NCBI GenBank assembly: GCA_022779345.1
Contig: JALFTG010000004.1
Coordinates: forward strand, 1-40,235
Direction: 5' to 3'
Length of the DNA: 40,235 nucleotides
From: Oscillospiraceae bacterium
GTDB taxonomy: Bacteria > Bacillota > Clostridia > Oscillospirales > Oscillospiraceae
The position numbers and the translations under genes were made by a program. Below, piece after piece: positions 1-40,235 of the stretch (position 1 is its first letter; each line of letters begins with the position of its first letter). The notes below the pieces were generated by a model. The model worked only from the letters and a program-made list of their open reading frames with translations. It was not told the origin of the DNA and ran no database searches.

Positions 1-63
1 TATCTGTTGTGGGTGACATTCGCGGCTTATCTGAACGCCGGGGTCTGGCTGCTGAACCGGTAA
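1..63 (+). CDS. TspO/MBR family protein, C-terminal fragment (5' truncated by window edge)
   Basis: Frame 1 reads YLLWVTFAAYLNAGVWLLNR* and resembles the conserved TspO C-terminus (..YLLWV.FA.YLN...W.LN). Only 20 residues are visible. Confidence 0.7.
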   Translation, partial: YLLWVTFAAYLNAGVWLLNR

Positions 64-146
64 AGCAGGCTTTCATTTTCCCGGAACTTTGGTCTGGTAA
101 AACGGTGCGTGCCGCGGTATAATGGGCCCAGACAGGAGGGAAGATT

Positions 147-518
147 ATGAAATTTCAATTTGCACACAACAATTTCAATGTAGTGGATCTGGACAAGTCC
201 CTGGCGTTCTATGACCAGGCGCTGGGTCTGAAAGAGACCCGCCGGTTCGAAGCGCCGGATGGGAGCTTCATTCTCAGCTACCTCAGCGACGGGGTCACCC
301 CCCACGAACTGGAGCTGACCTGGCTGCGGGATTTCGACAGGGACAGCTACAACCTGGGGGACAACGAGTTCCATCTGGCGCTGACCGTGGATGATATGGA
401 GGCCGCCCATCTGAAACACCTGGAAATGGGCTGCATCTGCTTTGAAAATCCCGACATGGGCATCTATTTCATCATAGACCCCGACGGCTACTGGATCGAA
501 ATCGTCCCCGCCAAATAA
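147..518 (+). CDS. VOC superfamily / glyoxalase-like protein (lactoylglutathione lyase type)
   Basis: ORF of 123 aa preceded by aggaggg; motifs HNNFNVVDLDKSLAFYDQALGL and DPDGYWIEIV. Confidence 0.85.
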   Translation: MKFQFAHNNFNVVDLDKSLAFYDQALGLKETRRFEAPDGSFILSYLSDGVTPHELELTWLRDFDRDSYNLGDNEFHLALTVDDMEAAHLKHLEMGCICFENPDMGIYFIIDPDGYWIEIVPAK

Positions 519-520
519 AA

Positions 521-551
521 AATCCCGGTTCAGTGAGAACCGGGATTTTTT
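521..551. terminator. Bidirectional rho-independent terminator between the VOC gene and the convergent SDR gene
   Basis: aatcccggttcagtgagaaccgggattttttt: AATCCCGGTTC/GAACCGGGATT stem with A-tract and T-tract flanks. Confidence 0.9.
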
Positions 552-560
552 TATTTCACA

Positions 561-618
561 GCTTCGCAGAATTTGCGCCCGCAGCCCCTCATTGGAAAGG
601 CCGCAGGCCTTTTCAATG
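561..618 (+). repeat. Intergenic structured repeat, copy A (short/deleted form)
   Basis: gcttcgcagaatttgcgcccgcagcccctcattggaaaggccgcaggccttttcaatg shares its end blocks with copies at 30702-30863 and 38494-38652; terminal 13-bp hairpin at 590-618. Confidence 0.75.
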
Positions 619-623
619 ACTGT

Positions 624-1397
624 TCAGAGGTAGCACCCGCAGTCGCAGTCGATGGACTGGCCGGTGATGGTGCGAGACTCATCGGAGGCCAGGAACAGCA
701 GGATGTTGGCTACATCGATGTCCTTGCAGATACCGGCAGCCAGGTCGGAGTGACGGTTGATGATATCATAGAACTCGCCGGCGGCCCGGGAGCGTTCTTC
801 CTTCAGACTGGTGCGGGTCATGGGAGTCCACACGGTACCGGGGCAGACGCAGTTGGCCCGGATGCCCTGGCCCACAAACCGCAGAGCAATATGCCGGGTC
901 ATGGAGATAATGGCGCCCTTGGACGCAGAGTACACCACGCCGCCGCAGCCGCGCTCGGCGGACACGGAGGCGATGGACACGATGTTGCCGCTGTGCTGCT
1001 CCTGCATATACTTGCAGGCTTCCCGGGTGATGGACATAGTACCCTTCACATTGATCTTGGTGACAAAATCATAGTCGGAATCCGTGAATTCCTCAATGGG
1101 CTTCAGGCCCTTTTCCAGCACGCCGGCGCAGTTGACCAGCACATCGATCCGGCCGTATGTATCCACTGTCAGCTTCATCAGTTTGGCGTTGTCCTCAGGG
1201 TTCGTGATGTCGCCCTTCACGAAGATCGCCTCACCGCCAAAGGACTTGATCAGTTCCAACAGCTTGTCCCGGTTGGAGTCTCCCACATCGGTCAGCACAA
1301 CTTTTGCGCCTTCCCGGGCAAACACCTCACCCGTCTTCATCCCGATGCCGGAGTTACCGCCGGTCACGACACATACTTTGCCATCCAGTCTTCCCAT
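624..1397 (-). CDS. SDR family NAD(P)-dependent oxidoreductase
   Basis: 257 aa; TGGNSGIG cofactor motif, NCAG, YSASKGA active site. Confidence 0.9.
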   Translation of the reverse strand: MGRLDGKVCVVTGGNSGIGMKTGEVFAREGAKVVLTDVGDSNRDKLLELIKSFGGEAIFVKGDITNPEDNAKLMKLTVDTYGRIDVLVNCAGVLEKGLKPIEEFTDSDYDFVTKINVKGTMSITREACKYMQEQHSGNIVSIASVSAERGCGGVVYSASKGAIISMTRHIALRFVGQGIRANCVCPGTVWTPMTRTSLKEERSRAAGEFYDIINRHSDLAAGICKDIDVANILLFLASDESRTITGQSIDCDCGCYL

Positions 1398-1459
1398 AAA
1401 ACTTCCTCCAGATTATTTTTATTTTTACGATTTCTCTCCAAAAAATCGATAGCGCTCAG

Positions 1460-1491
1460 GTGGCACTATCAGCAGGGGCTGACAGTGCCAC
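1460..1491. other. Imperfect inverted repeat between ftsZ and the SDR gene
   Basis: gtggcact-atcagcaggggctgac-agtgccac: 8-bp outer stem, one mismatch, 5-bp inner stem; no adjacent T-tract. Confidence 0.6.
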
Positions 1492-1562
1492 AAATATCCA
1501 AATGGTGTTTGATTGAAAAAGGGAAATGCTGTCCCCGGCCTGGGGGGATGGGTGTGCTCTGT

Positions 1563-2684
<1,122 letters not shown>

Positions 2685-2846
2685 AGAGATGCCTCCCCGT
2701 GTGATTTTTCGTGTGATTTTTATATTCTAAATGGCATATATATCAATAGATATAATATTGCCGGAATCTGCTGATATTAACATTAAGTTATTCTATTCTA
2801 TTTTTCAGATTTGGTCAATATTTTTTTGTTAATATTTGAAACTTCC

Positions 2847-2885
2847 GGAAAAAAGCCGCCGGAAACCTCACCGGGAGGTCTCCGG
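2847..2885 (-). terminator. Rho-independent terminator downstream of ftsQ/divIB
   Basis: On the minus strand ccggagacctc-ccggt-gaggtttccgg is followed by cggcttttttcc. Confidence 0.85.
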
Positions 2886-2918
2886 ACATCAGATTATTGA
2901 CAGCGGGCCGGGTGGGGC

Positions 2919-3710
2919 TCACGCGGGCATGAAATGGGCTTTGTTTTCCCCGGCGAGGGACAGGTCGATGGTGCCGGTATCCCCGGCGGTCAGCTGTGCC
3001 ACGGCGCTGAGCAGAATGCCGAATTTCTTCTCCGTATCCTCCTGGGAGCCCAGCTTCACCGTGAAGCGGCCCTCATAGGTGAAGGTTGGATTGGCAACGG
3101 AGGTGATGTCCAGATTCGTCACCTTCTCCCGCAGGTCCCGGACCTCGATCTCCGTAAGAATTTCCTTCAGATAGGACACCTTGGGGGCGTCCTCCGTGCC
3201 GGGGGCGATGATCTCGCCCACTTTCGGCTCAATGGGTTCCAGTCCCGTCACCCGGATGACGCCCTCCGCCTCCGCTTCCGTGATGCTGCCCATGAGTTTG
3301 CCCGTCCGGTCAATCATCCACAGTTCCGTCCCGGCGCTCACACAGGCGATGGGGTTGCTCTCGGTGACGGTGATGACCACTTTATCCGGCAGAATCCGGG
3401 AGATATCCTCCACCACCTGGACATAGGGCAGACGGTTGATGATGCGGCTGCCCACGGCGATCTTGTTGATGAAAAACAGGTTATCCCCCGTGTCGATGCC
3501 GGAGGCCTCGATGATCTCCTCGTCCGTATAGATGGCGTTGCCCTCCACCCGGATTTCGTTCACCTTGAAAAACACGCTCATCGCCAGGATCAGCGACAGG
3601 CAGATCAGCACGAAGGCCACGGGGGCAAACAGCGGACTGCGCTTGCGGACCTTGCTCCGCCCGGTATAATCTCCCGCCTGACGGCGGTCCGGCTTCTTCT
3701 CTTTTGCCAT
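2919..3710 (-). CDS. ftsQ: FtsQ/DivIB-type cell division protein (POTRA domain)
   Basis: N-terminal TM, then FFKVNEIRVEGNAIYTDEEIIEASGIDTGDNLFFI POTRA; start reassigned to MAKEKK (3710), since the ORF-track start overlaps the upstream murA. Confidence 0.85.
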   Translation of the reverse strand: MAKEKKPDRRQAGDYTGRSKVRKRSPLFAPVAFVLICLSLILAMSVFFKVNEIRVEGNAIYTDEEIIEASGIDTGDNLFFINKIAVGSRIINRLPYVQVVEDISRILPDKVVITVTESNPIACVSAGTELWMIDRTGKLMGSITEAEAEGVIRVTGLEPIEPKVGEIIAPGTEDAPKVSYLKEILTEIEVRDLREKVTNLDITSVANPTFTYEGRFTVKLGSQEDTEKKFGILLSAVAQLTAGDTGTIDLSLAGENKAHFMPA

Positions 3711-3729
3711 GGAAGTCTTCCTTTCGGAT

Positions 3730-4983
3730 TCAGTCTGAATATGTAATGTCCGCGCCAAGGGCGCGCAGGATGCGGTCCAGATGTTCATAGCCCCGGGTAA
3801 TCAGGTCCCGGTCCACGATCTCGGTCTCCCCTTCCGCGGTGAGACCCGCCACGATCAGCGCCGCGCCGCCCCGCAGGTCCATGGCCGTGACGGCGGCGCC
3901 GGTGAGGACTGGCACGCCGGTGACTAGCGCGGTGCGGTCATCCACCCGGATGTCGGCCCCCAGCTTCATCAGCTCCCTCGTGTGCCGCAGGCGGCCGGAG
4001 AAGATGGTCTCCCGGAACTCCGTGACTCCTTCCGCCTTCAGGCAGGCGGCCAGCAGCACCGGCTGGGCATCCGTGGGAAAGCCCGGATATGGCCGGGTCT
4101 CGATGACCCCCGGGGAGCGCAGGCAGCCGTCTGAGGTCAGGCGCACAGTGTTCCGCCCGGTCTGGATGCCGCAGCCCATGGAAAACAGGGCGTCCGTCAC
4201 CGTGTCCAGATGTTCCGGCACCACCTGCCGGACGGTCACATCCCCGCCGCAGGCCGCGGCGGCGCACAGGATCGTAGCCCCGGCAATGCGGTCGGGCATG
4301 ACGGAATAGGTCACTTCCTCCCGGGGCGTCATCCCCCGGATGCGGACGGTGTCCGTCCCGGCTCCGGTGATTTCCGCGCCCATGGCACGGAGGAAATTCT
4401 GGAGATCCCCGATCTCCGGTTCCCGGGCGGCGCCGGTGATGACGGTCTCCCCTGCTGCGGCGCAGGCTGCCAGCAGGGCATTTTCCGTGGCCCCCACGCT
4501 GGGGGTGGGAAAATGGATGTGCCCGCCGCGGAGCCGGGGCGCCCGGCAGGCGATGGTCTCATCGGTGACGGTGATCTCCCCGCCCAGGGTCTCCAGCGCC
4601 CGCAGATGCAGGTCCACCGGCCGGGGACCCAGCATACAGCCGCCGGGCATGGACACGCAGCCTGCGCCGAACCGGGCCGTCATGGCCCCCAGGAACAGGA
4701 CGGACGAGCGCATCCGGGTCATCAGCTCCGGCGGCACCGGATTCAGCCGGGCCGGACGGGAATCCACCGTCACCCGGTTTCCGTCCCGCTCCACCCGGCA
4801 GTCCAGACATTCCAGAATCCGCAGGGTGTTCTCCACATCCCGCAGCCGGGGCACATTCTCCAGCGTGGTCACACATCCGGTCACCAGGGCGGCAGACAGG
4901 ATGGGCAGGACGGCGTTTTTCGCCCCCTGGATGGTCACTTCACCGTACAGCCGGTCTCCCCCGTGTAGTTTCCAGATCCCCAT
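3730..4983 (-). CDS. murA: UDP-N-acetylglucosamine 1-carboxyvinyltransferase (dcw copy)
   Basis: GAKNAVLPILSAAL and MPGGCMLGPRPVDLH; start MGIWKLHGGD chosen (alternative in-frame Met slightly upstream). Confidence 0.93.
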   Translation of the reverse strand: MGIWKLHGGDRLYGEVTIQGAKNAVLPILSAALVTGCVTTLENVPRLRDVENTLRILECLDCRVERDGNRVTVDSRPARLNPVPPELMTRMRSSVLFLGAMTARFGAGCVSMPGGCMLGPRPVDLHLRALETLGGEITVTDETIACRAPRLRGGHIHFPTPSVGATENALLAACAAAGETVITGAAREPEIGDLQNFLRAMGAEITGAGTDTVRIRGMTPREEVTYSVMPDRIAGATILCAAAACGGDVTVRQVVPEHLDTVTDALFSMGCGIQTGRNTVRLTSDGCLRSPGVIETRPYPGFPTDAQPVLLAACLKAEGVTEFRETIFSGRLRHTRELMKLGADIRVDDRTALVTGVPVLTGAAVTAMDLRGGAALIVAGLTAEGETEIVDRDLITRGYEHLDRILRALGADITYSD

Positions 4984-5067
4984 AATCATTCCCCCGCACA
5001 CCAGAATCATGCCATATTATGCGGGAAAACCCTCCGGTGTCTCTGAAAAATGGGGGGCGGGGACAGT

Positions 5068-6201
5068 TCAGGCCTTGCCGGCCAGATCCAGCACCACATC
5101 CGTGATGCGCTCGGTGGCATCGGACACGGCGCAGGCGCGCATGCACCGCTCCATCTCCTCCAGCCGGGCACGGTCGTGGATCAGGTCCAGAACCGTTTTC
5201 TTCAGGGTGTCGGCGGACAGGCCCGGCTCCGTGAGCACCACGGCGCCGCCGGCCTTTTCCAGCACCCGGGCGTTTTTCTCCTGATGGTTGTTGGTCACAT
5301 TGGGACTGGGCACCAGCACGGCGGGCTTGCCCATCATGGCCAGTTCCGACAGCGTGGAGGCACCGGCCCGGCACAGCACCAGGTCCGCCGCCGCCATCAC
5401 CCGGGACATATCATAGATGTACGGGCGCACATCAAAACCCTGCTGGATGAAGCCGCCGGGACATTCCGCCTTCAGCCGGGTGAGCATCTCTTCATACCGC
5501 TCCGTTCCCGCGGAATGGATCAGGCAGAAGTCCGCGTCATTGTGGGTATCGGTGATGAAATCCGCCATGAGTTCGTTCATGCGCTGGGCACCCAGAGACC
5601 CCCACACGGACACCACCAGCGGCTTGTCCGGATCAATGCCCAGCTCCGCTTTGGCGGCGGATTTGGAGTAGGTGCGGAAATCGCCCCGGACCGGTGTGCC
5701 GGTGACGGCGACTTTGTCCGGGTTTTTATACCCGTCCCGGCTCTCCTCGAAGCCCACCATCATCCGGTCCACATGGCCCGCCAGCATTTTCGTGGTCAGA
5801 CCGGGCACGGCGTTGGACTCGTGGAGCACCGTGGGGATACCCAGTTTCTGGGCCGCCCGGAGCACGGGATAGCATACATAGCCGCCAGTGCCCACCACCA
5901 CATCCGGCTGGAATTCCCGGATGATCTTTTTGGATTCCGACAGGGACACCACCACATTTCTGGCCGTGGCCAGATTGTGGCGGATGCCCTCCAGGTTCAG
6001 TTTCCGCTGGAGGTTCGTGATCTCCACGGTGCGGATTTCATATCCCGCCCGGGGCACCAGGTCCTCCTCCATCCGGCCCCGGGCACCTACAAACAGGATG
6101 CCGCATTCAGGCATCAGCTCCCGCAGCCGGCCGGCCACCGCAATGGCCGGATTGATATGTCCCGCGGTCCCGCCGCAGGCAAACAGAAAGTTCATACGCA
6201 A
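5068..6201 (-). CDS. murG: Undecaprenyldiphospho-muramoylpentapeptide beta-N-acetylglucosaminyltransferase
   Basis: ACGGTAGHINPAIAVA, HESNAVPG, GSLGAQRMN, CRAGASTLSEL. Confidence 0.97.
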   Translation of the reverse strand: MRMNFLFACGGTAGHINPAIAVAGRLRELMPECGILFVGARGRMEEDLVPRAGYEIRTVEITNLQRKLNLEGIRHNLATARNVVVSLSESKKIIREFQPDVVVGTGGYVCYPVLRAAQKLGIPTVLHESNAVPGLTTKMLAGHVDRMMVGFEESRDGYKNPDKVAVTGTPVRGDFRTYSKSAAKAELGIDPDKPLVVSVWGSLGAQRMNELMADFITDTHNDADFCLIHSAGTERYEEMLTRLKAECPGGFIQQGFDVRPYIYDMSRVMAAADLVLCRAGASTLSELAMMGKPAVLVPSPNVTNNHQEKNARVLEKAGGAVVLTEPGLSADTLKKTVLDLIHDRARLEEMERCMRACAVSDATERITDVVLDLAGKA

Positions 6202-6204
6202 TGC

Positions 6205-7389
6205 CTACACTTTCGATGGTTTTTTCTTCTTTCGTTCCGCCGGTGTTGTCGGGATATCCCGGGAAATACTCAACAGGATGCCCATTTCTGCCAGCTCGAT
6301 CCACAAAGCCGTGCCGCCGTAGCTGAAAAACGGCAGCGAGATGCCGGTACAGGGGATGGTATTGGTCACCACCGCCACATTCAGGATCACCTGCATGGCC
6401 AGCAGGGTGGAAATGCCCGTGGCCACCAGGAAGCTGTACCGGTCCCGGCAGTGCATGGCAATCCAGTACCCCCGGGTGATGAGCAGGGCAAACAGGATCA
6501 GGATGATCACCGCGCCCACAAACCCCAGTTCCTCGCATACCACAGCAAAGATGAAGTCGTTGTGTTCCTCCGGCAGATACAGGTTCTTCTGCCGGCTCTG
6601 GCCCAGGCCCAGGCCGAACATCCCGCCGGAACCGATGGCGTACAGGGACTGGACGATCTGATAGCCATCTCCCTGGAGATTGGAAAAGGGGTCCTGCCAG
6701 GTCTGGATACGGGTGGACATATAGGGGAACACCTTCGTGATGATCAGAAAGGCGCCGCCCAACACGCCGATGCCGGCCACGAACCAGAACAGCCGCGTCC
6801 CGCCCACGAACATCATCACTGCGCCGATGCCGAAGATGATGATGGTGGCGGACATATGGGGTTCCAGCACCAGCAGCACGCCCAGCACACCCAGAATGAC
6901 CGCAAAGGGCACGATACCGTATTTGAAGGTTCCCATATTGTTTCTGAACCGGCAGATCATGTCCGCGAATACCAGAATCACCGCCAGCTTGGCAAATTCC
7001 GAGGGCTGGATCGTCTGGCCGCCGGGGAGCTGGATCCACCGGCGCACGCCGCTGCCCGTGCCCACGCCGATGATCAGCACCAGCATCAGCAGCACGATGG
7101 TGCCCAGCAGCAACGGATAGCAGAACCGGCGGTACAGGCTGATGGGGAACTTGGAGGCGAAGAACATGATGATCACGCCGCTGACAGCAAAAATCAGCTG
7201 CCGGGTGAAGTAATAGGTGGCGTTGCCGTTCTCTGTGTAGTATGCCCGCACATAGCTGGCGGACAGCACCATGATGACGCCGATGGTCAGCAGCAGAATC
7301 GTCAGGGCCGCAAAGGGCACATCCAGTGCGCCGCGGCCGATAGAAGCGTCTGTGGAATAGTCACGAAGCCGGCTTTCCGGGTATTCCAT
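6205..7389 (-). CDS. ftsW: FtsW/SpoVE (SEDS family) lipid II polymerase
   Basis: 394 aa multi-TM; GSGVRRWIQLPGGQTIQPSEFAKLAVILV and NTIPCTGISLPFFSYGGTA. Confidence 0.93.
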   Translation of the reverse strand: MEYPESRLRDYSTDASIGRGALDVPFAALTILLLTIGVIMVLSASYVRAYYTENGNATYYFTRQLIFAVSGVIIMFFASKFPISLYRRFCYPLLLGTIVLLMLVLIIGVGTGSGVRRWIQLPGGQTIQPSEFAKLAVILVFADMICRFRNNMGTFKYGIVPFAVILGVLGVLLVLEPHMSATIIIFGIGAVMMFVGGTRLFWFVAGIGVLGGAFLIITKVFPYMSTRIQTWQDPFSNLQGDGYQIVQSLYAIGSGGMFGLGLGQSRQKNLYLPEEHNDFIFAVVCEELGFVGAVIILILFALLITRGYWIAMHCRDRYSFLVATGISTLLAMQVILNVAVVTNTIPCTGISLPFFSYGGTALWIELAEMGILLSISRDIPTTPAERKKKKPSKV

Positions 7390-7413
7390 GCGCGTCCTCC
7401 TTTCCGGAAAGGG

Positions 7414-8427
7414 TCAGAATGTGAAGCGGTGCATGACGCCGAGGAAGGAAATCACGGCAAACACCGCGGAGGTGCCTCCGAACAGGCAGAACAGCTGTTT
7501 TTCCGTCCACTTGTGGCCGGTCCAGCCGCCCATTTCCAGGTGATGATGGAACGGGGCCATTTTGAACACCCGCTTGCCGCCGGAGAGCTTGAAGTAGCCC
7601 ACCTGGATGATGTCCGACAGGGTCTCAATGATGTAAACGATGCCCAGAGTGATCAGGATCAGGGGCATATCGTAGGCAAAGGCCAGTGCCGCCACCGCGC
7701 CGCCCAGGAACAGGGAGCCGGTGTCACCCATGAATACCTTGGCCGGATTGAAGTTATAGATCAGAAATCCCAGCAGGCCGCCGGCCAGGCCGGAGGCAAA
7801 CACGCCCATGGGGGTGTAGCTGTCCCCCCAGCAGAAGGTGACCACCACGAAAAACAGCATCACGGGAATGGTGGTGCCGGTGGCCAGACCGTCCACACCG
7901 TCCGTCAGATTCACGCTGTTGACAGTACCCACAATGATGAAGGCCGCCAGGATGAAATACACCGGCTCCGGGATGGAGACCGTCGTGTTCACAAAGGGGA
8001 TATACAGTTCGGTGCTGATGTACCCAAGAGAACGCATGAGCAGGATAAACACTACGGAGGCCGCCAGCTGGAGCAGGAACTTCTTCCCTGCCGTCAGGCC
8101 CAGATTCTGCTTGTGGCGCAGCTTCTCATAGTCATCCAGAAAGCCGATGGCGCCGAATACCAGGGCCAGCAGCAGGCACAGAATGTGGCCGTATTCCCCT
8201 TTTGCCAGGGCAGACCACCCCGCCGTCAGGCACGCCGCCGTCACACCCGCAATGAACATCAGTCCGCCCATGGTGGGGGTGCCGCTTTTGGACATATGCC
8301 AGCTGGGGCCGATCTCCTTGATCATCTGGCCCGCCTTGATCTTCCGCAGGAAGGGCACCAGAAAGGCCCCTACCACAGAGGATACGATGAATCCCACCAG
8401 AAATGCCATCATCAGTTTTGTTGTCAT
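7414..8427 (-). CDS. mraY: Phospho-N-acetylmuramoyl-pentapeptide-transferase
   Basis: 337 aa; TPTMGGLMFI, NLTDGVDGLATG, FMGDTGSLFLGG, PFHHHLEMGG. Confidence 0.97.
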   Translation of the reverse strand: MTTKLMMAFLVGFIVSSVVGAFLVPFLRKIKAGQMIKEIGPSWHMSKSGTPTMGGLMFIAGVTAACLTAGWSALAKGEYGHILCLLLALVFGAIGFLDDYEKLRHKQNLGLTAGKKFLLQLAASVVFILLMRSLGYISTELYIPFVNTTVSIPEPVYFILAAFIIVGTVNSVNLTDGVDGLATGTTIPVMLFFVVVTFCWGDSYTPMGVFASGLAGGLLGFLIYNFNPAKVFMGDTGSLFLGGAVAALAFAYDMPLILITLGIVYIIETLSDIIQVGYFKLSGGKRVFKMAPFHHHLEMGGWTGHKWTEKQLFCLFGGTSAVFAVISFLGVMHRFTF

Positions 8428-9881
8428 GTTCTCTCACGCCTTCTCTTCAGGACATCTGCCACGATCTCTCGTTCGTCCATGTGAATTTTTGTCTTGCCCA
8501 GGATCTGATAGTCTTCATGGCCCTTGCCGGCCAGAATGATCACATCTCCCGGTTCGTGGTGCTCAATGGCCCACTCGATGGCCGCCGGCCGGTTCACGAT
8601 CACCTGCCGGGGCGTTCCGGAGTCTTTCATGCCCTCCAGAATGTCAGCCACAATGGCCTCCGGTTCCTCGGTGCGGGGATTGTCGCTGGTGACGACCACG
8701 AAGTCCGCCAGCTCCGCCGCGATGCGCCCCATGATGGGCCGCTTTGTCCGGTCCCGGTCTCCTCCGCAGCCGAACAGGGCCACCAGACGGCCCTCCGTCA
8801 CTTCCCGCATGGAGCGGAGAACATTTTCCAGAGCATCGGGGGTGTGGGCATAGTCAATGAGGATGGTGTAGTCCCCATCGGTAGGCACCACCTCCACCCG
8901 GCCTTTCACGCCGGTGGCCGTGGCCATGGCCTCCGCCGCGTCCTGCAGGGAGATGCCCAGCTGGAGCATACAGGCCAGCACACCCAGGGCGTTGTACACG
9001 GAGAATGTGCCGGGGATGGCCAGGCTCACCGGCTGGATGGTAGCACCGTGGACGGCACAGAATTTCACGCCGGATGCGCTGTATTTGATGTCATGGGCCG
9101 CCAGATCCCCGCGGTTGCTTTTCACGGAATAGGTCAGCACCGGGCACTTTGCCCGCTCCAGCATGAAGTCGGACCATGCATCGTCCAGATTCACCACGCC
9201 TTTGTCACACATGGAAAACAGCTTTGCCTTGGCGGCGGCGTAGTTTTCCATGGTCTTGTGGTAGTCCAGATGGTCCTGGGTCAGGTTCGTGAAAATGCCC
9301 ACGGCGAAGTGGATTCCCTCCACCCGGCCCAGGTCCAGGGCATGGGAGGACACCTCCATGACCACATGGGTGCACCCCGCCTCCAGCATCCGGGTGAACA
9401 GTTCCTGCAGGTCCCGGGACTCCGGGGTGGTGCGCTCGCTGTGGAGCATTTCGTCCCCGATCATGTTGCCGTTGGTGCCGATCAGGCCCACTTTGGCGTG
9501 GAGGATCTCCTCCAGCAGGTGCTTGATCAGATAGGTGGTGGTGGTCTTGCCGTTGGTGCCGGTCACGCCGATCACGCACAGTTTCGATGACGGATCCCCG
9601 AAAAAGTTCCGGGCCGTCACCGCCAGGGCATGGCGGCTGTCCGCCACCAGCACATAGGGCACCGGCACCGCCGGCGGCTCCTCACAGATCACCACAGCGG
9701 CTCCGGCGGAAACGGCCTGGGGGATGAACCGGTGGCCGTCGGTCTCAAAGCCCCGCACCGCCACAAACACGGCGCCGGGCGTCACAGTCCGGGAGTCGTT
9801 CACCACATCGGTGACCTCCAGTTCCGGCTCCGCCGTGGAGGCCAGAATATCAAGACCGTTCAGAATCTGAGAAAGTTTCAT
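8424..9881 (-). CDS. murE: UDP-N-acetylmuramoyl-L-alanyl-D-glutamate ligase, predicted meso-diaminopimelate-adding
   Basis: GVTGTNGKTTT P-loop; DYAHTPDALE; DNPR motif associated with m-DAP specificity; overlaps mraY by 4 bp. Confidence 0.95.
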   Translation of the reverse strand: MKLSQILNGLDILASTAEPELEVTDVVNDSRTVTPGAVFVAVRGFETDGHRFIPQAVSAGAAVVICEEPPAVPVPYVLVADSRHALAVTARNFFGDPSSKLCVIGVTGTNGKTTTTYLIKHLLEEILHAKVGLIGTNGNMIGDEMLHSERTTPESRDLQELFTRMLEAGCTHVVMEVSSHALDLGRVEGIHFAVGIFTNLTQDHLDYHKTMENYAAAKAKLFSMCDKGVVNLDDAWSDFMLERAKCPVLTYSVKSNRGDLAAHDIKYSASGVKFCAVHGATIQPVSLAIPGTFSVYNALGVLACMLQLGISLQDAAEAMATATGVKGRVEVVPTDGDYTILIDYAHTPDALENVLRSMREVTEGRLVALFGCGGDRDRTKRPIMGRIAAELADFVVVTSDNPRTEEPEAIVADILEGMKDSGTPRQVIVNRPAAIEWAIEHHEPGDVIILAGKGHEDYQILGKTKIHMDEREIVADVLKRRRERT

Positions 9882-9934
9882 CGTTACGCTCCATTTATTT
9901 GTAAACTGAAAAATATTGTAGAATCTGGAATCCG

Positions 9935-12265
9935 TCAGTATCTTCCCTGCATACTGGTGTCGCCGCTGACCAGGGTCACATTCACGATGGTGCCATGGTC
10001 CACCATCTCCCCTTCCGCGATGCTCTGGGTGGAGACCATCTGCAGGTCCGGGTTGGTGACGGAGCTGTCCGTGCGGACAAACAGGCCGTACCAGGACAGG
10101 ATCAATGCGGCATCGGTGTAGGAGTAGCCAATCAGATTGGGTACCGCCTCCTGCTCCGCCGACGGCTCGGCCCCGGCATACAGAATCACCTGGGAACCAT
10201 CAGCAATGATCGAATAGGCCACAGGAAGCTGGTCGGTGACGGTGTCGCCGTCGCCGATGACCCGGCAGGTCAGGCCCGCATTGGTCACAGCGATCTGGGC
10301 CTCCGTCAGGCTCATGCCCTTCACATCTGGCATGGTCTTATCCATGTTCTCCTTTTCCGTTTCGGAATAATCCGGCTCCACACCCAGATAGGGCAGGATA
10401 TCCGCCATCATGTTGCCCACCACCGGGGCAGCCATCTGGCCGCCGCTGATGTAGATGCCCGTGTCGTTGCTGGGGGTGTCCAGCAGAACGAGAATGGCAA
10501 TCTTCGGGTCATCCGTCGGGGCAAAGCCCAGGAAGGAGACAATGTATTCCTTGGCACCGCCGGCAGCGTCCTGGGACACTTTTTCCGATGTGCCCGTCTT
10601 GCCGCCGATGGAATAGCCCGCCACATAGGCGTTTTTGCCGGTGCCGTCCACCGGGTCGCCCACGACCCGTTCCAGAATGTTCCGGACGGTGGCGCTGGTG
10701 TCCTCGCTGATCACCTGACGCACCACGGTGGGCTGGTTGGTGCTGAGCACTTCCCCGTCATCCCCCTGCACTTCCTTCACCAGATAGGGCTTCATGAGAT
10801 AGCCGCCATTGATGCAGGCGCTCACCGCCGTGATCATCTGGATGGGTGTGACCGTGAAGGTCTGGCCGAAGGAGGCCGCCGCCAGCTGGGACAGATTGTT
10901 GGACTGATAGAACAGGTCCTGGCTCCACCAGATGCTGCCGCTCTCTCCGGCGATGTCAATGCCGGTTCTGGCGCTGGGGATGGCGGAGGTATCTTCCGGC
11001 AGATTCAGGAAGCCGAAGGCCTCGGCATATTTGTAGAAGCTCCGGGCCCCCACCCGGACGCCCAGATTGATGAAAGCCACATTGCAGGAGTGCTGCACCG
11101 CCTGGGTCAGCGTCTGTGCCCCATGGCCCTGGCGCTTCCAGCAGTTCCGGGGTTCATCGTCGCCGGTGACCTGGATGCTGCCGCCGCAGTAGAAACTGTC
11201 ATTGATGTCCGTCACGCCCTCTTCCAGCGCCATGGACAGGGTGATGATCTTGAACACGGAGCCGGGCTCATAGGTGTCGGAAATGGCCTTGTTGCGCCAT
11301 TGCTTCTGCTGGGCGGCGCTGAGCAGCGCAGATTTTTCCTCATCGGTTTCCGCCGCATCGATCTCTTCCTGGACCTCTTCGCTGACCGCCTGATAGTTGT
11401 TCAGGTCAAAATTATCCAGGGACACCAAGCCCAGGATCTCCCCGGTTTTGGGATCCATGGCGATGGCCGCGGCGCCTTTCCGGATATCGTAATCCTCCAC
11501 CGCCTGCTGAAGATGCTTTTCCAGATAATACTGAATGGTGGCGTCGATGGTCAGAACCACATCACTGCCGTCCTGGGCATCGTAATAATCCTCATAGTTC
11601 GTATATAGCAGCTGGGTTCCAGCAGCATTGGTGGCCCGGATGACCCGGCCGTCCGTACCGGTGAGTACATCGTCGTAATAGGACTCGATGCCGCTCAGGC
11701 CGTAATTGTCCGTGCCCACGAAGCCGATCACATGGCTGGCCAGACTGCCGTAGGGATAATAGCGCTTGGTGTCGGATTCGATCTTCACGCCGATCAGGTT
11801 GTTTTCCGACTTGAACTGGCGGACCTGTTCCGTGAGGTCATCCTCCACCTTCCGGGCCACGGTTTTATACCAGGAACCGGTGTCCTGGGTCATCTCAAGA
11901 ATCTTACCGTAGTCCACGCCCAGGATTTCCGAAAGTCCCTGGGCAATAAGCACCGGATCCTCGTTGTTTTTTTTGATTTCCGCAGGAGAGATAAAAATAT
12001 TGCTTACATCCGCACTGGCAGCCAGAATTTTGCCGTTTCGGTCATAGATGGTGCCCCGGTTCGCACTGACATTCGTCTCCCGCACCTGCTGGTCAATGGC
12101 CAGGGATTCATACTTGTCATGGTCCAGAATCTGCAGCCGGAACAGCTGAATTGCCAGCACTATAAATGCGACGATGCCGCACACGATCATCAAGAAGAGT
12201 GTGCGGCGAAGCATCATTTGATTGGGACCACGGACCTGTTTTTTTCGTCCAGATTTTTTTGCCAT
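9935..12265 (-). CDS. Class B penicillin-binding protein with two C-terminal PASTA-like domains (FtsI/SpoVD/PBP2B family)
   Basis: 776 aa; YEPGSVFKIIT (SxxK), SCNVAF (SxN), KTGTSEK (KTG), C-terminal MPDVKGMSLTEAQ and VPNLIGYSYTDA PASTA repeats. Confidence 0.93.
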   Translation of the reverse strand: MAKKSGRKKQVRGPNQMMLRRTLFLMIVCGIVAFIVLAIQLFRLQILDHDKYESLAIDQQVRETNVSANRGTIYDRNGKILAASADVSNIFISPAEIKKNNEDPVLIAQGLSEILGVDYGKILEMTQDTGSWYKTVARKVEDDLTEQVRQFKSENNLIGVKIESDTKRYYPYGSLASHVIGFVGTDNYGLSGIESYYDDVLTGTDGRVIRATNAAGTQLLYTNYEDYYDAQDGSDVVLTIDATIQYYLEKHLQQAVEDYDIRKGAAAIAMDPKTGEILGLVSLDNFDLNNYQAVSEEVQEEIDAAETDEEKSALLSAAQQKQWRNKAISDTYEPGSVFKIITLSMALEEGVTDINDSFYCGGSIQVTGDDEPRNCWKRQGHGAQTLTQAVQHSCNVAFINLGVRVGARSFYKYAEAFGFLNLPEDTSAIPSARTGIDIAGESGSIWWSQDLFYQSNNLSQLAAASFGQTFTVTPIQMITAVSACINGGYLMKPYLVKEVQGDDGEVLSTNQPTVVRQVISEDTSATVRNILERVVGDPVDGTGKNAYVAGYSIGGKTGTSEKVSQDAAGGAKEYIVSFLGFAPTDDPKIAILVLLDTPSNDTGIYISGGQMAAPVVGNMMADILPYLGVEPDYSETEKENMDKTMPDVKGMSLTEAQIAVTNAGLTCRVIGDGDTVTDQLPVAYSIIADGSQVILYAGAEPSAEQEAVPNLIGYSYTDAALILSWYGLFVRTDSSVTNPDLQMVSTQSIAEGEMVDHGTIVNVTLVSGDTSMQGRY

Positions 12266-12338
12266 ACTTGACTCTCCAAATTGCGTACTCAGTTTCCGTT
12301 GGCGGGCATTTCGTCCCTCCGTTTATCTATACGGGCGG

Positions 12339-12869
12339 TCAACTCAGATATTCCCCGATCACGGAAAACACTTTCTGCAGGAAGCCTTCCTTCTCACCGG
12401 TGTCCACGACCTCGGCCTTGTCTGCCGTGCCGGAATTGATATAGAACATCTGATCGCTGCCGGGCTGCTGCATTCCCAGCTCCCGGATAGCATAGTCCTC
12501 GATTTCCGCCAGGTTGAAGGCATATTCATACTGGATCAGCAATTTCTGATGGGTGGTATCCAGTGTCTCCAGCTGGGTCTGCTTCTGGACCACCTGGAGG
12601 GACACCTGGCTCAGCTGTGCCCGGGCAAACAGGGAGAACACCACCAGAATGGCCGCCAGGGCAAAACCCACAATGGCCACGGGCGAAACAGCCTGCTCCG
12701 AAACCGCACGGGCGCGGGTGTCCGTGACCACCTCATCCCGGACTTTGCGGGCAGGGGGAATCGCCACCTGCCGGCCGGTGCCGAAATCGGGAAGCCCGAC
12801 GGTGTTACTGTAATCATAGGCAACGCTGCCGCTGATATAGGGGTCTTTAAAATTGCTGTATTCAGCCAT
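12339..12869 (-). CDS. ftsL: FtsL/septum formation initiator-like protein
   Basis: One TM segment followed by a short coiled-coil; lies between rsmH and the PBP gene; start MAEYSNFKD (12869) chosen so it does not overlap rsmH. Confidence 0.7.
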   Translation of the reverse strand: MAEYSNFKDPYISGSVAYDYSNTVGLPDFGTGRQVAIPPARKVRDEVVTDTRARAVSEQAVSPVAIVGFALAAILVVFSLFARAQLSQVSLQVVQKQTQLETLDTTHQKLLIQYEYAFNLAEIEDYAIRELGMQQPGSDQMFYINSGTADKAEVVDTGEKEGFLQKVFSVIGEYLS

Positions 12870-12873
12870 GCTA

Positions 12874-13812
12874 TCAGCCTGATACCCTTTCCGCAATGCG
12901 CAATTTGGCGCTTCTTGCTCTCGGATTTTGGGAAAGCTCCGCTTCCCCGGATACAATGGGCTTTCTGGTCACGGACCGAAGGGTCTGCACAAAGCCGCAG
13001 GTGCACACCGGAGCTTCCCGGGGGCAGATGCAGCCGTTTTCCCGGGCGGCAATGCCGTTTTTGACAATACGGTCCTCCAGAGAATGGAAGCTGATGACAC
13101 ACAGGCGTCCGCCCGGGCTCAGCTTGTCCGGTGCCGTGCGGATCATGTCCTCCACGGCGCCCAGTTCGTCGTTCACGGCGATGCGGATGGCCTGGAAGGT
13201 CCGCTTGGCCGGGTGCTGCTTCTCCCGCAGCGCCGCGGCGGGCATGGCCCGGCGGATCACCTCCACCAGCTCACCGGTGGTTTCAATGGGTTTCTCGGTG
13301 CGGGTGCGGACGATCTGCCCGGCGATGCGGCCGGCAAAACGCTCTTCCCCGTAATCCCGTAAAATGCGTTTCAGTTCCTCTTCCGGCCAGATGTTCACCA
13401 CATCCCAGGCCGTGAGGGGGGCAGACTTGTCCATCCGCATATCCAGCGGGGCATCGTTCATATAGGAAAAGCCCCGGGAGGCGTCGTCCAGCTGGGGGGA
13501 GGACACGCCCAGATCAAACAGCATCCCGTCCGCGCCGGGGATGCCCAGGTTATCCAGAATCCGGGCCACATTCCGGAAATTGTCCTTGACCAGAGTCACC
13601 CGGTCCCCGTAGGGGGCGAGGCGTACACCGGCCTCGTCTATGGCCTGCTGGTCCTGGTCGATGGCGATGAGCCGCCCGGTGGTCAGGCGCTTTACGATCT
13701 CTTCAGAATGGCCGCCGCGGCCCAGGGTTCCGTCCACATAGATCCCGTCGGGACGGATGTTCAGACCTTCGATGCACTCGTGCAGCAGCACGGGCTGATG
13801 TGTGAATTCCAT
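12874..13812 (-). CDS. rsmH: 16S rRNA (cytosine1402-N4)-methyltransferase
   Basis: MEFTHQPVLLHECIEGL, VDGTLGRGGHSEEI, SFHSLEDRIVK, NPRARSAKLRIAERV. Confidence 0.97.
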   Translation of the reverse strand: MEFTHQPVLLHECIEGLNIRPDGIYVDGTLGRGGHSEEIVKRLTTGRLIAIDQDQQAIDEAGVRLAPYGDRVTLVKDNFRNVARILDNLGIPGADGMLFDLGVSSPQLDDASRGFSYMNDAPLDMRMDKSAPLTAWDVVNIWPEEELKRILRDYGEERFAGRIAGQIVRTRTEKPIETTGELVEVIRRAMPAAALREKQHPAKRTFQAIRIAVNDELGAVEDMIRTAPDKLSPGGRLCVISFHSLEDRIVKNGIAARENGCICPREAPVCTCGFVQTLRSVTRKPIVSGEAELSQNPRARSAKLRIAERVSG

Positions 13813-14228
13813 CAGAAATCAAGCTCCTCCATCACAGACAGGATGTTCTCCGGCGTGGTTTCTTCCGCATGGACGGCGTTCCAGGCATCGCTGTCCCAGA
13901 ATTCGGCGTGGTTGTTGTTGCCCACCACGGTAACAGACTTGGTCAATCCGGCAAAGTCCCGGAGATTCTGGGGAATCAGGACACGGCCCTGGGCATCCAG
14001 CTCACAGCGGGTGGCATGGGCAAACAGGGGGCGCATTTTCCGCTGCTTCACGAAAGGCATGGCGTTCACTTTGTCGCACAGTTCCTGCCAGTGCTCAGCG
14101 CTGTAGGCGCTCAGGCACTTGTCCGGAGAAATGGTCAGATAGAACACATCGCCCAGTTCTTCCCGCATACGGGCAGGGATAAACAGCCGTCCTTTGGCAT
14201 CCAGCGAATGCGGATATTCACCTGTCAC
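13812..14228 (-). CDS. mraZ: Transcriptional regulator MraZ (probable GTG start)
   Basis: TGEYPHSLDAKGRLFIPARMREELG and ELDAQGRVLIPQNLRDFAGL AbrB-like repeats; GTG-ACA-GGT-GAA start inferred; stop overlaps the rsmH start. Confidence 0.93.
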   Translation of the reverse strand: MTGEYPHSLDAKGRLFIPARMREELGDVFYLTISPDKCLSAYSAEHWQELCDKVNAMPFVKQRKMRPLFAHATRCELDAQGRVLIPQNLRDFAGLTKSVTVVGNNNHAEFWDSDAWNAVHAEETTPENILSVMEELDF

Positions 14229-14322
14229 AGCCGTCCACCCCCTGTCTCCGGACTTTGTTCTCTGTCGGGAAAGGCAAATCCGTGGGATTGTGGTCACCAC
14301 CCGTGGGAAATCAGTGTTTTCT

Positions 14323-14352
14323 TACACCACTTTCCCCCACCTTTCTGCCACA
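14323..14352 (-). promoter_or_regulatory. Tandem MraZ-box-like direct repeats at the dcw transcription start region
   Basis: Minus strand: GTGGcagAAAG-GTGGgggAAA-GTGGtgtAAG, roughly 10-bp period, directly downstream of the -10. Confidence 0.65.
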
Positions 14353-14381
14353 ATTATATAAGCGGCACGGAAAAATTGCAA
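14353..14381 (-). promoter_or_regulatory. Sigma-A-type promoter of mraZ/dcw operon
   Basis: Minus strand TTGCAA-N17-TATAAT (-35 at 14376-14381, -10 at 14353-14358). Confidence 0.8.
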
Positions 14382-14442
14382 GAGCTTTTTCCCCGGCAGT
14401 TTTTTCCAGGCCCAGGGCCAGGGAAAAACGCTGTACAAAATA

Positions 14443-14473
14443 AAGTGCCCGCCGGTTTCCCGGCGGGCACTTT
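14443..14473. terminator. Perfect 14-bp hairpin, probable terminator
   Basis: aaagtgcccgccgg-ttt-ccggcgggcacttt followed by tct. Confidence 0.75.
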
Positions 14474-14503
14474 TCTACAAGATATGGTATTTCTTCCGGA
14501 CGC

Positions 14504-14543
14504 AAAAAATTTCCACAGTCCGGACGGCCTGTGGAAATTTTTT
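14504..14543. terminator. Perfect 15-bp hairpin with A/T flanks, terminator of the divIVA-like gene
   Basis: aaaaaatttccacag-tccggacggc-ctgtggaaatttttt overlapping the stop codon of the minus-strand gene. Confidence 0.8.
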
Positions 14544-15096
14544 ATTCGTCGTCAAAATCCGTAGCGGACATGACCTCAATATTTTGCGGTGCCCGTGCAG
14601 GTGCAGCGGCAGGTGCGGTCTGGGCGGCGCTGCTCACTGTTCCGGCGGCGGAGCGGAAGCTGCTCCGGGACCGGCGGACCTCCTCCAGTGCGGCCATGAT
14701 GGCCTCCTCCGTGCGGCGCATGGTGTCGTCCACATAGTCATTGGCCACCTTCCGCAGCTCGGTGCATTTCTGCTCGGTGTTGCTGGTGACCTCGGCGGCG
14801 CGGAGCTTGGCAATCTTCACAATCTCCTCTTCCTCCACCAGCATCCGGGCCTTGTCCTCAGCGCTCTTGCGAATCTGCTCGGCCTCCCGCTTGGCATTGG
14901 CGATGAACTCCTCCTTGGCGCCCAGCAGACGCTTGGCCTCCGCCAGTTCCATGGGCAGGCTGTCCCGTAGTTCCTCCAGCATTCCAAGAATGGTGTCCCG
15001 CTCCAGGATAACCTTATCCGCGGCCAGGGGCATCCGTCTTGCCTCCGACACGGTGGAGTAAATCATCTCAATCATTTCCATTGCTTCATTTTCCAT
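14542..15096 (-). CDS. DivIVA-like / coiled-coil ATPase-like protein
   Basis: 184 aa, heptad-rich, AKRLLGAKEEFIANAKREAEQIRKSAEDKARMLVEEEE; Ala-rich C-terminus; start MENEAMEM chosen. Confidence 0.65.
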   Translation of the reverse strand: MENEAMEMIEMIYSTVSEARRMPLAADKVILERDTILGMLEELRDSLPMELAEAKRLLGAKEEFIANAKREAEQIRKSAEDKARMLVEEEEIVKIAKLRAAEVTSNTEQKCTELRKVANDYVDDTMRRTEEAIMAALEEVRRSRSSFRSAAGTVSSAAQTAPAAAPARAPQNIEVMSATDFDDE

Positions 15097-15589
15097 CAGA
15101 ATTATTCCCCTTTCCCGCGATTTTCCGGACATCTTCCAGGATCTCAATGGGGACAAACTCTTCCAGATTACCCCCATGACGGGCCACTTCCTTCACAGCG
15201 GAAGAGCTGAGGAAGGTGTATTTCTCACTAGCCGTCAGGAACATGGTTTCCAGTTCCGGATTGATTTTCTTATTGATCAGTGCCATGGTGAATTCATTTT
15301 CAAAATCCGTCACAGCCCGCAGGCCCTTGACGATCACCGGGTGGTCATACCGCTTGCAGTATTCCGCCAGCAGGCCGTTGTAGTAATCCACCTCCACATT
15401 GGGGAACCGGGAGGTGCACCGCCGGGCCATATCCACCCGCTGTTCCGGCGAAAACATGGCTTTGTCCTTTTCCCCGTTGATCATGATGCACACGATGACT
15501 TTATCGAAGATCTTGGCAGTCCGCCGGATAATATTCAGATGCCCCAGGGTGAGCGGATCAAAACTGCCGGGATAGATTGCAATTTTCAT
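15086..15589 (-). CDS. coaD: Phosphopantetheine adenylyltransferase
   Basis: MKIAIYPGSFDPLTLGHLNIIRR, FLSSSAVKEVARHGG. Confidence 0.97.
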   Translation of the reverse strand: MKIAIYPGSFDPLTLGHLNIIRRTAKIFDKVIVCIMINGEKDKAMFSPEQRVDMARRCTSRFPNVEVDYYNGLLAEYCKRYDHPVIVKGLRAVTDFENEFTMALINKKINPELETMFLTASEKYTFLSSSAVKEVARHGGNLEEFVPIEILEDVRKIAGKGNNSDGK

Positions 15590-16131
15590 ACTGTTTCGTT
15601 CCTTTTTCCGCAGACTGTGATCTTGATTTTTCCGTAAGTCCGCTCTTTTTCCACAAAATAGGGGGCGGACAGTGCCGGAAGGGTCTTTTCCAGTCGGCTT
15701 TCGCAGATTATTATACCACCATCGTTGAGAATGTCAAACTTTACGATTTTCTCCAGACTTTTTTCCAGCAGATCCGTGTCATAGGGCGGGTCCAGGAAAA
15801 TGATGTCATACTTTCCGTCCCGGCCGATGAAGCCCACGGAGTCGGTCTGCACCACATCGGCGGTCATTCTGCACCGGCTGAGGTTCTCCCGCACCAGGGC
15901 GATGGCCTCCCGGCTCTCATCCACGAAGGTCACGGACGCGGCGCCCCGGCTGAGGCACTCGATGCCCAGCTGGCCCGTTCCGGCGAACAGGTCCAGACAG
16001 CGGCGGCCCTCAATGTCGAACTGGAGCATACTGAACACCGCTTCCTTCACCCCGTCGGTGGTGGGGCGGATGTCCATGCCCACAGGCTCTTTCAGTTTCC
16101 GGCCCCTGGCCGTTCCGGTGATCACTCGCAT
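15586..16131 (-). CDS. rsmD: 16S rRNA (guanine966-N2)-methyltransferase
   Basis: MRVITGTARGRKLKEP, RPTTDGVKEAVFSML, LDLFAGTGQLGIE, IIFLDPPY. Confidence 0.95.
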   Translation of the reverse strand: MRVITGTARGRKLKEPVGMDIRPTTDGVKEAVFSMLQFDIEGRRCLDLFAGTGQLGIECLSRGAASVTFVDESREAIALVRENLSRCRMTADVVQTDSVGFIGRDGKYDIIFLDPPYDTDLLEKSLEKIVKFDILNDGGIIICESRLEKTLPALSAPYFVEKERTYGKIKITVCGKRNETV

Positions 16132-17957
16132 GGCTGCTGTTCCTCCTCGGTATGGTAATGGTCATAGACTGCCCGGGCGATGTTTTTCGGCACAACCCGG
16201 CACAGTTCGTCATAGTCCGCTGTTTTGATTGTATCCAAATTCTTGAAGGTGTCAAGCAATTTGTTCCGGCTTTTCTCTCCCACGCCGGGAATATCGTCCA
16301 GCTCGGACTTGAGGCTCTCGCTGCGGAGGGACCGCTGATAGGTGATGGCGAACCGGTGGGTCTCCTCCTGGATCGTGCCGATCAGGGCGAACACCGCCGG
16401 GTTGCCGGAGATACCCCGCTCCTGTCCGTCGGCGGACACCAGCTCCCGGGTGCGGTGCCGGTCATCCTTCACCATGCCGAACACGGGCACGGACATCCCC
16501 AGCCGGTCCAGGGCCGTCCGGGCGGCGCGCACATGGTTCTCGCCCCCGTCGATGAGCAGCAGGTCCGGAAGCTCGGCAAACTTCCCGTCCCCCTCTTTGG
16601 CGTGGAGGAACCGGCGGTACACCGCCTCCTCCATGCTGGCGTAATCGTCCTGGGTGGCGGTATCCCGGATGCGGAATTTCCGGTAGTCCTTCTTGCAGGG
16701 CTTTCCCTCTTTGAACACCGTCATCGCCGCTACGATACCCGTATCCCCCAGATTTGATACATCGAAGGCTTCGATCCGCCGGGGCGGCGTATCCAGGGCC
16801 AGGGCTTTCTGGAGCCACTCCAGGGTCTTGGACAGGCGCTGCTGGGCGCTGGTGGCCCGGAGGATTTCCTCCTGGGCGTTCAGCCGGGCCTTCTCCACCT
16901 GGCGCAGCCGCTCTCCCCGCTGGGGAATCTCCGCCCGCACCTTCTGTCCGGCGCTCTCCGTCAGCGCCCGGGACAAATCCTCCGTCTCCCCGGCCGCAGC
17001 CGGGAGCAGAACGGTTTTGGGCCAGGTGCCCCGGCGGAGGTAATACTGCATCACCAGGCCGGGCAGGACCTCCTCATCCGTGCCGATGGGTTCGTCCATC
17101 AGCTCATAGTCCTTCCCCGCCAGGTCTCCGTCCACGAAGTGCAGCACCGTGAAGCAGGACCGGGCGCCCCGGGCAAAGCCCACAGCGTCCGTGTCCGCAA
17201 AGGCGGTGGCGATCACCCGCTGGCGGTTGGACAGGCTCTCGATGGCCCGGAGCCTGTCCCGGTATTCCGCCGCCAGCTCGAATTTCAGCTCCTCCGCCGC
17301 CTGCTCCATCTGGTTTTTCAGCTGGTCTGTGAGCTGCCGGGTTTTTCCCGACAAAATCAGCTTCGCCTGGTCCATCCGGGCCAGATAGTCCGCCCGGTCC
17401 GGGGTGCCCCGGCACCAGCCGGCGCAGTTGTTCAGATGATACTGCAGACAGGGACGATTCTTCCCCGCGTCCTGAGGGAATTTCAGGGAGCAGGTGGGCA
17501 GGCCCAGGGCCTTGCTGATGGTCTCGATGATCTCAAAGCTCACAGACCGGCCGCCGAAGGGCCCGAAATACTCCGCCCCATCCTCCGCGGTCTTGCTGAC
17601 CACAGAGAATCGTGGATAGGGTTCGTCGCTGAGCCGGAGGAAGGGATAGCCCTTGTCGTCCTTCAGCAGGATGTTATAATGGGGCTTATGCCGCTTGATC
17701 AGGGAGTTTTCCAGCATCAGTGCCTCGAACTCCGACTCCACCACGATCACATCAAAGGTGTCCACATTGGCCACCATGGCCGCCACCTTGGGCAGATGGT
17801 CCCCGTGGAAATAGCTGGACACCCGGTTTTTCAGTTTTTTTGCCTTGCCCACATAGATGACTTCCCCGGCCTTGTCCATCATGATGTACACGCCGGGCTT
17901 CAGGGGCAGGCGGCTGGCCTTTTCCCGCAGCTGGGCCAGTTTGGGATTTTCACTCAT
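16122..17957 (-). CDS. uvrC: Excinuclease ABC subunit C
   Basis: 611 aa; GIY-YIG N-terminus (PGVYIMMDKAGEVIYVGKAKKLKNRVSSYF), C-terminal DDIPGVGEKSRNKLL HhH. Confidence 0.97.
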   Translation of the reverse strand: MSENPKLAQLREKASRLPLKPGVYIMMDKAGEVIYVGKAKKLKNRVSSYFHGDHLPKVAAMVANVDTFDVIVVESEFEALMLENSLIKRHKPHYNILLKDDKGYPFLRLSDEPYPRFSVVSKTAEDGAEYFGPFGGRSVSFEIIETISKALGLPTCSLKFPQDAGKNRPCLQYHLNNCAGWCRGTPDRADYLARMDQAKLILSGKTRQLTDQLKNQMEQAAEELKFELAAEYRDRLRAIESLSNRQRVIATAFADTDAVGFARGARSCFTVLHFVDGDLAGKDYELMDEPIGTDEEVLPGLVMQYYLRRGTWPKTVLLPAAAGETEDLSRALTESAGQKVRAEIPQRGERLRQVEKARLNAQEEILRATSAQQRLSKTLEWLQKALALDTPPRRIEAFDVSNLGDTGIVAAMTVFKEGKPCKKDYRKFRIRDTATQDDYASMEEAVYRRFLHAKEGDGKFAELPDLLLIDGGENHVRAARTALDRLGMSVPVFGMVKDDRHRTRELVSADGQERGISGNPAVFALIGTIQEETHRFAITYQRSLRSESLKSELDDIPGVGEKSRNKLLDTFKNLDTIKTADYDELCRVVPKNIARAVYDHYHTEEEQQPCE

Positions 17958-17979
17958 GTGCAGTCTCCGGATAAGAAAC

Positions 17980-18005
17980 AGGGGCGTGTCAGAAACACGC
18001 CCCTG
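17980..18005. terminator. Hairpin between ptsH and uvrC, possible terminator/attenuator
   Basis: gggcgtgt-cagaa-acacgccc stem; flanking T-richness is weak. Confidence 0.5.
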
Positions 18006-18029
18006 ATGTTGTTTGTCAGTTCGGTCCGA

Positions 18030-18293
18030 TTATTCGGAGAATTCGTTTTCCACCAGCTCTGCCAGGGTTGCAATCGCGACAGACTCATCCACACCGTCGG
18101 CAATGATGGTCATGGGAGTCCCCTTCACGATGCCCAGAGACAGGACACCCAGAAGGCTCTTGGCATTCACTCTTCTCTCATCCTTTTCGATCCAGATGCT
18201 GCTTTTGAACTCGTTTGCCTTCTGAATGAAGAAGGTTGCGGGACGCGCGTGAAGACCTACCTGATTATTAATGACAACTTCTTTCGAGACCAT
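18030..18293 (-). CDS. ptsH: HPr family phosphocarrier protein
   Basis: GLHARPATFFIQKAN (His-15 motif) and NAKSLLGVLSLGI (Ser-46 motif); start MVSKEVV at 18293. Confidence 0.93.
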   Translation of the reverse strand: MVSKEVVINNQVGLHARPATFFIQKANEFKSSIWIEKDERRVNAKSLLGVLSLGIVKGTPMTIIADGVDESVAIATLAELVENEFSE

Positions 18294-18365
18294 ACTCGCC
18301 CACTCCTTAAACACAATCAAAAATCGCTTTCGCGTTTATCTGCCTGTGGCCAAATCACTGTAAAT

Positions 18366-18394
18366 AAAATACCAAATTTATTTAAAATCGTCAA
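18366..18394 (-). promoter_or_regulatory. Candidate sigma-A promoter for ptsH
   Basis: Minus strand TTGACG-N17-TATTTT. Confidence 0.6.
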
Positions 18395-18451
18395 CTGATA
18401 ACCGCTGATTTTGGCAGGTTGAACATATATCGAACCTGCCGTTCCCCGGTT

Positions 18452-20836
18452 TTATTTCAGTTCTACCACAGTCACACCGGTTTCTCCTTCGCCATAGCGG
18501 CCCAGCCGGAAAGACTTGACCCGCTTGTGCCGCCGGAGGGTGTCCTGCACCGTCTGGCGCAGGGCGCCGGTACCCTTTCCGTGGATGATCCGCACGCTCT
18601 CCATATGGGCCATGGACGCATCGTCAATATACCGCTCCACCACGGGGATGGCGTCGATGGTCTCCATGCCCCGGATGTCGATTTCCGACGGAACCGCTGC
18701 CGTACGCAGCTGGGCAGAGCCGTGGCTGCGGGGTTTGGGGGGTTCCTTTTTCGGCTGCTGGGGCAGGAGATACACCTCGTTCTCCCGGGCGGTGACCCGC
18801 ATGATACCGGCTTTCAGATACAGCGTCCGGTCCGCGGAGATCTCCGTCACCTCCGCGTTCATGCCCATAGACAGGATCTCCACCATATCCCCCACCTGAA
18901 TGGGCCGGGCGGACTTCTTCTCGGCCTGTTCCTTCTGTTTCTGCCGGGTCTGCTTTTCCTGGGCCTGATTCAGCCGGCGGCGCAGTTCCGCCCGCTCCTC
19001 GTTGGCCTTCTGATGGTCCTGCTCCTCCCGGAGTTCCGCCTTCATCCGGTCCAGCTCTTTGAAGGTGCGCTCCGCTTCTTCCCGTGCTTCGGCAATGATC
19101 TGCTCCGCCTCCCGGCGGGCCTTCTCGTTGCTCATCTCCAGCCGGACGGACAGCTCCGCTTTCAGCCGGGCGGCCTTCTTCCGGTCCTCCTCAGCCTGAC
19201 GCAGCTGTTTGTCCACCTCCAGCTTTTCCCGCTCCATGACCTGGCGCATGGTGTCCAGCTTGGAGATGGTGTCCTCAAAGCTGGCGCTCTCCGTGCCCAC
19301 CCGGGACTGAGCGTCCCGGATGATGTCCTCGGGCAGACCCAGCCGCCGGGAGATTGCAAAGGCGTTGGACTTGCCGGGGATGCCCACCAGCAGGTGATAG
19401 GTGGGCCGCAGGGTCTCCACATCGAACTCACAGGAGGCGTTCACCACCCCAGGGGAGGTGGTGGCGTACACCTTCAGCTCCGCGTAATGGGTGGTGGCGG
19501 TCACGAATGCGCCCCGGCGGCGCACCGCCTCGATCACGGCGATAGCCAGGGCCGCACCCTCGGTGGGGTCCGTGCCGGCGCCCAGCTCGTCAAACAGCAC
19601 CAGAGACTTCTCCCCGCACTCGTTCAGGATACGGACGATGTTGGTCATATGGGAGGAGAAAGTGGACAGGGACTGTTCAATGCTCTGCTCGTCGCCGATG
19701 TCCGCCAGAATATTCTGGAACACGGGGACACAGCTGCCATCGGAGGCGGGGATGTGCAGGCCGCACTGGGCCATGGCGTTGAGCAGGCCGATGGTTTTCA
19801 GGGTCACGGTTTTGCCGCCGGTGTTGGGGCCGGTGACCACCATGGTGTCAAACTCCTCCCCCAGCTCCACGGTGATGGGAACGGCGGTATCTTTGGGCAG
19901 AAGCGGGTGCCGGGCATTGATCAGCCGCAGGGCTTTCCCGGACAGCTCCGGCTCCATGCCGTTCATCTGATAGCTCAGCTTCGCCTTGGCGAAGATCAGG
20001 TCCAGCTGGGTGAGGATCACATAGTCCGTGTCGATCTCCGACCGGTGGGCGGCGCAGTTGGCGGAGAACTCCATGAGAATCCGGTCGATCTCCGTCTCCT
20101 CTTTGGCCCGCAGCTCCCGCAGCTCATTGTTGGCTTTCACGGAGGCCATGGGTTCCACGAACAGCGTGGCGCCGGAGGCCGACACATCGTGGACCAGGCC
20201 GGGGATGGCGCCCCGGTATTCCGCCTTCACCGGCACCACATACCGGTCGGACCGGGTGGTGATGATGGGCTCCTGGAGGGCCTTGGCGTAAGACGGGGAC
20301 GAGATGATTTTCTGCAGGCTGTCCCGGACCCGGGCGGTGGCCGCCCGGATCTGCCGGCGGATGGTGGCCAGCTCCGGGCTGGCGGCGTCGGCGATCTCAT
20401 CCTCCCCTAAAATGGAGGAGGTGATTTTTTCTTCCAGAAATTTATTGGGCTGCAGGGATGCAAACAGCGGGTCCAGCACGGTTTTCTCCCCCAGTGCCCG
20501 GTCGTTCTCCCCATAGGCCCGGATGGTCCGGGTGCAGGTGAGGACCTTGGCGATGTCCAGCAGCTCCGTGGGATTCAGCATGCCCCCCAGATCCGCCCGG
20601 GACAGGGAGGGCCGGATGTCCCTGATGCCGTAAAAGGACGGGCTGCCCTTGAGCACCATCATCTGCGCCGCGGCGGTGGTCTCCTCCAGCCGGTGGCGCA
20701 CCTCTCCCCGCTCGCTGCTGGGGCGCAGGGCACGGGCTGCCTGTCTGGCCGTGTCGCTCACCGCCTGGGCGGCCAGCATCTCCAGCACCTGGGGCAGTTC
20801 CAGAATGCCCAGTGATTTTTCCTGTTGTGTTTCCAT
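18452..20836 (-). CDS. mutS2: Endonuclease MutS2 with C-terminal Smr domain
   Basis: 794 aa; TGPNTGGKTVTLKTIGLL Walker A, LFDELGAGTDPTEGAALA Walker B, Smr IDIRGM...IIHGKGTGALR. Confidence 0.97.
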   Translation of the reverse strand: METQQEKSLGILELPQVLEMLAAQAVSDTARQAARALRPSSERGEVRHRLEETTAAAQMMVLKGSPSFYGIRDIRPSLSRADLGGMLNPTELLDIAKVLTCTRTIRAYGENDRALGEKTVLDPLFASLQPNKFLEEKITSSILGEDEIADAASPELATIRRQIRAATARVRDSLQKIISSPSYAKALQEPIITTRSDRYVVPVKAEYRGAIPGLVHDVSASGATLFVEPMASVKANNELRELRAKEETEIDRILMEFSANCAAHRSEIDTDYVILTQLDLIFAKAKLSYQMNGMEPELSGKALRLINARHPLLPKDTAVPITVELGEEFDTMVVTGPNTGGKTVTLKTIGLLNAMAQCGLHIPASDGSCVPVFQNILADIGDEQSIEQSLSTFSSHMTNIVRILNECGEKSLVLFDELGAGTDPTEGAALAIAVIEAVRRRGAFVTATTHYAELKVYATTSPGVVNASCEFDVETLRPTYHLLVGIPGKSNAFAISRRLGLPEDIIRDAQSRVGTESASFEDTISKLDTMRQVMEREKLEVDKQLRQAEEDRKKAARLKAELSVRLEMSNEKARREAEQIIAEAREEAERTFKELDRMKAELREEQDHQKANEERAELRRRLNQAQEKQTRQKQKEQAEKKSARPIQVGDMVEILSMGMNAEVTEISADRTLYLKAGIMRVTARENEVYLLPQQPKKEPPKPRSHGSAQLRTAAVPSEIDIRGMETIDAIPVVERYIDDASMAHMESVRIIHGKGTGALRQTVQDTLRRHKRVKSFRLGRYGEGETGVTVVELK

Positions 20837-20840
20837 AATT

Positions 20841-21572
20841 CTATTCCTTAATCTTCTTGTAATAATCCAATGACGAAAAATTCCGCTCCAGCTGGTTCAG
20901 GAGATATATCTCGCTGGTCACGGCAAATTCCCTGGCCGCTTCCCCCGTGAGGGAGAAGGAAAAAATTTTCCGGGCCGGGGCGTTCACCACATACCGCATG
21001 GCCGCCAGACATTCCGGGGACATGGGCGTCAGCCCGTAGCCGCAGGTGCGGCACACCAGGCCGCCCCGGCTGGTGGAAAAGGCCATGGGCCCCTCTGTCC
21101 GGCCGCAGGACACGCAGCCGGTCAGGTCCGGGGTGTACCCCGTGAGACAGGCCAGACGCAGCTCAAACACGGCCTTCACCTGCTCTCTGGGACATAAGTC
21201 CCGGCTCAGGGCGTACAGGCAGTTCAGCCCCAGCTGGAGCACCGCCGGGTTGGGCACATCCTCATCGGACACCGCCTCCAGCACCTCCGCCAGATAGGCC
21301 GCGACGGACAGGCTCTCCAGATCCGTGCGCAGGCCCTCGAACCCGTCCAGCACCGTTCCCTCCCGGACGCTCCACCGCCCCCGGTTGCCGAACAGCGTCA
21401 GCTCGGAGAAGGTCAGCACCTGGGTTGCGGCGCCGAATTTGCTGGTTTTCCGCAGCGCCCCCTGGGCCTTGACGGTCTGCTTCCCGTCCTCCGCCGTGAG
21501 CACCGTCAGAATCCGGTCGGCTTCCTTATATTTCACTTCCCGCAGGATCAGCGCTTTTGTCGTTTTGAACAT
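20841..21572 (-). CDS. recO: DNA repair protein RecO
   Basis: 243 aa; MFKTTKALILREVKYKEADRILTVLT; CVSCGR...CRTC zinc motif. Confidence 0.95.
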   Translation of the reverse strand: MFKTTKALILREVKYKEADRILTVLTAEDGKQTVKAQGALRKTSKFGAATQVLTFSELTLFGNRGRWSVREGTVLDGFEGLRTDLESLSVAAYLAEVLEAVSDEDVPNPAVLQLGLNCLYALSRDLCPREQVKAVFELRLACLTGYTPDLTGCVSCGRTEGPMAFSTSRGGLVCRTCGYGLTPMSPECLAAMRYVVNAPARKIFSFSLTGEAAREFAVTSEIYLLNQLERNFSSLDYYKKIKE

Positions 21573-21619
21573 CTATGTACCTCACCGGCCCCGGGGACGG
21601 AACCGTCATGTCCGTCCGG

Positions 21620-21724
21620 TTATCTCAGGTGCTTCTCCCCGGCGTCCAGACTCGCCCTGTATAACAGCCAGCAGACAGGGTCGCCGGTGGTGGAAAACAC
21701 ATCCCACAAGCGTGTCGGGTCCAT
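21620..21724 (-). CDS. yqzL: YqzL-like small protein (34 aa), absent from ORF track
   Basis: Minus strand AAAGGAGG-N8-ATG; MDPTRLWDVFSTTGDPVCWLLYRASLDAGEKHLR*; resembles YqzL (W..F..TG....YLL...) and sits in the conserved era-yqzL-recO position. Confidence 0.8.
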   Translation of the reverse strand: MDPTRLWDVFSTTGDPVCWLLYRASLDAGEKHLR

Positions 21725-21810
21725 CGCAGCTGCCTCCTTTATCGGATGCAGTGTTAGGATTTGCAGTTTGTATGTTTGTTATGTTGCCAAATTTTTTCCG
21801 GATCAGCCGC

Positions 21811-22698
21811 TTATTCCGAATAACCGAAATTCCGCAGCTGGGCGGTGGAGTCCCGCCAGTTTTCCTTGACCTTTACCCAGGTCTGGAGATAGACCTTGCC
21901 GTCCAGGAAAGTCTCCATGTCTTTTCTGGCCAGCTCTCCCACTTTTTTCAGCATGGCGCCTCTTTTTCCGATGATAATGCCCTTGTGGCTCTCTTTTTCG
22001 CAGATGATGGTGGCGTCGATCTCCGTGACGCCGTCCTCCCGGCGGTGGAACTTCGTGATCTCCACGGCGGTGCCATGGGGGATCTCATGGTCCAGACACA
22101 GCAGCAGCTTTTCCCGGATGAACTCCGCGCAGATCTGCCGCTCGGGCTGGTCGGTGATCATGTCGTCCGGGAACAGCTGGGGCCCTTCAACGGCGAACTT
22201 CACCAGCTCGTCCACCAGCTCGTCCAGCCCGGTGCCCTTTCTGGCGGACACGGGGACGATGGCGTCAAACTCGCAGGCCTGGGAATAGGCGGCAATCACC
22301 GCCAGCAGGTCCGGCTTTTCCACGGTGTCGATCTTGTTGATCACCAGCACCGCCGGCACTTTTGTGGCCTTGATCTTATCGATCAGCTGCTGCTCCTGGT
22401 CGCCGATATGGGGGATGGGCTCCACCACCAGGGCGATCACATCCACATCCGCCACGGACTCCTCCACGACTTTCACCATATAGTCCCCCAGCCGGGTCCG
22501 GGCCCGGTGGAAACCCGGGGTGTCCGTCAGGACAATCTGGGTGTCATCCCTGTCCAGCACCGCGAAAATCCGGTTGCGGGTGGTCTGGGGCTTGTTGGAC
22601 ACGATGGAGATTTTCTCCCCCACCAGGGCGTTGGTCAGGGTAGACTTGCCCACATTGGGCCGTCCGGCAATGGTGACCATCACATTTTTTGTAATCAT
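21811..22698 (-). CDS. era: GTPase Era
   Basis: GRPNVGKSTLTNALVG, DTPGFH, NKID, C-terminal KH domain IIIGKRGAMLKKVGELAR. Confidence 0.97.
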   Translation of the reverse strand: MITKNVMVTIAGRPNVGKSTLTNALVGEKISIVSNKPQTTRNRIFAVLDRDDTQIVLTDTPGFHRARTRLGDYMVKVVEESVADVDVIALVVEPIPHIGDQEQQLIDKIKATKVPAVLVINKIDTVEKPDLLAVIAAYSQACEFDAIVPVSARKGTGLDELVDELVKFAVEGPQLFPDDMITDQPERQICAEFIREKLLLCLDHEIPHGTAVEITKFHRREDGVTEIDATIICEKESHKGIIIGKRGAMLKKVGELARKDMETFLDGKVYLQTWVKVKENWRDSTAQLRNFGYSE

Positions 22699-22755
22699 AG
22701 GTGCTCCTCAACTTTCTTCTGTATCCGGCATTGAGCCTGCCGTAAAATTGTTTGT

Positions 22756-23274
22756 TCAGTAATCGGTCAGGCCAAGACGGTCCATGACCAGTTCTTCGTG
22801 AAAGCGCATCAGGCGCTTGTCCTCCCCTTCGTCCACATGGTCATACCCCAGCAGATGGAGGACGGAGTGGACCGCCAGATAGGAGATCTCCCGCTCCCGG
22901 GAGTGTCCCAGTTCCGCGGCCTGCCGGCGGCACTGGGACACATCGATGACCATGTCGCCCAGAAAAATCCGGCCCGTGGCCGGGTCCCGCTCACAGCCGG
23001 CGGGGTCAAAGGCCTCCGGCGTCAGCGCATTGAAGGGGAAACTCAGCACATCCGTGGGCCGGTCCACCCCCCGCTGGGCCAGATTGATGGCGTGGATATG
23101 TTCGTCATCCGTCAGCAGGATATCCACCCGGCAGGGCACAGAAACGCCCTCGGTGTCCAGCGCCGTGCGCACGGCCCGGCGCAGCATCCGGCACAGGCCC
23201 TTCACCGTCTCCGGGGGCAGATGGCCGGAGATGTTGATCTCATGGTGGACAGGTTTCAGGAAACCTCTGCTCAT
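22756..23274 (-). CDS. ybeY: Endoribonuclease YbeY
   Basis: LAVHSVLHLLGYDHVDEGE metal-binding motif; LGDMVID. Confidence 0.96.
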   Translation of the reverse strand: MSRGFLKPVHHEINISGHLPPETVKGLCRMLRRAVRTALDTEGVSVPCRVDILLTDDEHIHAINLAQRGVDRPTDVLSFPFNALTPEAFDPAGCERDPATGRIFLGDMVIDVSQCRRQAAELGHSREREISYLAVHSVLHLLGYDHVDEGEDKRLMRFHEELVMDRLGLTDY

Positions 23275-24296
23275 CGCGTGCTTCCCTCCTTTTTTGCTTT
23301 CCGGTAGGTTTTCACCGGGGGTTTGTCCGTCCGGGCCTTGTCGGCCTTTTCATAGGCCTCGATGATCTTCTGCACCAGCTCGTGGCGCACCACATCCGCT
23401 CCGGTCAGGCGGCAGATGGCAATGTCGTCCACACCTTCCAGCACCCGCATGGCCTCCTTCAGGCCGGACACCTTATCCGGGGGCAGGTCGATCTGGGTCA
23501 CATCGCCGGTGATGACGATCTTGGAGCCAAAACCCAGACGGGTCAGGAACATCTTCATCTGCTCCCGGGAGGTATTCTGGGCCTCGTCCAGGATGATGAA
23601 GCTGTCATCCAGGGTCCGCCCGCGCATATAGGCCAGGGGCGCCACTTCGATGTTACCCCGCTCCAGGTATTTCTGATAGGTCTCCATGCCCAGCATCTCA
23701 TACAAAGCGTCGTACAGCGGCCGCAGGTACGGGTCCACCTTGCTCTGCAGGTCGCCGGGGAGAAAGCCCAGCCGTTCTCCCGCTTCCACGGCGGGGCGGG
23801 TCAGGATGATCCGGTTCACCTTTTCCGCCCGGAAGGCCGCCACGGCGGCGGCCACCGCCAGATAGGTCTTGCCCGTGCCCGCCGGTCCGATGCCCAGGGT
23901 CACGGTATTCTCCTGAATGGCCCGGACATACTCTTTCTGTCCGATGGTCTTGGCCTTGATGGGCTTGCCCTTGGCGGTGACGCACACCACATCCCGGGCC
24001 AGCTCCGGGATGCTGTTCTCCCGGCCCTCGCCCACCAGCTTCATGATATAGCGCACATTCTGGGAGTCGATCTCCTCCCCTTTCGCCGCCAGGCTCAAAA
24101 GGCCGTTGATGGCCTTTTCCGCATACATGACGCTCTCCGGGTCCCCGGAAATCCGCAGCTGTTCGTCCCGGTTCACCACCGTCACGCCGTATTCCGATTC
24201 AATCATCCGCAAATTCTGGTCGAAGGAGCCAAACACATTGATCACATGCTCCACCCGCTCCACCGGAATGGTTTTTTCAATCATCCGCTGATTCAT
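23271..24296 (-). CDS. phoH: PhoH family protein (PhoH-like ATPase)
   Basis: GPAGTGKTYLAVAAAV Walker A, FIILDEAQNTSREQMKMFLTRLGFGSK. Confidence 0.95.
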   Translation of the reverse strand: MNQRMIEKTIPVERVEHVINVFGSFDQNLRMIESEYGVTVVNRDEQLRISGDPESVMYAEKAINGLLSLAAKGEEIDSQNVRYIMKLVGEGRENSIPELARDVVCVTAKGKPIKAKTIGQKEYVRAIQENTVTLGIGPAGTGKTYLAVAAAVAAFRAEKVNRIILTRPAVEAGERLGFLPGDLQSKVDPYLRPLYDALYEMLGMETYQKYLERGNIEVAPLAYMRGRTLDDSFIILDEAQNTSREQMKMFLTRLGFGSKIVITGDVTQIDLPPDKVSGLKEAMRVLEGVDDIAICRLTGADVVRHELVQKIIEAYEKADKARTDKPPVKTYRKAKKEGSTR

Positions 24297-25512
24297 CTCC
24301 CGCAGTATTATTCATCCGGACCTGCCGGATCTCCTCTTCCGTCATGGGAACCTCTTTCCCGATCTCCTCCAGGCACTCGGCATAGAGGGTGGCGGTGAGC
24401 ACGCCGCCGCTCTGGGAAAAGCTGACAGAGGCCCTGGTGATCTCCCCGTTCTTTCCCAGCAGGTCCGTGAGATACTCTGTCAGCTGTGTCTCCAGCTCCG
24501 CCGCCAGGGCGTCCGGGGACTGCTGAACCGGGGTGATCGTATATTCCGTACAGGTCTCCTGCACCAGCCGGACAGGCAGGGTGAACACCCCGTCCAGCGC
24601 CAGAGGATACTCTTTAATGATTTTATCACAATTGCCATCGTAAATGCTACTGTTCCCGTAAATATTTACACGCTTTGTGCCGAATGTCAAGGCATACCGG
24701 GTTCTCTCCCGGCCGGTACCGGTTTTTTCCGCCGCCGTCAGGCTCCGGGAGGCAGTGAGTTCATACCAGGTCCGGGCCTTCACGGAGCCCACGGCGTGGA
24801 CCAGCCGGGTATCCCCGCTCAGATCGCTCACCACGCCGGAGATCAGCGTCTCCCCGGCCAGCACAGTGATCCCTTTGCCTTCCACGGCTTCTCCCCGGTA
24901 CACCTGCATCTCCGTGATCAGGCCGGATTTTGCCGCCGTCACATGGGTGGGCACATCCTCGCACACCATGTCCGGCTTCTCCGTCCGCTCCCGGACGATG
25001 ACAGTGATGGTGCTGGAATCATAGTTCACCGCCGCCCACTTCAGCTCCGGCAGGCGCAGGAGCAGTTCGTTTCGCAGGCTGTCCCCGGTGAATGCCGGCC
25101 AGAAACTGCCGATTCCGGCGCCGCAGTCGTTCAGCGCCCGGAGGATCGTGCCGGAGGACACGCTCTCGTTCCCCACCACCCGGACATTCCACACAAAGCA
25201 GGAGGAAAACATCAGCGCCGCCAGACAGGCCAGCCCCCCGGCCAGCAGGCCGTACCGGGGCCGCAGCCGCCGGAGCGTCACCGGAGCGCCGCAGGGGCGG
25301 GTGTCCGTCACCTCGCACTGGCACCGGAGCACGATGGCCGCCAGCGTCTCCGCGTCCCGGCGGCGGACTTTCACCCGGATGGTGAAGGCGTCCCGTTTTT
25401 CCACGCCCCAGAATTCCAGATTCCGGGCGGCGCAGGCATTGAGCACGCTCTCCGGGAACGCGCCCCGGAATTCCAGCCGCACCCAGCCCCGGAGATAGGT
25501 CAGTAGCCCCAT
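24277..25512 (-). CDS. yqfD: Sporulation protein YqfD
   Basis: Start MGLLTYLRGWVRLEFRGAFPESVLNACAARN; central TM; adjacent to yqfC and phoH as in other spore-formers. Confidence 0.88.
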   Translation of the reverse strand: MGLLTYLRGWVRLEFRGAFPESVLNACAARNLEFWGVEKRDAFTIRVKVRRRDAETLAAIVLRCQCEVTDTRPCGAPVTLRRLRPRYGLLAGGLACLAALMFSSCFVWNVRVVGNESVSSGTILRALNDCGAGIGSFWPAFTGDSLRNELLLRLPELKWAAVNYDSSTITVIVRERTEKPDMVCEDVPTHVTAAKSGLITEMQVYRGEAVEGKGITVLAGETLISGVVSDLSGDTRLVHAVGSVKARTWYELTASRSLTAAEKTGTGRERTRYALTFGTKRVNIYGNSSIYDGNCDKIIKEYPLALDGVFTLPVRLVQETCTEYTITPVQQSPDALAAELETQLTEYLTDLLGKNGEITRASVSFSQSGGVLTATLYAECLEEIGKEVPMTEEEIRQVRMNNTAGDESADD

Positions 25513-25523
25513 GATTTCCCTCC

Positions 25524-25793
25524 TTACAGAACTTCCACGGACAAAATGCGCCCGGTGATCACCAGATCGTTCCGGTCCATGGCCCGCAGCTGCAATTCCG
25601 TGCCGTGGATCCGTACCCGGATGCGGCCCCCGGCCACCTCCACGGTGTCCTCTCCGTATTCCAGCAGGCCCCGGTGGTTCTCCACCAGCACCCGGCTGCG
25701 GCCGGTGATGGTGATCCGGGGCATCCCCGCCACGGCTTCCGGGGGCAGTTCGAACCGCTCCGCGGTCTCCTCCGGCAGGTCTCTCCATTTCAT
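25524..25793 (-). CDS. yqfC: Sporulation protein YqfC (YabP/YqfC family)
   Basis: MKWRDLPEETAERFELPPEAVAGMPRITITGRSRVLVENHRGLLEYGEDTV; immediately upstream of yqfD; ATG with GGGGGTG RBS preferred over the GTG at 25808. Confidence 0.88.
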   Translation of the reverse strand: MKWRDLPEETAERFELPPEAVAGMPRITITGRSRVLVENHRGLLEYGEDTVEVAGGRIRVRIHGTELQLRAMDRNDLVITGRILSVEVL

Positions 25794-25814
25794 ATCCAAC
25801 ACCCCCACAGGGGA

Positions 25815-25861
25815 AATTTATGCACTTCCGGGAAAAATTAGCCCTGCGGCGTCATACTGTA
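25815..25861. promoter_or_regulatory. Candidate divergent mother-cell sigma (sigma-E/K-like) -10 elements for yqfC and ylbJ
   Basis: Minus strand CATAAATT (25815-25822) and plus strand CATACTGTA (25853-25861) resemble CATAnnnT(A). Confidence 0.4.
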
Positions 25862-25894
25862 AAAAAGACAACTTGTACCCGGGGAGGAATACCG

Positions 25895-26872
25895 ATGAAA
25901 CAGACTGAGACCATCCGGGCATGGCTGCCCCTCATCGCCGTACTGACGGTGCTGGGGGCCATGCTGTGCCATTCCGATGCCGCCATGGAGGGGGCAAAAG
26001 CGGGACTGGGCGTGTGCGCGGACATGATTGTTCCCTCGCTGTTCCCGTTTTTTGTATTCTCCTTTTTGCTGAACGGTCTGGGGCTGTCCGCCTATCTGGG
26101 CCGGGTGCTGGAGCCGGTGATGAAAACCCTGTTCGGCGTCAGTGGGGCCGGGGCCTCCGCCTTTGTCATCGGCGTCACCGGGGGCTACCCCCTGGGAGCG
26201 TCCTGCATCGCCGATCTGAAGCGCCGGGGCGATATCACGGAGGCGGACGGGAACCGGCTGCTCACCTTCTGCAACAATTCCGGCCCGGCCTTCATCATCG
26301 GCGCCGCCGGGGTGGGCATCTTCCGGTCCGGGGCCGTGGGACTGGCCCTGTACGGCGTCCATGTGCTGGCCGCCCTGATCACGGGTCTGTTTCTGTCCGG
26401 AAAGCGGTGCACGGACCGCTCCTCCCCCCGGGTGTGCATTGAGAGCGTGTCCCTGTCCCGGGCGCTGCCGGAGGCCATCCGCTCCGCCGTGCGGCAGATT
26501 CTCACCGTGTGCGGCTTTGTGGTCACCTTCAGCACCCTCACTTATCTGCTGGATGACATGGGAGTGTTCTCCGCCATTTACGGCCGCATCGCCGCCTTCA
26601 CCGGCTATGAACTGCGACTGACCCGGGCGTTTCTGACCGGGATTCTGGAACTGGGCTGCGGCGTGGGCGCGCTGGCGGGCGCGGCGGTGACGCCGGTGAA
26701 TCTGGCGGTGTGCGCCTTCCTCATCGGATTCGGGGGCATCTCCGTGGCCATGCAGACCGCTGCCGTGCTGGACGGGACCAATATAAAAGTCTCCCGACAT
26801 CTCGTCGGGAGACTGCTGAACGGAAGTATTTCCGCTTTTTTGATTTATACGCTGGGGTCGGCCGTCCTGTGA
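25895..26872 (+). CDS. ylbJ: YlbJ-like sporulation integral membrane protein (nucleoside-recognition/Gate domain)
   Basis: ggggaggaataccgATG start; multi-TM; IVPSLFPFFVFSFLL, GVTGGYPLGASCIADL, FCNNSGPAFIIG. Confidence 0.85.
   Translation: MKQTETIRAWLPLIAVLTVLGAMLCHSDAAMEGAKAGLGVCADMIVPSLFPFFVFSFLLNGLGLSAYLGRVLEPVMKTLFGVSGAGASAFVIGVTGGYPLGASCIADLKRRGDITEADGNRLLTFCNNSGPAFIIGAAGVGIFRSGAVGLALYGVHVLAALITGLFLSGKRCTDRSSPRVCIESVSLSRALPEAIRSAVRQILTVCGFVVTFSTLTYLLDDMGVFSAIYGRIAAFTGYELRLTRAFLTGILELGCGVGALAGAAVTPVNLAVCAFLIGFGGISVAMQTAAVLDGTNIKVSRHLVGRLLNGSISAFLIYTLGSAVL
26788..26814. other. Perfect 11-bp inverted repeat inside the 3' end of ylbJ
   Basis: agtctcccgac-atctc-gtcgggagact. Confidence 0.85.
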
Positions 26873-26878
26873 CGGGCA

Positions 26879-27490
26879 TTACGGTGCCAGCAGTGGATCG
26901 GTCAGGAAATCTGCGAAAGCCGCCTGATCGCCGAACACCTGATGGAAGGCACCGGCAAATTCCTGCCCGGATAACTCCCCGGTGAACGCACTGTCCCAAA
27001 GTTCCCGGAACCACAAAAGCTCCGCTTTCGCCTGCAAAAGGGCTTCCCGGAATCCGTCATCCCCTTCGGCTTCTCCGGTGATGTACGGGCCCAGCGCCTC
27101 ATTCAGACGCAGAAGTCCCTGCCGGGTCCAGGAAACGGCGTCCCCGGATTCATCCCGGACAGTAGTGCCCGCACAGGTTTCGAAATACCGCACATAAGTC
27201 TGCACCGTTCCCAGACTGTCGGCACAGTCCTGGGTCCAGTAAGCCAGAGCGAGCAGACAGTCCCGCTGCCCGGTGACTGTTTCCGCATCCACCGCACGGT
27301 CGATGAGGTCACGCATCATGTCCAGACACACCGAGATATGCTCCGCATTGGTTCCGGAGCTTTCCGCCCAGTCCGCCAGTGCGCTCTGAAACCGGTATTC
27401 CCGGACGGCCCGCCGGCCGGGGAACACCGCCAGCAGCACGGCAGCGATGAGAATCACAATCAGGACAACCCGCTTTTTAGGGGATTTCAT
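26879..27490 (-). CDS. Hypothetical protein with N-terminal signal anchor
   Basis: 203 aa; MKSPKKRVVLIVILIAAVLLAVFPGRR; no family recognised. Confidence 0.65.
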   Translation of the reverse strand: MKSPKKRVVLIVILIAAVLLAVFPGRRAVREYRFQSALADWAESSGTNAEHISVCLDMMRDLIDRAVDAETVTGQRDCLLALAYWTQDCADSLGTVQTYVRYFETCAGTTVRDESGDAVSWTRQGLLRLNEALGPYITGEAEGDDGFREALLQAKAELLWFRELWDSAFTGELSGQEFAGAFHQVFGDQAAFADFLTDPLLAP

Positions 27491-27505
27491 TGCAACCTCC
27501 TGTTC

Positions 27506-28105
27506 TCAGGCGCCGGCGAAACGGAACACCGCGCCCACCACGGCGGAGGCCAGGATCATGACGATGGGGTGCAAATCCTTGACCTTTGGCACCCACCGGG
27601 TGCATACCAGCAGCACGGCCGCCAATGCCAGACATTTCCACCGGAACAGGTCCGCCACATTCCCTGTTGCGGCGAACAGCTCCGTATTCAACAGGGACAG
27701 GATCACCACAGACATGCCCGCCGCGGCGATCAGCCCCACAGAGCAGGGACGCAGGCCGTAGAATACGGCGTCCACATACCGGTTCTGGCGGAAGGCCTGA
27801 AGGAACCGGGCAACAATCAGGATGATGATCACCGAGGGCGTCACCAGACCCACCGTGGCGATGACGGCACCGGGAACACCGGCGGTGGTAAAGCCCACAT
27901 AGGTGGCCATGTTCACGCCGATGGGACCGGGGGTGGACTCACCCACGGCGATCATGTCCGCCAGCTGCCCGGCGGTGAACCAGCCGGTGCGCTGGGACAT
28001 ATCGGTCAGAAACGGGATGGTGGCCATGCCGCCGCCCACGGCGAACAGGCCGGTTTTGAAAAATTCATAAAACAGCCGGAGATACAGCAGCAGTGTTTCA
28101 CTCAT
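27506..28105 (-). CDS. CHR-family (chromate) transporter, half-length subunit
   Basis: FFKTGLFAVGGGMATIPFL, IAVGESTPGPIGVNMATYVGF. Confidence 0.9.
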   Translation of the reverse strand: MSETLLLYLRLFYEFFKTGLFAVGGGMATIPFLTDMSQRTGWFTAGQLADMIAVGESTPGPIGVNMATYVGFTTAGVPGAVIATVGLVTPSVIIILIVARFLQAFRQNRYVDAVFYGLRPCSVGLIAAAGMSVVILSLLNTELFAATGNVADLFRWKCLALAAVLLVCTRWVPKVKDLHPIVMILASAVVGAVFRFAGA

Positions 28106-28643
28106 GCTTCCGCACCCCCAGAACCGTCAGCAGAATGCCCGCCGCGGCGGTGATGATCACGAAAATCACCGGGGAGACATCCAGCAGCAGACTCAGGAGA
28201 AACACCGCCAGAAACAGCAGCAGGGACCATTTGTCCACCACGGCGTTTTTCCACAGCTTCACCACCGCATTGAACACCAGCACACACACGCATACCCGGA
28301 TCCCAGCAAAGGCGTTCTGCACCACCGCCAGATGGGAGAAATTGGTGAGAACCCCGGCGATGGCGGTGATGATCACCAGGGAGGGGAACACGATGCCCAG
28401 GGTTGCCACGATGCCGCCCAGGTTCCCGGCCTGCTTCTGGCCGATGAAGGTGGCGGTATTCACGGCGATAACGCCGGGTGTGCATTGGCCCACGGCATAA
28501 TAGTCCATCAGTTCCTCGCTGGTGGCCCAGCCCTTGCCGTCCACCACCTCACGCTCCAGAATGGGGAGCATGGCGTATCCGCCGCCGAAGGTCATGACGC
28601 CGACCCTGGCAAAGGTGAGGAACAGATCCAGATATTGATTCAT
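28098..28643 (-). CDS. CHR-family (chromate) transporter, half-length subunit
   Basis: VGVMTFGGGYAMLPILERE, YYAVGQCTPGVIAVNTATFIG. Confidence 0.9.
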   Translation of the reverse strand: MNQYLDLFLTFARVGVMTFGGGYAMLPILEREVVDGKGWATSEELMDYYAVGQCTPGVIAVNTATFIGQKQAGNLGGIVATLGIVFPSLVIITAIAGVLTNFSHLAVVQNAFAGIRVCVCVLVFNAVVKLWKNAVVDKWSLLLFLAVFLLSLLLDVSPVIFVIITAAAGILLTVLGVRKHE

Positions 28644-30373
28644 CGTTTCAGAGACTCCGCATACTCCACAAATTTGTCAACCTTGCCCCGGCATTCGTCC
28701 ATGCTCTCGCCCCGGGCCAGGATATACACCTTGATCTTCGGCTCAGTGCCGGAGGGACGGACAATGAAGGAGGTGCCGTCGCCCAGCTCAAAATACAGCA
28801 CATTGGAGCCCTTCATTTCCATGGTCTCCATGTTGCCCAGACCGGTGACATACACACTGCCGTCCTGATAATCCCGCATCCGCAGAACCTTTTCCCCGCC
28901 GATGACTTTGGGGGGATCCTTCCGCAGGTCGGCCATGATGGCCTGCATATTCTTCAGACCGTCCAGGCCGGGCATCACCAGGTTGATGGTCTTTTCGGCG
29001 AAGCAGCCGTATTTCTCATACAGGGCGTCCATAGCCTGCTTCAGGGTCATGCCCTTGTCGTAGTAGTAAGCGGCCATTTCCGCCACCATGACGGAGGCGG
29101 TCACGGCGTCCTTGTCCCGGACGAAGTCGCCCAGCAAATAGCCGTAGCTCTCCTCATAGGCCATGATGCACTTATAGGTGCCCTCCCGCTCGAATTTGGC
29201 GATGCGCTCGGCCATGAACTTGAAGCCGGTGAAGGTCTCCTCCATGTGCACGCCGTTGGCCTCGCATACCACACGGGCCATCTCCGTGGTCACGATAGTC
29301 TTCAGGGCGGCGGCATTCTCCGGCAGGGTGCCGGCGGCCTTCCGGGCGGTGATGATGTAGTCCAGCAGCAGCACGCCCATCTGGTTGCCGGTGATGGGGA
29401 TGAACTGACCGTTCTCGTCCCGGACCATGACGCCGATGCGGTCGGAATCCGGGTCGGTGCCGATGATCAGGTCGCTGCCCTTCTCATTGGCCAGGTCGAT
29501 GGCCAGATAGAAGCCCTCGGGATTTTCCGGGTTGGGGCTGGCCACCGTGGGGAAGGTGCCGTCGGGGACCATCTGGGCCTCCACGGGGAACAGGTGTTTG
29601 ATGCCCAGCCGGTGCAGGGCTTCGGGCACCAGGATGCGTCCGGCGCCGTGGAAGGGAGTATAGACGATCTTCAGGTCGTCCGCCACTTTCTGCACCACTT
29701 CCCTGTTGATGGCCTGACCCAGGGCGCAGGCCAAAAACTCGTTGTCCGTCTCCTCGCCCATGAAGGTGACCATGCCGGCCTGCAGGGCCTCGTCAAAGGG
29801 CATGGTTTTGATGTCGTTGAAGATGTCGATCTTCTCCATCTCCGCGGCAATGGCGGCGGCGTGCTGGGGCGGCAGCTGGGCGCCGTCGGACCAGTAGACC
29901 TTATAGCCGTTGTATTCCTTGGGGTTGTGGCTGGCCGTGATGTTCAGTCCGGCGATGGTGCCGTACCGGATCACGGCAAAGCTCAGTTCGGGGGTGGGGC
30001 GCATACCGTCGGTGATGCGCACCTTGATGCCGTTGGCCGCCATGACGCCGGCAGCCTCCCGGGCAAAGGTCTCGCTGTTCACCCGGCAGTCATAGGCGAT
30101 GGCCACGCCTCTCTCGCAGGCGTCGCCGCCTTCCGCCTTGATCACATTGGCGAAGGCCTGGGTGGCATGACGGATGATGTGCACATTCATCCGGTGCAGA
30201 CCCACGGCCATCTCCCCCCGCAGGCCGGCGGTGCCGAACTCCAGGGGAGCGAAGAAGCGGCTCTCGATTTCCTTGTCGTCGTTTTCGATGGACTTCAGTT
30301 CCTGCCATTCCGCTTCGCTGAGAGCGGGACTGTCCATCCAGCGCTGGTACTCTTCCTTATAGGTTCTCATCAT
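28640..30373 (-). CDS. Phospho-sugar mutase (phosphoglucomutase/phosphomannomutase family)
   Basis: 577 aa; FGTAGLRGEMAVG, TASHNPKEYNGYKVY, GTDPDSDRIGV, RPSGTEPKIKVY. Confidence 0.95.
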   Translation of the reverse strand: MMRTYKEEYQRWMDSPALSEAEWQELKSIENDDKEIESRFFAPLEFGTAGLRGEMAVGLHRMNVHIIRHATQAFANVIKAEGGDACERGVAIAYDCRVNSETFAREAAGVMAANGIKVRITDGMRPTPELSFAVIRYGTIAGLNITASHNPKEYNGYKVYWSDGAQLPPQHAAAIAAEMEKIDIFNDIKTMPFDEALQAGMVTFMGEETDNEFLACALGQAINREVVQKVADDLKIVYTPFHGAGRILVPEALHRLGIKHLFPVEAQMVPDGTFPTVASPNPENPEGFYLAIDLANEKGSDLIIGTDPDSDRIGVMVRDENGQFIPITGNQMGVLLLDYIITARKAAGTLPENAAALKTIVTTEMARVVCEANGVHMEETFTGFKFMAERIAKFEREGTYKCIMAYEESYGYLLGDFVRDKDAVTASVMVAEMAAYYYDKGMTLKQAMDALYEKYGCFAEKTINLVMPGLDGLKNMQAIMADLRKDPPKVIGGEKVLRMRDYQDGSVYVTGLGNMETMEMKGSNVLYFELGDGTSFIVRPSGTEPKIKVYILARGESMDECRGKVDKFVEYAESLKR

Positions 30374-30671
30374 CGCTGTCCTCCCTCAATAATGATTTCG
30401 CGTCCTCGTACATGGATTCCGGCACGAACAGGTCCGCTCCGGTGACGCTGACGCCCATGATGATTTCTCCAAAATCTCCGTCATTGGAATTGCGCTGCAC
30501 ACAGGGGATGCCAAAGGAGCGGAGCATATTCATGCGGATGACATCCGCCATGTTGTCCCCCTCGCTGTGGCACAGAAAGACCGGCGGTTCCAGACTGCCG
30601 TCCTCCAGCCGGGGCCAGGCTGCCAGCGTGTCTCCCATGGACCGGCGGCCCCATTTTCCTTTTCCGAACAT
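30357..30671 (-). CDS. DUF2007-like putative signal-transducing protein
   Basis: 104 aa; VFLCHSEGDNMADVIRMNMLRSFGIPCVQRN...ADLFVPESMYEDAKSLLRE; RBS GAGGTGAG. Confidence 0.6.
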   Translation of the reverse strand: MFGKGKWGRRSMGDTLAAWPRLEDGSLEPPVFLCHSEGDNMADVIRMNMLRSFGIPCVQRNSNDGDFGEIIMGVSVTGADLFVPESMYEDAKSLLREDSDDENL

Positions 30672-30701
30672 ACGCTCACCTCAAAATCTAGTCGCTTTGC
30701 A

Positions 30702-30863
30702 ATCGCTTCACAGAATTTGTGCCGCAGGCACAAAGAAAATCAAATCCGTTTTTTTGTGCGGCTTCGCTGTGCTAAAAACACTTCCCGGCCAATGGAGTGT
30801 GCGAGCGAAGCGAGTGCATGGAATGGCCGCATCCCCTCATTCAAACCGGAAGGTTTGAATGAC
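30702..30863 (+). repeat. Intergenic structured repeat, copy B (full-length form)
   Basis: Shares cAGAATT..cCGCAG, aATCCGTTTTT, AAAACACTTC, GGAGTG.GCGAGCGAAGCG and CCCCTCATT blocks with copy C; predicted closing stem plus at least three internal hairpins and a terminal 10-bp perfect hairpin (30838-30861). Confidence 0.85.
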
Positions 30864-31346
30864 TTATTTATGGTATTTCCGTCCGGCGTTGATGGTGAAC
30901 GCCCGGTAGATCTGCTCGGCCAGCATCACCCTTGCCAGGTGATGGGGAAAGGTCATATCCGACATGGACAGCCGGAAGTCCGCCCGGCGCTTCACATCCG
31001 GGTGCAGTCCGTTGGAACTGCCGATCACAAAGCACACCTTGCTGGTGCCGGACAACGCCCGCTCCGCCAGCAGGGACGCCAGGCCCTCGCTGGACAGCTT
31101 CTTTCCCTCCACACACAGGGCGATCACATAGGCCCCGGCGGGGATCTTTTCCAGGATATCCGCCGCCTCCCGGGCCAGGGCGGCCTGGATTTCTTTTTCC
31201 CCGGGGTCGTCCCCGGTTTTCACTTCCGGGATCTCCGCGGTCTCGAATTTACAGAAGGCCGCCAAGCGCTTTTCATACTCCCGGAAGGCCTCGATATAGA
31301 ATTTTTCCCGCATCCGTCCGGCGCAGATCAGCTTTACCGTGAGCAT
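30864..31346 (-). CDS. rlmH: 23S rRNA (pseudouridine1915-N3)-methyltransferase RlmH
   Basis: MLTVKLICAGRMREKFY, FVIGSSNGL, SDMTFPHHLARVMLAEQIYRAFTINAGRKYHK. Confidence 0.97.
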   Translation of the reverse strand: MLTVKLICAGRMREKFYIEAFREYEKRLAAFCKFETAEIPEVKTGDDPGEKEIQAALAREAADILEKIPAGAYVIALCVEGKKLSSEGLASLLAERALSGTSKVCFVIGSSNGLHPDVKRRADFRLSMSDMTFPHHLARVMLAEQIYRAFTINAGRKYHK

Positions 31347-32131
31347 GGCGTCCTCCTCCCCACCGGGATGGTGAGACAGCCCTCCGCCGGAGCGGCGGCC
31401 AGATATGTATCCCCGTGCCCGGACCGGTTCAGGGCTTCGGCCACGGTGTCATACGCCAGCCGGGGCGTGTTGTTTTCCTTACTGATATGGCCCAGCACGA
31501 ACTGCTCCGTGCCGTGCTCCGCCAGCGTCACCGCCAGGCGGGCGCAGGCATGGTTGGACAGGTGTCCGTTGTCCGACAGAATCCGCCGCTTCAGGGGCAC
31601 GGGGTACGGCCCCAGCTTCAGCATCTCCTCATCGTGGTTGGCCTCAATGACCACCGCGTCGGCGTCGGTGAGATAGTCCAGCACCACATCCGTCACATGG
31701 CCCAGGTCCGTGCACAGGCAGAAGGTGTGCGTCCCGTCCTCCAGACGGTAGCCCACGCTCTGGGGCGTGTCATGGGGCGTGGGGAACGCAGTGAAGCGCA
31801 GATCCCCCAGGGTGATCTCCGTCTCCACCGGGATGGGATTCAGCTTTCCGTCGCTCTCCGGCAGCATCCCCCACAGGCGGGACGCCACGGTGCGGGGGGC
31901 AAACAGAGGGATATCCGTGCGCTTCAGCAGGGTTTTCAGGCCCCTGATGTGGTCGGAATGTTCATGGGTGATGAGGATGCCGTCGATGTCCTCCGGCGTG
32001 CAGCCGTTCATCCCCAGGTATTGTCTGATTTTCAGAAAGGAGATCCCCGCGTCAATGAGCAGGCGGGTCTCCCCGGCGGTCACCAGGGCACAGTTGCCCG
32101 AGGAGCCGCTGGCAAAGGTGGTGACTTCCAT
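31334..32131 (-). CDS. walJ: MBL-fold metallohydrolase WalJ/YycJ family
   Basis: FASGSSGNCALVTAGETRLLIDAG, ILITHEHSDHIRGLKTL, HISKENNTPRLA. Confidence 0.93.
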   Translation of the reverse strand: MEVTTFASGSSGNCALVTAGETRLLIDAGISFLKIRQYLGMNGCTPEDIDGILITHEHSDHIRGLKTLLKRTDIPLFAPRTVASRLWGMLPESDGKLNPIPVETEITLGDLRFTAFPTPHDTPQSVGYRLEDGTHTFCLCTDLGHVTDVVLDYLTDADAVVIEANHDEEMLKLGPYPVPLKRRILSDNGHLSNHACARLAVTLAEHGTEQFVLGHISKENNTPRLAYDTVAEALNRSGHGDTYLAAAPAEGCLTIPVGRRTPCSR

Positions 32132-33432
32132 CAGTCACAGAAGATGGCGGCACAGCCGTGGACCGGGTCGCAGTCGGTGACCCGGCGGATGTCCGCACCC
32201 AGGCCGCTGAGCTTGCCCACAAAGTCCTCATAGCCCCGCTCGATATAGTGGATGTCCTCCACCAGGGTCTTGCCCTCCGCGCACAGACCGGCCACCACAA
32301 CGGCCGCGCCCGCCCGCAGATCACAGGCCCGCACATTCGTTCCGTGGAATCCGCCCACGCCCTCGATGATGGCGGTGCGGCCGTCCACCTGGACCTCCGC
32401 ACCCATGCGGCGCAGCTCGTCCATATATTTGAACCGGTTGTCGTAAATGCCCTCGCTGATGACGCTGGTTCCCTCCGCCAGGCACAGCAGCACGCCCATC
32501 ATGGGCTGCATATCCGTGGGGAAGCCGGGATAGGGCTGGGTCTTGATGTTGGTGCTCCGCAGCCTGCCCGTGCGCCGGACCAGCACTGCGTCGCCGTATT
32601 CCTCCACGGTAGCGCCGCACTCCCGGAGCTTGGCGCTGATGCACTCCAGATGCCGGGGGATCACATTCTTCACCAGCACTTCCCCGCCGGTGGCCGCGGC
32701 AGCGCACATGAAGGTGCCCGCCTCGATCTGGTCGGGAATGATGGTATAGGTGCCCCCGTGAAGCCGGGTGACGCCGTTGATGCGGATGCTGTCCGTGCCC
32801 GCTCCCCGGATGTCGGCACCCATGGAGTTCAGGAAATTGGCCAGGTCCACAATATGAGGTTCTCTGGCGGCGTTCTCAATGACCGTCTTGCCCTTTGCCA
32901 TGCAGGCGGCCAGCATGATGTTCATGGTGGCGCCCACGGACACCTTGTCCAGATAGATCTTGGCCCCCACCAGGCCGTTTTCCCCGGCGTTGGCGTAAAT
33001 AAAGCCGTTTTCCACCAGGACGCTGGCACCCAGGGCCGTCATGCCCTTGATGTGCTGGTCGATGGGCCGCACGCCGAAGTTGCAGCCGCCGGGCATGGTG
33101 GTTTTGGCCGTGCCGAACCGGCCCAGCATGGCCCCGATGAGATAGTAGGATGCGCGGATCTTCCGCATCAGTTCAAAGGGGGCATCCTGGAAATGCACAT
33201 CCGTACAGTCGATTTCCACGGTGCTCTTGTCGATATGCCGGATCCCGGCCCCCAGTTCCCGCAGGATGGTGAGCAGCATCTCCACATCACTGATCTGGGG
33301 CAGGTTTTCCAGCCGGCAGACGCCGTCCACCATCAGTGCGGCGGGGATGATGGCCACGGCCGCGTTTTTTGCGCCGCTGATCGCCACTTCACCGTGCAGG
33401 GGCGGGCCGCCCTGAATCAAATATTTTTCCAA
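32131..33432 (-). CDS. murA2: UDP-N-acetylglucosamine 1-carboxyvinyltransferase (second copy, in wal locus)
   Basis: MEKYLIQGGPPLHGEVAISGAKNAAVAIIPAAL, MPGGCNFGVRPIDQHIKG. Confidence 0.93.
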   Translation of the reverse strand: MEKYLIQGGPPLHGEVAISGAKNAAVAIIPAALMVDGVCRLENLPQISDVEMLLTILRELGAGIRHIDKSTVEIDCTDVHFQDAPFELMRKIRASYYLIGAMLGRFGTAKTTMPGGCNFGVRPIDQHIKGMTALGASVLVENGFIYANAGENGLVGAKIYLDKVSVGATMNIMLAACMAKGKTVIENAAREPHIVDLANFLNSMGADIRGAGTDSIRINGVTRLHGGTYTIIPDQIEAGTFMCAAAATGGEVLVKNVIPRHLECISAKLRECGATVEEYGDAVLVRRTGRLRSTNIKTQPYPGFPTDMQPMMGVLLCLAEGTSVISEGIYDNRFKYMDELRRMGAEVQVDGRTAIIEGVGGFHGTNVRACDLRAGAAVVVAGLCAEGKTLVEDIHYIERGYEDFVGKLSGLGADIRRVTDCDPVHGCAAIFCD

Positions 33433-33583
33433 AATTTCACCAACTCATTTATACAGTTCTATCGAAAATCCGCCCGTTTCCGGACGGGAAACAGTTCCCG
33501 CAAGGGTAGTTTGCCCAATTCAATGGGTACTAACGATTCAATATACCACGGATATCAGGAAAAATCAATCATTTCCCGTCAGG

Positions 33584-34402
33584 TCAGACGCCGGATTGTT
33601 CTTCGCCGGTGGACACATTCAGGTAATAGGTCCGGGCATCCGTCTCAATCTCCCACACGGGCAGGAGCTTTCCGCCGGAGGCATCGCTGTACTGTAGCAC
33701 CGGGCGGATATCCCGGATCTCGCTGCACACATACCCGCTGCGGTTCACGATGCCTACAAACCGGGTCATCAGTGTGGACGCGTCCAGCACCGTCACGGTG
33801 GGATCCTCCCGCTGGATGTCCAGGGGCCGGGTGCCCTCCACCATGAGCAGGGCATTGGTGGAAAAGGTGAAGCGGATCTGGCAGTTGATCACCGGCGTAT
33901 CCTCATACAGCACGGTCATGACTACCACATCATCACCGCCCTGGTCCTGGGGCAGGGCGGCAGGCTCCGCCTCGATGCCCATTTTTTTCAGCACCGACCG
34001 GGCCGTGGTCAGAGGGTCCTGCTCCACAGGCACGGGCTGGGAATCAAACAGCAGCACAAATTCGCCGCTGCCCCGGAAATTGGCCTGGCCCTTCTCCCCG
34101 TAATAGTACATGATGTTGCCGCCCATATCCTTCACGGTGACGCTGCCCAGCACGCTGGACACCATGGTCTTTTCCCGCTCCAGGTCCCGGCTGACGGCAT
34201 AGCTCTGCAGTCCGTCCGTCTCCGGCAGTTCCCTCAGTGTCAGCATGATGCCGTTATTTTCCAGAATCGTGTGCACCGCCTCGTTGGCCGCCGCCCGGTT
34301 CCGGGATGCCTGGATTCCGTCCGTGGCCGCCAGCCCCGCCAGGAACAGGTTCACCACCACCAGAATACAGATGATCAGATTTTTGATCTTGGATGATTCC
34401 AT
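33584..34402 (-). CDS. yycI: Two-component system regulatory protein YycI-like
   Basis: N-terminal anchor MESSKIKNLIICILVVVNLFLAGLA followed by an extracytoplasmic domain; lies between yycH-like and murA2; divergent in sequence. Confidence 0.75.
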   Translation of the reverse strand: MESSKIKNLIICILVVVNLFLAGLAATDGIQASRNRAAANEAVHTILENNGIMLTLRELPETDGLQSYAVSRDLEREKTMVSSVLGSVTVKDMGGNIMYYYGEKGQANFRGSGEFVLLFDSQPVPVEQDPLTTARSVLKKMGIEAEPAALPQDQGGDDVVVMTVLYEDTPVINCQIRFTFSTNALLMVEGTRPLDIQREDPTVTVLDASTLMTRFVGIVNRSGYVCSEIRDIRPVLQYSDASGGKLLPVWEIETDARTYYLNVSTGEEQSGV

Positions 34403-34412
34403 ATGCTCTCTC

Positions 34413-35765
34413 CTACGGCAGCCGGCGGCTGAGCCATTCCACGGTCACGCTGTCGCCGTTGTCCCGGTAGACCCGGATGGGCTCACTGCCCCCTGTCGCC
34501 GCCACCAGGGCCGCCGCCTGCACCCCGGGCAGGGGTGTCTGGGTCTCGCCGGTAAGGTGATACTGGCGCAGACGGACGGTTGCCTGGAGAATCTGGTCCC
34601 GGCTCACCACATAGTCCGCCGCATTTCCGGTGCTCAGACAGATTTGCATTCCATCGAGATAATAGCCAAAGCTGACGGTATAGGTTTCCGACGGCGCGTC
34701 ATATTCCGCCCGGACCAGGCGGATTCCCGCGTCGCCCAGACCGTCCATGAGCTTCAGCGTGGTCTGATACAGCGCGTCCACCACATCCGGGAGACTGTCC
34801 CGGCCGTTCCACACCCGCAGCGGCGTCTCCTGAGCTGCACCCCGTTCAAAGGAGATGACTCCGTCCGCCCCCAGTCGCAGGGTATTGTCCCCGTCCAGAT
34901 ATACCCGGCCGCCGTCGGACTCGGGATAGTTCGTGGCAGTGATATGGTTCATGCCGAACAGCTGCATGATCTCCTCCGCGCTGCCGGGGGTGCCGGGATT
35001 GGACACGGACAGGGACCGAACTTCCTGGGTGTCAGGCACGATCAGCACATCCCCGTCCAGGGCGCTGTACGCTTCATTTTCAAAAGCAAACACTGCACCG
35101 TTGGACGGATAGGCATCCATCCGGCTCTCCAGGGTGCTCTTTGCCAGGGCAGTGGTGCACCGGTAGGCCTGGCCGGTGGCAGCGGAGATGTAATACAGGC
35201 GCACACCGTTGTCCTGAACAGACAGGAAAAACCGCCGGGCACTGTGGCCCGCCGCCGTGCCGGGCACACTGGTTCCCTGCCAGGCGGCAATGCAAAGCAG
35301 GCTCTGGTCCTGCACATAGTCGAAAAATACACCGGTGCCGGACAGTGCCGTCTCCCATTGTGTCCGGTTCACAGCCTCCGGCGTACCCGCCGAGCCCAGG
35401 GCTTCCCCCAGGCAGGTGGCAAACCGGTCATACATCGTATCCGTCTCATTGCTGAATGCGGCGCCGTACCGGGTTCCTGTCTCCGGGGAAACCGCAATGA
35501 CAGAAGGTCGGGCAGTTTCCTGATAGTCTCCCTTGCCCGTACTGACACTGCTGTTTCCGGAGGCAGAAATAAACCTGTCCCGCAGGGCCTCCAGCGGCTC
35601 CGTGCCGCCGAACAGTCCGGTCTTTCCAGCCAGGACTACCGCGGACAGGCACAGCACCACGATCAGCGCCGTTTTGCCGTGATCAATCACTGCTGTCCGG
35701 TGCGCTCTCACCCAGGATGTCAGGCGGCCCAGGGTGGCACGGGCCTGTACAAGCAGTTTATTCAT
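34413..35765 (-). CDS. yycH: Two-component system regulatory protein YycH-like
   Basis: Start MNKLLVQARATLGR; signal anchor HGKTALIVVLCLSAVVLAGKTGLFGG; immediately downstream of walK. Confidence 0.75.
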   Translation of the reverse strand: MNKLLVQARATLGRLTSWVRAHRTAVIDHGKTALIVVLCLSAVVLAGKTGLFGGTEPLEALRDRFISASGNSSVSTGKGDYQETARPSVIAVSPETGTRYGAAFSNETDTMYDRFATCLGEALGSAGTPEAVNRTQWETALSGTGVFFDYVQDQSLLCIAAWQGTSVPGTAAGHSARRFFLSVQDNGVRLYYISAATGQAYRCTTALAKSTLESRMDAYPSNGAVFAFENEAYSALDGDVLIVPDTQEVRSLSVSNPGTPGSAEEIMQLFGMNHITATNYPESDGGRVYLDGDNTLRLGADGVISFERGAAQETPLRVWNGRDSLPDVVDALYQTTLKLMDGLGDAGIRLVRAEYDAPSETYTVSFGYYLDGMQICLSTGNAADYVVSRDQILQATVRLRQYHLTGETQTPLPGVQAAALVAATGGSEPIRVYRDNGDSVTVEWLSRRLP

Positions 35766-37200
35766 GGGCCGGGCCCTCCACGGGCAGACGCACGGTGATG
35801 GCCGTACCCCGGCCTTCTTTGCTCTCGATCTCCAGCGTGCCCCCGTGACGGGAGACGATCTCGCTGGCGATGGACAGCCCGAGGCCCGTGCCGCCGGACT
35901 CCCGGCTGCGGGCCTTGTCCACCCGGTAGAACCGGTCGAACACCCGGCCCACATCCTGCTGGGGGATGCCGATGCCGTTGTCCCGGACAGTGCACCAGAC
36001 CTGGCCGTCCTTTGCCCCGGCGGTCATTTTCACCCGGCCGCCGTCCCGGGTATATTTGATGGCGTTGGACACCATATTGATCAGCACCTGCTCGATCCGT
36101 CCCCGGTCGCCCACGATGTCGGGTATGGGGGTGCGGAATTCCAGGGTGAACTCATGGGAGTGCTTCTGGGCCTCCATGCGCATGGCACTGTACACATCCC
36201 GGACGGATTTCTCGAAACTGAAGGTGGTGAACGAGAACTCGATGCTGCCCGCATCGAACCGGGACAGGGTCAGCAGGTCCTGGACAATCTTGCTCATCCG
36301 GTCGGACTCGTTCAGGATGACGCCCAGGAATTTCTGCCGCATCTCCGGGTCCATGTCCGGGTCCTCCAGCAGCGTCTCGGAATAGCTCTTCACACTGGTG
36401 ATGGGGGTGCGCAGCTCGTGGGACACATTGGCCACGAATTCCCGGCGCATCTGCTCGGATTTTTTCAGGTCGTTCAGGGTGTCCTCCAGGGTGTCGGCCA
36501 TGTTGTTGAAGGTATTGGACAGCACACCGATCTCGTCCTGGGCGGAATTTTCCAGCTTGTGGTCGAAGTCCCCGCTGGCCACCCGCTCGGCGGCCCTTGT
36601 CAGCTCCTGAATGGGGGTCACCAGGGTTTTGGCCAGGAGCAGACTCATGAGCACGGAGATCATCAGACCCACGCCCATGGCCTCCAGAATGATGCTGGAC
36701 AAATCCCGGCCCAGACTCTGGACAGTAGCCTTGTTGTCGATGATATAGACAATGTACCGTCCGCCCGCGCCGGACAGGGGGATGGCCACATCCATATAGT
36801 CCGCCGAGGCATCGCTGGCATAGCCGGAGATGCCGGTCATGGCGGTGAGGATGTTGGCAGTGTTCCGGATGCCCCCGGCGGGATTGTTGCTGCCGGTGAT
36901 GTATTCCCCGGTCATGCCGTCCAGCACATAGTAGTTCCGGGTGCCGGAGTCAATGCCCAGGTGGCCGGAATAGGCCTTCAGGATGTCCGCAATGGCTCCG
37001 GCGGCATTGTCGGAATCCGCCGCGCTGCGCAGATCCTCCGCCAGCTCGGCGGAGGAGAACACCGACTGCATTTCCTCATAAAACGCGCTCAGATAGAAGC
37101 TGCGCACGCCATGGAGCAGGAACGCGCCCACCACAGCCATGAACGACACGATCAGCGTCATGATGATCAGAACCAGTTTGGTATAGAGACTGCGTGCCAT
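35758..37200 (-). CDS. walK: Sensor histidine kinase WalK (TM-extracytoplasmic-TM-HAMP-HisKA-HATPase)
   Basis: 480 aa; FVANVSHELRTPITSVKSYSETLLED, NMVSNAIKYT, DNGIGIPQ, GGTGLGLSIASEIV. Confidence 0.93.
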   Translation of the reverse strand: MARSLYTKLVLIIMTLIVSFMAVVGAFLLHGVRSFYLSAFYEEMQSVFSSAELAEDLRSAADSDNAAGAIADILKAYSGHLGIDSGTRNYYVLDGMTGEYITGSNNPAGGIRNTANILTAMTGISGYASDASADYMDVAIPLSGAGGRYIVYIIDNKATVQSLGRDLSSIILEAMGVGLMISVLMSLLLAKTLVTPIQELTRAAERVASGDFDHKLENSAQDEIGVLSNTFNNMADTLEDTLNDLKKSEQMRREFVANVSHELRTPITSVKSYSETLLEDPDMDPEMRQKFLGVILNESDRMSKIVQDLLTLSRFDAGSIEFSFTTFSFEKSVRDVYSAMRMEAQKHSHEFTLEFRTPIPDIVGDRGRIEQVLINMVSNAIKYTRDGGRVKMTAGAKDGQVWCTVRDNGIGIPQQDVGRVFDRFYRVDKARSRESGGTGLGLSIASEIVSRHGGTLEIESKEGRGTAITVRLPVEGPAHE

Positions 37201-37215
37201 AGTGCATCAGCTTCC

Positions 37216-37920
37216 TTAATCCGCGAAATAGTAGCCCGCGCCCCGGCGGGTCATGATATACTCCGGCTCCGCCGGGTTTTTCTCCAGCTTTTCCCGGAAC
37301 CGGCGCATGGCCACATCCACCGTACGCATCTCGTCCTTGCTGAAATAGTCATACTGCCACACCCGCTGCATCAGCTCCTCCCGGGAAAAGACCTTGCCTG
37401 GTTCTGCGGCCATGAGCTGGAGGATGTTGTACTCCCGCTCGGTCAGCTCGATCTCCTTCCCGTCCCGGTACACCGTGTGCCGGTCGGTGTCGATGGTCAG
37501 GTCCCGCACATGGATGGTGTTGTCGTTCTTCTCCTCCTGTACGGCCATGGGCACGGACACCCGGCGGATGTTGGCCTTCACCCGGGCCAGCAGTTCCCGG
37601 ATGGAAAAGGGCTTGGTGATATAGTCGTCCGCACCGGTCTCCAGGCCGAACACCTTGTCCGTCTCATCCTCCCGGGCGGTGAGCATGATGATGGGCACAT
37701 TGTTCCCCTCATCCCGCAGGGCTTTGCACACCTCAAACCCGTCCATACAGGGCAGCATGATGTCCAGCAGGATGATGTCCGGGTCCTGCTTCCGGGCCAG
37801 GTCCAGGGCCTGCTTCCCGTCATAGGCCTCCAGGGCCTCAAAGCCGTTTTTTTCCAGATTGTATTTCAGAATGTCGACGATGGCTTTTTCATCGTCCACG
37901 ATCAGCACTTTCTTAGCCAT
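37216..37920 (-). CDS. walR: OmpR-family response regulator WalR
   Basis: MAKKVLIVDDEKAIVDILKYNLEKNGFE; LLDIMLPCMDGFEV; C-terminal winged helix YDYFSKDEMRTVDVAMRRFREKLE. Confidence 0.96.
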   Translation of the reverse strand: MAKKVLIVDDEKAIVDILKYNLEKNGFEALEAYDGKQALDLARKQDPDIILLDIMLPCMDGFEVCKALRDEGNNVPIIMLTAREDETDKVFGLETGADDYITKPFSIRELLARVKANIRRVSVPMAVQEEKNDNTIHVRDLTIDTDRHTVYRDGKEIELTEREYNILQLMAAEPGKVFSREELMQRVWQYDYFSKDEMRTVDVAMRRFREKLEKNPAEPEYIMTRRGAGYYFAD

Positions 37921-38458
37921 TGCGTTCCTCCAGCACTCTCGCGGCCTTCAGCACGGCGATGTTGGTCTTGCCGTCCTCCAGTTCGCCCCGCATACACTGC
38001 TCCACCAGTTCTTTCAGCGGATGGCGCTCCACATTCAGATATTCTCCCGCGTCCGGATGTGCTTCATGCTGGTGCAGGCCCAGGGCCAGATAGATGTGCA
38101 GCACCTCCGTGCAGTATCCGGGAGACGCCAGACTGGCGCCCAGGTCGATCAGCTCATCGCACACAAGACCCGTCTCCTCGCTCAGCTCCCGCAGCGCCGC
38201 AGAGCGGGGCTCCTCCCCCGGCTCCAGTTTGCCCGCCGGGGCCTCCAGCAACATCCGGCCGAAGGGATAGCGGAACTGGCGCACCAGATAGGCCATGCCG
38301 TTTTCATCCACGGGCAGCACCGTCACCCCGCCGGGGTGATGGACCACCTCCCGCTTCACCCGCTCCCCGGTATGCAGCGCCGCATTGTCCAGCGTGACCT
38401 CCACGATCACGCCCTTATATTTTGTCTCTCCGTCAATTTTCGTCTCGTAATACTCCAT
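37913..38458 (-). CDS. NUDIX hydrolase (ADP-ribose pyrophosphatase type)
   Basis: APAGKLEPGEEPRSAALRELSEETGL Nudix box; start MEYYETKID at 38458. Confidence 0.93.
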   Translation of the reverse strand: MEYYETKIDGETKYKGVIVEVTLDNAALHTGERVKREVVHHPGGVTVLPVDENGMAYLVRQFRYPFGRMLLEAPAGKLEPGEEPRSAALRELSEETGLVCDELIDLGASLASPGYCTEVLHIYLALGLHQHEAHPDAGEYLNVERHPLKELVEQCMRGELEDGKTNIAVLKAARVLEERNG

Positions 38459-38493
38459 GTTTCCTCCACAAAATATTGCCAAGCCCTCACCCG

Positions 38494-38652
38494 GCTTCGC
38501 AGAATTCGCATCCGCAGATGCGAACAAATCTCAATCCGTTTTTCGCGCAGCTCCGCCGCGTGAAAAACACTTCTCGCGGAGGGAGTGAGCCCCAACGGGG
38601 CGCGCGAGCGAAGCGCAGCCCCTCATTTCAAAGGTCTTTGACCTTTGAAACG
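38494..38652 (+). repeat. Intergenic structured repeat, copy C (full-length form)
   Basis: GCTTCGC (38495-38501)/GCGAAGC (38609-38615) closing stem; hairpins 38506-38525, 38540-38568, 38569-38588, 38590-38602 and terminal 11-bp perfect hairpin 38627-38651. Confidence 0.85.
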
Positions 38653-38753
38653 AATTGATTATATCATACTTTTTCCCGCTTTTCCATATATTTTGCATGG
38701 AAAGCCCCGGATGGACAGCGTATCATGGGGGCAAAAGGCTTTGGAGGTGCGAA

Positions 38754-39242
38754 ATGTCCACAAACAGTATCACGGAATGCGCGGTGGCGATCTATCTGGA
38801 GGGCGCGGACCTGCGGGAACTGGGGCTGCATGTGCCCGTGTCCACGGCGGACGCACGGACCCTGATTGTCAATGCCATGCGCACCAGCGGGCGGCAACCC
38901 TGGGGCCAGATGGAGGTGGAGATGTTTACATACGACGATTCCGTCCTGCTGCTGGCCCGGCCGTCGGACCGGGCGGCGACCTGCTTCCGGTTCGATGACC
39001 TGGAGGATCTGATCGCCGGGGCCGCCTGTCTGCCCGAGGACACCCAGTCCACACTGATCTGGCTGAACGGGAACTATTACCTGTTTCTGGGCGTCCAGGA
39101 AGTGGGACACACCGGGGCGCTGTATGAGTTCGGCCATCCATACCGGTGCTCTGCCGGACAGGCGGCCCATATGGCCGAGCACGGGAAGGTGCTCATGGCA
39201 AACCGGGCGGCGTTTCTGCTGAACCGGTATTTTCACAAATAA
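38754..39242 (+). CDS. MecA-like adaptor protein (divergent, compact)
   Basis: 162 aa; start MSTNSITECAVAIYLEGADLRELGL; C-terminal CFRFDDLEDLIAGAACLPEDTQSTLIWLNGNYYLFLGV resembles the MecA C-terminal domain (F.DFEDVI.L......LY.Y...YYL). Confidence 0.6.
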   Translation: MSTNSITECAVAIYLEGADLRELGLHVPVSTADARTLIVNAMRTSGRQPWGQMEVEMFTYDDSVLLLARPSDRAATCFRFDDLEDLIAGAACLPEDTQSTLIWLNGNYYLFLGVQEVGHTGALYEFGHPYRCSAGQAAHMAEHGKVLMANRAAFLLNRYFHK

Positions 39243-39277
39243 ATTCACAAATTGTTCTTTTAAGGGGTTGACAGGTG

Positions 39278-39286
39278 TGTTATAAT
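39278..39286 (+). promoter_or_regulatory. Extended -10 promoter candidate for smpB
   Basis: TGt-TATAAT (39278-39286), 60 nt upstream of the TTG start. Confidence 0.55.
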
Positions 39287-39346
39287 ACTCCTGCGCCGGT
39301 TGGTAGTCTCTTCCATCCGGCAGACCGTGAGAAGGAGGTGCGCTGT

Positions 39347-39811
39347 TTGTCACCCAGAGCAAAGGGAAAGAAGGAGATCGCGTCCAACCGCAAAGCCTTC
39401 CATGATTACTTCATTCTGGACCGGTACGAGGCCGGCATCGAGCTGAAGGGCACGGAGGTCAAGTCTATCCGGGCCGGAAAGCTGAATCTGAAGGATTCCT
39501 TCTGCACGGTGAAAAACGGCGAGCTGATCCTCCACGGAATGCATGTCTCCCCCTATGACCACGGCAACCGGTTCAATCCTGATCCGGTGCGCCCCCGCCG
39601 CCTGCTCATGCACAAGCGGGAGATTCTGAAGCTGGGTCAGTCCGTCCAGCAGGACGGCAACGCCCTCATTCCCCTGTCCCTGTATTTCAAGGACGGCCGG
39701 GTGAAGGTGGAGGTGGGACTGTGCAAAGGCAAAAAGCTCTACGACAAGCGGGAATCCGAGGCGGAGCGCCAGGCCAAACGCGACATCGACCGGGCTTTGA
39801 AACAGCACTGA
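39347..39811 (+). CDS. smpB: SsrA-binding protein SmpB (probable TTG start)
   Basis: SPRAKGKKEIASNRKAFHDYFILDRYEAGIELKGTEVKSIRAGKLNLKDSF; RBS aaggagg 8 nt upstream of TTG. Confidence 0.96.
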   Translation: MSPRAKGKKEIASNRKAFHDYFILDRYEAGIELKGTEVKSIRAGKLNLKDSFCTVKNGELILHGMHVSPYDHGNRFNPDPVRPRRLLMHKREILKLGQSVQQDGNALIPLSLYFKDGRVKVEVGLCKGKKLYDKRESEAERQAKRDIDRALKQH

Positions 39812-39842
39812 TCCGTATACAAAAGATAAAGGAGAAACAGAT

Positions 39843-40235
39843 ATGTCCAATCCCATCGTAACGATCGAGATGGAAAACGGCGGCGTCATCAAGGCCGAGC
39901 TTTATCCTGAGATCGCTCCCAACACCGTGAATAACTTCATCTCCCTGGTGAACAAGGGCTTTTATGACGGCGTGATCTTCCACCGCGTCATCCCCGGCTT
40001 CATGATCCAGGGCGGCGACCCTCTCGGCCGCGGCACCGGCGGTCCCGGTTACTGCATCAGAGGTGAGTTCTCCGCCAACGGCTTCAAGAACGATCTGAAG
40101 CACTCCGCCGGCGTGCTGTCCATGGCCCGGACCATGGCCCCCAACTCCGCCGGCAGCCAGTTCTTCATCATGCATGAGGATGCTCCCCACCTGGACGGCC
40201 AGTATGCCGCCTTCGGCAAGGTCTTTGAGGGCATG
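39843..40235 (+). CDS. Peptidyl-prolyl cis-trans isomerase, cyclophilin type (3' truncated by window edge)
   Basis: ATG start after aaggagaaacagat; MSNPIVTIEMENGGVIKAELYPEIAPNTVNNFISLVNKGFYDGVIFHRVIPGFMIQGGDPLGRGTGGPGYCI; not in ORF track because no stop lies in the window. Confidence 0.95.
   Translation, partial: MSNPIVTIEMENGGVIKAELYPEIAPNTVNNFISLVNKGFYDGVIFHRVIPGFMIQGGDPLGRGTGGPGYCIRGEFSANGFKNDLKHSAGVLSMARTMAPNSAGSQFFIMHEDAPHLDGQYAAFGKVFEGM

Follow-up and report, generated by a model that had tools for sequence, protein, structure and literature searches.

According to published reports, staphylococcal IS1272, a member of the IS1182 family, targets terminator stem-loops, which are deleted or replaced rather than duplicated (PMC4923244, PMC5678879); in one published model stem-loop duplication is one outcome, obtained when the 5' feet are attacked (PMC5678879). 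The repeat described here resembles IS1182-family insertion sequences, IS1272 included (transposase NF033551), in its terminal repeats, in its terminator-hairpin targets and in hairpin duplication (as at the insertion-sequence loci L378 and L379), but it carries no transposase and has a folded core that is missing from the six IS loci checked; it further differs from staphylococcal IS1272 in that the targeted hairpin is duplicated. The bcr1-bcr3 elements of the Bacillus cereus group are MITE-like, being small, intergenic, high-copy and non-autonomous, and often lie in UTRs or intercistronic regions (PMC3446304). The present repeat is also small, intergenic, high-copy and non-autonomous but has other ends and another host group, and the duplication of terminator palindromes and a multi-helix core that covaries across genera are, as far as checked, particular to it. 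With REP/BIME sequences and their RAYT partners it has in common multicopy extragenic palindromes near gene ends, but it is much larger, has terminal inverted repeats, duplicates its target and has no matching Y1 partner. The repeat is likely to be a MITE-like non-autonomous element, in which IS1182-type ends surround a folded core of ~136 nt and which is mobilised in trans.

The window, a stretch of 40,235 nucleotides from an Oscillospiraceae draft genome (GCA_022779345.1, contig JALFTG010000004.1), contains two copies of the repeat, B and C, both intergenic, hairpin-rich and, as an earlier note on this DNA had recognised, homologous to each other (121.8 and 104.6 bits by covariance model). 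Because the third-ranked place scores only 16.4 bits, the window holds two copies and not the three that the note proposed to model. The features of the two copies and their neighbours are as follows.

30681..30862, plus strand: copy B, whole insertion, delimited by comparison with the empty site of two congeners
30705..30840, plus strand: copy B, conserved structured core (covariance model R2, 121.8 bits; R1, 136.4 bits)
30707..30715, plus strand: copy B, helix H0, mini-hairpin TTC-ACA-GAA; the column 3-11 pair is C-G, T-A or A-T across genera, 99.1% paired
30716..30734, plus strand: copy B, helix H1; 7/8 pairs with both-side changes, 99.4% paired
30748..30779, plus strand: copy B, helix H2, T-run/A-run stem; 11/12 pairs with both-side changes
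30786..30829, plus strand: copy B, helix P4 (CGGCC/GGCCG), enclosing P5; 6/6 pairs with both-side changes
30798..30818, plus strand: copy B, helix P5, with conserved tandem U.G/G.U wobbles (wobble counts) and a GA/GA internal loop
30838..30861, plus strand: copy B, terminal hairpin H4, variable in sequence and flush with the rlmH stop codon (sequence and distance statistics)
30864..31346, minus strand: rlmH, upstream neighbour of copy B (NCBIfam NF000985, 181 bits)
30357..30671, minus strand: short ORF downstream of copy B, no NCBIfam match
38494..38626, plus strand: copy C, structured core (R2, 104.6 bits); site empty in loci L406 and L407
38626..38650, plus strand: copy C, terminal hairpin H4 (sequence)
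37913..38458, minus strand: Nudix-type hydrolase gene, left of copy C (profile search)

The earlier observation was right and understated. A search with a covariance model made from 49 copies of the own genome, of the kind the note had suggested for the host and its relatives, gives 76 hits in the 1.92 Mb host draft genome (67 above 70 bits; about 70 good copies), and blastn with either B or C as query finds at least about 40 places each. Copies occur in 24 of 60 genomes in a sample of relatives, mostly of the same family, which also yielded one high-copy genome from another family of the order and a few weak matches; in a class-wide sample of 147 genomes the positives lie in the own family only. 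Many other Oscillospiraceae carry the repeat, with copy numbers from 0 to >50 per genome between genera, and exact-pattern matches fall in Oscillibacter and other Oscillospiraceae MAGs. Complete replicons with copies include Vescimonas fastidiosa pMM35_01 (860 kb, 40 hits) and Pusillibacter faecalis pMM59_01 (1 hit). Two copies, one with a duplicated terminator, lie on the gut phage contig MT835961.1, and phages may therefore carry the element between hosts; a 15-nt degenerate pattern proved unselective against viral contigs. A lone exact 19-nt core match outside Oscillospiraceae, in Bdellovibrio bacteriovorus NZ_CP102930.1, is probably due to chance. The statement that no named RNA family is recognisable holds against Rfam, where neither gathering nor permissive thresholds gave a match, and no description of the repeat was found in the open-access literature, as far as partial coverage extends. 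A fixed orientation to the replication fork was rejected, as copies alternate in orientation along long contigs.

The core comprises H0, H1, H2 and P4 enclosing P5, with the hairpin H4 at the terminus. Of the helices proposed in the note, H1, H2 (TTTTT...AAAAA) and the terminal hairpin are real, their both-sided changes lying far above shuffled and slid controls. The proposed closing stem GCTTCGC/GCGAAGC is not supported, its 3' side falling in a variable GNA loop (e.g. GCGCAGC, CCGAAGG) while its 5' segment instead forms H0, a small covarying 3-bp hairpin (YTC-GCA-GAR) absent from the note. Nor is the CACTTC/GGAGTG hairpin supported: although its sequence is conserved, sets of 49 and of 38 sequences contain no both-sided change in it, and another helix competes with it. 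Among the own-genome copies 97.2% of cells are paired, and both-sided change affects 125 cells, compared with 33 in shuffled and 5–14 in slid controls. The cross-genus alignment was fitted to the covariance model, which favours structure; it has both-sided changes at 30 of 34 pairs and a covariation score of 0.515 against 0.156 (sd 0.008) when shuffled, all these tests ignoring kinship. The covariation thus exceeds both kinds of control, as for a structured RNA. P5 retains a U.G wobble in 47 of 49 own-genome copies (37/44 sequences across genera) and a G.U wobble in 41 of 49 (30/44), and G.T mismatches outnumber A.C both within P5 (136 versus 3) and outside it (19 versus 5). The plus strand is therefore the folded strand, the sense that the note had favoured and that the covariation also supports. 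That the shape of the core is kept while its letters change is unusual for a MITE-like element. On V. fastidiosa pMM35_01 the distal P5 and H4 stems are swapped wholesale among otherwise similar copies (e.g. TGAGCC/GGCTCA, TCCGTC/GACGGA, TGCCGC/GCGGCA), which suggests that copies exchange modules or that their stems turn over very fast.

The element measures ~185 bp, has no coding capacity and is dispersed in many copies, as is characteristic of a MITE. Terminal inverted repeats are present in the terminator subfamily (CAG.TTGTCGAAAAA / GAGTCTGTCGGAAAA); the left end of the intact-end subfamily reads CAG[CT][TC]TGTC[GA]AAAAA, and the right end consists of H4 followed by TTTTTCGACAG and about four bases. 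Twenty of 73 own copies have a near-identical stretch on both flanks, with scores of 36–68 compared with a maximum of 32 among the 1022 mismatched pairs of the null (duplications being called at ≥36), and most duplication-bearing copies have the left end CAG..TTGTC.AAAAA and the right end ..TTTTCCGACAGACTC. Apart from C28/L021, whose 32-nt stretch scarcely folds, and L013, where the match is imperfect, the duplicated stretch is a terminator-like palindrome, and the 31 duplicated pairs from the own genome, V. fastidiosa and the phage contig have a mean folding energy of -20.8 kcal/mol compared with -6.5 kcal/mol for controls. In clear cases such as L014, L024 and L128 an A-run precedes the left terminator copy only and a T-run follows the right copy only. 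Terminator duplication recurs in V. fastidiosa and in other genera (L102, L106, L107, L111, L121); in copies B and C neither clean IS1182 ends nor a target duplication is evident. In some cases (IS copy L379 at G090:C44, own copies L018 and L088, and V. fastidiosa L319) the flanking terminator copies agree in their arms and carry the loop in reverse complement, the outcome that template switching or hairpin flipping would produce. V. fastidiosa also has deletion derivatives with little beyond H0/H1 and H4 (pMM35_01 near 289631, 311056, 318776, 401038 and 421942; pMM35_02 at about 566–657), some with junctions inside repeated motifs such as GCAGAC, and in own copies L008 (C88) and L010 (C46) a second partial 5' motif, GCTTCGCAGAAATTAGC, directly precedes the full element, perhaps as a nested or tandem start.

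The ends of the repeat are shared with autonomous IS1182 elements in other genera of the same family (L378, L379, L381, L400, L146). Four loci (L146, L378, L379 and L380) encode an IS1182 transposase (NF033551, 377–389 bits; cut-off 270), and IS1182-family transposases, fragments or distant relatives were found in 22 of 201 family genomes. At L378 a perfect 31-nt terminator palindrome stands on both flanks of an element with the terminal inverted repeat TCAGTTTGTCAAAAAA, and at L379 a 33/35 flanking duplication with inverted loop surrounds an element with the terminal inverted repeat CAGACTGTCGAAAAAC and, at its right end, a hairpin that resembles H4. A palindrome immediately precedes L381 and L400, and the left end of L381, TCAGCTTGTCAAAAAA, is identical over 16 nt to that of own copy L016. 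The core motif was found in none of the six IS1182 loci checked; the element thus has the appearance of a foreign folded core placed between IS1182-type ends. The PF13751 profile at first spoke against IS1182, being absent from high-copy genomes, until the element ends at the few loci with a match overturned this. It has no match in G000–G003, the host and its congeners among them, and a transposase homologue is likewise missing from G000–G002, the host assembly being a fragmented draft (93% complete); nor does it match in most high-copy genomes, nor was a longer autonomous element with the core or ends found on 850 kb of V. fastidiosa, which yielded deletion derivatives only. We therefore infer the partner from other genera.

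Mobility of the repeat is seen at empty sites. In two congeners (L403/L404 in G001/G002) the next gene begins within a few bases of the rlmH stop codon and the element is absent, whereas in the host about 182 bp (30681–30862) separate the two. Copy C is absent from the divergent promoter region of both congeners (L406/L407), and at the site of a terminator-type copy a third congener (L413) has the orthologous gene end with one terminator and no element. Presence is thus polymorphic at orthologous sites, and since B and C are both missing at the same junctions in congeners, they have no essential local role. Insertions fall into two classes, with contexts taken from a simple ORF caller and neighbouring gene calls that are approximate. 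For terminator-type copies the gene context is mostly convergent or mixed. Non-terminator copies, B included, are found mainly within operons (30 antisense to both flanking genes versus 6 sense, p = 7e-5), with the H4 end usually a few bases from the upstream stop codon, diverged ends and no detected hairpin duplication. Copy B is flush with the stop codon and antisense to its flanking genes; copy C has the ends of the non-terminator class, yet is located between divergent genes.

These observations bear on what moves the repeat and on what maintains its fold. The note had offered a structured RNA or a REP/MITE-type element, and of these the MITE-type reading is supported by copy number, empty sites, the terminal repeats shared with IS1182 and the target duplications; REP in the RAYT sense drops out for want of a consistent Y1 partner. 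Movement as single-stranded DNA by a Y1 transposase, as for REP/RAYT-like or IS200/IS605-derived elements, would suit the many hairpins, the GNA triloops and the single folded strand, but Y1 chemistry fits neither target duplications nor terminal inverted repeats, and several high-copy genomes (G001, G002, G003, G008, G028, G035, G042) have no Y1 match by Pfam profile. By the same profile, a Y1/RAYT partner shows no correlation with copy number and was rejected, and we regard such an origin as very improbable. Mobilisation of the repeat is probably the work of an IS1182 transposase, to judge from the shared ends, and the non-terminator copies may have arrived by it too. Acting in trans, an IS1182-type transposase would recognise the element ends and attach them to a terminator hairpin, once extruded, at its feet, and the whole hairpin would then be duplicated on both sides. 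As this leaves a terminator at each flank, insertion would be mild.

The fold is open to more than one reading. Selection on structure, as the note had proposed, is supported by the covariation and the excess of G.T over A.C mismatches but is not proven, since template switching between palindrome arms can also yield paired changes (PMC8794818, PMC8604942). A purely mutational origin by this route, with no structure selected, would concern the fold only and be compatible with a mobile element; it would account for the wholesale stem swaps among similar V. fastidiosa copies and for the inverted terminator loops of 3 of 31 pairs and of IS copy L379, as expected (PMC8604942). However, arm correction would erase the conserved P5 wobbles, G.T exceeds A.C outside P5 as well, and the pairing of P4 spans about 40 nt, with a further hairpin inside. 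The wobbles argue against template switching as the sole cause, an explanation that we find doubtful, although it could have contributed in part. A host-beneficial structured RNA or mRNA-processing element (a 3' UTR stabiliser or an intercistronic processing site), spread by an IS and kept locally by selection on expression, would be in keeping with the covariation at 30 of 34 pairs, the operon orientation bias (30 versus 6, p = 7e-5) and the position of H4 flush with the stop codon. This bias, however, places the minus strand in the mRNA while the wobbles mark the plus strand as folded, B and C are absent from the same junctions in congeners, and copy number ranges from 0 to >50 between genera, all of which render a host function improbable. 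With less certainty than for the MITE-like element itself, we infer that the plus-strand fold is under selection in single-stranded form, probably as RNA and less likely as single-stranded DNA. It would serve the spread of the element and not the host, since operons are depleted of sense insertions and species can do without individual copies. It is conceivable, if unlikely, that the core is an independent mobile structured RNA with captured IS1182 ends, whose plus-strand fold would be needed to spread, for example in transposase binding or trans regulation; to our knowledge no transposon-borne RNA module of this kind has been described for IS1182.

The MITE-like element is thus an apparently undescribed high-copy repeat of common gut bacteria, tied to a family of transposases whose targeting of hairpins is poorly understood, and its dozens of natural insertion sites show that the duplicated target can be an entire terminator. 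It offers a natural test case in which a conserved fold in a mobile repeat may be attributed to selection on RNA or to template-switch mutation. Finally, it explains intergenic 'covariation' in the family Oscillospiraceae, a signal that might lead RNA-discovery pipelines to call a riboswitch or sRNA in error.
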